A DNA stretch of 64,000 nucleotides, taken from contig JAVGWX010000011.1 in the NCBI GenBank assembly GCA_036924085.1, positions 13,252,818 to 13,316,817 of the forward strand, in the 5' to 3' direction. Made by a program: the position numbers and the translations under genes. The notes below the pieces were generated by a model, which worked only from the letters and a program-made list of their open reading frames with translations, had not been told where the DNA came from and made no database searches. The DNA comes from Ariolimax columbianus (lineage: Eukaryota > Mollusca > Gastropoda > Stylommatophora > Arionidae). The first letter of the stretch is position 1. The number at the start of each line of letters is the position of its first letter. Positions 1 through 64,000 of the stretch are shown in pieces.

Positions 1-230
1 ATGTCGGTCACTACCACGGGGATCACTACGATCCCTCATCTTATTGGTAAAGGCTGCCAGGAAGAACATCCCGGTCTCACGGAGAACTGCGGGGAAGTTA
101 TAGTGAGGGTCTTGGTCAGTATGTTTTACCTGACCCTGAAAAGCGTGTTCTATAAGTATGTTTTACCTGACCCTCGCTAACGTGTTCTATCAGTATGTTT
201 TACCTGACGTTAATCTCCTCTTCCCTCTTG
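1..230 (-). mobile_element. Dispersed element with internal 37-bp minisatellite, copy A (cut by window edge)
   Basis: This is the reverse-oriented end of a dispersed repeat also seen at 5785-6085, 9584-10400 and 39655-40230. It has a non-repetitive part (1-110), about three degenerate units built on TCAGTATGTTTTACCTGACC (111-215), and a terminal motif near 207-230 that resembles the reverse complement of GAAGACTAACGTCTGGTCA in the other copies. No coding capacity was seen. A non-autonomous DNA transposon or Helitron-like element with a central minisatellite is the best guess, but no diagnostic terminus was proven. Confidence 0.6.
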
Positions 231-859
231 CTCCTCCTAAAAGACAATAATATGAGGCAAAGTGATAATAATGTATCTTAACACTTTATCACTCACGGCA
301 GTGCTGGCTGGCTGTGGAAGAAACGATGCCTTCTTTTTCATTTAACAAAAAATGTTGAATTTAACTTAATGAATACAACATATGAAAATAAGAAAGATAG
401 GATTCAACACGGAGGTCAAGTCCTGGTCCCGTTGAGACAAGTACTGGTATGTGACATAGATGTCTGTTCTCACCATTTCTCTATCTGCTGGCTATTGACC
501 AGATTATGAAGACAAGCGTGTAGCTGTTGGGGTGAACCCGGCAGATATCAGTGGAACACTCGCTGGTGTTGGACAAGACGCGTATTAAGGAAATCATCTG
601 ATAGCATTACAAAGTCATCTCTATTCTGGAATCCCCAGGGCAAGAGAGGTAGAGGCAAACCATAAATACACACAGAGAAGACAGCTTGAGTGAGACATGC
701 ATAACGGAAATCGTGACGATGTGCACAGGGCTGGACGAGATGGCACTGTACAACTTGACGCGAGTTTGTTGGAGACTTGAACTCCGCAGGGAGTTAACAG
801 GTTTTAAATTGATATGTTGATGTTGCATCTGAAGCTTTGTTAACATAACTGGTTAATTC
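231..859. other. Non-coding stretch, nothing recognised
   Basis: This AT-rich sequence has no recognisable domain. The small minus-strand reading frame at 607-846 resembles nothing I know and is probably chance. The last bases, 847-859, form the left target-site duplication of the LINE insertion that follows. Confidence 0.4.
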
Positions 860-1038
860 TTCTTCTTCTTCTTCTTCTTCTTCTTCGTACGCTGTCAAAT
901 TGAATTTGTTCGAAGAAAGCAGCTGTCATCCCGAGGCTGTCAGCACTGCCATAGAGCTTGTCTAGTGTTTCCACTGGTGATGGCCACATGTGCTTTCTCT
1001 GATCCTCTTATGTCGGGCAATTTTGCAGCAGATGTTCT
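860..1038 (-). mobile_element. LINE-a 3' end, 179-bp 5'-truncated insertion
   Basis: The segment starts with a (CTT)n tract, the complement of the (GAA)n tail. It continues with the reverse complement of the 3' end of the RNase H-bearing LINE seen at 12230-12739, 15169-16422 and 25721-27236. It is flanked by a near-perfect 13-bp duplication, AACTGGTTAATTC at 847-859 and AACTGGTAAATTC at 1039-1051, which fits target-primed insertion with extreme 5' truncation. The source family resembles I-superclade elements that carry RNase H after the reverse transcriptase; clade assignment is inference. Confidence 0.8.
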
Positions 1039-1051
1039 AACTGGTAAATTC

Positions 1052-1440
1052 AATCCCACAAAAGCTGAGATTTCCTACAATAACTTTTCGTGGCAGAGGT
1101 ACTTGGTTTATTTCCTGGTCTCAACACTTTTAGTCTACCCAGCTGTAAACTAGTTCCCGCCTTACATTTAAGTGGACACGGGCAAGTAAATTCCGACCGC
1201 CAGGGCGCCTAGAAACGATCCGGTGACATATTAACATTTCGAGATCAGTGTCGTATTAACGCGCACAATTTCTCCTATCGCGTATATTCCCCATCTCAGT
1301 ATTAGAAAATATAATAGTTTCCTGCGTAATTTTCTCTCCTTCCTCTGGCTTTCAAGGTCAGACCGACGGCGTCTGGTACACAGCCTCTAAGGCATATCAC
1401 AAATAAGGGACTTCAGAAACATGTAAGTATTACTCTGAAA
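1052..1440. other. Unassigned sequence
   Basis: No recognisable open frame, RNA gene or tandem repeat was seen here. Confidence 0.4.
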
Positions 1441-1771
1441 ATTCTTCTTTTTCGTCGTTCGTTTTCAAATTCTTGGGCTTTGCAAATAACAGGATGTAGT
1501 CCGCAGAACGGAATGCATTGTGTCGTAGTTTACAGCTTGACTGCGATATCTGCACCTTTCGGCCCGACACATCCGACTTCAGCATGCCATTTTTGGATAC
1601 CGGGTTAGCCTTCCCTCCTCAATCCCTTCTCCATAGCCAGCCTGCCATGTTGCAGTCTGTCATCCAGGGTCACCACGTGGAAGTAGCGAAGCGTTTTTCA
1701 TCTCTTGGTCGCTAGCTGTCAGCCATGGGTCCCTTCCTGCTACAGGTAATACACTGCTCAGCATCTTGATT
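1441..1771 (-). mobile_element. SINE-2 copy (tail to head)
   Basis: This copy of a roughly 350-bp non-coding family occurs more than ten times in the window. In head-to-tail orientation the family runs from GATGCTGAGCAGCGCATGAG, through a conserved core (GCTGAAGTCGGATG ... GGACCGAAAGGTGC), to a tail in AACGAAGCCAAGCC or (GAA)n. Here it is inverted: the tail remnant is near 1445 and the head ends near 1771. It is diverged from the younger copies. No clear A or B box is visible in the head, so the origin of the promoter is unknown. Confidence 0.75.
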
Positions 1772-1974
1772 CTAATCTGCCTGACTGAATACCTGAATCC
1801 CAATCTGCCTGACTGAATACCTGAATTCAGGTACAGCATTGTCAAGAATGTCCTTTAATAAAAAAAAAAAGAAAACTAAAGTACTGTTCAAATTTAGGTA
1901 ATAGTCAAAAAGAACGTTTTCGGAGAATCACAAAAGCTGCAGAGTTAATAGTAGCATTACGTTCAGTTTAAGGA

Positions 1975-2254
1975 TGGGGCGCTTATAATAACTGAAATAG
2001 CCATCGCGAAAAACAAGAACCACGTCAGACAAGATTGTCTTCCTTATAGATTCCCTGTCAGTCACAATGGCCCTCAGAAACCATACAAATTATTAACTGA
2101 ACAGCCAGTCTCAGGCACTCATGAATTTAAACCAAAATTTCAAGTGAAAATTCAGTGGATCCCTGCCCACTGTAAGATACGCGGACATGAGGAGGCAGAT
2201 GGACTGGAACAAGAGGGAGGTGGAAAACTCCAAACTGACGACAGCGATACATAT
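1975..2254 (+). pseudogene. LINE-b RNase H fragment, 5' part
   Basis: Frame-broken coding sequence shows an RNase H signature: a VFLTDS-like strand near 2030, then IQWIPAHC followed by RGHEEADGL near 2150-2205, the usual H...D region of LINE RNase H domains. The element continues at 3169-3465; the two parts are separated by the minus-strand LINE insertion at 2255-3154. Stops and frame changes make it non-functional. Confidence 0.7.
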
Positions 2255-3154
2255 CTTCGTCTTCTTCTTTCGTTCGCTTGAAAATATTGTCTATATCTGC
2301 AATGTTGTCTCTTGTATAAACTTCACTGTCTTTTGCAGTTCACATACAGGTCCATAACGTTTCTCTTCCAATCTTGTTTCTATGGGCCAGTGACATTTTT
2401 TCTGAATATCATATTCGGGGCAGTTTTGAAGTATGTGCTCTGCTCTCTGGGGCGCCTGTCCGCATATACACATGGCTGAGTTGCCAAACTCCATTTTTGT
2501 GTACATGTGGCTGCGGAGTCTGTTGTGTCCTGTTCTAAGACTCAACACAACAGTTTGCTCTTGTCTGTTCATGTTATGGTAATCGTCTGGTGTTGGTGGC
2601 TTTCTGATTGATTTGATCATCCTTATCTTCTGTTGGTATGAAACTGGTACATCTGGTTGTTCGTCTGCAGCACCCTCCTTTGCCAGTCGATCTGCTCTCT
2701 CATTTCCTGGTACTCCACAATGAGAAGGTATCCACTGTATGGCAATCTTGCGCTGGCTGCTTAGTTCAGACAGTAGAGCCTGTAGATCTTGCAGTTTCTC
2801 AAATTTCAGTACTTGGAGTGCTGATTGGGCTACTGTCAGAAAAACTAAAGGTTGTGAACTGACATTGGTGTTCAACAGTTTCTCAGCTGCCACCTTGATT
2901 GCCTGCATTTCTGCATCATATGTATGACATAATTTTCCAGTTGGTACTCTGACTGTATCCCTAATGTTGTTTGGGTATTCTATGTACACTCCCGCTCCAC
3001 CATTCTTTACTGCATTCTGTGCTGACCCATCTGTGTATACTCTGATCCAGAGGTCTTGTGGGTATTCTTCATCCAGGAAACTGAGGGTCACTATCCTATG
3101 TTGCACACTGTTCTGTTCATCCTTGTCCAGTATTCTTTTCACTTTTGTTTGAAT
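2255..3154 (-). mobile_element. LINE with intact RNase H domain ORF (283 aa), nested in LINE-b
   Basis: A minus-strand ORF at 2291-3142 encodes the C-terminal part of a LINE ORF2. The RNase H region shows VYTDGSAQNA (first Asp, about residue 36), YDAEMQAIKVA (Glu, about residue 76), a hydrophobic strand FLTVAQSA where the third Asp is replaced, and WIPSHCGVPGNERADRLA (His and last Asp, about residues 137-154). A Cys/His cluster (CICGQAPQRAEHILQNC) follows. The insertion is bracketed by ACAGCGATACATAT (2241-2254) and ACAGCGCTACATAT (3155-3168), a 14-bp target duplication with one mismatch. The 5' end, including the reverse transcriptase, is missing. The change at the third Asp suggests a dead enzyme. 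Confidence 0.8.
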
Positions 3155-3168
3155 ACAGCGCTACATAT

Positions 3169-3465
3169 GAACAAATTAAGACAATGATACAATTTAACTG
3201 GCATAGGGCACATCCAGGATCTGATATAGCAGAGGCATGTTACTCCTGGCCAAGAAGAGATCACGTGACAATATTCAGACTTCGAATGGGTCACTGCAGA
3301 CTGAAATATCATTTATTCAACAAATACAAAATTGGACGCACAGTCAATTCTCCATATGGGGAGAACAAACAAACAGTGGAACATGTTCTGCGGGTCTGCC
3401 GGCTCCACGAGAAGAGCAGAGTGGCCACATAGCCCTCCCCAACCCAGATGCAGGATTTCAATAAT
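3169..3465 (+). pseudogene. LINE-b C-terminal fragment, 3' part
   Basis: This continues the LINE-b element from 1975-2254. The frame at 3145-3432 shows the typical post-RNase H segment: FRLRMGHCRLKYHLFNK, then a decayed Cys/His region ending HVLRVCRLHEKSR. The same segment occurs on the minus strand near 7640-7960. The first codons before 3169 belong to the other LINE and the target duplication, so the open frame is chimeric. Confidence 0.7.
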
Positions 3466-3469
3466 TTGC

Positions 3470-4465
3470 AGTGCAGTTTCAAAATAAGTGTACGTGCGGT
3501 TGCTAGTCCCCTTAGTTATGGGAGCACTGATGGATGCAGAAGGTTCTGGAAGTGCGATTCAGGCAAGAACAGCGATGACCATGGATGCTCTGACCAAACG
3601 GAGGCTGCTGTGGAGAGACAGAAGCATCAACCTGAAATCCAAGTTGGTGATCAAGATGCTGAACAGCGCATGAGCTGCAGTGGTCAGCGACTCATAGCTG
3701 ACAGCTAGCGTCAGGGCTAGCGTACCAGAGCTGCCAAGACCCTTCTACACCTCCAAGCGGTGATCATGGATAACAGGCTGCAGCAGAGCAGACTGGCTAA
3801 GGAGAAGGGATAGACGAGGGAATGCTAACCCGGTACTCAAAAAACGCTTGCTGAAGTCGGATGTGTTGGACCGAAAGGTGCAAATATCGCAGTCAAGCTG
3901 TAAACTACGACACAACGCATTCCGTTCTCTAGACTACATTCTGCTACTTAAACCCGTTCAGGGTTTGGTAGCGGGAGATTGAGAACGAACGAAGCCAAGC
4001 CAAATCCAAGTTGAGTTTAATGTATGCACTTGTCACTTCCGTGTACCTTTACAAGAGCGAACTTGGACAGCGGTTCTGTGTGTATTGGAGATGTGATGTC
4101 TGATTCGAATCATCGGTTTTTCGTATCTAGACCACGTCACGAGTAAGGCAGTTCGGGACACTGTTGAGAGAGAGGTCGGCCAATATAAAGACCTATTGAC
4201 TATGGTAAAAGCACGCAAGATCACATGGTATGGGCATGTTTCAAGATCGTCTGGGTTAACAAAGACGATCCTTCAAGGCAATGTGGCTGTGAGAGGGCGG
4301 CAGAAAATGAGACGGGAAGACAACATCAATAAGTGGAAGGAAGGTCAATGGCTAAAACAAATATCCTGGCCCAAAACCAAGTAGTGTTACCGGAGCTGTT
4401 CCACATATCTTCAGTATTGGGGCCCCAATGACCTCTCAGGTTGTCGGGCTGATGATGATGATACT
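3470..4465 (+). pseudogene. LINE-j (RTE/craniata-like) ORF2 C-terminus, split by SINE-2
   Basis: 3488-3646 resembles the region after the palm domain of RTE-like LINEs (ARTAMTMDALTKRRLLWRD). The copy resumes at 4015 with YALVTSVYLYKSEL, then KITWYGHVSRSSGLTKT (4226-4276) and a basic C-terminus. The 3' end runs into a (TGA)n tail at 4447-4462, typical of this LINE type. A SINE-2 inserted at 3647-4002 interrupts it. Several frame changes are present. Confidence 0.75.
3647..4002 (+). mobile_element. SINE-2, full length, 12-bp target duplication
   Basis: The copy runs from GATCAAGATGCTGAACAGCG to a tail of GAACGAACGAAGCCAAGCC. The duplication AAATCCAAGTTG is perfect at 3635-3646 and 4003-4014, so insertion used LINE-type machinery. 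It lies inside LINE-j, so it is younger than that element. Confidence 0.85.
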
Positions 4466-4566
4466 AGCCCCGAGAGACGTAGAGGTGGACGAGATAGAAA
4501 CAATCACGGAAAGGTGAAACATGGACGTCATAAAAACAAGGATATCGTGGTAGGATCTGCAGATAA

Positions 4567-4815
4567 TGGAGCAGAATATATGGACTTGGTAAAGTGGATG
4601 AAGATTTACTCTGCAACGAGCAAAGACGTTGGTGGTTCAATGATTGGCTGATAATAATAGAAATAAATTTGAGGCAGCCAACAAACAGATGAGCAGAATA
4701 TATGGACTTGGTAAAGTGGATGAAGATTTACTCTGCAACGAGCAAAGACGTTGGTGGTTCAATGATTGGCTGATAATAATAGTAATAAATTTGAGGCAGC
4801 CAACAAACAGATGAG
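4567..4815 (+). repeat. 123-bp direct duplication, two copies
   Basis: The segment beginning GAGCAGAATATATGGACTTGG at 4567 is repeated at 4690 with very few changes. One reading suggests a decayed LINE fragment, but this is weak. The near-identity indicates a recent local duplication. Confidence 0.75.
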
Positions 4816-5364
4816 CAGAATATATAAATTATATGTTCTTCTATAAAAGAGGTACCAAACGTGATTAGAGTATAACAATGCGATGTTCTTCTATAACAGA
4901 GACCAAAAAGATCATTCAGCACTCAATAATGATTGCTCCAGTACATCTCAGATCAGAAATGGAGAAATCAATTAATGCGATGAACGCCATCAATGTCGAA
5001 AATAGTGACCCTAAAAATCTTCCCGTTCTCCTATCGTCTCTCCTCTTCTACCCTGGGACGTAAATGTATTTTGTATATACTTCCAATCGAGTGTGCGGAC
5101 AAACCGGTGATTTGCCTATTGTGTCTCAAACAAGATGTCGGTGTAGCTAATAATCAATGTTTTGCGTAGTGTTGACAATACTGGATCCATAATGCGTGAT
5201 CTGAGTATTAACACCGCCATGAAAACCTCGTGCTACTAAATGTTAAGCTTTAAGAACAAGCTTACTAATGAGCTACAAAATTAAAATACTGCTCAGAGTT
5301 ATAAGGGAGAGAACACAGCCGTAGATTAGATGAAGTTCTGATATCACATATTGAAAGTCGACAG

Positions 5365-5615
5365 GGGACGGCGTGGCCTAGTGGTTAAGTGACTCGGCTC
5401 ACAACCGAAAGGTGCTGGGTTAGATCCCCATCACAGCACCGGCCGTTATCCCGGGGAAGCAAACCCTTAGAAAATGCAGGAGGAAGTAGACCCTTACATA
5501 AAATGCATGCTGAAGTCGGATGCATTGGACCGACAGGCGCAAAATAAAAACCACAGTGCAAAGCACACCGCCTTGTGGAATAGAGAAATAAGGCGAACGC
5601 AAAAAAAAAAAAATA
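5365..5615 (+). mobile_element. SINE-1, tRNA-derived, 11-bp target duplication
   Basis: The head carries a polymerase III A-box-like GTGGCCTAGTGGTTAAG and a B-box-like GGGTTAGATCCCC, typical of a tRNA-derived SINE. It is followed by a body containing the GCTGAAGTCGGATG core shared with SINE-2, and a tail of AAGGCGAACGC plus A-rich sequence. Perfect duplication AAAGTCGACAG lies at 5354-5364 and 5616-5626. Not a functional tRNA gene. Confidence 0.88.
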
Positions 5616-5784
5616 AAAGTCGACAGAACAGCGGAATAAAAGAAGCACTATTCTGTATTTCTATAGGAAAATGGTGCAGAGATTAAACTTCATTGCACCT
5701 ACACGCCCCCATGTGTATTCAGATCCTTAATTTGCTTCAGGGGCGGCGGCGAAATTTGGCCCTTATCTCGTCAGGTGCTCATTT

Positions 5785-6085
5785 ACTGAGGGGAGAGAAG
5801 ACTAACGTCTGGTCATGCAAAACGTACTGCTCGGACTTGGTTGTCAGGGTCAGGTGAAATATTGTGGCAAATATCCCCCCCCCCCCCCCACATCACTTCC
5901 ACGCAAGGCTCTCGGATATTGGCAACCTGGCTAACGGGGGAGGGGGGGGGGAGAGAAGAAGGGGGGGGGGGCTCCGACGCCGACTTGATCCCCACCCACT
6001 TTCATCAGCACGCTCGGGATGTGAGGAAAGTTACTGCAACGCGTCAATTAACACCCTTTTCAGGGGCACCTCAGTGATCTTTCTC
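5785..6085 (+). mobile_element. Dispersed element with internal 37-bp unit, copy B
   Basis: It starts with GGGGAGAGAAGACTAACGTCTGGTCA, written here in two parts: GGGGAGAGAAG and ACTAACGTCTGGTCA. It contains only about one 37-bp unit (GTCAGGGTCAGG), then poly-C and poly-G tracts at 5875-5890 and 5936-5970, and ends with CAGCACGCTCGGGATGTGAG shared with the other copies. This copy lacks the amplified array, which shows the array is variable within the family. Confidence 0.65.
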
Positions 6086-6184
6086 ATTGTGGCAATTGAA
6101 CAGAACAACAACCCATTTACAACTGGGTCAACAGGAAAAACAGTCATACCATGACAACAACGACGACATGTCTATCAAAGTGAG

Positions 6185-6560
6185 CACGACGAGATTCGAA
6201 CCTGTAGCACTGGGAGTGTAAACCATGCTTTCAACCATGAGGCCACTGAACCATACCGACCTCCGCCACCCCCCCCCCCCCCCCCCCGCAACGACCGCGT
6301 AGCACACTGGTTAGCGAGCTGGCTTTGCATCTGAGTGGTTCTGTGTTAATTTCCCAGTTGAGTTAGAAATGTTTTCTATAATTGCAACGGCCTCTGGGTT
6401 GACCCAGCCTAAAATGGGTACCGGTTGAGTCCGGGAAGTAAAAGCGACGATGGAGAGGAGATGGCTACCGCCCTCATATAGCCGAGCCTTTGAAATGTGA
6501 GATCGCTAACACTTCACACCCCTACGGCAGTAATGCTATGGGTTATTTGACTTTACCTTG
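6185..6560. mobile_element. Two tRNA-like SINE heads, opposite orientation
   Basis: 6185-6270 on the minus strand has an A-box-like TGGTTCAGTGG and a B box GGTTCGAATC. 6295-6560 on the plus strand has TAGCACACTGGTTAGC, a decayed B box, and a body (GGGAAGTAAAAGCGACG ... GTAATGCTATGGGT) that is diverged but recognisable again near 18970-19100. A poly-C run (6271-6287) separates them. Confidence 0.6.
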
Positions 6561-6659
6561 CGACCAACATATCATCAACACATTTTTCAATAGAGACTAA
6601 TATAGACAATGAGGACTCTATGAAATAGGAATGACGATTTATTCAGCTCAACACTGATG

Positions 6660-7590
6660 AGATGTTCAATCCTATTTTACATGCACTGATACAGTCAGTG
6701 ATCACACCCACACCAAGGACGATCAGTGAGTGATCACACACACACAGGTCAATCAGTGAGTGACCACACCCAAACCCAGATCAATCTGAGTGACCACACA
6801 CACACCCATGTCGATCAGTGAGTGACCACACCCACACCCAGGTCAATCAGTGAGTGATCACACACACCCAGGTCAATCAGTGAGTGACCACACACACACC
6901 CAGGTCAATCGGTGAGTGACCACACCCACACCAAGGTCAATCAGTGAGTGAACACACACCCATGTCAATCAGTGAGTGATCACACACACACACCCAGGTC
7001 GATCAGTGAGTGATCACACACACACACACAGGTCAATCAGTGAGTGATCACACATACACAGGTCAATCAGTGAGTGACCACACACACCCAGGTCAATCAG
7101 TGAGTGATCCCACCCACACCCAGGTCAATCAGTGAGTGATCACACATACCCAAGTCAATCAGTGAGTGATCACACACCTAGGTCAATCAGTGAGTGATTA
7201 CACACACACACACCCAGGCCAATCAGTGAGTGACCACACACACACCCAGGTCAATCAGTGAGTGACCACACACACACCCAGGTCGATCACTGAGTGACCA
7301 CACACACACCCAGGTCAATCAGTGAGTGACCACACACACACACACCCAGGTCAATCAGTGAGTGACCACACACACACACCCAGGTCGATCAGTGAGTGAC
7401 CACACACACACACACACACAGGTCGATCAGTGAGTGACCACATACACACACCCAGGTCAATCAGTGAGTGACCACACCCAGGTCAATCAGTGAGTGACCA
7501 CACCCAGGTCGATCAGTGAGTGATTACACCCACACCCACGTCGATCAGTGAGTGACCACACACCCACACCCAGGTCGATATGTAAACTAT
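6660..7590. repeat. CA-rich minisatellite built on GGTCAATCAGTGAGTGACCA
   Basis: Roughly 28 units of about 28-38 bp share GGTCRATCAGTGAGTGA followed by a (CA)n/CCCA stretch of variable length. Length varies mainly through the CA dinucleotide part. No coding frame is maintained. Confidence 0.9.
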
Positions 7591-8041
7591 CTATCACTTA
7601 TTCACGAACCTTTTAGTGTACAATTGAATGTTTACAACATTCATTGTGGGGTATGATGGCCAGCACCATCATTCAAACCATTGGCATTCTTCTTCTACGT
7701 CGTTCCCTCTCCAGTAATAACATCTTTTCCCTCATACACCCGTCGGTCCATCTCGGGCTTCTCTCGTCGCCATACCAGTCTATCTAGCAAATATTGTTGG
7801 GGAGGGCCATGTTGTCATTTTGCTCCTCTCGTGGAGCCGGCAGATCTGTAGAACGTTTTCCACTGTTTGTTTGTTTTCCCCACATGAGCAATTGGCCCTG
7901 TGTCCAATTTTTAATTTCTTGAACGGATGATTTTTCAGTCTGCAATGGCCTGTTCACCGTTTGAATATTGGCACTTGATCTTTTCTTGGCAAAAAGTAGT
8001 TTGCTTCTGTTATACCAGATCCTGGGATGTTCTCTGTGACA

Positions 8042-8288
8042 GTTTTCTTTTGCTACGTTCGCCGTATTTCTCTATTCTCCAAGGAGGTGTGTTGCACTAC
8101 GGTTATTATGTTGCGTCTGTCGGTCCAGTGCATCCGACTTCGGCATGTATTTTCTGTAAGTGTCTGCTTCCTCCTGTATTTTCTAAGGGTTTGCTCTCCC
8201 GGGGTTACGGCCAGTGCTGTGATGGGGATCGAACCCAGCACCTTTCGGTTGTGAGACGTGTCCCTTAACCACTAGCCCACGCCGTCCC
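8042..8288 (-). mobile_element. SINE-1, inverted, 10-bp target duplication
   Basis: Reverse-oriented tRNA-derived SINE: the B box appears as GGGATCGAACCCA and the A-box region as CCACTAGCCCACGCC at the right end. Duplication CTCTGTGACA lies at 8032-8041 and 8289-8298. Confidence 0.85.
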
Positions 8289-8457
8289 CTCTGTGACATT
8301 TATCTTTGAAGTTAATTGCTATCGTTCTCTTCATTTCTGCATTTGTAGCCGTCTTCCTCTTTGACCAGCCTTCTCACTAAATTGTGTACGAATCAACTGG
8401 ATTTTCAATGTTGAAAATGTAGCACTTCAGTTCAGTTCATTGTTTTTATAGTTTCTT

Positions 8458-9113
8458 CCTCCTCCTCCTCTTCTTCTTCTTCTTCTTCTTCTTCGCACGC
8501 TGTCAGACATCAACTTGAATTTGTTTGAAGAAATCAGCAGTCAACCTGTGGCTGTCGACACTGCCATAGAGCTTGTCTAGTGTTGGCACTGGTGGTGGCC
8601 ACATGTGGTTTCTCTGGTCCTCGTATGTCGAGCAGTTTTGCAGCAGATATTCAGCGGTCATTTTCCCTGTACCACAGGTGCATTCGTCAGTAGCACCCAT
8701 CTTCAGTTTATTGAATAGATGGTACCTCAGTCTGTTGTGGCCTGTGCAGAGTCTGGAGACCACGACCTGTTCTCTTCTGTTCAATTGGTAATAGGCATCA
8801 TTTTTTGTGTAGCCAGTATGTTCTATTTCCCATTTTGCCATGTATCTGGCCCTAATAAACCTTTTGGATTCTTCGTAGGCCACACTAGAATCTGGTTGTG
8901 GTAACCGTGCACCTTCTTTTGTCTGCCTCCTCGTCGCCTTGAGTGTTACAGTGGGATGGAATACACTGTACCACTACTATTTCGGGTGTGGACTGCAAGC
9001 ATAGTTGACAAAGTACTGCTCTTAAGTCATTAAGTTCTGTATTTGTCTGGCTTTTTAGTGCTGTAACCACGGACAGGGCATCTGTAAACAGGACTATCTG
9101 GCTTTCATTTCTT
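8458..9113 (-). mobile_element. LINE-a 3' fragment with RNase H pseudogene
   Basis: A (CTT)n tail complement at 8458-8503 is followed by the minus-strand C-terminus (8503-8883): RLCTGHNRLRYHLFNKLK, then a CTCGTGKMTAEYLLQNC zinc-knuckle-like motif. The His region VQCIPSHCNTQGDEEAD lies in another frame (8885-9070). The two frames show at least one frameshift. The junction with LINE-b at about 9113 is inferred from where the family changes. Confidence 0.75.
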
Positions 9114-9583
9114 TCTTCTGGTTTCTGAGGGCCATTTAGACTGATAGGGAATCTTGAATGAAAACTATCTTATCTTTAGTATGGTCCTATTTTTCCGCTA
9201 TGGTTATATCAGCTGTTCTTAAGTCCGAGGATTCTTGTGTTCTGTAAGCTTCTAGTGTCCCCTGAGATATAGAGAACTGATATTGATACCGTCCAATCGG
9301 ATACACTAGGTGCTTCATGGCTGTAGTGCTGATCTATCCTTCACTTGGAGCGACAAAACTGACACAATTATAACCACCCCTAACTATAAAATCATATCAA
9401 ATGATATAGATACATGTTATCTGACCATCGTCTACTAGTCACGAGGCTAGTGTGGGGTTTATATGTGTTTCCAGCTAAGTATCTCACCCGTGTATGTATG
9501 TATCTCTATTTGATGTATAATTAATCCTTTCCCATACGCTTTGCTAGCTCTTAATTTTTGTTTAATGTTATCACTGATGCATA

Positions 9584-10400
9584 GGGGTGGAAGACTAACG
9601 TCTGATCAGGAACAGCATACTGATCAGACATGTTAGTCAGGGTCAGGCACAACATACTGATCAGACATGTTAGTCAGGGTCAGGCACAACATACTGATCA
9701 GACATGTTAGTCAGGGTCAGGCACAACATACTGATCAGACATGTTAGTCAGGGTCAGGCACAACATACTGATCAGACATGTTAGTCAGGGTCAGGCACAA
9801 CATACTGATCAGACATGTTAGTCAGGGTCAGGCAAAACATACTGATCAGATATATTAGTCAGGGTCAGGCACAACATACTGATCAGACATGTTAGTCAGG
9901 GTCAGGCACAACATACTGATCAGATATATTAGTCAGGGTCAGGCACAACATACTGATCAGACATGTTAGTCAGGGTCAGGAACAACATACTGATCAGACA
10001 TGTTAGTCAGGGTCAGGAACAACATACTGATCAGACATGTTAGTCAGAGTCAGGCAAAACATACTGATCAGACATGTTAGTCAGGGTCAGGAACACCATA
10101 CTGATCAGACATGTTAGTCAGGGTCAGGAACAACATACTGATCAGACATGTTAGTCAGGGTCAGGCAAAACATACTGACCAAGACCCTCACCTCGGCTTC
10201 CTCGTAGCCCTCCCTGGAAACGGGTTGTTTTCGTGGCAGTCTGGCTAACGGGGTGAGGGAGAGATGTGATCCCCGTAATAGTGAGCGACACGCAGATGAA
10301 GCCAAGCAAAGCACAACCTGGAGGACCCCGATCCACCTTCATCAGCACGCTCGGGATGTGAGGAAAGCTACAACAACCCGACACTAAACGTCCTTTTTAC
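9584..10400 (+). mobile_element. Dispersed element with amplified 37-bp array, copy C
   Basis: The left motif GAAGACTAACGTCTGATCAG (about 9590) leads into about 15 near-identical 37-bp units (9605-10170) containing ACTGATCAGACATGTTAGTC. A roughly 220-bp unique right part follows and ends with CAGCACGCTCGGGATGTGAG near 10360. The array is far longer than in copies A and B. Each unit holds a short partial palindrome around TGATCA. Confidence 0.8.
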
Positions 10401-11580
10401 GGCCCACAAAAGAGTAAACTAGCTCAATGTGTGCATATGAAACAACAACATCGCTGATGAATACCTTCACTTCGTAACGTATGCTTCGTGTCTGTTTTCA
10501 CCATTGCGTTGTTTATAACGATACATAACATATTTTAATTTTAATCCACAACACCGCCGCGGTATCGCCTTATTTCAAATATCATAGAGAGCTACTGTAA
10601 GTTAATTAACTGATAATAGTGATTACCACAAATTGCATTCAAAGCTACTTACAGTATGACATACAAACATGGCACCTATAATTCCACAGCAATAGAGAAA
10701 AAAGAAACAATTTAATGATGATCACATACGTTGTTATGAAATCCACACGAACTCCGACAGTAAGAACAATAATCCGGCAACAGTTGATGAAGATTTCAGC
10801 GTATCGTTTCTTCTCAACGTCTCGCGGTTAGACACCAGGAACGTTTGAAACTTCTTGAGTCCCGTCAGTAAAGAGGTTTGTTTTTAGAATATAAATCTCG
10901 TGAAGCGAAGCCAGGCCGCTGTGTGGAGATTCTGATGTTCGCCTGACGAAGTCTCGCGCGGTCGTGTGAAGTAGCGGTCGACGGGCGGATCGAGAACATT
11001 GGCGGCTCGACGCGGTAAACGTGGGGTCTTCAAAAGTAGCGAACGCTTACGCGTCTGAGCTGACAGGACGTCCACGCTTCTGTCACCGTACCGACAGCGA
11101 TGAGAACTCCGGGGCTCTTGTTTTGATGTATTCTATATATTCTAGACCGGTTGCTGCCGTCTTCATTACTCAAGCGACGTCTGTTTTGTAATCTTCGGCG
11201 CGCAAACTCGCAGTTACATTTTCTTGGGACATTACCTTCTCGGTACGTGGCAAGCGCTTCAATCGTCTTCCTTTTTGAACGTTTGTCAGGAAAAGAGCAT
11301 TTTGACGTTTCTTGTTGTAGTTTACAGTGAGGTTGCCCCTTTCGGCCCGACACAACTGTTTTCATCACGGTATATTTGGACCCGAATTTGCCTTCCATAT
11401 TCGTTTAGCAAGTTTACATGAGAGCAGCCGGTCTCATGGGCCGATAGTTCAAAAATAAAGTTCCACGCCTGTGTCACTAAAGGTGAATAAGGAGGGAAGT
11501 GTGTGGGCTTGGCGACCTCATCATGTAAAATCCATTGCGAGTTTAATATATTTAAAAATTAAAAACTATCCTTCGGCTTT
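10401..11580. other. Unassigned region with weak SINE-2 remnant
   Basis: No protein family is recognised. A basic minus-strand frame (11030-11398, 122 aa) is not convincing, because 11310-11400 overlaps a decayed SINE-2 core. 10880-11230 is richer in CpG than its surroundings and could be a remnant of unique sequence. Confidence 0.35.
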
Positions 11581-11589
11581 TTTCAATTG

Positions 11590-11790
11590 CTGGGGTAGTC
11601 GAAGTGTTTTAAGGCAAGTTATAACTGGCAGCAAATGGCTGGGGTAGTCGATGTGTTTTAAGGCAAGTTATAACTGGCAGCAAATGACTGGGGTAGTCGA
11701 TGTGTTTTAAATTCAAGTTATAACTGGCAGCAAATGGCTGGGGTAGTCGATGTGTTTTAAGGCAAGTTATAACTGGCAGCAAATGGCTAG
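11590..11790. repeat. 49-bp tandem repeat, about four copies
   Basis: Units read GGGGTAGTCGATGTGTTTTA followed by AGGCAAGTTATAACTGGCAG. They differ at few positions, so the array is young. It lies directly upstream of a LINE RNase H remnant. Confidence 0.9.
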
Positions 11791-11814
11791 AGTGTGTCTG
11801 TTCGAGAGGCTCAT

Positions 11815-12010
11815 GGATGCCAACTTCAATTTCAATACAGTGAAAATTGAGAGGACTCCTAAACACTACAAGATATTTGGAAATGAGGAATCAGATATTC
11901 AAGCCAAACAAGGTGGGAAGCAAACCCCAAACTGAAGACTGAGCTACATACGATGAAACAAAGACAATGATAACATGTAACTTCAAAGGCAAATGGAGAG
12001 CACCAAGGAA
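11815..12010 (+). pseudogene. LINE-b-like RNase H remnant
   Basis: The sequence reads as a decayed FGNEESDIQAKQGG segment, the GNEEADRLAKEGG motif of LINE RNase H domains, followed by an SYDETKTMI-like stretch in a shifted frame. Short and broken. Confidence 0.5.
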
Positions 12011-12029
12011 TCTGATCTAGCCGACACGA

Positions 12030-12895
12030 TTGAGCTGCACATGAGCGCTAGCTAGCGTCCGGGCCAGCAAACCTGCGCTGTCAAGCCCCAATATACCTCG
12101 ACGATGAGATCTTGGATAACAGGCTGCAACAGGCAAGACTGGCTAAGATGAAGGGATCGAAGAGGGAAGGCTAACCTGGTACCCAAAAATGGCTGCTGAA
12201 GTCGGATGTGTCGGACTGAAAGGTGCAAAAAGGGTGGTGGTACAGTGGGTCCCATCACACTGCAACATCCAAGGCAACGAGAAGGCAGACAGACTGGCAA
12301 AAGAAGGTGCAAGACTACCACAAACAGATACTAGTATGACGTACGAAGAGTCAAAACGGCTTATCAAAGCCAGATACATGACCAAATGGGAAACCGAACA
12401 TACTGGTTACACCAAAAACGATGCCTATTACCAGTTGAACCAAAGAGAGCAGGTCGTTGTCTTCAGACTTCGCACTGGCCACAATAGACTGAGGTACCAC
12501 CTATTCAACAAATTGAAGATAGGTGGTACCGACGAATGCCCGTGCGGTACTGGCAAAATGACCGCTGAACATCTGCTGCAGAACTGCCCGACATACGAGG
12601 ATCAGAGAGAGCAGATGTGGCCATCACCAGTGGAACTGCAAGACAAGCTCTATGGTAGTGGCGACAGCCTCAGGAGGACCGCCGCTTTTTTCGAAAAAAT
12701 AATGGTTACTGTCTGACTGCGTACGAAGAAGAAGAAGAAGGACTGAAAGGTGCAAATATCGTAGTCAAGTTGTAAACTACGACAGAACACATTCCGTTCT
12801 CCGAACAAAATCCTGCTACTTGCAAAGCCCTTTTCAAGGCGTGGTAGCCGCAGTTTGAGAACGATGAAGAAGACGAGAAAAAAAACCGCATTCTC
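12030..12895 (+). mobile_element. SINE-2 copy split by LINE-a
   Basis: The head half is 12030-12229 and the tail half 12757-12895, ending in a GAACGATGAAGAAGACG tail. The split point is in the conserved core at GGACTGAAAGGTGCAAA, which is duplicated on each side of the LINE insertion. Confidence 0.85.
12230..12739 (+). mobile_element. LINE-a 3' fragment inserted in SINE-2 core
   Basis: This 510-bp 5'-truncated copy encodes the end of RNase H and the C-terminal domain: VVQWVPSHCNIQGNEKADRL, then FRLRTGHNRLRYHLFNKLK, then CPCGTGKMTAEHLLQNC. It ends in (GAA)n. A 17-bp duplication (12213-12229 and 12740-12756) frames it. The open frame 12189-12716 (175 aa) begins in the SINE and runs in frame into the LINE, an accidental chimera. 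Confidence 0.88.
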
Positions 12896-13440
12896 TAGTC
12901 CTGAGCTACCTTGGACTAATGGCAAGGCATAGGTCAGGACGACATGCGGTAACTCAGATTGTAGGTATTCTAGTCTGACCTCCCTTGAGACCAGGAGCCG
13001 CTTGAAACCTGCAGGATTCAATCGCCCATTGCTTCCGTATCTCTATGCCGTCAAAGCTCTTAAGGTCATGGAGACACACCCGTTTCTCATCTAGACAAGG
13101 TTGAGACACGATAGTGGTGATCTATTATACTGATCTATTGCTTGTTTGTTCCAACGAACTAATAAGTGATGTCACGAGTTGCCAGAACGCTGCTCGCGAG
13201 TCATGCGATGATCTTTGACATTTAATGTGCAGATCATCGAAATATGTTGGCTAAGACCCATTTTAGCATCATAAATAATACTCACTTGCTCTGTACAACG
13301 TTTTCTACCCTGGGGAAAAAAGCCTTGCCAGAAAGAGCACCAGACTATTCTAAATGATGTATTCTTTTGGACTGGCGCCAGTCTAGTCCTTTGGACTGAT
13401 GCCAGTCTAGTCCTCGATCTATACTAGACTGTACTGTACT
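12896..13440. other. Unassigned sequence
   Basis: No gene is recognised. A short local duplication near 13370-13415 repeats GCCAGTCTAGTCCT. Similar words occur at 45820-45880, hinting at a dispersed repeat. Confidence 0.35.
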
Positions 13441-13932
13441 TATTTACTCACTTTCTGTGTCCAGCAACCTCAAATAGTCCTCGCCCAAAAACCGGCCACT
13501 GCCACTTGGTGCTCTTTTATTTGCCACCATTAGGTCCTTCACTGCACATGATTCCTGCACCCTAGGACATATAATCAGGTGTTCCGGGTCCTGGGCGGCC
13601 CAACATTCGCAATATGCATCGTCTGTAAAGCCCCACTTTTCCAGGTTAGATCCACATCTGGACACACCTGTTCTTCGCTTGTTCAGAGATCTCCACGTAG
13701 TATATGACAGATCATGTTCTGGTGCAGGTTCTGCTAAAGATCTCCATCCACCGTTCTTATTGCGCCACTTTTCTAAGCGGTTTCTCTCGGGGCTCTGTTC
13801 TGGGGGCTGTACAATCCGCAGAAAACATTTCCTTGATTTCGGTGTATTATTTCTGATTTATGTCCAAAAAGAGGGGTGTCTCTGGTCACCGGACTGCTTC
13901 TGTCTCCCAACTTTAGATGCGACATGTCTTCT

Positions 13933-14070
13933 TCTGCGTTCATTCTCAATCTCTAACTGCCAAGCCCTGAACAGGGCTTTGCAAGTAGCTAGATGTAGTC
14001 CGGAGAACGGAATATGTTGTGTCGCTAGTTTACAGCCTGGCTGTGATATTTGCACCATCCGTCTTCGGCA
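13933..14070 (-). mobile_element. SINE-2, truncated, 14-bp target duplication
   Basis: Only the tail and central part of the family are present, inverted. The 14-bp duplication GCGACATGTCTTCT is perfect at 13919-13932 and 14071-14084. Confidence 0.85.
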
Positions 14071-14189
14071 GCGACATGTCTTCTAATATCCGGAAGTGCG
14101 ATACCAGCAATTGCTTAGACTTTTTTCCGTTTGTGACAGTTTTAAGGCATCCTGTTGCAATTGGGCATTTACTGCCACATCGACCTGTG

Positions 14190-14460
14190 ATTCGTGTGTG
14201 CAGATGCATCCCATACTGGTGTCGCATACTCTATCGCTGAAAGATTCGTGTGTGCAGATGCATCCCATACTGGTGTCGCATACTCTATCGCTGAAAGATT
14301 CGTGTGTTCAGATGCATCCCATACTGGTGTCGCATACTCTATCGCTGAAAGATTCGTGTGGGCAGATGCATCCCATACTGGTGTCGCATATTCTATCGCT
14401 GAAAGATTCGTGTGGGCAGATGCATCCCATACTGGTGTCGCATACTCTATCGCTGAAAGA
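14190..14460. repeat. 54-bp tandem repeat, five copies, inside LINE-d coding sequence
   Basis: Units of exactly 54 bp (18 codons) contain GATGCATCCCATACTGGTGT and CGCATACTCTATCGCTGAAA. On the minus strand each unit encodes the LINE motif AIEYATPVWDASAH. Only a few bases differ between copies, and the codon-multiple length keeps the LINE frame open. Confidence 0.92.
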
Positions 14461-14623
14461 CATACTGAAAGTGTTGATGTACCGAGTGTCTGTTAGCTTG
14501 CGAACTGTTATTTCTTGTACTGACTTTTTGTTTTATCGAATTACTGGGATTTACTTTGAGGTGGTTTTTCCTCATAGTACTGTCGTCCCAGAAGACGTTT
14601 GATCGTCCTTTGGATCTGGATCC

Positions 14624-14982
14624 GGGATAAAGGTGCTGAGCAGCGCATGAGCTGCAGTGGTCAGCGATCCATAGCTGACTGCTAGCATCGGGGCCAGCGA
14701 ACCATAGCTGCCAAGACCCTTCTACATCTCCACGCGGTGATCCTGGATAACAGGCTGCAGCAGGGCAGAATGGCTAAGGAGAAGGGATCAAAGAGGGAAT
14801 GCTTACCCGGTACTAAAAAAATGCTTGCTGAAGTCGGATGTGTTGGACCGAAAGGTGCAAGTGTCGCAGCTAAGCTGTAAACTGCGACACAACGCATTCC
14901 GTTCTCTGGACTACATTCCGCTTCTTAAGCCTTTTCAGAGTTTGGTAGTGGAAGATTGAGAACGGACGAAGAAGAAGAAGAA
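14624..14982 (+). mobile_element. SINE-2, full length with (GAA)n tail
   Basis: Head GTGCTGAGCAGCGCATGAGC, core, and tail GAACGGACGAAGAAGAAG. Perfect duplication GGATCTGGATCC lies at 14612-14623 and 14983-14994. Confidence 0.9.
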
Positions 14983-15168
14983 GGATCTGGATCCTTGGCT
15001 CTTTGATTCACTTGACTGCCGTGGTCATCAATTTTCTTTACTTCTGCAGAAATAGCCAAACCATCGAAGTTGAGATCACTTCATTTGAATCTGCAAAAAC
15101 TAGGCTTCGAGATCTCTCGTATTTTTTAATTACGACCTTTGTCTTTTCATGTTACTTGTACCATCTTC

Positions 15169-16422
15169 AAAACCAAGCCATAAGAGTTATAACAGGAGGC
15201 ATGAAGTCAACGCCAATTGTAGAACTTGAAAAGATTACAAATCTGCAATCCATGACGGACAGAAAAGACTGCAAAGCCCAGCAGCAAGCAGAGAAACTCA
15301 GAAGACTGACAGACCATCTAATGCATCAGAGACTAAATAATTTTGAAAATGGGAAACTAAAGCGGAGAAACTTTGCAGAAATAGCCAAAGCAAAGATGAG
15401 TGAAGACCCTATGAACACATTAACAGCACCAAAGCCCATGCCTACTGTACTCAAACCTACCTGGAGTCAGCATATATTTCCAGAGGTGGTAGAAAATATA
15501 CCAGGTATTGGAAAAAAAAACCAGCCAGACTGAAAAAGACAGAAGAGACATAACCCTGAGGTACATAACGAAAAACTACCCAAGCATGGACTGGACCCAT
15601 GCATACACCGACGGTTCTGTAACAAACACAACACAGAATGGAGGGGCAGGAGTATTCCTGAGCCTACCAAATGGTAGAAAAATAACACTGTCAGTGGCAA
15701 CTGAAAAATACTCAATCAATTTCAGAGCGGAGGCGGAGGCACTGAGGGCTGCAGTAGAAGAAATGGTGATAGGCAAAAGAAATTAAAGCCATATAGTCCT
15801 GCTTACAGATGCCCTGGCCGTAGTCACAGCACTAAAATGCCAGACAAATACTGAACTTAATGATTTAAGAGCAGTACTCTGTCAACTATGCCAGCAGTCC
15901 GCACCAAAAAAGAATAGTGGTACAGTGGGTTCCATCCCACTGTAACATCCGAGGCAACGAGGAGGCAGACAGACTGGCAAAAGACGGTGCAAGACTACCA
16001 CAACCAGATTCTAGTGTGACATACGAAGAGTCAAAAAGGCTTATTAGAGCTAGATACATGACCAAATGGAAAACCGAACATACTGGCTACACAAAAAACG
16101 ATGCCTATTACCAGTTGAACAGAAGAGAGCAGGTCGTGGTCTTCAGACTTCGCAAAGGCCACAATAGACTGAGGTACCACCTATTCAATAAATTGAAGAT
16201 AGGTGGCACTGACGAATGCTCGTGTGGTACCGGGAAAATGACCGCTGAACATCTGCTGCAAAACTGCCCGACATACGAGGATAAGAGAAAGCAGATGTGG
16301 CCATCACAAGTGGCAACACTAGACAAGCTCTATGGCAGTGTCGACAGCCTCAGGATGACCGCTGCTTTTTTCGAAAAAATACATTTTGCCATCTGACAGC
16401 GTACGAAGAAGAAGAAGGAGAA
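15169..16422 (+). mobile_element. LINE-a copy: reverse-transcriptase thumb plus RNase H
   Basis: This 1,254-bp truncated copy starts with the thumb segment QNQAIRVITGGMKSTPIVEL and continues to AKAKMSEDPM. RNase H follows in another frame: YTDGSVTNTTQNGGAG (Asp), FRAEAEALRAAVEE (Glu), a stop near 15784, LLTDALAVV (Asp), and QWVPSHCNIRGNEEADRLAK (His, Asp). It ends with CSCGTGKMTAEHLLQNC and a (GAA)n tail. Duplication GTACCATCTTC lies at 15158-15168 and 16423-16433. Frameshifts near 15520 and 15900 make it inactive. Confidence 0.88.
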
Positions 16423-16659
16423 GTACCATCTTCCTTAGATTTATCATTTCAGAAGCTTGGGGTCGATCTTTCTGTCGCTGTCAAACAGGCACAATGTGGT
16501 GTGTTATGTCTGTCTTAGTTCTCCAACTTACTTCTCTTTCCCTGGGGAATTTGATATTTTTGGCAAGAGAAAGTTGACTAGTTTCTGCTGTTCACCTAGC
16601 GAACGCTTTATGTAATATCTCTCTTCTGATCTATTAGTTTCAAGGTATCGGAGCGACTT

Positions 16660-17700
16660 CTCTTTGTCCAGAGGGTTTAGCTGCTTCTCTTGTTGCAGAG
16701 GGTTGAGCTGCTTCTCTTGGTCCGGAGGGTTTAGCTGCTTCTCTTGTTCCAGAAGGTTGAGCTGCTTCTCTTGGTCCAGAGGGTTGAGCTGCTTCTCTTT
16801 GTCCAGAGGGCTTAGCTGCTTCTCTTGGTCCAGAGGGTTTAGCTGCTTCTCTTGGTCCAGAGGCCTTAGCTGCTTCTCTTGGTCCAGAGGGTTTAGCAGC
16901 TTCTCTTGGTCCAGAGGGTTTAGCTGCTTCTGTTGGCCCAGAGGGTTGAGCTGCTTCTCTTGTTCCAGAGGGTTTAGCTGCTTCTCTTGGTCCAGAGGGC
17001 TTAGCTGCTTCTCTTGGTCCAGAGGGGTTAGCTGCTTCTCTTGGTCCAGAAGGTTGAGCTGCTTCTCTTGGTCCAGAGGGTTTTGCTGCTTCTTTTAGTC
17101 TAGATGGTTGAGCTGCTTCTCTTGGTCCAGAGGGTTGAGCTGCTTCTCTTGGTCCAGAGGGTTGAGCTGGATTTCTTGGTCCAGAGGGTTGAGCTGCTTC
17201 TCTTGGTCCAGAGGGCTTAGCTGCTTCTCTTGGTCCAGAGGGTTGAGCTGGTTCTCATGGTCCAGAGGGTTGAGCTGCTTCTCTTGGACTAGAGGGTTTA
17301 GATGCTTCTCTTGGTCCAGACGGATTAGCTGCTTCTCTTGGTCCAGAGGATTGAGCTGCTTCTCTTGGTCCAGAGGGTTGAGCTGCTTCTCTTGGTCCAG
17401 AGGGTTGAGCTGCTTCTTATGGTCCAGAGGGTTTAGCTGCTTCTCTTGGTCCAGAGGGTTTAGCTGCTTCTCTTGGTCCAGAGGGTTGAGCTGCTTCTCT
17501 TGGTCCAGAGGGTTGAGCTGTCTCTCTTGGTCCAGAGGGTTTAGCTGCTTGTCTTGGTCCAGCTGCTTCTCTTGGTCCAGGGGGATTAGCTGCTTCTCTT
17601 GGTCCAGAGGGTTTAGATGCTTCTCCTGTCCCAGGGGGTTACGCTGCTTTTCCTGTCCCAGAGGGTTGCGCTGCTTCTCCTGTCCCAGAGGATGTTCAAC
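16660..17700. repeat. 27-bp minisatellite, about 38 copies, open on both strands
   Basis: The unit is 27 bp (9 codons), containing CTTGGTCCAGAGGGTTGAGC. The plus strand reads as repeated SRGLSCFSW and the minus strand as repeated LNPLDQEKQ (202-aa frame at 17095-17703). Because the unit is a multiple of three, frames stay open on both strands. No start context, signal peptide or flanking domain supports a real gene. It is listed as a satellite, though the minus-strand frame is the better protein candidate because it is hydrophilic and regular. Confidence 0.9.
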
Positions 17701-17734
17701 CAAAAATAATGTCTCCCGAAACGACTATGGTTAA

Positions 17735-18285
17735 AGTTAATGAACTGCAAACAGTCATCCCTCGCTTCTCCAGCTGCTATTTCCAGATTTGAAGGGTTGA
17801 TCTGGAGATCTGCCTGAGTTTGATAATCTTGGTCACATCGTGGACTTACGCCAGTTCCAATATGTAGACAGATCTTATCCCGAGCCCTTTTCGGTCCTAT
17901 CCTCACAGGCTGTGATGACATCATTCATGAGGAATATCACGAAGTATAGTAATATAAAATCGCTCTGTCATGCGCCACTGATAATCTTGAACTACTCTGA
18001 CGTTGGATTTCCGCCTTAGTCTGGTTTCTGCAGGACTTATAAGAAACGATATATGTCGCAGATAACTGGCGCTTCGACGTTTTTCCTGATCATGCATTCC
18101 TGAAGCTTTATCGATTGTATTTTCAAAACCATCTGCAGGAGAGGCAGGCAATCCAACAGCATCCTTCTAGAGGACATCTCTATCTTGCTTGTGTCAATGT
18201 CCGTTGAGGTCATGTCAGTTACTGGCCATTAACCAATAATTGTTCGAGATAGGGTGGACTCTGGTGTTCAGTTTACTGACGGGGA
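17735..18285. other. Unassigned sequence flanking the 27-bp array
   Basis: Minus-strand frames (17613-17924, 17921-18151) are not recognised. The first joins the 27-bp array in frame, so the array may have arisen inside an unknown decayed coding sequence. Confidence 0.3.
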
Positions 18286-18289
18286 CGAA

Positions 18290-18597
18290 AATGTTGAGCA
18301 GTGCTTGAGGTGCCGCGGTCTGACACTCAAAACAAATTTATAGGGTCAGATTGCAGTTCTGCTTCGCTGCCAAGACCCTTCTACACCTCTTCAATGTGAT
18401 CCTGGATCATAGGCTGCAACAGAGCAGACTAGTTAAGAAGAAGCGATCAAAGAGGGAAGGCTAAGCCGCATTCCCAAAAATGCATGCTGAAGTCGGATGG
18501 GTTGGACCAAAAGATGAAAACACAATCAAGCTGTAAACTAGTGATACAACGCATCCCGTTTTCGTACTGCACCCTGAAAGAAGAAGAAGAAGAAGAA

Positions 18598-18629
<32 letters not shown>

Positions 18630-18640
18630 AGAAGATAAAG
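18290..18640 (+). mobile_element. SINE-2, diverged, long (GAA)n tail
   Basis: Head, core (GCTGAAGTCGGATGGGTTGG) and a (GAA)n microsatellite tail at 18583-18640. More diverged than most other copies. Confidence 0.75.
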
Positions 18641-19539
18641 ATAATTACTGACGAACAGTTTGATTAAATATAACCCTTTAAATATTTTGATTTTTGATAC
18701 GATGAGATTTTGTGAGTGGCCCTAAACTTATTTTGAGATGTACAGTATTCACAGAAGTGGTATCTTGAACAGGGGCAGTTTCCTTTCCTGCAAGTCACAA
18801 TAGGCCACTGCGAATGGTTGTGCGTGGAACTGGCAACATTTATCTATGAATAATTGCTATTGAAACCGCATTGCAAATAACTACATCTAGGTCTTCAATG
18901 TAAAGGTACAGGTCTCAAATCCCGATACGCTTCAGTCTACCCAACTGTAAAAATTGTTATTGATAAATGAGGCACTGACCTACGGTTAATGATGGAACTG
19001 CATCTAGGAAGAGAACTGGCTACCCCCACCTGCCACAATCTGTGGCTGCAATGAGGTCTCTAACACTTCCACTCCGATGACAGTTCCTGCAACGGCAGTT
19101 AATTTTTTTAAACCGGTTTTGCTGAACCAAATACAGTTTTGGACCGATACCCCACAATCAGGAATGACAGAAACAGAGTGAATATATTAGCTCAAATTTT
19201 TGTAAAATTTTAGTAACAAAAATGACCATGCAACAATAAAAATGGCTGCGTTTCATATATTCCTATCTTGCGACTCTAACCTATGCAGTTTATCGCTGAT
19301 GGATGTTATATCATATATTTTTGGCCACAATTGAAACAGCCAAACGTCTGATTATTTTCCATCCGATAGACTTGTTGTCGCCCACTCGTTGCGTAAGGGC
19401 AGCCAGCATGTCCTTCATTACAACTTGCCCCCCAAACACAGTCGGTAACTAAGAGGCCCGTGGACGCTGTGGCGGCGATTGTCGATACTTTTGCCGGTGG
19501 CTGTCAATGTTTGACCACAATGATGAGTTTTTATTAAGT
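18641..19539. other. Decayed SINE sequence and unassigned DNA
   Basis: 18850-19110 weakly matches the body of the SINE at 6295-6560 (GGCTACC ... CTAACACTTC ... GCAACGGCAG). The rest shows nothing recognisable. Confidence 0.35.
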
Positions 19540-20340
19540 ACGTGGCAGCATGGCCTAGGGGTTAAACGTATGTTTCATAATCTCGACCTCCTGGGTTCGA
19601 ATCAGGCCGTGTCCAGATTGGTAGGCGTGGATATTTTCTCAGCGAGATCACGTGATTGCCTGTATCGTATGTATTTTTTTTTGGTTGGTTTGATTAAAGG
19701 TATGCTGTTCTGGACTATACTGGCAAAGGCACGTTCATTTCCACCCTAGACTGTAGTCCTTTCTGTGATATCAGTGCGTATTAGCCAGTGTATGGATCCG
19801 AGCGTTCATACGTTTGTAATGTGAAACATGTTGGCCAGTGTTTAGATGCATGTGCCTACAAGAACATGGGGGCGTAGCTACCCATTAATTAAAAGGAAGG
19901 CCCAGATTAGATATTAGGAGATATTTGCTAGTCTGAGTGGTGGATGCTTGAAATGCATTGTCACAGTAAATGGTGGAGGCAGGCTCAATTAATGCATTCA
20001 ATAATAGATTGGATGCGCATTGTTTTTAAAATAAGGAAATGTAAATTAAACTGGTTGTACTCTGCTGAGTTTTCTAAACCAGTATAAAGACTGTAAGTAC
20101 GTGTATCTGTTTGTAATGCGTTCTACTATGGCAGTTTCGTAAAACAGTAGTTTTGCCAATACTTTATGTACGTGGAGAAGTGGTCATACCAAGACAAATC
20201 CCCGACATGGCGAGTCAAACTGGACACCAGGTGGTCTCGAACCCCGTGTGTTGGTAATACAAACCAAGCTTGTGTCCGATCTCCACCACGCACCTCACTT
20301 CTCCTAAGTTAACTCCTGTACTGATAGTCTAGCAACTGGT
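19540..20340 (+). mobile_element. SINE-3 (tRNA-derived) next to LINE-f fragment
   Basis: 19546-19620 carries an A-box-like ATGGCCTAGGGGTTAA and a B-box GGGTTCGAATCA. The body after it (GATTAAAGGTATGCTGTTCTG) recurs at 36000-36260. 19930-20110 reads as the C-terminal tail of an L2/CR1-like LINE (SINAFNNRLDAHCF-like), also found inverted at 45130-45520. Boundaries are approximate. Confidence 0.55.
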
Positions 20341-20461
20341 CAAAGGTAGCTCGGGTCGTGAGTGTGAGAATGATGGATGATCTACGCGTTTTCTTCCTCA
20401 CTATAATTCAAATACAGCCCGAGTTACATCATCAAGGCCAACATCAAAATAGCGTCTTGTC

Positions 20462-20850
20462 TTGGCTTCGTTCGTTCTCAATCTCCCGCTACCAAACCCT
20501 GAAATGGTTTAAGTACAAACCCTGAAAGGGCTTAAGTAGCAGAATGTAGTCCTGATAACGGAATGCGTTGTGTCGTAGTTTACAGCTTGACTGTGATATT
20601 TGCGCCTTTCGGTACAACATATCCGACTTCAGCAAGCTTTTTTTGAGTACCGGGTTAGCATTCCCTCTTCGATCCCTTCTCCTTAGCCAGTCTGCCCTGC
20701 TGCAGCCTGTTATCCAGGATCACCGCGTGGAGGTGTAGAAGGGTCTTTGCAGCTTTTGTTCGCTGGCCCTGACGCTAGCAGTCAGCTCATATGCTGTTCA
20801 GCATCTTGATCCCAAAGAAGAAAGAGAAGACGAAGAAGAAGAACAAAGAA
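20462..20850 (-). mobile_element. SINE-2, inverted
   Basis: It begins with the tail complement CTTGGCTTCGTTCGTTCTC and ends with the head near CTGTTCAGCATCTTGATCCC. A small internal duplication (ACCCTGAAATGG / ACCCTGAAAGGG) near 20500 is specific to this copy. Confidence 0.85.
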
Positions 20851-20869
20851 GGAGAAGAAAATGACTTAT

Positions 20870-21979
20870 TATTTCTCAGCTGATAGACAATTAATTACAC
20901 AGATAGAAGACGGGCATAAATATTAAGACATATGGTTGCCTACGCCAGCCGGCACCACACAGGAAAAAGCTGAACAATTTATACATTAAAACACAGAGAA
21001 ATAAAGAATAAAACGTGGATGCAATTAATGGCTTTGATGACCATTGGGGGATTCCCCGACGCTATAACATGAGACCGATCATCTCATCTCCCAACTCTCT
21101 TTGTTAACGTCCCAAGCATGAAATGCTTCAAGGCCCACTACCAGCTTTGATATTCTGTAAATGGCCAGTCGCCTTTTCACTTCGGCAGCCGGTTTTCATT
21201 ACCTGGGGACCGCAAAATGTTTCAAGATGTGCCTTCGTAAACAAGGCACACTTTCAAGTCCCGTCCGCCAGCGTTATTTGAGTGGCCTTGCAGTTGGGGC
21301 GCAGAGAAATTTACGACTGTAATCCAAGGTTGAAGGTAATAATTAGTGCTATGAACCTGGCCTCTGGTCAAGCCGTGACCGCCGGGCACACAAAAGAACG
21401 GAAGCTAAGCGACGCCAACCGGGCAGTGCAAGTTGGTGTAAATATCTTCAATTATTCCTCAAAGCCGGAGCGCAATTGAACACTTCTCTCCGCTCGCGAA
21501 AGAAGAGAGGTTAAGCGACTCCGTGCCGGCAGGGATGGAGACGGAAATTTCCTCTATTAATCTTTAAAGCTGGGTCGCAATTGACACCTCTCTGCTACCA
21601 TGTTGGTGCTCGTTTATGGTAACAATTTTATGGTATAAAGAGGTCTCGGAAATCAAGTACTGAAACAAACTAAGAACAGATAACTCGGCTGGGAAAAACA
21701 GGCAAAGGATAACACAAAGAGGGAACTGTTTAACATGCAGGTATTGAAGAAGTCACAGCATAGTTGATAAATCGGGCTGGAAGGATTTGGGGATCTGTAA
21801 TCGTCCATGCTAATCGTCCATTGCACAGAGAAGAAGACTATGTAAGTAGAGGCAGAAAGATTAGATACAGACTAAGACAAACTGGATTGAAGATGAACGG
21901 GTAAGGAAAATAAACAAGATGGCAAGTAGAAGAAGACAGAACAGGAAGAAAGAAGAAGAAAATAACAAGAGGTAAAACA
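20870..21979. other. Unassigned sequence before the satellite array
   Basis: No domain is recognised. A short plus-strand frame at 21282-21479 is not similar to any family I know. Confidence 0.35.
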
Positions 21980-24900
21980 AAGTAGGAGGGGGGAAAGAAG
22001 AACACAGAAGAGAGGGAGCAAATGGAGAAGGGACAAGAGGAGAGGGAGTAAATGGAGAAGGGACAAGAGCAGAGGGAGTAAATGGAGAAGGGACAAGAGG
22101 AGAGGGAGCAAATGGAGAAGGGACAAGAGGATGGAGCAAATGGAGAAGGGACAAGAGGAGAGGGAGTAAATGGAGAAGGGACAAGAGGAGAGGGAGCAAA
22201 TGGAGAAGGGACAAGAGGAGAGGGAGCAAATGGAGAAGGGACAAGAGGAGAGGGAGCAAATGGAGAAGGGACAAGAGGAGAGGGAGCAAATGGAGAAGGG
22301 ACAAGAGGAGAGGGAGCAAATGGAGAATGGACAAGAGGAGAGGGAGCAAATGGAGAAGGGACAAGAGGATGGAGCAAATGGAGAAGGGACAAGAAGAGAG
22401 GGAGCAAATGGAGAAGGGACAAGAGGATGGAGCAAATGGAGAAGGGACAAGAGCAGAGGGAGTAAATGGAGAAGGGACAAGAGCAGAGGGAGTAAATGGA
22501 GAAGGGACAAGATGAGAGAGCAAATGGAGAAGAGGAGGGAGCAAATGGAGAAGGGACAAGAGGATGGAGCAAATGGAGAAGGGACAAGATGAGAGAGCAA
22601 ATGGAGAAGAGGAGGGAGCAAATGGAGAAGGGACAAGAGGAGAGAGCAAATGGAGAAGAGGAGGGAGCAAATGGAGAAGGGACAAGAGCAGAGGGAGTAA
22701 ATGGAGAAGGGACAAGAGGATGGAGCAAATGGAGAAGGGACAAGAGCATAGGGAGTAAATGGAGAAGGGACAAGAGGATGGAGCAAATGGAGAAGGGACA
22801 AGAGCAGAGGGAGTAAATGGAGAAGGGGCAAGAGGATGGAGCAAATGGAGAAGGGACAAGAGCAGAGGGAGTAAATGGAGAAGGGACAAGAGGATGGAGC
22901 AAATGGAGAAGGGACAAGAGCAGAGGGAGCAAATGGAGAAGGGACAAGAGGAGAGGGAGCAAATGGGGAAGGGACAAGAGCAGAGGGAGTAAATGGAGAA
23001 GGGACAAGAGGATGGAGCAAATGGAGAAGGGACAAGAGCAGAGGGAGCAAATGGAGAAGGGACAAGAGGAGAGGGAGCAAATGGAGAAGGGACAAGAGGA
23101 GAGGGAGCAAATGGAGAAGGGACAAGAGCAGAGGGAGTAAATGGAGAAGGGACAAGAGGATGGAGCAAATGGAGAAGGGACAAGAGCAGAGGGAGTAAAT
23201 GGAGAAGGGACAAGAGGATGGAGCAAATGGAGAAGGGACAAGAGGAGAGGGAGCAAATGGAGAAGGGACAAGAGGATGGAGCAAATGGAGAAGGGACAAG
23301 AGGATGGAGCAAATGGAGAAGGGACAAGAGGATGGAGCAAATGGAGAAGGGACAAGAGGATGGAGCAAATGGAGAAGGGACAAGAGGATGGAGCAAATGG
23401 AGAAGGGACAAGAGCAGAGGGAGTAAATGGAGAAGGGACAAGAGGATGGAGCAAATGGAGAAGGGACAAGAGGATGGAGCAAATGGAGAAGGGACAAGAG
23501 GATGGAGCAAATAGAGAAGGGACAAGAGGATGGAGCAAATGGAGAAGGGACAAGATGAGAGAGCAAATGGAGAAGAGGAGGGAGCAAATGGAGAAGGGAC
23601 AAGAGGATGGAGCAAATGGAGAAGGGATAAGATGAGAGAGCAAATGGAGAAGAGGAGGGAGCAAATGGAGAAGGGACAAGAGCAGAGGGAGTAAATGGAG
23701 AAGGGACAAGAGGATGGAGCAAATGGAGAAGGGACAAGAGCAGAGCGAGTAAATGGAGAAGGGACAAGAGGATGGAGCAAATGGAGAAGGGACAAGAGCA
23801 GAGGGAGCAAATGGAGAAGGGACAAGAGGAGAGGGAGCAAATGGAGAAGGGACAAGAGCAGAGGGAGTAAATGGAGAAGGGACAAGAGGATGGAGCAAAT
23901 GGAGAAGGGACAAGAGCAGAGGGAGTAAATGGAGAAGGGACAAGAGGATGGAGCAAATGGAGAAGGGACAAGAGCAGAGGGAGTAAATGGAGAAGGGACA
24001 AGAGGATGGAGCAAATGGAGAAGGGACAAGAGCAGAGGGAGCAAATGGAGAAGGGACAAGAGGTGAGGGAGCAAATGGAGAAGGGACAAGAGCAGAGGGA
24101 GTAAATGGAGAAGGGACAAGAGGATGGAGCAAATGGAGAAGGGACAAGAGCAGAGGGAGTAAATGGAGAAGGGACAAGAGGATGGAGCAAATGGAGAAGG
24201 GACAAGAGCAGAGGGAGTAAATTGAGAAGGGACAAGAGGATGGAGCAAATGGAGAAGGGACAAGAGCAGAGGGAGTAAATGGAGAAGGGACAAGAGGATG
24301 GAGCAAATGGAGAAGGGACAAGAGCAGAGGGAGTAAATGGAGAAGGGACAAGAGGATGGAGCAAATGGAGAAGGGACAAGAGCAGAGGGAGTAAATTGAG
24401 AAGGGACAAGAGGATGGAGCAAATGGAGAAGGGACAAGAGCAGAGGGAGTAAATGGAGAAGGGACAAGAGGATGGAGCAAATGGAGAAGGGACAAGAGCA
24501 GAGGGAGTAAATGGAGAAGGGACAAGAGGAGAGGGAGCAAATGGAGAAGGGACAAGGGGATGGAGCAAATGGAGAAGGGACAAGAGGATGGAGCAAATGG
24601 AGAAGGGACAAGAGGATGGAGAAATGGAGTAGGGACAAGAGGATGGAGCAATGGAGAAGGGACAAGAGGATGGAGCAAATGGAGAAGGGACAAGAGCAGA
24701 GGGAGTAAATGGAGAAGGGACAAGAGGATGGAGCAAATGGAGAAGGGACAAGAGGATGGAGCATATGCAGAAGGGACAAAGGATGGAGCAAATGGAGAAG
24801 GGACAAGAGCAGAGGGAGTAAATGGAGAAGGGACAAGAGGATGGAGCAAATGGAGAAGGGACAAGAGGATGGAGCAAATGGAGAAGGGACAAGAGGATGG

Positions 24901-25432
24901 AGCAAATGGAGAAGGGACAAGAGGATGGAGCAAATGGAGAAGGGACAAGAGGATGGAGCAAATGGAGAAGGGACAAGAGGATGGAGCAAATGGAGAAGGG
25001 ACAAGAGGATGGAGCAAATGGAGAAGGGACAAGAGGATGGAGCAAATGGAGAAGGGACAAGAGGATGGAGCAAATGGAGAAGGGACAAGAGGATGGAGCA
25101 AATGGAGAAGGGACAAGAGGATGGAGCAAATGGAGAAGGGACAAGAGGATGGAGCAAATGGAGAAGGGACAAGAGGATGGAGCAAATGGAGAAGGGACAA
25201 GAGGATGGAGCAAATGGAGAAGGGACAAGAGGATGGAGCAAATGGAGAAGGGACAAGAGCAGAGGGAGTAAATGGAGAAGAGGCAAGATGAGAGAGCAAT
25301 TGGAGAAGAGGAGGGAGCAAATGAAGAAGAGAACATATGAGAGGGAAAAAATGGAGAAGAGACAAGGGGAGAGGGAGCAAATGGAGAAGAGACAAGAGGA
25401 GAGGGAGAAAATGGAGAAGGGAAATGTGTAAG
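21980..25432. repeat. 3.4-kb purine-rich 28/30-bp satellite array
   Basis: Well over one hundred units are built on AAATGGAGAAGGGACAAGAG. Two main variants alternate: a 28-bp form ending GGATGGAGC and 30-bp forms ending GCAGAGGGAGT or GAGAGGGAGC. Blocks differ: 22170-22340 is nearly pure 30-bp GAGAGGGAGC type, 23700-24500 mainly alternates 28+30 (58-bp higher-order unit), and 24840-25250 is pure 28-bp. The minus strand has no stop in any of three frames, giving overlapping frames of 1154-1205 aa. This follows from pyrimidine-rich composition and mixed unit lengths, not from coding selection. Confidence 0.95.
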
Positions 25433-25720
25433 AATTCACTGAATTGTCACTCTGTTGAAATAGTAAGTGCCCAGACATAGTGTCTAAGTGTGTTGCCTAG
25501 GTCAATGTAAGCACGTGTCGGTGCACAATCACTCATGTCATCTATCCATCTGCCTCATGGCGTCCCTCTTACCATGTAGCTAGATCTACCAGCGTTGTAC
25601 GTCATCAGTGGCCGTTCATGAGGTTGCCTTCTCCTGAGATGACCAAACCAACTTATTTTCAGCCTGGAAATGTATTCGGTACAAGACGTAGTGACGACCG
25701 TTCTTCGAATGTCGTCGTTC

Positions 25721-27236
25721 GCAAATATCTGCGGCCAAACGACAACCTAAACTACCTGGGAGTCACATTTGATCGGCGCATGACATGGAAAAGTCAGATC
25801 GAGAGAAACCAAATGAGAGCCAGACAAAGAATGGCAATCATGAGGAAATTTGCTGGCACAAGGTGGGGAGCAGACGAAAGTATACTAAAGAAACTGTACA
25901 CTGGAAGAGTAAGACCAGTTCTCGAGTTCGGCATTGCGGCATGGACAACAGCACCAAAGGCCAACTTTGATAAAATTAGCAAACTTCAAAACCAAGCCAT
26001 GAGAGTTATAACAGGAGGCATGAAGTCAACGCCAATTGTAGAACTTGAAAAGATTACAAATCTGCAATCCATGACGGACAGAAAAGACTGCGGAGCCCAG
26101 CTGCAAGCAGAGAAACTCAGAAGACTGACAGACCATCCAATGCATCAGATACTAAATAGATTTGGAAATGGGAAGCTTAAGCGGAGAAACTTTGTAGAAA
26201 TAGCCAAAGCAAAGATGAGCGAAGACCCTATGGACACCATAACAACACCAAAGCCCATCCCTACTGTACGCAAACCTAAATGGAAGCAGCATATCATTCC
26301 GGGGGTGGTAGAAAATATACAAGGTATTGGAAACAAGAACAGCCAGACTGAAAAAAGACAGAAGAGACATAACTCTGAGGTACATAACGAAAGAAATATC
26401 CAAGCATGGACTGGACCCATGCATACACCGACGGTTCTGTAACAAACACAACACAGAACGGAGGGGCAGGGGTATTCCTGAGCCTACCAAATGGTCGAAA
26501 AATAACACTGTTAGTGGCAACTGGAAAGTTCTCAAGGAATTTCAGAGCGGAGGCAGAGGCACTGAGGGCTGCAGTAGAAGGAATGCTGACAGGCGAAAGC
26601 AATGAAAGCCAGATAGTCCTGTTTACAGATGCCCTGGCCGTAGTCACTGCACTAAAATGCCAGAAAAATACTGAACTTAATGATTTAAGAGCAGTACTCT
26701 GTCAACTATGCCAGCAGTCCGCACCAAAAAGAGTAGTGGTACAGTGGGTTCCATCCCACTGTAACATCCAAGGCAACGAGGAGGCAGACAGACTGGCAAA
26801 AGAAGGCGCAAGACTACCACAACCAGATTCTAGTGTGACCTACGAAGAGTCCAAAAGGCTTATTAGGGCTAGATACATGACCAAATGGGAAACAGAACAT
26901 ACTGGAAACACAAAAAAATGATGCCTATTACAAGCTGAACAGAAGAGAGCAGGTCGTGGTCTTCAGACTCCACACAGGCCACAACAGACTGAGGTACCAC
27001 CTATTCAATAAACTGAAGATAGGTGGCACTGACGAATGCACTTGTGGTACTGGCAAAATGATCGCTGAACATCTGCTGCAAAACTGCCCGACATACGAAG
27101 ACCAGAGATAGCACATGTGGCCATCACCAGTGGCAACACTAGACAAGCTCTATGGCCGTGTCGACAGCCTCAGGATGACCGCTGCTTTTTTCGAAAAAAT
27201 ACAAGTTGACATTTGACAGCTACGAAGAAGAAGAAG
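25721..27236 (+). mobile_element. LINE-a, longest copy: reverse-transcriptase C-terminus, thumb and RNase H
   Basis: 1,516 bp framed by the 13-bp duplication AATGTCGTCGTTC (25708-25720 and 27237-27249). The first frame, to 26442, has NYLGVTFDRRMTWKSQIE and VRPVLEFGIAAWTTAPK, typical of the end of LINE reverse transcriptases. The second frame (26406-26921) is a complete RNase H core: YTDGSVTNTTQNGGAG, FRAEAEALRAAVEG, VLFTDALAVV, VPSHCNIQGNEEADRLAK, so all four acidic catalytic residues and the His are present. A further frameshift near 26920 separates the CTCGTGKMIAEHLLQNC end. The frame change between the domains is also seen in the copy at 15169. Confidence 0.9.
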
Positions 27237-27746
27237 AATGTCGTCGTTCCGCATTCTGTCTCTCGTGGTAACACCTATGACCTTCCTCAAACACTTCATT
27301 TCACAGGTCGAAATTCTGCTCTCACGCGCCCTGGACAGAGACTATATTTGGCACTGGTAGCACAGAGTCAGCATAAAAATATTGTTCATCAGCTGTTGCT
27401 GTGCTGCCAAACTAATGATCGGGTGCCGAACGAGTGGAGACAGCTGATAAGTCACTGCAGATGTTTTCTGACACCTTGTCTCAATTTCTCTGTCGATCCT
27501 GCCATCTGCCCAAATACTTGAACTCGTGTGCCTGTCGACGAGCAATATCATTTACACCTATGTTGAGTGGGCCATGTGTTTTACTAATCCACATAGTTTC
27601 TGTTTTATCTCGTTAATTCGCATATTGTATTGATCACAGGTAATCGCTCGCAAGGGCGTTTATGTTGTTTTGCAGTTTATTTTCATCGTCATACAACAGA
27701 CACTGATCATCTGACGAGAGTAATTGGTGTATTAAGTTCTGTTCTG

Positions 27747-28106
27747 GCTTGGGTTGGCTTCGTTCGTTCTCAATCTCCCGCTACCAAACCCTGACATGGG
27801 CCTAAGTAGCAGAATGTAGTCCAGAGAACGGAATGCGTTGTGTCGTAGTTTACAGCTTGACTGCGATATTTGCACCTTTCAGTCCAACACATCTGATTTC
27901 AGCAAGCATTTTTTGAGTACCGGGTTAGCATTCCCTCTTCGATCCCTTCTCCTTAGCCAGTATGCCCTGCTGCAGCCTGTTATCCAGGATCACCGCGTGG
28001 AGGTGTAGAAGGGTCTTGGCAGCTCTGGTTCGCTGGCCCTGACGCTAGCAGTCAGCTATGGGTCGGTGACCTCTGCAGCTCATGCGCTGATCAGCTACTT
28101 CATCCC
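27747..28106 (-). mobile_element. SINE-2, full length, 13-bp target duplication
   Basis: Inverted copy from GCTTGGGTTGGCTTCG to the head near 28100. Perfect duplication AAGTTCTGTTCTG lies at 27734-27746 and 28107-28119. Confidence 0.9.
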
Positions 28107-28334
28107 AAGTTCTGTTCTGATTCAGATGTCTCAATTTGAATGGTCTCTGGTGTCCTTTTGTCAATGTAGATGTTCAACAGCAGAGAAGAACGCAACCATC
28201 CTTGCCTCACGCCGGCAGTGATTTCAAAAGGATCTGTGACACCATCAGTCGTTCTGACGACCTTTGTACTCGAACGATACAGTGCTCTGACATTATCAAG
28301 AAGCTGGCCTTGTAAACCACGATCTTATAAAACA

Positions 28335-29125
28335 AAAACTACCAGGAGAAAATGGACGAGGAATACGACACAGACAAAACAGAACCAGAAGTCAGCTAAC
28401 CTGCATCACCGGAAATGAATTTCACGTAGCGATACGAAGAAAACAACTTAACAACAGCTCTTTGCAGACGTCTAAAGCCCAATAAATAAAAGCGAATGTA
28501 GACTTCAAATTCACACGAATGAACTCCGCACAGCTCACAGTGTGAAACACGTAATCTGAAGATGAGCACGGCGAAGATGGAGGCCGTGAAGATTAGAAGG
28601 TCACCGGGTTTACCAAACATTAGTGTAATCATTGTCCAAATAAACGGGCCAGAGCTGAAAACACATGAGAAGTATTTTGATGGATGTTGGAAAACTTTAT
28701 AGAGAAATTTGACGGAAGGTGGAAAACTTGATAGAGAAATTGAAACTAGGTGCAGGAAGACCTCCGCTGTGATTTATAAACTGCTACCTGTATTTGAAGA
28801 CACATCATCAACATAGCAACTAAACAACCACCGATAAACAGTTTATTTAAACCGATTTGTTTGCTGCCAATGTCAAACTTGGATCATTTCCAAGACTGCG
28901 AAACGAACAATTGCAATGTGGGAAGTGAAATGTATCAGGTTCGTGTAGCTCGGAGAAATCAAATGAGAAATTGTGTTGTGACAATGTAAATAAGGTTAGA
29001 ACTACAGTCATTTCGGAGACATTTACTGCTTCTTGATTCGCTGCAACTAACCAACTTAGCCAACTATATTGTTGGAAAGGTGCATTCAAAATGATGGTAT
29101 GTGTCCTTTAATTCACCCCAAATAA
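28335..29125. other. Unassigned sequence
   Basis: No gene, RNA or array is recognised. Local near-duplications around 28670-28740 (GTTGGAAAACTTTATAGAGA / GGTGGAAAACTTGATAGAGA) are the only structure. Confidence 0.35.
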
Positions 29126-29139
29126 ATACTAATATATAT

Positions 29140-30010
29140 TTTTAGCTCCGGACATTATACTTGAAGCTCCAGATTTTGGAGTTAGTGACGTCACATAATA
29201 ATGTACTTTTCCTGTACTTTTCATGATCTCTTGGCCCAAGTAGGTATACAAATTTACGTTTGCGACGGGACAATCTCCAAGGCACATATAACCTTTTGGG
29301 CAGAAGATGTTGAGCATGAACTGAGTTTTCTTTCTATTGATTTGTAGTCCAACTGCAACGCTTGCTCTGCTGAGTTCATTTAGGTTTTTCTCCGCGTTTT
29401 TGACGCCCTGGCTGAGGATGACTATGCCATCAGCGAACCTCAGATGAATAAGAATTCTGCTGTCTATGTTTATGCTCCTACCCTCCAAGCTATTTACAGC
29501 ATCCCTTGGAGAGTTTTTTTTAACTGTGGGGGTTTCAAACATCGTGCCTAGAACGGGATTGCCTATAAACCTACATTCCATCAGCAAACTGTCAATGGGG
29601 ATCAAGACGCTGATCAGCGCATGAGCTGCAGTGGTCAGCGACCCATAGCTGACTGCTAGTGTCACGGCCATCGAACCAACGCTACCAAGAACCTTCTATA
29701 CCTCCACGCGGTGATCCTGGATAACAGGCTGCAGCAGGGCAGACTGGCTAAGGAGAAGGGATCGAAGAGGGAATGCTAACCTGGTACTCAAAAAATGTTT
29801 GCTGAAGTCGGATGTGTTGGACCAAAAGGTGCAAATATCGCAGTCAAGCTGTAAACTACGACATATCGCATTCCGTTCTCTGGACTACATTCTGCTACTT
29901 ACTTCCCTTTCGGTGTTTGGTAGCGGGAGATTGAGAAGCCAAGCCAAGCCAAACTGTCAATGACAGGCACCAAAATAGCACCGGCATATGCTTGATTCGT
30001 GCATGTGCGA
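29140..30010 (-). pseudogene. RTE-type LINE reverse-transcriptase fragment, split by SINE-2
   Basis: Minus-strand frame 29129-29590 contains SINIDSRILIHLRFADGIVI, the catalytic palm strand with FADG where FADD is expected, then GLQINRKKTQFMLN and YTYLGQEI, the normal order of RTE-clade motifs. Loss of the second Asp would abolish polymerase activity. SINE-2 at 29598-29950 interrupts it. The first residues of the longest open frame are SINE-derived. Confidence 0.8.
29598..29950 (+). mobile_element. SINE-2, full length, 12-bp target duplication
   Basis: Head ATCAAGACGCTGATCAGCGC, tail GAGAAGCCAAGCCAAGCC. Duplication AAACTGTCAATG lies at 29586-29597 and 29951-29962. Confidence 0.9.
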
Positions 30011-30344
30011 GTTCATGTAGCGTCGACGCATCAAAGTAAATGGTTTGGACGTTTTGAACGTCATTCTTGCTGACACTGTTGTATTCTTTCCAGCTTAATA
30101 ATTAAAATTGTGGTGTTTGGTCGTCCAATTATTTCAAACTGCCTGACAGTAAATGTCCTTCTGCTCGTTTTTAGAGCCTTACATTATTCCAGAAGATTGG
30201 TCACAAAACTGAATATAACCATATTTTCTACACATCAATCACTCACTTTTTCACTTTTTAATTTTCACTTATTTATTTTAAATACAATTATATCGGCCTG
30301 TTCTCCCTTTAACCCGAAATGGAACGTATCGATACAATCATCAG

Positions 30345-30700
30345 CTACAGCCTACTGTAGATACAGGCCTTCTGACTCACTGAGAAATTCACTTGAAACG
30401 TCACATTCTACGGCTGACTAAATACTGAAACTTGCATGTGCCAACTATCATTGCAACTATAATAGCATGTTCGGGAAACAAAGATGAATATGCTGTTTGT
30501 TTCTGGACAGGATCCTGTGGAAGGATCACTCTCAACAGTCATTTGTTTTGTTTTGTGCCATGAATTTGTTTTATTTTTCTGTGTGAGGTATGGATTGATT
30601 ATAAACCTTGGCACAATATGAGTTCCGTTATTTAGTCGACGGTGGAATGTGCCGTTTCAATGGGTTTTCTCGGTAGCTAGACCATGGCCAACTTGCTCTT
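30345..30700 (+). repeat. Dispersed repeat R340, copy 1
   Basis: About 340 bp are alignable with 42165-42510 in the same orientation. Shared words are AGGCCTTCTGACTCAC, AAACGTCACATTC and GGATCACTCTCAACAG. There is no coding frame and no terminal repeat was noticed. Family unknown. Confidence 0.75.
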
Positions 30701-30759
30701 CTCTAGTTAAATTAAAGTAGCTGTCTACTTTTCTGAAGTCGGGGTGTTGATCAGCCTAT

Positions 30760-31145
30760 TAGAAGTTGGCTTTAGCTATAGTCTTAGCCTCAGTATATCT
30801 GATTGTCAGATCTGTTTGTGAGGATGCTCCACCACCCTTTGCTAGTTTGTCTACAGCTTCATTGTCTTCAACATTGCAGCGGGAGGAGATCTACTGTATG
30901 ACCTACCTTGGATGTTCTGCTGAGAACTGTGTCATGGAGTACATACATAGCTCGAGATCTTCATCTTCGTGTTGTTTTAGCGCTGCTAATTTCTAACTAC
31001 TAACTAGGCATCAGTCAGAAATATTACGTTTTCTTGTGGACATCTTCATTTTGACTTGCTAGCTTGACTGTAGCCTCCAGTGCCTCTGCATCTGCACGGA
31101 AGTTATTGGAGTATGTTCCTGTTGTTAGTTCCCGTTTTTTTCTTC
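30760..31145 (-). pseudogene. Decayed LINE RNase H fragment
   Basis: The reverse strand reads as pieces of LINE RNase H: a YSNNFRADAEALEA-like Glu motif near 31110, an IFLTDA-like strand near 31020, and a NVEDNEAVDKLAK-like stretch near 30860. Frames change between pieces. Confidence 0.55.
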
Positions 31146-31149
31146 TCCG

Positions 31150-31980
31150 TTTATAATTCTGTACGATACCCTTTATGATAACAGATGATATTATTAATGA
31201 TTAAATGTTCACACGACCAACACAGAAAACTCACCACATCATATTCTTTACATACATACAAACACACGCATGCACACACAGTGTCTGTGAATGTGTGTGA
31301 GAGCGAGAGAGAGACAGAGAGAGAGAGAGAGCGAAATTGGTAAATAATTTCCTTTGCCATTCGCTGCGAACATAAATTAAATACAAGATAAATATCGGTG
31401 CATCTTATTTGCAACTACACGGAGAAATCTTCGCAGATGGTAATTGAAGATACGCCCATAGCTCATAAACATTTTGCTGAAAACACAAATACAGTGCAGT
31501 ATGTTTCAGAGGAACCAAATATTGTCGACGCCAAAGAACATCAAAGAAAACCTTCCGATTTGATATAATGGTAGTGCCTCCATTAATGTAATGAACAATA
31601 TAAAAACAAAATAGTAAATATAGATCGTGGAGAATTCTCGAGAAAGCAGATATATTTTGATGGAACATGTTCCCAAGGGAACTATACTCCCTAGTTTTAA
31701 GTTACACGTAAGAGTATCTTCATTGCACGCGGAACACGTTCATAGTTACTCATCTCATTCTCAGTATCTTCACCAACACGTGATGACTGACTGTTCCGGT
31801 TCAGTGCTGGTTAACCAGACGTCTGTGGATCACCGAATGGTGTCCATACCGCGTCGCCCCTAGTGTCATCACAAATGGTGTCCATACCAGTGTCAATACC
31901 AATTCAACCATTCGCGCCAAAGAGTAGAGTCTGCATGGACTTCTAAATCATATCTTTGATCGATATCCCTCATCCGGGTG
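31150..31980. other. Unassigned sequence with CA/GA simple repeats
   Basis: 31255-31335 holds short (CA)n and (GA)n tracts. No supported gene. Confidence 0.35.
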
Positions 31981-31999
31981 AAAATTCCACTTAGGGCAA

Positions 32000-32620
32000 C
32001 GTTATTGTGTGTGCAGACGGATCCGTCACCCGTGGGTTGCGGAGTGCATGGGTCTTTGCTGCTCAACGCGATGATGGGGCGATCAAGGAGAAATATGGTG
32101 CTTTAACGGTAACCACAAGTAGTCTGACCATGGCGGCCGTGGCTGTGAGGAAGGCGATCGTCTGGCTGGACTCACGGACACAACACAGGTGTGTATTGTC
32201 AGCAATTCAATGAGGATGCCCAATAAGGTGCAATCAGTGTAGGCGCGGCGCCAATGGATGGAGTCAATATGTCGGGCAGTACTACAGATAATTAATGCCA
32301 TACTGGGCATGCGTGTGTCGAAGGCAACGAGAGAGCTGATGGTTTGGCAAGCACAGTGTGGGGGGGGGGGGGCGGGAAGACAGATCAAGTACTACAGATA
32401 ATTAATGGCATACTGGGCATGCGTGTGTCGAAGGCAACGAGAGAGCTGATGGTTTGGCAAGCACAGTGTGGGGGGGTGGGGGGGGGGGCAGATCAAGTAC
32501 TACAGATAATTAATGTCATACTGGGCATGTGTGTGTCGAATGCAACGAGAGAGCTGATGGTTGGCAAGCACAGTGTTGGGGGGGGGGGGAGGGGGAACAA
32601 ATCAATGGACTGAGCCAACA
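32000..32620 (+). pseudogene. LINE RNase H fragment with about 107-bp triplication
   Basis: 32007-32213 encodes VCADGSVTRGLRSAW and TTSSLTMAAVAVRKAI, the first two RNase H catalytic strands of a different LINE family. The downstream segment, corresponding to the GH-GV-GNE-AD motif in decayed form (GMRVSKATRELMVWQAQ), is repeated three times with a 107-115-bp spacing (about 32275-32590). Each unit ends in a poly-G run. Frames are broken by the variable G tracts. Confidence 0.65.
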
Positions 32621-32629
32621 TCAAAAACG

Positions 32630-33040
32630 ACATTTGGGAAATCGGTCGAAAAGGAGCTGGATGTTGTTGTAACGAATCCAGAACACATCCGGGCTCTCGC
32701 CCTTCAGCCCAATGTCATGTAATGGTATCTGCTCGTGTTTATCAGTTGTTATCTAGTGCCGTAGAAAGTGCTCCATTTATCTGGCATCGTTTAGTGATGA
32801 GCACTCCAAGAGGTGATGATCAACGGTTTTATATCAGTGTGTACACAGTTAGCAGCCAGAAGTGGGTTGTGCTTGGATTCTGTTCAGCTGCTTGTTAAGT
32901 GGGATGTGTTGGGTTCTCAGTCGGAAAATGTGGCGCTGATCTTTCCTTGTGAGTTGATTTATACTGTCATTTGGATTCGGGGCTTGCCATATATCTGTAG
33001 ATGCCCTCCCCGTTATTCCAATGGCCCATCTGTTTAGTTA
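32630..33040. pseudogene. Possible LINE C-terminal remnant
   Basis: The sequence follows the RNase H fragment without a visible junction and may be its decayed C-terminal domain and 3' region. No motif is clear enough for a firm call. Confidence 0.25.
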
Positions 33041-33084
33041 AGTCTCTTTTTTTTTTGTTCTTATGAGTTGTTTAGCTGTTTGTA

Positions 33085-33200
33085 GAGTTAATTAAGTAAG
33101 TAAATATGTAAGTAAGTATTTATGTAAGTAAGAAATGTAATAATGTAAATGTGTAAGAATGTAAGTATATTTGTAAGTGAGTAAGTAAATAAGTACCCGA
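33085..33200. repeat. Degenerate (GTAA)n simple repeat
   Basis: A run of GTAAGTAAGTATTTATGTAAG variants. Confidence 0.8.
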
Positions 33201-33505
33201 TGTTAATGACATCCTACACATTAATTGACCAACTGACCAACTATTATGTAGCGGAAGTGGTGCTCCCGTGAGAACCTGGCAAAGTCAGAGTCCCAGGAGA
33301 AGGCTGACGAACTGACTCGAAGTGAAGTAACGCTACCACGTCCCCTTTATAGTATCACACTACAGACTGCGATGAAATCCTGAGGGGAAAAACATTTATA
33401 TACAGTAACAGGTAAATCAGACGGCTGCTTCACAGCCACTTCGAACTTGTTGCTGACATCAAGCAAAACCAGATCCCTAGGACCCAGAAAACTAATTGAA
33501 ACGAA
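33200..33505. other. Unassigned sequence
   Basis: Nothing recognised. Confidence 0.3.
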
Positions 33506-33518
33506 CAGACCACTGTTT

Positions 33519-34452
33519 GGCTTGGCTTGGCTTTGTTCATTCTCAATCTCCCACTACCAAACACTGAAAGGGCTTAAGTAGCAGAATGTAGTCCAGAGAA
33601 CGGAATGCGTTGTGTCGTACTTTACAGCTTGACTGCGATATTTGCACCTTTCGGTCCTTCTTCGTCTTCTTCGTACTCAGTCAGACATCAACTTTTATTT
33701 TTTCGAAAAAAGCAGCGGTCATCCTGAGGCTGTCGACACTGCAATAGAGCTTGTCTAGTGTTGCCACTGGTGATGGCCACATCTGCTCTTTCTGATCCTC
33801 GTATGTCGGGCAGTTTTGCAGCAAATGCTCAGCGGTCATTTTCCCGGTACCGCACGGGCATTCGTCAGTGCCACCTATCTTCATTTTGTTGAATAGGTGG
33901 TACCTTAGTCTATTGTGGCCAGTGCGAAGTCTGAAGACCACGACCTGCTCTCTTCTTTTCAACTGGTAATAGGCATCGTTTTTTGTGTATCCAGTATGTT
34001 CGGTTTCCCATTTGGTCATGTATCTAGCTCTAAAAAGCCTTTTTGACTCTTCGTATGTCACACTAGGATCAGGTTGTGGTAGTCTTGCACTTTCTTTTGC
34101 CAGTCTGTCTGCCTTCTCGTTGCCTTGGATGTTACAGTGGGATGGAACCCACTGCGCCACTACCCTTTTTGGTGCGGACTGCTGGCATAGTTGACAGAGT
34201 ACTGCTCTTAGATCATTTAGTTCAACCTTTCGGTCCAACACATCTGACTTCAGCAAGCATGTATATACCGGGTTAGCATTCCCTCTTCGATTCCTTCTCT
34301 TTACCCAGTCTGCCTTGCTGCAGACTGTTATCCAGGATCACCTTGTGGAGGTGTAGAACGGTCTTTGCAGCTCTGGTTCGCTGGCCCTGACGCTAGCAGT
34401 CAGCTATGGGTGGCTGAACAATGCAGCTCATGCGCTGCTCAGCATCCTGATC
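33519..34452 (-). mobile_element. SINE-2 copy split by LINE-a
   Basis: The tail half is 33519-33657 (GGCTTGGCTTGGCTTTGTTC ...) and the head half 34237-34452. Imperfect flanking words AGACCACTGTTTG (33506-33518) and AGACTTCTGTTTG (34453-34465) are likely its own target duplication. The host sequence on the right side is LINE-h. Confidence 0.85.
33658..34224 (-). mobile_element. LINE-a 3' fragment inserted in SINE-2 core
   Basis: 567 bp. A minus-strand frame (33681-34256) covers the end of RNase H through the C-terminus: WVPSHCNIQGNEKADRLAK, FRLRTGHNRLRYHLFNKMK, CPCGTGKMTAEHLLQNC. Duplication ACCTTTCGGTCC lies at 33646-33657 and 34225-34236, the same site in the SINE core that LINE-a hit at 12213-12229. 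Confidence 0.9.
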
Positions 34453-34464
34453 CCAGACTTCTGT

Positions 34465-35230
34465 TTGATCTTCAAGTTTAGAACAGGTCGTGCCCCTCTC
34501 AACAAATATCTGAATAGAATAGACAGAATAGACAGAATAGACAGAATAGACACACTACGTGAAGGAAATTGCAGATTCTGTTCCTTCTTCTTCTTCTTCT
34601 TCTTCTTCTTCTTCTTCTTCTTCGTACGCAGTCAGACAGTAACCATTATTTTTTCGAAAAAAGCGGCGGTCATCCTGAGGCTGTCGACACTGCCATAGAG
34701 CTTGTCTTGCAGTTCCACTGGTAATGGCCACATCTGCTCTCTCTGATCCTCGTATGTCGGGCAGTTCTGCAGCAGATGTTCAGCGGTCATTTTACCAGTA
34801 CCGCACGGGCATTCGTCGGTACACCCTATCTTCAATTTGTTGAATAGGTGGTACCTCAGTCTGTTGTGGCCAGTGCGAAGTCTGAAGACAACGACCTGCT
34901 CTCTTCGGTTCAACTGGTAATAGGCATCGTTTTTGGTGTAACCAGTATGTTCGGTTTCCCATTTGGTCATGTATCTGGCTTTGATAAGCCGTTTTGACTC
35001 TTCGTACGTCGTACTGGTAGCAGATTCTGTTCCGACCATGAGGAATAAGTCGAGCACCTCCTCTGTACCCAGGGCTGGCCAATCCGCGAGACCGGTGCTC
35101 CCAACACAGCTGACCATACACAACACACTCTGCATATCACTTCAACAACTGAGGACGTGTGCTTTTGTCTGGGAGGCAGTGTGCTGTAACACGAGCTAAC
35201 AACTCCCAGAATAAGAAAATGTATGTCATC
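34465..35230 (+). pseudogene. LINE-h C-terminus, split by LINE-a, with 9-bp codon repeat
   Basis: 34465-34584 reads IFKFRTGRAPLNKYLNRI, then a 9-bp repeat (AGAATAGAC, about five units; residues RID) and NCRFCSF. After the LINE-a insertion it resumes at 35034 with the matching zinc-knuckle-like region (EHLLCTQG-like) and a TQHTLHITSTTEDVCF-like end. The paralogue at 58390-60310 carries the large 33-bp array at the equivalent place. Confidence 0.65.
34585..35019 (-). mobile_element. LINE-a 3' fragment inserted in LINE-h
   Basis: 435 bp with a long (CTT)n tail complement (34585-34622). Encodes TKWETEHTGYTKNDAYYQLN, then CPCGTGKMTAEHLLQNC and the C-terminus. Perfect 14-bp duplication GCAGATTCTGTTCC lies at 34571-34584 and 35020-35033. 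Confidence 0.9.
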
Positions 35231-35235
35231 AAGAG

Positions 35236-35598
35236 GATCAAGATGCTGAGCAGTGCATGAGCTGCAGCGATCAGCGAACGAAACCTGACTGCTAGCATCA
35301 GGGTCAGCGAACCAGAGCTGCCAAGACACTTCTACACTTCCACGAGTTGATCCCGGATAACAGGCTGCAACAGAACAGAATTGCTAAGGAGAAGGGACTG
35401 AAGAGGAAGTCTAGCCCAGTACTAAAAAATCGAAGTCGATTGTGTCGGACCGAAATGTGCAAATATCACAGTCAAGATGTAAACTACGTTATTATATTAT
35501 AGACTGTATTCCGTTCTCCGGATATTATCCTGTTACTTGCAAAGTCCCTTTCAGTGCTCGGTAACGGGAGTTTGAGGACCAGCAGCGAAGAAGAATAC
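35236..35598 (+). mobile_element. SINE-2 copy
   Basis: Head AAGATGCTGAGCAGTGCATG, a core with a small deletion near 35430, and tail GAGGACCAGCAGCGAAGAAG. No clear target duplication was identified. Confidence 0.8.
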
Positions 35599-35599
35599 A

Positions 35600-35730
35600 G
35601 GATTAAGTAAGTCCGTCAGTTCGTATACAAGTAAGTAAGTCCGTCAGTTCGTATACAAGTAAGTAAGTCTGTCAGTTCGTATACAAGTAAGTAAGTCCGT
35701 CAGTTCGTATGCAAGTAATTTAGTAAGTAA
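35600..35730. repeat. 28-bp tandem repeat, about four copies
   Basis: Unit GTAAGTAAGTCCGTCAGTTC plus GTATACAA. Near identical copies. Confidence 0.9.
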
Positions 35731-35989
35731 AAGGAAGAGAAGATGACGAAGAAGAAGAAGTATAAGAAGAAAAAGAAAAAATATGAAATATGGGACTGGG
35801 TAGAAGTAGGAAAGAAAAAGAAGACGGAACAAAATAAAAGACAGAGGATAAAAAGTGAAAATACGAAGAAAGAGAATAAGACAAATAACGAAGAAGGAAA
35901 AGACGAGCCAGGTGTAGACAAAGTAGTGAGGATAGCATGCAGGATTAGATCAAGGTCATTCCAGATGGTTCCAGAAAGGACGTTTTTGT

Positions 35990-36260
35990 TCTGCTGGTTT
36001 GATTAAAACTGCTTTTCTGGATTCTACTCGCGAAGGCACACTTCTTTCCACACCAAACCAGACTGCAGTCCATTTGGCGATATCAGGATGTATTGGAAAG
36101 TATTTGTATCTGTTCGTAGAATGAAGGCATTGGTCAGTGAATGGATGCGTGCGTGTATCTGTTTGTAATGTGTGCCACTATGGCCGTTTTGTAGTACAGT
36201 ATATTTGCCAAATCCTTTCTGTAATTGGAGAAGTGGTTATATTGAGAGAAATCTCCGAAG
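35990..36260 (+). mobile_element. SINE-3-like body, partial
   Basis: Shares GATTAAAACTGCTTTTCTGG-type, CTGCAGTCCATTT-type and GTTTGTAATGTG words in order with 19680-20190. The tRNA-like head is absent. Confidence 0.55.
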
Positions 36261-36599
36261 ATGGCGCAATAACTAGCTGCGGGTCTACATTGCTCTTGTG
36301 TTTTAGTTCATTATAGATGACGCCAGACCATTGATTTGTCGGGAATTCACACTAGTCAACGACTTACACGTGTGTTCACGGAAACGTGTTGTTGTTTTCC
36401 ATTTGGACTGGTTAATTCGTTCGTTTTGTGTGTTTTCTTCCGTTCGATTATCCTGGAATGGGCATCGGCTAAATGAATTAGTACTACGCTTAAACATGTG
36501 TCATATTTCACGGTCTAGTTCACCCGGCTGAACTTCGCGAGATTGGCGCCCTTCGCCCTAGCTGAAGACAGTGTCAGCTTTGTTGTATGAAATTTAGAT

Positions 36600-36765
36600 A
36601 CAACTATAATGAACTACCACCTGGAGAGAGATGGGCTCCGTCAGGTGTGCAGCGGCCCAAGACACACCGTTGTTGTATGGCAGGAGCTGGTACTACAAAC
36701 TGTAATAATGGTGCCTCAACGACTACTAGGTTATGGGACTGATGATGATGAGGATGATGGTATGT
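36600..36765 (+). mobile_element. LINE 3' end with (GAT)n tail
   Basis: The sequence ends in ATGGTGCCTCAACGACTACT and a (GATGATGA) tail, the arrangement also seen at 4410-4462 for an RTE/craniata-like LINE. Confidence 0.5.
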
Positions 36766-37190
36766 TGGGACCAGTACTGACATATAGCAGTGAATCATGG
36801 GCAATCACCAAGCAAGCGGATTGAATTTTGAAACCAACAAAGGTGTGGTTGTACAGAAGAATGCTGCGGATCCGATGGACAGCAAGGAAGACTAATGAAA
36901 CAGCACTCGAAAAGGCACAAACACAAAGACAGCTCGTTGCAAAGTTTAAAACATGGCAGTCATCGTTTTCGGGCTTGTGATGAGAAGAGGCGTTTGGAGC
37001 AACTGGCAACAACGGGAAAGATAGCAGAACAAAGAGACAGAGGAAGGCCGAGAGAGAAGATGTTGGGCAGTTTGGGTGAATGTCATTTGCGGCAATCATC
37101 AACAGAGTTGGTAAATACACGACACACGTGATTGAAGTGGGTGGAGATCCCCACCAGCCGGCAGGGCACCTGATGATGATGACGATGTTG
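36766..37190 (+). pseudogene. LINE ORF2 C-terminus (craniata/RTE-like)
   Basis: Broken frames give TYSSESWAITKQAD, WLYRRMLRIRWTARKTNETA and QRDRGRPREKMLGSL, the usual order at the end of these LINE ORF2 proteins. A (GAT)n-like tail lies at 37172-37190. Confidence 0.75.
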
Positions 37191-37194
37191 GGAT

Positions 37195-38645
<1,451 letters not shown>

Positions 38646-39061
38646 TCTGTCTTCTCTGTCTAATCTATCTGTCTGTTTATTTTTTACCTCTTTTTCTTTT
38701 CTCTTTTTTCTCTTCCTCTCTCTCTCTCTCTCTCTCTCTTTCATTATCCAGTACTATCTCCATATTCGTCAATTTATCCCGTATCTAAAGAAAAGACTAT
38801 ACAAAACACCACCAATGAAAAACACGCTACAGGTAATATGACTGCCAGATAAGGCCCTCCCCCAGATAATACCATCGTTCAAGAATCCTTCACAAACATA
38901 TCTATCCCTGTTAAGGGCAGCTTATTGTGACCGAGTGGCGCCACCTGGTTTAGCATTACTATAACCAACACTGAGCCAATCAGTGCGAGAGTGGGCACAG
39001 CGCTCGATTCTCACGGCAGAAATGTCTTCTAATCTAGTTATCGACACGTTCCAGTCGATCC

Positions 39062-39615
39062 AGCTGTTGTTGGTTGTTGTTCTTTGTTTTTGTTGGTTGT
39101 TGTTGGTTGTTGTTGTTGGTTGTTGTTGTTGGTTGTTGTTGTTGGTTGTTGTTATTGTTTGTTTTTGTTGGTTGTTATTGTTGGTTGTTGTTGGTTGTTG
39201 TTGCTGGTTGTTGTTATTGTTTATTTTTGTTGGTTGTTGTTTGTTGTTGTTGTTTGTTGTTGTTGTTGTTTGTTCTTGCTGTTGTTGGTTGTTGTTGTTG
39301 GTGTTGTTGGTTATTGTTGTTGTTGGTTGTTGTTGTTGGTTGGTGTTGTTGTTTGTTGTTGTTGGTTCTTGTTGTTGTTGGTTGTTGGTGTTGTTGTTGG
39401 TTATTGTTGTTGTTGGTTGTTGTTGTTGTTTATTGTTGTTGGTTCTTGTTGTTGGTTGTTGTTGTTGTTGGTTCTTGTTGGTTGTTGGTTGTTGTTGTTG
39501 TTGTTTGTTGTTGTTGGTTCTTGTTGGTTGTTGTTGTTGGTTGTTGTTGTTTGTTGTTGTTGGTTGTTGTTGTTGGTTGTTGCTGATGTTTGTTGTTGTT
39601 GTTGGTTGTTTTTGT
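39062..39615. repeat. (TTG)n-rich array, about 550 bp
   Basis: TTG/GTT trinucleotides with scattered T and C changes. The plus frames (poly Val/Leu/Cys) and minus frames (poly Gln/Asn/Thr) are repeat artefacts. The Gln/Asn-rich minus frame 38922-39740 continues into flanking element sequence, but nothing else supports it as a gene. Confidence 0.95.
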
Positions 39616-39654
39616 TTCGAATACTCACAAAGAGTAGGTTTACTCTTTTGTTGC

Positions 39655-40230
39655 GATCTTAAAAGGAGGCTAAGCGGCGAGTTGCTGTAGCTTTCCTCAC
39701 ATCCCAAGTGTGCTGATGAAGGTGTACCAGGGTCCTCCATGCGGCTGTGCTATGTTCGGTTTCATCTGTGTTTCGCACACGATTACGGGGATCACGTGAA
39801 TCCCTCACCCCGTTAGCCAGGCTGCCATACATACAGCACGCTTCCAGAGAGGGCAACTAGGAAGCTGATGTGAGGGTCATGTCCAGTGTATTTTGCATGA
39901 CCTGACTAACATGTCGGATCAGTATGTTGTGCCTGACCTCGACTAACATGTCTGATCAGTATGTTGTGACCGACTTTGACTAACATGTCTGATCAGAATG
40001 GTGTGCCTGACCTTGACTAACATGTCTGATCAGTGTGTTGTGCCTGACCTCGACTAACATGTCTGATCAGTATGTTGTGACCGACCTCGACTAACATGTC
40101 TGATCAGTATGTTGTGCCTGACCTCGACTAACATGTCTGATCAGTATGTTGTGACTGACCTTGACTGACATGTCTGATCAGTATGTTGTGACTGACCAGA
40201 CGTTAGTCTTCCTCCCCGTGTTCAGATGTA
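39655..40230 (-). mobile_element. Dispersed element with 37-bp array, copy D
   Basis: Inverted copy. The unique part (39660-39890) matches 10180-10400 in reverse. About eight 37-bp units (39895-40190) contain ATCAGTATGTTGTGCCTGAC, and the terminal motif GACCAGACGTTAGTCTTCCT ends near 40215. Confidence 0.8.
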
Positions 40231-40329
40231 AATAGTTGTCTGGTGTTCTATTGTGCAAGGAAAGACAGCAAGGCAGGCACTGACTGATATACAAGGTATA
40301 GTCTAGTATAGCGATAGGGGGTCGAAGCT

Positions 40330-40600
40330 ACATCACAGAGAACGAGATGACAGCAGCTAGCGGCTCACAGCTACAGCACAGTGAAGGAGATAACAGCAGC
40401 GAGTGACTCACAGCTACAGCACAGTGAAGGAGATAACAGCAGCTAGCGGCTCACAGCTACAGCACAGTGAAGGAGATAACAGCAGCGAGTGACTCACAGC
40501 TACAGCACAGAGAACGAGATGATAGCAGCCAGGGACTAACAGCTACAGCATAGAGAACTAGATGACAGCAGCCAGTGACTCACAGCTACAGCACAGTGAA
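40330..40600. repeat. 43-bp tandem repeat, about six copies
   Basis: Unit CTCACAGCTACAGCACAGTG plus AAGGAGATAACAGCAGC and a short variable end. It lies directly beside copy D of the 37-bp element. Confidence 0.88.
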
Positions 40601-40819
40601 TGCCTATGGGCATATATGATGGTCGTTGCAGGTGTATTGTAAAACTATTCTGGACTTCGTGGGATGTGAGAAGTTAGTTGGCATCTAGGGATATTTGGGT
40701 AAGTTCAAGCTTACAAACACCAACCTTTTCCAGAGCTTGAAGGGCAGATAATGAGTCTTTTAAAATTACATTGCGTTGGGCTTTTGATGGGAAAGCATCA
40801 TATACAGGCAATGTGGTTT

Positions 40820-41110
40820 AACATCATGTATTCAACATCAAGCGATTTGGTTTAACGATGTATTCAACATCAAGCGATTTGGTTTAACTTGATGTATTCA
40901 ACATCAAGCGATTTGGTTTAACTTGATGTATTCAACATCAAGCGATTTGGTTTAACTTGATGTATTCAACATCAAGCGATTTGGTTTAACTTGATGTATT
41001 CAACATCAAGCGATTTGGTTTAACGATATATTCAACATCAAGCGGTTTGGTTTAACCTCGTGTTTTCAACGTCAGGGTATTTAGTTTAGCCTCTTGTATT
41101 CAACATCAGG
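40820..41110. repeat. 34-bp tandem repeat, about eight copies
   Basis: Unit CAACATCAAGCGATTTGGTT plus TAACTTGATGTATT. TTGATG...CATCAA is self-complementary, so each unit could form a small stem. Confidence 0.9.
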
Positions 41111-41119
41111 AAGTTTAGA

Positions 41120-41690
41120 TTTGGTTACTTTTCAATATCATCACCATTTTCTAGAATATTTTTTCACAAAGTGGAAGTGTGTTGTGTACAGACTCGTACA
41201 TGTTGCAAGTGTAATCTACTGGCTCTAGAGAGTCACTGGTCTTTAGAAATTCATAAAGCAAACGAGTTCATAAATTCTGCAGAGAAACAAATTCCAGTTT
41301 CTCAATTTTTGTTTCCAGGGGAGTATCAGCTGGTATTCTTGTGTCGGCCTTTATAATCGAATAAGTATGGAGATGACTTAGGGGCGGGCTCAGTACTACC
41401 ATTAGGACAACCAGGCAGCTGCGCTGGGCCCAGACATCAAAGGGGAGCATATTCTAGAGTGTTAATTTGTTAAGAGTGTGTGTCTGACCAGAATGATGAA
41501 TGGAAATAGAAGGGGAATAAAAGCATTATTTTGTATTTCAACATTATCAATAGTTTAAAAAAACTGATCAGATTTGACAGCAGAATACGAAACAATAAAG
41601 ACATTTGAAAAGTGGGATGGAATAGGTGCAAATGTTAGGCAAATTATTTTCTTAAATCCAAAAAAGTAATTATGTTCATCTACCAGCTAC
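41120..41690. other. Unassigned sequence
   Basis: No supported gene or element. Confidence 0.35.
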
Positions 41691-41697
41691 TTATCGC

Positions 41698-41723
41698 TAT
41701 ATATATATATGTGTGTGCGTGCG

Positions 41724-41776
<53 letters not shown>
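41698..41776. repeat. (GT)n microsatellite
   Basis: About 75 bp of GT dinucleotides preceded by a short (AT)n tract. Confidence 0.97.
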
Positions 41777-41778
<2 letters not shown>

Positions 41779-41779
41779 G

Positions 41780-42136
41780 TTTCTTATTGTTCCATTCGTC
41801 CACGTTGCCATGGGTCCCAATTTTGTCTTCCGCGGACCCTGTCTTGGGTCATGAAAGTCCAGTCGGTGGTAAGCATTGCACCAGAGGCGTTTCGGATTTT
41901 GTTATGGATAGCAACGGGCCAATGCGTTGGAGGTTATCCCCGCAGTCTCTTTTTGTCTCTTGGGTACCAGATCGCTGTCGCCATGGACCATCGTTTCGTG
42001 GTAATATGTGGCCTGCCCATTTATGTTTTGCCCTGTCTACATAGATTGCCTTATCAGTCGCAAATGACAAACGTCGTATGCCAGAATTAAGGAGAGGCCA
42101 TGACTCCCCTATTGCCGCACACGACACCTTTTTCAT
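41780..42136 (-). pseudogene. LINE ORF2 C-terminal fragment
   Basis: The minus frame 41849-42136 reads RAKHKWAGHILPRNDGPWRQ, the AGHIARR-DGRW motif common to the C-terminus of many metazoan LINEs. A WNNKK-like end lies near 41790. The (GT)n microsatellite abuts its 3' end. Confidence 0.75.
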
Positions 42137-42164
42137 CTGAGATCACATCGTTGTTGGTACCATA

Positions 42165-42510
42165 ATTTAACAGCCTACTGTTGAAACAGGCCTTCTGACT
42201 CACGGAGAAATACATATGAAACGTCACATTCCACGGCTGACTAAATAGCGTAAATTGCATGTGTCAACTATTAGTGCAACTATAATTGCGTGTTCAGGAA
42301 ACACAGATAGATATGTAGTTGGTTTCAGGGCAGGATTCTGTGAGAGGATCACTCTCAACAGTGATTTGTTGTGTTGTGAACCGTCAATTTGTTTTGTTTC
42401 CCTGTGTGGAGAATGGATTAATTATACATTTTAGCTTCCGCGGTGAAATCTGCCATGTCATGTGGTTTTCCCGGTGAGTCACGCCAAGTAAGCCATGGCA
42501 ATTTGCAGAT
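42165..42510 (+). repeat. Dispersed repeat R340, copy 2
   Basis: Second copy of the family at 30345-30700, same orientation, diverged by substitutions and small indels. Here it is followed by a possible LINE remnant (GVIWRQSVGG-like frame at 42580-42660). Confidence 0.75.
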
Positions 42511-42514
42511 TATG

Positions 42515-43165
42515 ACGCACAGTAGACCTTTCTTGCGACATCCCATCCGATGTCTGGGAAAAACATTTCTCAGGATCGAGTTATCTGGAGACAGTCAGTT
42601 GGAGGGGAGATATTGACTGTTGACGCTAGGAGAGGCCTTCTGGCTGCAGAGAAACGAGAAAGAATGAAGAGATCAAGCTCAGCATGGTTGTACGATCTGT
42701 GGCAGAGACTGTCACTCGCGGATTGGCCTTTACAGCCCTAGCAGACAGTGTCGAAATACAGGAGATAACTGGACAAAACCCACAGGTCGTCTGCGAATTG
42801 TCTATAAAGATTAAGACCTTTCTTGAGAATTTAATGTGGTGGGTTTCCCCTGCTAGCCACATCTGCCTGAGCTGTTTTTCTGTGGCCTTTTGTCAGTCCC
42901 TTCTGCTGACAGGACAAGTGAGTGTCCTGCTTTGCTCATATGCAGAGTTGTCCACTTACATCAGTGGATATTTTCATATGCAGAGCTGTCCACTTACACT
43001 GGTGGATATTTGGTTACCAAAGCCTTGCAAGCCGTACCTAATACGTTGTCCTTTTTTTACCCATAGGAGTAGTTGAGAATTTCACTTCATCGAACTGATA
43101 TCTATATAGCTTATCTCATACTATCCAGTACTTTTAGAGGACACGTCATAGACAAGAGAATAATT
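42515..43165. other. Possible LINE remnant and unassigned sequence
   Basis: A frame at 42550-42741 (IWRQSVGGEILTVDARRGLL) is faintly like the end of LINE ORF2 but not decisive. 42930-43010 has an imperfect direct repeat around CATATGCAGAGTTGTCCACT. Confidence 0.25.
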
Positions 43166-43169
43166 TTGA

Positions 43170-43205
43170 CCAATACCCCCCCCCTCCCCCCCCCCCCCCC
43201 CCCCA
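43170..43205. repeat. Poly-C tract
   Basis: About 35 bp almost entirely C. Confidence 0.95.
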
Positions 43206-43209
43206 CAAA

Positions 43210-43735
43210 CAACGTCATAGTCATGTGAACAATTTGACCCAGACACCTAGAAAAGCGTCATAGTGAAGAGCACACATTTGATTCAGATCCCTAGAATAAC
43301 GTCAAAGTCAATAGAACAAATGTGATTCATATCCCCAGAATAACGTCAAAGTCAAGTTTACAAATTTGATTCAGATCCCCAGAATAACGTCAAAGTCAAG
43401 AGAACAAATTTGATTCAGATCCCCAGAATAACGTCATAGTCAAGAGAACAAATTTGATTCATATCCCCAGAATAACGTCAAAGTCAAGTTAACAAATTTG
43501 GCTCAGATCCCCAGAATAACGTCATAGTCAAAAGAACTAATGTGGCTCTGACCTCCAGAATAACGTCATGGTCAAGTTAACAAATTTGGCTCAGATCCCC
43601 AGAATAACGTCATAGACAAGATTACAAATCGACCCATACACCCAGATCCGAGTCAAAGTCAAGAAACATATTTTTATCTAGACCTCCCATAAAACATCAC
43701 AGTTAGACAATTCTTGACCAAGACCCCAGGATAAC
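43210..43735. repeat. 44-bp tandem repeat, about 11 copies
   Basis: Unit CCCCAGAATAACGTCAAAGT plus CAAGAGAACAAATTTGATTC and AGAT. Outer units are more diverged than central ones. Confidence 0.9.
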
Positions 43736-44065
43736 GTAATGATCTGGAGAGCCGTAGTGGTCTGGGCTTCAAGCTAACGCCTTCGTCCAGTGAAATATAT
43801 TGCCTAGGACTCGTGTCTCCTGTCTACGTTGCGCTGATGTAACTAGGATATGTTACATCAGCCGGGCCAACAAGGCGGAAATCGACACTGTTTCCCACAT
43901 AGTTGTGAGTTTACTGAGAAGCTTAGCAATGCACTACAGTAAGGAGAATCTAGATCAACCTTCTTCAGTATACCTCATTATGTAAGAACAGACACTGTAA
44001 CTCACAACCACAGAAAGAAGGAATAAGAACTCAAATTGAAACAACAGTGACATTTAAATAAAAGC

Positions 44066-44320
44066 GAGGGGACGGCGGGGCCTAGTGGTTAAGTGGCACG
44101 GCTCACAACCAGAAGGTGCTGGGTTCGATCCCCATCACAGCACCGGCCGTTACCCCGGGGAAGCAAACCCTTAGAAAAAGCAGGAGGAAGCAGACCCTTA
44201 CATAAAATGCATGCTGAAGTCGGATGCACTGGGCCGACAGGCGCAAAATAAAAACCACAGTGTAACGCACACACGCCTTGGGGAATAGATAAATAAGGCG
44301 AACGCAAAAAAAACAAAACA
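44066..44320 (+). mobile_element. SINE-1, tRNA-derived
   Basis: A-box-like GGGCCTAGTGGTTAAG, intact B box GGGTTCGATCCCC, body with GCTGAAGTCGGATGCACTGG and a tail AAGGCGAACGCA plus A-rich sequence. The best-preserved B box of the three copies. Confidence 0.88.
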
Positions 44321-44344
44321 AAATAAAACAAAAAAAATTAAAAA

Positions 44345-45120
44345 AATTAAAGCATTAAGTATAAATCAATAAGGCATTCCAATCCGGCATGTTTGAAGTC
44401 ATTGAAAATGTGGGTTTATCGCAATCTGCAAAAAGGAAAGACTGTAAAGTTTAAAAAGACAATGAAAAAGATGGATTGAAAAATTAATGAATACATCAGC
44501 ATTTAAAAGAATGCAGAAGAATTAAAAGTAACGATTTTATCCTTACTTCAGAGGAGATATAGAATGAGAGAATGTTCCAGATTGATTCAGATGTTTTCTT
44601 AGAAGTGGCCGCGTTTGTTATCGCTTTCCCGCCATTTCTTGTGCAGACGTAATCAACCTCCGAGCCAAACGCCATAACGGATTACGAATTAAACTACGTA
44701 ACTAATGAAGCGTCCACTGTCGCCATGGAAACCATCTGTGCTAGAAGGGAAAGGCTGGCAGTTATTTTATAAAAGCCGGCTGCCTTCTCAACTGAAATAT
44801 CTATACTTTTCTTTCTATTCGTTTTTCTTTTATGCTTGCATGATGCAATGCTATTTTTAGATGTGCATGCATCAAGAAGAAGATTATATCAATTTTTTTT
44901 CTTAATCTTTCGTTTCCGAAACTTCTTTTGTGAGGAATTTCATTAATTCCTCCCCACCCCTTTCCTCCCATCTCCCTCTGCCCCACATCTTTTTTTTTCA
45001 ATTGTATAGGAATACAGATTTCCTGTGTTATTCACCACAGACTTCAAGCAGGAGCAGTCTGGCCTGTTTTTGATTCCGGAGTGCAGTCCTTCTCTTTTTA
45101 CCAGGTGCTCTTTGTCTCAA
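44345..45120. other. Unassigned sequence
   Basis: No supported gene. Some short AT- and T-rich tracts. Confidence 0.35.
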
Positions 45121-45129
45121 TCATTTAAC

Positions 45130-45540
45130 TTAACTCAACTAAACTTAACTTTACTTAACTTAACGAATCTTACCGTCTTGATACTGATTTAGAAGACTCT
45201 GCAGAGTCTGTATACAACCAGTTTCATTTACATTTCCTTGCTTTAAAATCTATGCGCACCCAATCTATTCTTAAATGCATTAATTGTTCCTGCCGCAACT
45301 ACTTTCTGTGGCAATGCATTCCAAACATTCACCACTCTGACTGAAGAAAATAGTATCTAATATCTTATGCTGGACCTGTCTTTAATGAATTTGTGGCCAT
45401 GCCCTCTTGTTCTTGTAGGGGGTTGTGTTATGACAAAAAAACTGTTGTCTAATTTATCCTTTCCTTTGAATATCTTATAAACTCACCTCGAATTCTTCTC
45501 TTTTTTATATACCAAAAGCCGGCTTTTCTGAGTCTTTGCT
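45130..45540 (-). pseudogene. LINE-f (L2/CR1-like) ORF2 C-terminus and 3' region
   Basis: The minus strand reads VVNVWNALPQKVVAAGTINA followed by FKNRLGAHRF and a stop near 45250, the conserved tail of L2/CR1/jockey-type LINE ORF2. Further upstream, a TRTRGHGHKF-like stretch lies near 45405 in another frame. Confidence 0.78.
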
Positions 45541-45779
45541 CATAACTGTAATTCTGTAATCCCACTATCAGTTTTGTTAATTAGGAAAATATAATGTAGC
45601 CACAGTAAGGTCCCCATTGTCATAAAATGTCACTATGCCACATTTGGTTAAGATCGGCACACCTGTCTAGAAGTGAATATGTTATTCAAACAAACAAACA
45701 AATAAATAAAGACTTTCAGTTTTACCCACACACATGCACACACACACACACATATATATATACTTACCACTTACTTGCT

Positions 45780-46518
45780 CTTCTTCTATCATGGGGTGTT
45801 CAGGTTCTTCAGAATGAACGCCAGACTATTCTATTTCCTGTCATCCTCTTGGCCTGGTTCCAGTCTAGTCCGCTGTCTTTTATAAGACTGTTTTATTTTG
45901 TCGTTCCCCCGAACTTTGGGTCATCCTCGGAGCATTGATCCTAGACTCTTTGAATTCCATGCCTGCTGTCGTAGCCTATATTCTTGCCATCTGTATTTAT
46001 GGCCAACCCACTCGAGTGCAGGGGCTGGGTGTGTCATATTGTCTTAGTGCAGTCCTTGATATTCATTGACACAGTGCTAGGGTAAGGCACTTGCCTACCA
46101 GCGTGATGAACGGAAACGGTGGGCGATCAAATTTCACCTTCTCTCTTCGATCCATATTCTCTAAGTCTGGATCCACAGACGCAGCTTATTTTCTGGGTCG
46201 CCACTGGGAGACAGAATAAGGTATTGATTCCCTGAATCTGAGGCAGGAAGTCAAACATGAGTCTCTGAATGCTTTCATCCCGTTCACTTCGTCTCGCTAT
46301 GGTCGAAAGGTAAGTCACTCGCCTCTCATAAGCGATGAACGGAAACGGTGGACCATCGAATCCCGCCATGGTCGCAACGGAAGTGGGACGAAAATGCCTT
46401 AACACAGAATTACCTCCAGTCGGCCAAGAATTACAAGCACTAGAGACATACCTACAAGCTAACAAGAAAGTTGTTATAACACTGGATGAGACGATTGATA
46501 AGAATCAAACAACACAAT
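45780..46518. other. Flank of the Maverick with tRNA-SINE-like pieces
   Basis: Two similar segments (46070-46130 and 46300-46370) share GATGAACGGAAACGGTGG with CATCGAATCCCGCCATGG-like B-box sequence, suggesting decayed tRNA-like SINE heads. The 46335-46518 frame (VGQELQALETYLQANKK) is not assigned. Confidence 0.35.
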
Positions 46519-46896
46519 AGTAGTATATAAGGTCCCTTTTCACGCAAAAAGTGGAGCTGTTTTCCTCTTTAATTGTCCTATGATCCACACGCTGGTGGAG
46601 CTTATGATCCACACAGGGATCGGCGTGACCTTGGTTCTAGCCCGCGTCTTTCCCAGATACGTAATCGACAACTTCGCGGAGCGAAGTTATCGAATTTTAT
46701 AATTAATAGGAGTAGCTAATTATTGATTTGTTGTTGTTGTTGTTGTTGTCCTAACGTATTTACAATATATAAACAAGTAGGCAAATAAGACGAAACAAAA
46801 ATATAATAGTGGATATATACAGCTTTTATTTGTTTGGGATCAATATCACAATGACTCGCAGTTCATTTCAAGTATCATTCTAAGTGGCTCAAACCA
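46519..46896 (+). repeat. Maverick left terminal inverted repeat
   Basis: 378 bp matching the reverse complement of 57323-57708 with few differences. It includes a perfect-stem hairpin region (46666-46694), a (TTG)n tract (46729-46749) and TATA-like words (ATATATAAAC). The last part overlaps the end of the cyclin C-terminal remnant. Confidence 0.95.
46666..46694. other. Hairpin inside left terminal repeat
   Basis: TCGACAACTTCGC, loop GGA, GCGAAGTTATCGA: 12 Watson-Crick pairs plus one A/C mismatch on this strand, which reads as a G.T pair on the other strand, with a 3-base loop. It is conserved in the right repeat at 57534-57562. Confidence 0.8.
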
Positions 46897-47170
46897 CTCT
46901 TTATCAAAATGTTGACATATGGTTGATACGTCTGTGTAGTTCCTATGGTACTTTCACTCGGCAATGTGTCTTGTCCACTTTCCGATAAAATGAACGAGTG
47001 GAAAGGTGTGATGAAATCTAGGCAAGCTTTCATATCAGTGTGAGTCAGCCCAGATATTTCGTATACATCTTCCGCAATTGACGAATAAAGAATCAATATT
47101 GCCGCTGGGACCTCCCGATAATTATAGATGACACAGTTTTTATCTAACAGCGAATTATCCGCAATTCAAT
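46875..47170 (-). pseudogene. Possible C-terminal cyclin-fold remnant
   Basis: A minus frame running from about 47170 to 46875, with no ATG at its start, encodes a segment resembling the second cyclin fold (EVPAAILILYSSIAEDVYEI, then TDMKACLDFITPF). It lies downstream of the N-terminal cyclin-box frame but in a different frame, with stops between. It may be the second half of a frameshifted cyclin gene. The end overlaps the terminal repeat. Similarity to cyclin C-domains is weak. Confidence 0.45.
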
Positions 47171-47202
47171 ACATTTCTAATAGTTCGCGGTTCCCAAAGG
47201 AA

Positions 47203-47685
47203 TTATTTTTTACATCTAGCCACGTCTAAATAAATATCTAAACATGAAACAGTTGTACTTACACATAACCGGAAATCTAGAATTTCGAGAATGCTTCTTT
47301 CTTTGGCTAATATGACTCTTTTAGGGTAAACGTTATTCACCATATCACTCAGTTGAGTGACCGATAAAGTGCAAGTCTCTTCATATTTGCTACCTATCCA
47401 CAAACAAGTTATATCAATTAGTTCTAAGTCTCTAATGTTTATTTCCCCAGTCTCTCCACTTAAGTATCTATCAAATATGTCAACGGTTAAATGAAAGGTC
47501 CATTTCTCAAAAGAGAATACTCGACATATATCAGCAATATAATATATAACCATAGCCCTAGCGCGCTGTGTGATAACACGTGAATGCCTCAATTCATCCT
47601 TTGACCTAACATGAACCCATTGGTGTAACACAAGTATCGTGTCACGCAAGTCGCTTTCAGTAACACTGTAATCCGTCACTCTCAC
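47203..47685 (-). CDS. Cyclin-box protein (viral cyclin-like)
   Basis: A 160-aa frame with the features of the N-terminal cyclin box of A/B-type cyclins: RAMVIYYIADICRVF (helix 1, the MR-ILVDWL-EV position), LTVDIFDRYLS (helix 2), DITCLWIGSKYEE (helix 3, the GSKYEE hallmark), then YPKRVILAKERSILEILDFRL (helices 4-5, the M-E--IL--L-F-L motif). In host cyclins the conserved Lys and Glu of these helices contact CDK; both are present here (K of SKYEE, E of KERSILE). The frame has no ATG at its 5' end: it is open upstream to a stop near 47725, so a 5' exon, a lost start or a non-ATG start is needed. A second cyclin fold may follow out of frame. It lies between the left repeat and the PC4-like gene, so it is element cargo. 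Host capture is inference. Confidence 0.8.
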   Translation of the reverse strand: MRVTDYSVTESDLRDTILVLHQWVHVRSKDELRHSRVITQRARAMVIYYIADICRVFSFEKWTFHLTVDIFDRYLSGETGEINIRDLELIDITCLWIGSKYEETCTLSVTQLSDMVNNVYPKRVILAKERSILEILDFRLCVSTTVSCLDIYLDVARCKK

Positions 47686-47729
47686 AACCCGACAACTGAC
47701 AAATGAGGATTGGCAGTCGAGTTAACAGG

Positions 47730-48720
47730 AGCGTTCGATAGTTTTGACCAAAGTTGTGGGGTGTCTAGTTAGAGAGCGCGTAAATTCTGACCAGTACAGC
47801 CTAAGATATTTTATAGCTGTATCCACATTTGTGAATACAGAACCAACAAATAAAGATATTATCCGCGCAAATTAGTCCATCTTAATCGTGACACTTTCAC
47901 GAAACGACACAACTCGGTCGCTAATAAGCAGACTCGCTTCACCGAGTGTCAATTATCTAGGAAGGAGTGTCGCTATTAAACAGCGGGTAGGAATTTAGTC
48001 AAAACCTCGGTGTTATCAAATCGAACTGAAATTATTTTAAACAACAGACATTCTTTAATTTTTTTTTTCTGTCCAAGCGAGACCCGAAAAAGTGTGAAGG
48101 GTACTTAACAGATAAATTTTGTTTCAGATAACGATATGTTAAAACAGATAATTGGAAGCGAGCAATTACCGATACATTTTGTCTGATAGACGAACAGTAA
48201 TTTGACCTTCTCTGACACAAAATCATTACCGAAACAAATCATCGAGGTAACTTAATTCACACGCACTTACATAATTGCGTGACCTATAAAGGTATAAACT
48301 GCATTACAATACGGAGTCAGAATTGTATTATTCATAGCTTAAACAGGCATTCTCAACCGTTGCTTACAAGTGTGCGCTCACAGATCGACAGAGGATCTGA
48401 GTGTATTTCCCGTTTTACAAACTAAGGTACGTGTTATACTATATCTATATTTTATACCTGATTAAGAAATGTATATACATAAAAATTAGCTTTTTATATG
48501 CTAAGAATAGCACCACTGTCCACAGAGAACATGTCGTAAGAGATGACTGTGTGAAACGGTATAATACTGTCATCTAGGCTGAAGTATTATGATATATCTT
48601 TGTAATAGAGGGTACTCAAGTGGCTCTATTTGGTTGGAGTATATTGAGATGATCTGATATCTAAATATAAATATATATACAACACTTATATACAGTTAAC
48701 CAACAAGAACAAAAACACGA
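47730..48720. other. Non-coding region between cyclin and PC4-like genes
   Basis: AT-rich, with no recognised protein. It contains a TATA/initiator arrangement on the plus strand (48285-48320) and a splice-donor-like AAGGTACGTG at 48425. The minus frame 48032-48226 is not recognised. It may hold a lost 5' exon of the cyclin gene. Confidence 0.4.
48285..48320 (+). promoter_or_regulatory. Candidate core promoter, plus strand
   Basis: TATAAA at 48285 and 48293, followed 25-33 bases later by GGAGTCAGAA, an initiator-like TCAG. No plus-strand gene starts nearby, so the product, if any, is unknown. Confidence 0.3.
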
Positions 48721-48796
48721 GTTTTGACATTAAAAGATGTTTATTGTTGACAAAGTACGACGACAAATGACACTTAGTTTATAATTCATAGGGTTG

Positions 48797-49207
48797 TTAT
48801 AGATTATAGACAGCGTTATCATCAGCATCGCATGGAGCGTCGGTAGAATACCTTGTTAAAACCACGGGTATGTTTGTACTTTTAAAACCTGGACCAGATG
48901 CGTTGCAAGTAATAGGACAGGGACTGAACGGTATCGCTGATGTTGATTGTTGTAATCTTTTAAACTCAGTTAGAATTTCGTCTCGGAAACTTAGCAAATG
49001 TTCAAATTCTTGGTGGGTCAGGGTTACTCCAACTTTAGTTGGAAACTTTAGATTTGTTTCTCCACAGTATTTTCTGATGTGTAGTAAAGCATGCTCTTTG
49101 TAAAAACTGACTGAAGCTACTTTGAACCCAGTACCCAAGGGTTTCACCAGTTCGTCGTTTCTACTCGCATATACACAATTTGTAATAGGTTCATTCGCTG
49201 TATGCAT
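48797..49207 (-). CDS. PC4/Sub1-like single-stranded-DNA-binding protein
   Basis: From the first ATG (49207) the frame gives about 136 aa. Residues about 30-85 resemble the PC4 (p15) domain: VASVSFYKEHALLHIRKYC (the beta strands with the HIR/DIR motif), then PTKVGVTLTHQEFEHLL (the P-rKGisL--eqw--L motif before the helix). PC4 proteins bind single-stranded DNA and act in transcription and replication in the nucleus. The N-terminus is short and the C-terminal 50 residues are low-complexity and Ser/Pro/Asn-rich. The frame is undamaged. The domain call rests on motif recognition and needs a profile search. Confidence 0.7.
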   Translation of the reverse strand: MHTANEPITNCVYASRNDELVKPLGTGFKVASVSFYKEHALLHIRKYCGETNLKFPTKVGVTLTHQEFEHLLSFRDEILTEFKRLQQSTSAIPFSPCPITCNASGPGFKSTNIPVVLTRYSTDAPCDADDNAVYNL

Positions 49208-49445
49208 CTTTGTTGGTCTGTGAAAGCATCTTTTGAGTCTTGACACTCACTCTGAGTATTTATACGCCGGCAGATTCTTGAAAACGTGTCCAGACTTGTT
49301 GCGCCTTTTCCACTGTCTGACTTAACGAAAAACCACTCTATCAATGACGTGTTGTCTTTGAGAGAAGGGTAACAGGGCGCGACTCATACTCCCACCATGT
49401 GCTTTTATTAAGATGAAATAAATGGCGTACAGTCCACAAACGCCG

Positions 49446-49748
49446 TTAGAAATATCTTGTAAATGCCGCCCGTTGTATACGGTAAAGAAGAATTTCTTCG
49501 TATAAAATGAGTAATATCCGAGTGAAGGGGTGGTAGACCAAAAGAACAGAAATACTCAAAATTTCCTTATAATATAAGGCAACCCAATGGGTGCCCGGTC
49601 GGGGGTGGGGATCTGTGTTGAGGATAAAGGCCGCGCTTTTAATCGAATCAATACATGTCGGTAATTGATCACGTGCTAAAACTTTAACGCCAATTCGTTG
49701 AACGAATATATCAGATACAAGTATGTCGTAAATCTCTTGGGTGTTCAT
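49446..49748 (-). pseudogene. PRO: Adenovirus-type cysteine protease, frameshifted
   Basis: The 100-aa frame starts at an ATG (49748) and carries the catalytic His motif GTHWVALYY (His about residue 54), typical of adenain-like proteases that mature Polinton capsids. After about residue 61 (near 49565) the frame diverges; a match to the next part of the family (FGLPPL) lies in another frame. The C-terminal catalytic Cys region expected further on is not visible, and the gene runs into unrelated sequence before 49400. It is therefore both frameshifted and truncated. Confidence 0.8.
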
Positions 49749-49788
49749 TGTATTGAGCTATATAATCTGTCAAAACTTGGCGAGATTT

Positions 49789-51066
49789 TCAAATTTCCAA
49801 AAAAGAATCCTGTTCGGCATAAACGATAACCTGTAACGGCTCAGGAGTGATAATAGAAAACTTGAGTTCTACGGAGAGAGAACCAAATTTAGCCATTTCA
49901 AACTGATCACCATCCAACAGACTGGGGCTTAGATCAAAGGCGTATGAGGCGTAGCCGTTCTTAAAATGTCGATATTCGAGATCATTCTCAGCATCCTTGG
50001 CGATGAGACCCATAGCTAGATTAGTCCCATAGAAAGCTCTCACATATTGGTTGTGGTCATAGTCCATTGACAGCGGTTTACCACTAACTGTTCTACCATC
50101 CAAGCTGACGTTGAAATATATCAAGCCAAAATTTGCTAAATTAAAAGGGTTAGCTTTGTATGACCCGTTAAAGGCCGCTGACGTAACTACACCAATCACT
50201 ATACGCGTAGGTGTTTGACTAAGAAATAGATTATCTTGCGAGTGGGATAACATTCCTTTAGGAAAAGAAAAAGTCTTCACCCCGACGCGCTTAAGGGGAT
50301 ACTTGACATTACCTCGCAGCAAGGCTTTCTCATGAGCTAGCGAGATGGCCGGATTTAGTTTAGCTTTTCGAATCACCAAAGCGGCGTATGTTATAACCGA
50401 TTTATAACCGATCGTGCTGTCGTGGGCGATCAAGTTGAATGTATCTTTAGTTGGACTGAGCTTGATCTTAACATCCACACCGTTGATTAAGTAGCGATCT
50501 TGGGCGAAAATATCTGAATGGAGTCGCCCCATCATATCGAGCTCATGGGATATACTGGCTAGATTCCGACGGATCTTTAGAACGTTGTTAGCATCACCTT
50601 CTGTATCGGTAATAAAACTCGGGGTGTCTGTGTAAAACAGAGCGGCTGTTATATGACCGCGCTTGGCCTCTTCACCGTAATTCAAACACACTTCCAAGTA
50701 AGCCCAATAAGAGTAAGTGTTCTCGCTCGGAGTGACTAGGGTATTATTAAGCGAGACATCGACCTGAGAGAATAAGCTGTGTATATAATAATTAATTGGG
50801 GCCACTTTGGCATCAATGGGTAACTTGTCACCAGTATTTAACGTGATTTTGGCTCGTACGTGTAAAAAGGTGTTAAACAGATCCAAATATTCTTCGCCAT
50901 TACCCGAAATAACAAATTCTAACGGAGCTCCGGTGGCTAGAGCAGCTAGTGGATGTATCTCTACGAATTGTCCTTTTTCCACGGCTGTTTGTGTAGGTGG
51001 CACGCTAAATAAATCTAGACCGCTGTGCAACCATTCACGCGAATTGTGGTGAATCAGAGCCATCAT
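49789..51066 (-). CDS. MCP: Major capsid protein (Polinton double-jelly-roll type)
   Basis: An intact 425-aa frame starts ATGATG at 51066. The N-terminus has LDLFSVPPTQTAVEKGQF and ISGNGEEYLDLFNTFLHVRA, then HSLFSQVDVSLNNTLVTPS, the conserved signature of the Polinton/adintovirus capsid protein annotated in animal genomes as F54H12.2-like. The middle and C-terminus (NLFLSQTPTRIVIGVV, NPFNLANFGLIYFNVSLDG, YDHNQYVRAFY) continue the match to the end. Length is within the usual range. The start overlaps the stop of the upstream small gene (51063). It is the only large structural gene without a break. Confidence 0.9.
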   Translation of the reverse strand: MMALIHHNSREWLHSGLDLFSVPPTQTAVEKGQFVEIHPLAALATGAPLEFVISGNGEEYLDLFNTFLHVRAKITLNTGDKLPIDAKVAPINYYIHSLFSQVDVSLNNTLVTPSENTYSYWAYLEVCLNYGEEAKRGHITAALFYTDTPSFITDTEGDANNVLKIRRNLASISHELDMMGRLHSDIFAQDRYLINGVDVKIKLSPTKDTFNLIAHDSTIGYKSVITYAALVIRKAKLNPAISLAHEKALLRGNVKYPLKRVGVKTFSFPKGMLSHSQDNLFLSQTPTRIVIGVVTSAAFNGSYKANPFNLANFGLIYFNVSLDGRTVSGKPLSMDYDHNQYVRAFYGTNLAMGLIAKDAENDLEYRHFKNGYASYAFDLSPSLLDGDQFEMAKFGSLSVELKFSIITPEPLQVIVYAEQDSFLEI

Positions 51067-51543
51067 CCAAATATATCGGAATAACGATCCCGGGTCTTCT
51101 TATGAGTCGAGTGAGCTCGACGAGTTTGGGTTGTAGGTTTTATTCTTTTCCTAACCGGCTCACCTGGGGGGGGGGGGGGGACTTCTTCGTCTTCTTCTAA
51201 TATCACTACCCGATTGTTTAGTGGTAATGTGATTAATAGCACCTTGCAACAAACGCTGCCCTGACTCTTTGGCTCGTTCGCGAAACGATTCTCCAACGTT
51301 TCGCCCAGCTAAGACGTCACTCGCACTTGTAGACCGGTACCAACACCCTCTCTGAGAAGCGCTTTTCCACCTGTTTTTAACCAAGGTAGTATCATTCTAC
51401 CCAAACCACTAAAGAAACTACCCAAACCAACGTCCTCTTTGACTTCTACCACCGATTAACACCGGCATTCCATGCCCGGCTTGATTGCAGTAAAAGTCCT
51501 CATACACTTTAGGACTTCGTGGTAGTGGAACGTGTCTCACCAT
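51063..51543 (-). pseudogene. Small basic virion protein (pX/pVI-like), frameshifted
   Basis: From ATG 51543 the first frame contains a short N-terminus with AGHGMPVLIGG and stops near 51418. The following parts, one resembling GLGSFFSGLGRM and a basic amphipathic segment (AGRNVGESFRERAKESGQRL) and one ending RVVILEEDEEVPPPPPGEP and RKRIKPTTQTRRAHST, lie in other frames. The Gly-rich start, hydrophobic patch and basic end match the small gene that precedes the capsid gene in many animal Polintons and is compared with adenovirus pVI/pX. A 15-base G run (51166-51180) lies in the last part and could itself cause a frame error. Confidence 0.65.
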
Positions 51544-51546
51544 TTT

Positions 51547-52698
51547 CTATTCGAAATCAAAACGTTTGCTGGTTCGAAAATGTAGTGTCAGCACCGACGT
51601 GCCTTTCGCGAATGGGAGTGGTTTACCCATTTCGTTGGTTAAAAGGATTTCCACAGTGTCAAAAGAAAAACGACTCAAGGGAAGGTAGTGTGGTTTGTCG
51701 TAAACCCAAAAAACGGAGGCCGAAGTCCTATCCAAAATAGGGACAATCCGTAAAAGGGGTACCAGGACATCACCAACAGGTCTCGCCTCCGCGAGATCGC
51801 AATACAAGTACACATTTTTCATTTCGCTCTCCATTTGCAATTCATTCAAACCCTTTTGTCTTGGGTTTCTTTTTGTTATGTGTGAGTTGCTAAAACCTAA
51901 AATATGTCTCAGGTTTTCACTAATTTCAAGTTCACCTTCGAATAGTTCTAATATAGGCATATCCTCTTTAAAAGCAAAGCTAAAGGGTGGGGTGTTACTC
52001 CCCATCAAATCGTCCACTAATTTATTTAAAGTTTCGATTAGCCCACTGGGTGACTGGTAAACACCAGGTTTCAACGAAAGCTGAGACGGCTCTGTATGTT
52101 TCTTGTTGGCTGGAAAGTATTGAACCCAAACTTCATTCTGTAGAATGTTAATTTCTGTTTTCGTTTTCTCCTCAGACTGTCCCACCTGTCTTGGGCTGGA
52201 TTTTGTTATATGCGAGGCACTGAAACCTAAAAAATTTATCAAACTTTCACTAAGTGTTACGACGGCGCCAAGTTCGAATAGCTCAAAAATAACCTTATCT
52301 TTTTTTAAAAGAAAAATAAAGGGTGGCACGTTGTTACTCACTGACATATTGAGCACGAGCTGATTTAAAACTTCCATAAACAAATTTGGTGACTGGTATA
52401 AACCCGGATGCAGCGTGAGTAGTACAGAAGCTTTATTTCGCGTATTGGGTAGAAAGTCACACGTCATCAGCTAGAACGTTGTAATAACTTTTTAAGAATT
52501 GAATCTCGACCAACCCCACCTCGTACTGCGACGTTAACTCTATAGTCTACGGTAATTTGACGAAGAAGTGACCAGCGGAATTATCAGGATATAAACTTAG
52601 AGAGGCGTTACTCGGCAGGGTCACAAAAACTCCTAGTTTCTGACTAGTCAATTTTGGGTTAGACAACTGCTCAACAAAGCGGTCCACAACTTTCCGTC
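51547..52698 (-). pseudogene. Penton/minor capsid-like protein with internal duplication
   Basis: The main frame (51547-52467, 306 aa) ends with the conserved C-terminal block EARPVGDVLVPLLRIVPI, then VYDKPHYLPLSRFSFDTVEI and LHFRTSKRFDF, as in Polinton penton-like proteins. The N-terminal part (VFVTLPSNAS, near 52630) is present upstream but contains a TAG at 52547-52549 and a frame change near 52465. Two tandem, diverged copies of about 94 residues (5-98 and 118-210; PGLYQSP/PGVYQSP ... NFLGFSASHITK/HILGFSNSHITK) lie in the middle, an unusual expansion. No ATG was found at the 5' end. Confidence 0.8.
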
Positions 52699-52901
52699 AC
52701 GTCCTTCACTGCTACTCCCTGTCAGATTAAACAATGAAACCGCGATTACCGCATATATAGCCAGCATCTGGTAGACGAAGACTATTTCTACTCGTGGAAG
52801 TAGTTTTCCAAAAAAGGCCAGAGAGAGGTTCTACTGTCGCGTTCACCCGACTCTTCGACTACACGCAGCGGTATTTCGTGATTTTCCTCCTCGGGTTCCA
52901 T
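52655..52901 (-). pseudogene. Small membrane protein, frameshifted
   Basis: An ATG at 52901, overlapping the end of the integrase frame, starts a short acidic frame (MEPEEENHEIPLRVVEE) that stops near 52785. In a second frame a hydrophobic segment YQMLAIYAVIAVSLFNLTG (one transmembrane helix) follows and ends near the start of the penton gene. This position and design match a small single-pass protein often found beside the integrase in animal Polintons. The function is unknown. Confidence 0.5.
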
Positions 52902-53964
52902 CACTCTTTATATATCGCAACGTCTCCGGCTGAAATCCAACTGTTGAATGTGTGGTTATAGCCAAACCATTTGACTAAATACTCATGCCTACCATCCACG
53001 TAGCGTTCCCGAATAAAGCTTTCAACGCGGTACGCGGTCTTATCACCGACTATCTGGAGTTCTTCCTTGTAAAAAGCCCCGTGCAGTTCCTCCCCACCAT
53101 CATCTTTAACTACATACGTTATCGAAATCATTCTGTTTATTCGACTGATAGTAAACAGCTCCTCTGTCCAGGCTGGTTTATAACTCTTTTTAAATATTTG
53201 TCTGGCTTCAGCTAGCCTTACACGAGCTCCAACTTTAAAAACAGTGTTTCCAGGGAGGACAACTGTCGAATACAAGTTACGCCACACCTCTTCTTGATTG
53301 GTTAAATTAACTTGCGTGGGTGCCATCATCATGCTCCTATGGTACGAATTAATGTAGTTTTGAACAAAGCGACCTATTACGTCAATATATCTAAGTTTAT
53401 TCGACTTGGTAAAATATCGCCACATCTTTTCCGTCAAGGTTCGGTTGAAGCGTTCGACTATAGCGGCTATAATATCCTTGTTCTCGGTAGTACCAAATTC
53501 ACATTCTCCTTTCGTAGATAGGTGATAAAGGCCTTGTTAAGAAACTCATTTCCTTTGTCCGTTTGAAAGTTTATCGGTTTTCCGCGCTTAAAGATTTCAC
53601 GCACAGCCGCGACTAGAGCTTTTCCAGTTTTATTTCTAATTGGAATTGCCCAGGCGACTTTACTGAAAATTTCGATACACGTCACTTGGTAGGAAAACCC
53701 GTCGTTGTAGTTTTTTAAACTACGCATATCGATTAAGTCAGCTTGAAATTTTTGGTTCACGCCACTTGTTACGGTAATCCGCCTCTTAAATTTTCTTCGC
53801 ACATGCTTATGAAGAGTATAAGTCTCTTGAGTCCTTAACCAGCGTTCAACTTTTTTAGAACTAAGGTTTGTATTCCTGTGTAATCCAGAAACTCCACCAA
53901 AAGCACCCAGACTACCAGGATCGTAGTAGTCTTGGTTCAAATGCTTATTCACCATTTTTCCCAT
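52901..53964 (-). pseudogene. INT: Retroviral-type integrase with chromodomain, one frameshift
   Basis: The first frame (ATG at 53964, 165 aa) holds the catalytic core: FQADLIDM (first Asp, residue 76) and FQTDKGNEF (second Asp, residue 136). Near 53465-53480 the frame breaks; the VERFNRT motif with the catalytic Glu is in the other frame just before the second open piece (52901-53437). That piece has EKMWRYFT, an SH3-like region (FKVGARVRLAE) and a chromodomain (YRVESFIRERYVDGRHEYLV, then KWFGYNHTFNSW) at residues about 135-172. The integrase would insert the element and the chromodomain would target chromatin. A single frameshift suggests fairly recent death. Confidence 0.9.
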
Positions 53965-54380
53965 TTTTGCGTTTTACTTTTCTTTTTTCTCTTTCTGAGC
54001 ACGTATGGAGAGACTTCACCACCGACCGCTTTCTCCGCCTTATTCGCAACAGGCGTGACTTGTTCGATCGGTAACTGTTGACTTTTGTCGTCTACGGTGT
54101 CTTTATGTACCACCGGTGCCGCTGGCTGGTCGAGGGTTGTGTATTGTGTAAAATTGACTAAACCTATCGGTTTGTGTTTGTACTGATATAGCCGAGTCAG
54201 ATACCGTTGAAGTGTTTGTCGGTATAGCTTGGCTTTATCCCCTGTCGATATATCCTCACGAAGTAATACTCGGTGCTTTTGAGTATCCAAGTCTTCTAGA
54301 TTATCTCTTAACGCGTTGGGTGGTCTATAAGGTTGTGTTTCTAACAACCGAGGATCTACAAAAACCATTTTCTTGGCCAT
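53949..54380 (-). CDS. Conserved Polinton-associated protein, unknown function
   Basis: A 143-aa frame from an ATG at 54380, overlapping the integrase start by 16 bases. The N-terminus reads MAKKMVFVDPRLLETQPYRP, the middle has a helix TGDKAKLYRQTLQRYLTRLY and the end is basic (YVLRKRKKKSKTQKWEKW). A protein of this pattern (short PR-LE start, KV-LY-Q-LQRYL helix, LRKRK end) recurs next to the integrase in animal Polintons. No catalytic motif. It is intact. No function can be assigned. Confidence 0.7.
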   Translation of the reverse strand: MAKKMVFVDPRLLETQPYRPPNALRDNLEDLDTQKHRVLLREDISTGDKAKLYRQTLQRYLTRLYQYKHKPIGLVNFTQYTTLDQPAAPVVHKDTVDDKSQQLPIEQVTPVANKAEKAVGGEVSPYVLRKRKKKSKTQKWEKW

Positions 54381-54383
54381 TGT

Positions 54384-54695
54384 TCAAAGACCCAAGACAC
54401 CTTTCAACACGTTTAGTATAGGACTCAACAAAGCCCCTATAAAACCACCTTTTTGTAAAATTTGTGTCCGTCTTTTCAGCGACAACTTCTTTTTAGTGAG
54501 TGCTCTCAGACTACGTTTGTATCGAGCGATTCTAGTTCTCTGACTAGACGTCAGCGGAACGTTGCCTTTTAATACGTTATGGCAACACTCGCAGAGTGTG
54601 TGGACGAGTTCCGGTGACGCAGTTTTTACAATAGCTTTGATGGCTGCAGGTTTAGCCGCACCCATGAATTGTAAGATTTCACCGTGTCGTTTCAA
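54384..54695 (-). CDS. Conserved small Polinton protein with hydrophobic C-terminus
   Basis: A 103-aa frame: an N-terminal helix, the block LVHTLCECCHNVLKGNVPLT, a basic stretch SQRTRIARYKRSLRALTKKK, and a QKGGFIGALLSPILNVLKG end. The LC--HN-LKGNVPL and QKGGF-GALL motifs are familiar from animal Polintons/adintoviruses, where the gene sits between the ATPase and the unknown protein. The end could be membrane-active, but that is inference. Confidence 0.7.
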   Translation of the reverse strand: MKRHGEILQFMGAAKPAAIKAIVKTASPELVHTLCECCHNVLKGNVPLTSSQRTRIARYKRSLRALTKKKLSLKRRTQILQKGGFIGALLSPILNVLKGVLGL

Positions 54696-54711
54696 ATTCT
54701 TGGCTATTTCG

Positions 54712-55025
54712 CTATTTAGGTATGTAAACGACCTGAAGTTCGTCTGGAAATATGTTGCCTCGCAATCTCAGTGGATCTGGTGTCTCCTGTCGAAGATCGA
54801 ATAACAAATAACCGTGTGGTGAGCGTGTAGCGTCTTTAAAGCTTTCTTCGACATAGGTAGTTTGACCAGGGTACATTTGTTTGGCCAGATTCGTAATCTG
54901 CGAAGCGTCACGCGGGTTTTTGATAACAACCAAATAGTGAGAATTTAAACTGATAGTTCTTTGTTCCTTATTTTTTCTAAAAAGGTTTTGTACGATGGAT
55001 ATAACGCTTAAATTACGGTGGTGAC
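54712..55025 (-). pseudogene. ATP: A32/FtsK-type packaging ATPase, C-terminal fragment
   Basis: The minus strand reads SHHRNLSVISIVQNLFRK near 55005 (sensor region with the conserved Gln), then ISLNSHYLVVIKNPRDASQI and ATRSPHGYLLFDLR at 54712-54933, the C-terminal half of the Polinton ATPase. Walker A and B motifs are absent. The sequence stops at about 55025, where polymerase coding sequence begins on the other strand, so an internal deletion removed the N-terminus. The normal role is pumping DNA into capsids. Confidence 0.82.
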
Positions 55026-55029
55026 TCTA

Positions 55030-56695
55030 CGGTGTGGGCACTAATGCAAAAGATGCCTACTGATTTTCCTATTAGACGGAAAAAAGAGGACGGTTTCAGG
55101 CAGTATAAACCCTGTAGATACACCATCCAGTGTCACGAGTGGTTGACGTGGGTAGCCCATACCAAAACGATCGTGTTGAAGATCGCGAGATGGCTTTGGG
55201 ACCTAAACATATTACAGTCGACGGCTGGGACAAACAATCTCGAACATTCTACCAATTTCATGGTTGCCTTTTCCACTCTCCCTTAACCACAGGTCGAGAT
55301 ACTAACTCCGTCAACAACAAATCTCTGGTTTAGTTGTCTGAAAAGACACATGAAGTTAGTGAATACCTAAGGACCGAGTGTCAGGTTACTGTGGTTGAGA
55401 TTTGGGAATGTGAATGGCAAAAACTCAAAACGTGTGACCCTAGTATAAAGACGTTTCTGAAAACAACCTTTCATCAGCCAAAACCCTCGTATAACAAATA
55501 TAAGTATCCCCTGACGGATCAACAGATCCTGGCTTCTGTTGAAGATGAAAGTTTATTTGGTTTAGTAGAATGCGATATTCACGTCCACGACCACCTGAAG
55601 TCACATTTTTCAGAGATGAACCCAATCTTTAAAAATGTTGACGTTAGTCGCACTGATCTTGAATCGGTCATGCTCGAGTATGCCGAGAAGAATAAACTCT
55701 TGACCACCCCTAGCCGAACGTTAATAGGTAATTATGTGGGTCGTAAAATCTTGTTGGCGACCCCGCTCCTTCGTTGGTATCTGTCCAAGGGGTTGAAAGT
55801 CACGAACATTTACCAGGTGATTGAATATACACCTGTAACTTGTTTTAAAGAATTTGGGGATATGAGGGTTTCCGAGGCACGCCGACAAGGTGATCGAGAT
55901 GAGCTTTATTCCATTACTAGTGAAACGATGAAACTCTTAGGGAACTCTGCGTATGGGAAAACCTTAACCGATAAGGCAAAACACGTAGATGTAAATTACA
56001 CCACCGGAGAGGGAATGTCAAAATTAATAAACTGCCCCCGCTTTAAAAAAATGAGTCTATTTAACAGATTATATTTTTGAAGTCGAGCTAGGTAAAAAGA
56101 AAATTAATTGGGATCTCCCCTTACAAATAGGTTTTTTTCATTTACCAGTACGCCAAATTTCGGATATTGCGCTTCTACTATGAATACCTAGATAAATTTA
56201 TAGATAGAGCCGATTTTCAGTTGTGTGAGACAGATACAGACAGTCTGTATCTAGCGTTATCGACGCCCACTCTGTTGGACGCGATAAAACCGAACCTGCG
56301 ATCCGAATTTTATTGCGTATAGGATCAGTGGTTCCCCGCCGCTACCTGTCCTGAGCACCGAGACTCGTTTATTAGTAGTGAGGGTAAAGTGACTTTTGAT
56401 TGTCAGAAATGTCGGTAAACTCGCTCGTACGAAACACGAACGCCCGGTTTGTTTAAATTAGAGTACGAGGGAGCTGGGATGATTTCTCTTTGCAGTAAAA
56501 CCTATCACTGTTTCGGGGCTTACGACAAATCTAGCACTAAGGGTCTAATAAAAAATTATACCTAATTAGATAAAGCCAATTTTTTAGAGGTCCTAAATAC
56601 GCGACATAGCCAAGGTGGGGAAAATGTCGGATTCAAAGTCCACAATACTGGTATCTACACATATTCACAACACATAAACTCGCTAGCCTAGATCT
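55030..56695 (+). pseudogene. POLB: Protein-primed DNA polymerase B, truncated and frameshifted
   Basis: The first part (55085-55320) alternates between two frames (CHEWLTWVA, then GPKHITVDGWDK and FYQFHGCLFH). A TAG lies at 55331-55333. The frame 55334-56080 contains a palm region and motif B, TMKLLGNSAYGKT (K-x3-NSxYG). After about 56080 the frame breaks; motif C ETDTDSLYLAL is at about 56225-56257, followed by FKLEYEGAGMISLCSKTYH near 56450. The exonuclease and terminal-protein-like N-terminus are missing and the C-terminal end stops before 56700. Normal Polinton polymerases exceed 1,000 aa. It cannot be active. Confidence 0.9.
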
Positions 56696-56789
56696 ATATA
56701 AAAAGACACGTACACGAAGACGAGGTCACGACGTCTCCACTCTCTATCTAAATATTTCCAGTGCTACTGCTGATACCTTACACTTTTTA

Positions 56790-57322
56790 CCGACTCCCCA
56801 GTACATGCTATGTGCTGTACAGCTGAGATGGACTGGTGCTGTGGTCTGAATGTCGTCTACCTACCTACGAAACTGTTTTATGTTGAACTACAAAAAAGCA
56901 AGTCGTGTGGAAAAAGGTACAAAGCCACGTTAATTCTAATAACTGTGTTCACCCCGCTGACTGGGGAAGAACCACCATCAATCGTTCAGACTAACGGAGA
57001 ACTGTTGCAGCATATAAGGCAACACGAATAATGGACGTGGAAATGCCTTATCTCGGTATCTTCATATCAACACTTGAATGTTACATTTACCTACTCCCCG
57101 GTGCATATTATGTACTGTACAGTTGAGATGCTCTGGCTATGTGGTCCACATGTCAACTACCTACAAAACTGTTTTATGTTGAACTACAAAAAAAATCAAG
57201 CAGTGTATAAAAAGATACACGGACACATTAATTCTAATAACTGTGTTAACCCCGATGACTGGGGAAGAACCACCACTAATCCTTCAGACTAACGGAGAAT
57301 TGTTGCAGCATACAAGGTAACC
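56790..57322 (+). repeat. Two tandem ~297-bp repeats beside the right terminal repeat
   Basis: 56790-57030 and 57087-57322 share CTGTACAGYTGAGATG, AACTGTTTTATGTTGAACTA and TTAATTCTAATAACTGTGTT in the same order, about 85-90 percent similar by eye. Short frames (56810-57031, 57074-57292) are not in matching frames, so coding is doubtful. Function unknown. The second copy ends exactly where the terminal repeat starts. Confidence 0.85.
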
Positions 57323-57468
57323 TGGTTTGAGTCACTTAGAATGATGCTTGAAATGAACTGCGAGTCATTGTGATATTGATCCAAAAAAATAAAAGCTGTA
57401 TATATCCACCATTATATTTTTGTTTCGTCTTATTTGCCCACTTGTTTATATATTGTAAATACGCTAGG

Positions 57469-57499
<31 letters not shown>

Positions 57500-57708
57500 A
57501 TCAATAATTAGCTACCCCTATTAATTATAAAAGTCGATAACTTCGCTCCGCGAAGTTGTCGATTACGTATCTGGGGAAGACGCGGGCTGGAGCCAAGGTC
57601 ACGCCGATCCCTGTGTGGATCATTAGCTCCACCAGCGTGTGGATCATAGGACAATTAAAGAGGAAAACAGCTCCACTTTTCGCGTGTAAAGGGACCTTAT
57701 ATACTACT
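57323..57708 (-). repeat. Maverick right terminal inverted repeat
   Basis: 386 bp, the inverted match of 46519-46896; the length difference is mainly in the (CAA)n tract (57472-57499). Ends CCTTATATACTACT. Contains the conserved hairpin at 57534-57562. Confidence 0.95.
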
Positions 57709-57719
57709 TACACCCCTGA

Positions 57720-58368
57720 GACAAGCAGCTGAAACCCGTATAGACCATTAGGAGCAGGCAGAAAAGGAAGTGGTCATTTTCACAGACGCCCTCGCAGTGC
57801 TAATGGCGCTCAAGAACCAGCAAAGAATGAACTCTGTGCTCTGGCAGACTCGCTCTAGCGACTGTCGCAGGTCTTCAAGAAAAGCACAGCCCAGTGGATA
57901 CCAGCCCACTGCGACATTCCAGGCAACGAGGAGGCAGACAGACTCACCAGAGAGGGAGGAATGCTACAGCAGAGTGATACAGAAATCACATACAGTGAGA
58001 CAAAAGCATTCACCAGGGCAATGTACAGTGCAAAATGGAAAAAAGACCCCTCTGGCCACATAGAAAATGATGCCTACCATCAACTCTCCAGGCGAGACCA
58101 GGTGATAATTCTCCGGCTGCGCACAGGTAACAACAGACTTAGATGCCATCTGTACAACAAGTTCAAGAGTGGCACTACAGACCTTTGTGCCTGCCGCACA
58201 GTCCCCATGAAGGCAGAACATATTTTGCAGTCCTGTCCACTGTATAACGACAAAAGAAGCAGCATTTGGCAACAGCCATTGTCCTTCCACGAGAAGCTGT
58301 ACGGAAATGTACAGAGCCTTGAGTCGACCGCTGCCTTCGTTAGAGTCATTGAAGTTGAGGTCTGAAGA
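57720..58368 (+). pseudogene. LINE-g RNase H and C-terminus
   Basis: Pieces in two frames: VVIFTDALAVLMALK (57765-57815), a broken PAHCDIPGNEEAD-like motif near 57905-57940, then the open frame 57961-58365 with LRLRTGNNRLRCHLYNKFKS and CACRTVPMKAEHILQSC. It ends EVEV with a stop at 58365. Related to but distinct from LINE-a. It directly abuts the Maverick. Confidence 0.75.
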
Positions 58369-58379
58369 TGAACGAGGAA

Positions 58380-60330
58380 GAAACAACACACAATTTCATA
58401 GTCACCCTTCAGTGAATTCCAGGACACATAGAGATATCAGGCAATGAGAAAGACAGACTAGCAAAACTAGGTGTAATCATGGTTCACATAAACACTAGCC
58501 AACTTACAGACAGCAAAGCGGTACTTCTAAACAACTTCAAAGAGGAAAGGATGAGCCGATGGACGAAATGGTCTACTGGGCGTGCTGTGTATAAAGAAAT
58601 GACGCATTCGAACAGAAATGAGAACATCAACAAACTTCACGGCAGGGCGCAGAGCATTATCTTCAAAGTAAGAACGTAACAGATCGGACTTAAAAAATAC
58701 ATAAGCAAATTAGATCCCCCACAAAAACCTAATTGTCGCATCTGCACCCACTCACACTCACCCCGGACTCACCACAGACAGAGAAAAAGTGTTGCCCGGC
58801 ACCCAGCAATCACCAACACCTTATACAGCTCCACCCCAACAATAACCAACACCTTATACAGTTCCACCCCAACAATCACCAACACCTTATACAGCTCCAT
58901 CCCAACAATCACCAACACCTTATACAGCTCCACCCCAATAATCACCAACATCTTATACAGCTCCACCGCAACAATAACCAACACCTTATACAGCTCCACC
59001 CCAGCAATCACCAACACCTTATACAGCTCCACCCCAGCAATCACAAACACCTTATACAGCTCCACCCCAACAATCACCAACACCTTATACAGCTCCACCC
59101 CAACAATCACCAACACCTTATACAGCTCCACCGCAACAAACACCAACACCTTATACAGCTCCACCCCAGCAATCACCAACACCTTATACAGCTCCACCCC
59201 AGCAATCACCAACACCTTATACAGCTCCACCCCAACAATCACCAACACCTTGTACAGCCCCACCCCAACAATCACCAACACCTTATACAGCTCCACCCCA
59301 GCAATCACCAACACCTTATATAGCTCCACCCCAACAACAACCAACACCTTATATAGCTCCACCTTAACAACAACAAACACCTTATACAGCTCCACCCCAA
59401 CAATCACCAACACCTTATAGAGCTCCACCCCAGCAATCACCAACACCTTATACAGATCCACCGCAACAATCACCAACACCTTATACAGCTCCACCGGGGG
59501 TAATCGCAACACCTTGTACAGCTCCACCGCAACAACCTCCAACAACTTATACAGCTCCACCCCAACAATCACCAACACCTTACACAGCTCCACCCCAACA
59601 ATCACCAACACCTTACACAGCTCCACCCCAACAATCACCAACACCTTATACAGCTCCACCCCAACAATCACCAACACTTTATACAGCTCCACCGCAACAA
59701 TCACCAACACCTTATACAGCTCCACCCCAGCAATCACCAACACCTTATACAGCTCCACCCCAACAATCACCAACACCTTATACAGCTCCACCGCAACAAT
59801 CACCAACACCTTATACAGCTCCACCCCAACAATCACCAACACCTTATACAGCTCCACCCCAACAATCACCAACACCTTATACAGCTCCCCCGAACAATCA
59901 CCAACGCCTTATACAGCTCCACCGCAACAATAACCAACACCTTATACAGCGCCACCCCAACAATCACCAACACCTTATACAGCTCCACCCCAACAATCAC
60001 CAACAACTTGTACAACTCCACCCCAGCAATCACCAACACCTTATACAGCTCCACCCCAACAATCACCAACACCTTATACAGCTCCACCCCAACAATCTCC
60101 AACACCTTATACAGCTCCACCCCAACAACAACCAACACCTTATACAGCTCCACCCCTGCAATCACCAACACCTTATACAGCTCCACGCCAGCAATCACTA
60201 ACACCTTATACAAATCCACCCCAACAATCACCAACACCTTATACAGCTCCACCTACCAGCTACAAAACACTTGCAAATTCTACATCTTGGCATTGCGACA
60301 AAGTGAACAGCTTGTAAGACCTAGTTAATC
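58380..60330 (+). pseudogene. LINE-h C-terminus containing the 33-bp array
   Basis: 58395-58690 reads ISGNEKDRLAKLG-like RNase H end, ERMSRWTKWSTGRAVYKEMT and RAQSIIFKVRT. After the zinc-knuckle-like region (CRICTHSHS) the frame enters the 33-bp array as repeated ITNTLYSSTPT and leaves it at 60245 as STYQLQNTCKFYILALRQSE, the normal C-terminus of this LINE. The array is thus an in-frame expansion. Compare the single-copy paralogue at 34465-35230. Confidence 0.75.
58794..60250. repeat. 33-bp minisatellite, about 44 copies
   Basis: Unit CAATCACCAACACCTTATAC plus AGCTCCACCCCAA, 33 bp (11 codons), so both strands keep long open frames (minus: repeated VLVIVGVELYK, 368 and 128 aa). Variation is mostly CCCCAAC/CCGCAAC/CCCCAGC. 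Some units carry 2-3 base indels that shift the plus frame. Confidence 0.95.
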
Positions 60331-60334
60331 ACCA

Positions 60335-60945
60335 ACAACCTCCAGTCGTCTCGATTTATGTCTTGCAATTGGCTCTATGTAGCTTGGGACCAGAGAGTGA
60401 GGTTGATGACCAGCGCAATTAATTCCTGACTATAATCCAAATACAGCGCAGAATACATCCTCAGGACCAAACCGTTATAGTTCGCGATGGACAACTTGCT
60501 AACTGTTGCTTTGGTCACCTTCCTTGGATATCTCATTTTGACTCGTAAAGCTGTATTTTCAGGGCTGTAGAAACTGTCCATGACTTGCAAGTCAAAACTC
60601 TTACATAAGGGAAGTAGTATACAGCCATCTGAGGCTAAGGATCAGGTCTCAAGGAGATGGTCCAAGTAAACATAAAAGTGACGAGTGTCAGTTGTTATCG
60701 TATGTTTCTATGGTAATATCTTCTTCTCTTTTCTTCATTGTGACGGTGTGTAATGTTTACAACGAGGCTGTGGCATCTGCTCCTTTTAGCTCAATACATC
60801 TGATTCCAGCCGACTTTTTTTGGAAGTTTTTTTGAAGTGTCTACTGCCAGTTCATTCGTGGCGATGTTCTCTCATTGTTGGTTACAGTTGTTCTTAGTAT
60901 ATCTTCAGGAGTAATGAAGAAGGCGGAGGTATGTCCTCCTTACTG
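60335..60945. other. Unassigned sequence with SINE-2 trace
   Basis: 60735-60825 weakly resembles the inverted SINE-2 core. Nothing else is recognised. Confidence 0.3.
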
Positions 60946-60949
60946 TAGT

Positions 60950-61220
60950 GCAGTGGTCTCGAGGTAAGGTGTCTGCCTCGGGTGCCGGAGGTGGCGTGTT
61001 CGAATCACGGTGGAGACCGATATTTTTTTCGCGTGGATCTTTCTAGTACAAATTTCCCTGATCTCTGGGTAGTGAGATAGGACCCCTGATCTCTGGGTAG
61101 TGAGATCGAACTTCTGATCTCTGGGTAATGAGATCGGACTCCTGATCTTTAGGTAGTGAGATTGGACTTCCGTGCTCAGTGTCGAGCCCGTTAACAATTC
61201 CTCGGCAGTCGGAAACCGAA
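60950..61220 (+). mobile_element. tRNA-derived SINE with 28-bp internal repeats
   Basis: 60950-61025 has a tRNA-like head with GGTGTCTGCCTCGGGTGCCG and B box GTGTTCGAATCAC. Four repeats of CTGATCTCTGGGTAGTGAGA with a short spacer follow (61056-61168). Not a functional tRNA gene by structure. Confidence 0.6.
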
Positions 61221-61224
61221 AAGA

Positions 61225-61670
61225 GTGAACTTAAAGGCCGCTTCCGGGATAAAATTCAAATTGTAAATGTACTTAAATTATTTGTACCTTACCCCGGGTG
61301 GTTTGTTAAAACCAGCTATAGATGGCGCCTAACTGGCTGTGGGTCTACTTAGTTCTAGTGCTTGAGTCTAGTAAGATGGGCTCACACATCTGTAAAACAA
61401 AAACCCACCTTCCAAGAAATTTGTTGTACACAGACTCTGTGAGTCTTCTAAACCAGTATAACAACGTTTAGTTAAGTTAATTTTTCAGTCACCGCACTAT
61501 TGGGGTCACAGCGTCGATCCCAAAACTTTGGTCTAGACTTGTGAAAACAGAGTCTGTTAGTCTGCGCACGAAGCGGAAGTTTGGTCAATACATTCGACCT
61601 GACCTTGACCCGGTACCCTTCGCTTCAAAAACAAAAAGACTTTGCTGACAGGAACGGAACAGAACTTGGA
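61225..61670. other. Unassigned sequence with LINE-f 3'-like words
   Basis: 61425-61465 (ACACAGACTCTGTGAGTCTT ... AACCAGTATAA) resembles the 3' end of LINE-f. No gene. Confidence 0.3.
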
Positions 61671-61674
61671 CAAT

Positions 61675-62060
61675 GTTAAAGAAGGCAGATAGGAGAAAAC
61701 TGTTGCCGTTCGTTAGCAAATTGTTATGGAGGATAACAGGTATAGGCTTGCAATTCTTGGCGAGGAACGAAGAAATATGGGGAAGAAGTCATCCTAAACA
61801 ACCAGTGGAGCAACAAACCAAGCGTAGGAATTGGGGTTGGATAGGACGCATGCTACAGAAAGTATCACCAAACGTGACCAGACATGGAACTCACAGGGGA
61901 AGAGGAAGAGAGGTTGTCCAAGAAACACAATGAAAATGGACTGAAAATGAACTTGTTCCCTGGACCTCAACGGGATAGAGGAAGAAAGGACATCTCAAGA
62001 TCGAACATACTGAGAAGTGTTATCAATGGTCTGTGCCCCGAAAGGAAAGACGGGCATTTT
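61675..62060 (+). pseudogene. LINE ORF2 C-terminus (craniata/RTE-like)
   Basis: The frame 61673-61933 has WRITGIGLQFLARNEEIWGR and RRNWGWIGRMLQK, then a basic GRGRE stretch; a second frame near 61960-62045 gives NLFPGPQRDRGRK and INGLCPERKDGH. This is the usual end of these LINE proteins (K-WGWIGH-LRK ... GRPR-TW ... GLCP). Frameshifted. Confidence 0.8.
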
Positions 62061-62064
62061 TGGC

Positions 62065-63095
62065 GACAGAGCTATCATGTTCACAGATTTCGGGAAATCA
62101 GCCAGGAAACAAGCTTTGCTGTTTTAGAAGCAACGCCTCATTATTCGCAGTCATTCGTCTCTCATGTTATCGCCAAATCAAGGGGAGTGAACAAGAACAT
62201 TTTTGGGGGTTATTTCCCCAAAGCAGAAACGATCAATTACATGATTAATGGAGTGTTCTGGCGGGTGTATTCACACAATATTGACGCAATTCGCTAGAAC
62301 CAGATATACAAAAACAGACCCAAAAATTATGAAATTATCTTTCATCTCCCTGTCAGCAATTGGATCAAACCTGTTGACCTGCAAACAGAGCCAGTAGGCG
62401 TGTGTGCCGCACATATGTATGTTAACAACGGAGAATCGAATGTTCATATATAACATTCAATCAACATTTGCCACTTGTTCTTTGTTTCTGTTCTTCTTTA
62501 CATTTAGTCTACGCCTTATTCAGTGCTTCTTAAACTACTTTCTCAGATACCCCTCTAGCGAATAGGGTTTTCAAACGTACAGCTTTGCGTGCCTCGCTGA
62601 TCATACATGCGTAGTTCTTTCTGAAAGTGAAGTAGCCGTGTGTGACAGAGACGAGTAGGGAACGCTTGTCACTCGGAGAACATGTCATAGGAAGCCAAAA
62701 CAGTTAGGACTAACATCTCCAGACAGAGACGGTGTCTGAAAATGTAGTGCCCTTGACATTGATAAGTACTTGCGGCACCCCCCCCCTTCCCTTTTCCTCA
62801 TAACCCCCCCCCCTCCCCCCCCCCACACACACACACACTAAAATAAAAATGTATGTCGTCTTCGATTTTTAAAACAAGTTTTGTTGAAAAATTTGAATCC
62901 TGAAACAAAGAACGGCTAAATATATATACATTAATATTTAATGCATATGTTTTAATGATCTTTCTAAAATAGAAGGGTATATATTTTGGTATACAAATCA
63001 TTTTGAGCTGGTTAAAGAAGACACTGTTGTCAACAGTTAACAAGTCACACTAGTTGATGATCTACACAATGTTAGCTCTTTAGGATTATGGGGAA
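62065..63095. other. Unassigned sequence with poly-C/CA tracts
   Basis: 62779-62840 holds poly-C tracts and (CA)n. No supported gene. Confidence 0.35.
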
Positions 63096-63099
63096 GTTG

Positions 63100-63244
63100 G
63101 TCAAAATAGTAAATCGCTTTTTCAAGTTGTAAGCAAACGACACAACACATTCCGTTCTCTGGACTATATCCTGCTGCTTGTGAAGCCCTGCTCAGGGCTT
63201 GGTAGATTGAAAACGAGCGCAGAAGAACAAGAAGAAGAAGAAGT
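63100..63244 (+). mobile_element. SINE-2, 5'-truncated
   Basis: Only the part after the core is present (GACACAACACATTCCGTTCT) with a GAACAAGAAGAAG tail. Confidence 0.75.
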
Positions 63245-63246
63245 AA

Positions 63247-63415
63247 ACCCCAGAACATATCCGGCAGGACTGACTGTCCTACTAATACGGTCCAAATAGA
63301 GGCAGTCTGTCCCCGGGGAATGACCCTGCTCGAAAGGCTGTTGGGGACTGACAAACGCCTAAAATCAAAGTCTCCTTCATGAATCTCACTGGTCTAGAAG
63401 CACCAGTTGATCAAA
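63247..63415 (+). pseudogene. LINE C-terminal fragment
   Basis: Frames give PEHIRQD and TLLERLLGTDKRLKSKS, similar to the PEH-LQ-C ... LLG---L segment after LINE RNase H domains. Ends in a GAA-rich tract (63414-63520). Confidence 0.5.
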
Positions 63416-63520
63416 GAAGAAGAAAAATAAGAAGAAGAAGAAGAATAAGAAGAAGGAAAAGAAGAAGACGAATATGAAGAAGAAGAAGAAGAAGAAGAAG
63501 AAGAAGAAGAAGAAGAGGGT
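63414..63520. repeat. (GAA)n-rich tract
   Basis: About 105 bp of GAA with interruptions, probably an expanded retroelement tail. Confidence 0.95.
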
Positions 63521-63615
63521 TAACATAGGAGAAATAGAAGTCCACGAAAACGGACAAACATTATTTCAAGTTAAATAAAAGCTTGCTAAAAAAAGAAGTG
63601 ACGATGCTCATTTTA

Positions 63616-63736
63616 CCTCTTCTTCTTCGTTCACAATCTCCCGCTACCGAGCTGCAGGATGTAGTCTGGAGAACAGAATGTGTTGTGTAGCTAGTTTACA
63701 GCTTGACTGCAATATCTGCACTTTTTGGTCCGATTT
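63616..63736 (-). mobile_element. SINE-2, truncated, inverted
   Basis: Tail complement CTTCTTCTTCGTTCACAATC through GCAATATCTGCACTTTTTGG. It stops at the core site GGTCC, the same place where LINE-a insertions occur in other copies. Confidence 0.75.
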
Positions 63737-63739
63737 CGA

Positions 63740-64000
63740 GAGTGTGACGGAGCAAGTGTCAACAGCATTTCCTAATTAATAACAGCAGGAATAGCCACAT
63801 CAACGACGCTGGGGAGTTTAGTTCACTCAATAATTTAACTTGAGTTCATATCTTCTATAGCGATACGTTTCTTTCAACTTCTCCATGTTCCTTCTGGTTA
63901 GACATATGGTCACTATTGTACATGGTTTCTCACAGGATGTCTGTTCCAATACATTTTGTGGTGTAGTCTTGAGCTTCTGACTTGCTGGAATGAAAAAGTT
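63740..64000. other. Unassigned sequence at window end
   Basis: Nothing recognised. Confidence 0.3.

Follow-up and report, generated by a model that had tools for sequence, protein, structure and literature searches.

A decayed E-type-like cyclin gene in a Polinton/Maverick family of the gastropod Ariolimax columbianus

How does a cyclin box come to lie within a virus-like mobile element, and what might it do there? The question is raised by a stretch of 64,000 nucleotides from the gastropod Ariolimax columbianus (assembly GCA_036924085.1, contig JAVGWX010000011.1, positions 13,252,818 to 13,316,817), called here the window. A first-pass annotation had described an open frame in it as an A/B-type cyclin-box gene carried inside a Maverick/Polinton. 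The reading favoured here, to which we give as a whole a probability of about 0.6, is that the frame belongs to a cyclin gene of a Polinton/Maverick family, in a copy that has decayed: an old, selected, E-type-like cyclin, captured from a host, that would drive S phase beside an apoptosis regulator.

The open frame (47203-47685, minus strand) lies exactly where it was first annotated and encodes 160 amino acids. The Pfam profile search that had been proposed as a check gave a single, significant match, Cyclin_N (87.4 bits, cut-off 23, E 8.5e-25), which bears out the claim of a cyclin box. Is it also a cyclin gene? The coordinates and the domain stand, but the frame covers the N-terminal half only. 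The C-terminal half (46878-47200, minus strand) is in another frame and contains a stop; in sister copies it is open and in one frame with the N-terminal half. The window copy is therefore broken. An intron within it was a first guess and was dropped, as the sister copies consist of one open exon. The window gene starts with GTG, at a position where Met is found in 42 of the 49 copies aligned, and its last codons overlap the left terminal repeat at the repeat's inner edge.

A search of the animal's own genome (2.29 Gb) with the cyclin ORF gave 86 matches, of which 76 are above 45% identity and represent 56 loci. The intact sister cyclin is usually 267 amino acids long, with one exon and both cyclin folds. 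Three sister proteins match Cyclin_N (6.4e-26, 3.9e-24 and 8e-27; 85-94 bits); Cyclin_C is narrowly above its cut-off of 22 in two of them (22.7 and 22.1) and reaches 12.9 in the third. Among the first 30 loci, seven have a stop-to-stop frame of at least 278 amino acids and 23 have none. Two of the seven long frames contain shifted sequence (L017 at its end, L027 in an internal stretch), and the other five (L002-L006) keep cyclin sequence throughout, with Leu in L005 at the position of the others' first Met.

The element that carries the cyclin in the window is 11.2 kb long, with terminal repeats, an integrase and a double-jelly-roll capsid protein. The left terminal inverted repeat (46519-46896, plus strand), which starts with AGTAGT, is 92-97% complementary to the right repeat (57323-57708, minus strand), which ends with ACTACT. 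Such long repeats with AGTAGT/ACTACT ends are as expected of Polintons/Mavericks, and in the available text of a vertebrate survey this type of end is the commonest motif reported for Mavericks (PMC8097293). The 6-bp target site duplication also expected is absent from the window copy, which is flanked by CACAAT on the left and TACACC on the right. Inside the element the cyclin ORF lies between the left repeat and the virus-like genes, just as the first-pass annotation had placed it.

Integrase and capsid protein are the best-defined of these genes. A retrovirus-like integrase is represented by a core (rve; 53467-53973, minus strand, E 4.5e-9) and a C-terminal part with a chromodomain (52901-53536, minus strand, E 1.2e-7), both above their cut-offs; a sequence search of the PDB with the integrase gave no match. 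The major capsid protein (49789-51066, minus strand) is a double jelly-roll by predicted fold, its model (pLDDT 84.6) matching the capsid proteins of the iridovirus SGIV (4.6e-15), Sputnik (1.2e-14) and mavirus (3e-13), and also that of PBCV-1. It has 748 homologs among 5.8 billion proteins, and among the 120 of these that were listed, the five rows naming an organism are all gastropods (Pomacea, Littorina twice, Elysia and Nucella). The best BFVD match of the model is a bracovirus-named protein with 32% identity. No close relatives appeared in IMG/VR scans with the capsid protein or a capsid alignment.

Other genes of the window copy are more tentative or are remnants. A candidate minor capsid protein (51547-52467, minus strand) is proposed by place and size, with no profile match above cut-off. 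An adenovirus-type C5 protease-like sequence is split over two frames (49411-49757, minus strand; 15.7 bits against a cut-off of 21.3, E 0.012), and a PC4-like gene (48797-49246, minus strand) scores 23.9 bits, below the cut-off of 25. Relatives of this PC4-like sequence, a single-strand DNA-binding coactivator, recur beside many cyclin copies. A conserved ORF (54384-54767, minus strand) has a 58% identical relative near a cyclin of the second lineage described below. The packaging-ATPase-like gene is a C-terminal remnant (54715-55026, minus strand), 95% identical to the ATPase ORF of a sister element, L062; against a Pox_A32 cut-off of 22.8 the L062 ORF scores 22.0 bits and that of another sister copy 17.2, with Walker motifs visible by eye. 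A broken PolB-like remnant (55032-56586, plus strand) shares 88-92% identity with open frames of L088, falling to 81% at its 3' end. In the PolB-like frames YDANALY, KLLGNSAYG and DTDS can be seen by eye, which we take to be PolB motifs; profile and PDB sequence searches for PolB, which in Polintons would be a protein-primed polymerase, gave no match. Two further features lie towards the right end: a direct repeat of 132 bp close to the right terminal repeat (56892-57321), in a region that recurs in several inverted derivatives, and, beside the element, a long repetitive stretch open on both strands (58733-60328).

The window copy lacks a stretch between ATPase and PolB that is present in two sister copies, and with it has lost a Bcl-2 family gene. 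In the sister elements this gene lies between ATPase and PolB (L062:1848-2312 and L087:960-1541, both minus strand), and the proteins match PF00452 with E-values of 3.2e-10 and 5.3e-9 (40.9 and 37.0 bits; cut-off 31.4). Linkage to the cyclin is repeated. There are 42 Bcl-2-like loci in the genome, although some may be host genes. At 25 of the 42 a cyclin is found within 16 kb, where the naive chance is about 0.001 per locus; at 57% identity or more, 23 of 34 loci are near a cyclin. In two of the 25 cases the neighbouring cyclin belongs to the second lineage. Weak PDB sequence matches (best 0.016) are to Bcl-2-like 4, Bcl-W and BAX, which do not separate pro- from anti-apoptotic proteins.

Which cyclin is it? 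In a PDB sequence search with two full-length element cyclins, human cyclin E1 scored 82.3 and 84.2 bits (E 4.3e-22 and 1e-22; from residue 15 or 16 to 240). The best chains of other types scored less: 50.0 and 46.2 bits for A2, 46.4 and 42.0 for B1, 32.4 and 27.2 for D1, and 31.5 and 35.7 for viral cyclins. By best-chain score, then, the nearest known cyclin appears to be E-type, and the A/B typing of the first-pass annotation is not supported. Transcription-type cyclins (C, H and T) were considered; none is among the 60 PDB matches listed. A cyclin structure model built from six near-identical rows reached a pLDDT of 36.6 and was not used. IMG/VR scans with the cyclin ORF and with an alignment of cyclins from two lineages found no close relatives. 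A search of 5.8 billion proteins also returned no cyclin relative, a weak null, the search requiring shared 5-residue words and a length band and returning no ordinary cyclin either.

What could an E-type-like cyclin do for the element? Two residues, K98 and E127, align with the Cdk-contact Lys and Glu, and of 49 copies 45 retain the first and 44 the second; we take the two to be equivalent to K266 and E295 of cyclin A. The element protein would thus most likely bind a host Cdk2-type kinase. Such binding would push quiescent cells into S phase, where the element's own polymerase could replicate in the nucleus. The docking patch is another matter. The hydrophobic docking patch of cyclins is the MRAIL motif with a Trp; the form MRAIL...W, which marks the cyclin E subfamily, is not found here and the patch reads [AT]RAMV...Y in most copies. 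Because the patch is not conserved, the usual cyclin E substrates may go unrecognised, and inhibitor or substrate docking would be altered. The S-phase role, which we infer, is helped by the Bcl-2 family gene of the sister elements, whose product would most likely hold off the apoptosis brought by an unscheduled S phase. By analogy with small DNA tumour viruses, a viral E-type-like cyclin and a viral Bcl-2 might form a two-gene module that forces S phase without apoptosis, a pairing that we hold to be somewhat better than an even bet.

Might the cyclin instead act on the kinase as a decoy or modifier? It would then bind a host Cdk and redirect or hold it, and the outcome would be arrest or evasion of Cdk inhibitors, not a simple G1/S drive. 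The retention of the Cdk-contact-aligned Lys and Glu together with a changed RXL-docking patch in the first lineage fits this, and the patch differs again in the second lineage (HRARL in L054). Yet both folds and a cyclin E-like N-terminal stretch have been kept, and a Bcl-2 companion, if anti-apoptotic, suits forced S phase better than arrest. A decoy is unlikely in our judgement, though worth keeping in mind.

If the cyclin drives S phase, where did it come from? A search of the host with Cyclin_N found cyclins D, B3-like, B, E and A, of which A, E and B were typed by search and D and B3 by eye. For each of the five there appear to be two similar genes, located on different contigs, a pattern like that left by a whole-genome duplication (B on C1 and C3, B3-like on C2 and C21, D on C11 and C23, E on C14 and C16, A on C18 and C24). 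As would be expected of genes with introns, the cyclin boxes of host B, B3-like, A and one E each lie in separate genomic pieces. A phylogeny with host cyclins, which had also been proposed as a check, places seven element rows in one clade with support of 99/99; these rows join E and D at a fork with weak support (72/78), the tree being of the N-terminal domain only and the program warning of long branches. Capture from a host is likely, given the split host boxes, the single exon of the element gene and the single clade of element cyclins. The E-type-like gene probably entered the element long ago, as a processed copy originating in an animal host.

The age of the association is suggested by a second set of cyclins. 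Ten matches in the genome search have 29-40% identity, of which nine were read (L053-L061); the tenth, on contig C244, repeats the C1 locus. The two loci (C244:4364-4696 and C1:85676984-85677316) have the same scores, which suggests that contig C244 repeats part of C1. Matches of 45% identity or less were at first labelled host cyclins. This was wrong; the ten look like element cyclins of a second lineage, about 40% identical to those of the first. The lineage sits in older relatives of the window's element family, and its copies are broken or incomplete as far as read. A common C-terminal tail is seen in part in L053, L054, L060 and L061. ATPase or protease relatives lie beside three of the nine short stretches, and beside a fourth once its flanks were read: L053 adjoins an ATPase relative (75%, E 1.6e-62) and has a capsid gene 4.8 kb away, protease-like sequence borders L055 and L056, and the C10 copy (L060), which lacks its first part, is followed by an ATPase and a relative of the conserved ORF 54384-54767. 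No element neighbour was found within the 0.6-1 kb read around L054, L057, L058, L059 and L061; a Bcl-2-like match lies 7.7 kb away at the L057 locus. L055 (1-250) and L056 (1-230) share the same junction of cyclin and protease-like sequence, as would be expected had a deletion derivative spread.

Were cyclins then captured twice, once for each lineage? The position of the gene gives some reason to ask: it is beside the terminal repeat and PC4 in the first lineage, and upstream of the ATPase in the two loci of the second lineage with that side read. Separate captures are nevertheless improbable, given that the element cyclins form a single clade (99/99) and that the tail LP.E..xG..QT.Q is common to both lineages in most rows.

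Is the captured cyclin of use, or is it carried along? Fifty stretches with the cyclin were read, including the window copy (L001) and two that overlap (L018 and L025). Changes shared by at least three copies were compared with singletons in 41 of the 50 stretches, leaving out L025 because of the overlap and any copy aligned at under 600 sites; changes in exactly two copies were not counted. The shared changes comprise 78 nonsynonymous, 42 synonymous and 2 stop, and the singletons 354 nonsynonymous, 99 synonymous and 31 stop, the latter spread evenly over codon positions (162/162/160). The ratio of nonsynonymous to synonymous changes is 1.86 for shared and 3.58 for singleton changes (one 0.52 of the other; Fisher p 0.0041, an approximate value, since shared changes do not arise independently of one another). 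The remaining two frames give p 1.0 and 0.9. Excluding CpG-type sites brings p to 0.035 in the true frame and to 0.75 and 0.73 in the others. Pairwise pN/pS is 0.59-0.71 in the cyclin frame and 0.78-0.88 in a frame moved by one. The lower ratio among shared changes, found in the true frame only, means that copies decay about neutrally after insertion and that the spreading lineage kept the cyclin frame. The reading frame has thus been under purifying selection in the spreading lineage, and the constraint is moderate. The captured gene would have been maintained in this way through the element's spread.

These data bear on the simpler proposal that a captured host cyclin was amplified with the element and has no function. 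It draws on the decay of most copies (among the first 30 loci, the 23 without a long frame and two shifted ones of the other seven) and on an in-frame pN/pS that falls only to 0.59-0.71. A passenger would hardly be expected to have its constraint confined to the true frame, or to persist in two lineages that are 40% identical and resemble each other in the C-terminal tail, and this proposal is disfavoured, being a shade less probable even than a double capture.

The linkage that the first-pass annotation had asked for is repeated many times over. Terminal-repeat sequence (at least 40 aligned bases) is present in 49 of the 50 stretches, other element genes (at least 60) in 42 and both in 41. 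The end motif AGTAGTA[TC]A is found in 29 of the 50, with flanks that mostly differ; those of L042 and L043 are alike. A cyclin occurs within 12 kb at 31 of 47 capsid loci, counting cyclins above 45% identity only, so that C4:1954241 was scored as cyclin-less despite a second-lineage cyclin 4.8 kb away. Conversely, a capsid gene is present at 30 of the 56 cyclin loci, mostly about 2.1-2.2 kb off and on the same strand. Four of the 16 capsid loci scored as cyclin-less were inspected. At one, a deletion has spared the repeat and the final 25 cyclin residues; at another, a deletion fuses the protease to the repeat. At the remaining two, element similarity ends short of the cyclin, either through truncation or through an insertion that exceeds the stretch read. 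The cyclin is a standard gene of the window's Polinton family. It is most likely ancestral to it, because of the linkage counts and because at the inspected loci its place is deleted or similarity has ended. A later host retrocopy inserted into the window element alone, for which the single exon would speak and which the first-pass annotation had named as its refutation, is excluded for all practical purposes by the capsid linkage, by the terminal repeats in 49 of 50 stretches with mostly different flanks where the end motif is found, and by the far greater distance of the host cyclins from the element cyclins.

Some copies look rearranged. In the inverted pairs L042/L043, L018/L025 and L033/L034, and in L046, a shorter stretch has a cyclin and a terminal repeat at each end, resembling duplications of the left end. 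The three pairs have no capsid match nearer than 0.67 Mb; for L046 the nearest is 8-13 kb away. L042 and L043 have a common flank, present in mirror image.

Are Polintons transposons, or are they viruses of animals? This old question is touched by the present reading. A selected host-type cyclin, together with a gene of an apoptosis-regulator family, would be needed by a virus replicating in resting cells but not by a plain transposon. If the reading holds, this would be the first report of a Polinton cyclin and perhaps also of an E-type cyclin in a virus, and the elements would be predicted to replicate as viruses in non-dividing host cells. It would also provide a testable viral cyclin of E-type look, whose changed docking patch may bear on inhibitor resistance.

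How does the cyclin compare with known systems? Known herpesvirus cyclins are D-type. The viral cyclins 1bu2 and 1jow, presumably those of gamma-herpesviruses, share with the element a virus-borne cyclin box, but the element cyclins score 31.5-35.7 bits against them and 82-84 against E1. No Polinton cyclin appeared in the titles, abstract openings and passages of literature pairing cyclins with Polintons, Mavericks, polinton-like elements or adintoviruses. The word cyclin is absent from the available text of the vertebrate Polinton/Maverick survey (PMC8097293), whereas the window's family carries one. All adintoviruses have an integrase, as here, and the available text on them likewise does not contain the word (PMC11071296). 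A parallel in gene content is in NCLDV-like regions of Klebsormidium, where the available text describes a cyclin beside capsid and packaging ATPase genes (PMC5294986); the likeness is in the neighbouring genes, the differences in that the cyclin is of the plant U-type, the host is a green alga and the regions are two. In the protein itself the closest likeness is to animal cyclin E, as the alignment with human E1 (PDB 8h6p and 1w98) spans residues 16-240 (E 4.3e-22). From animal cyclin E the element protein differs in lacking the MRAIL...W patch, in having a C-terminal tail of its own and in being encoded by one exon.
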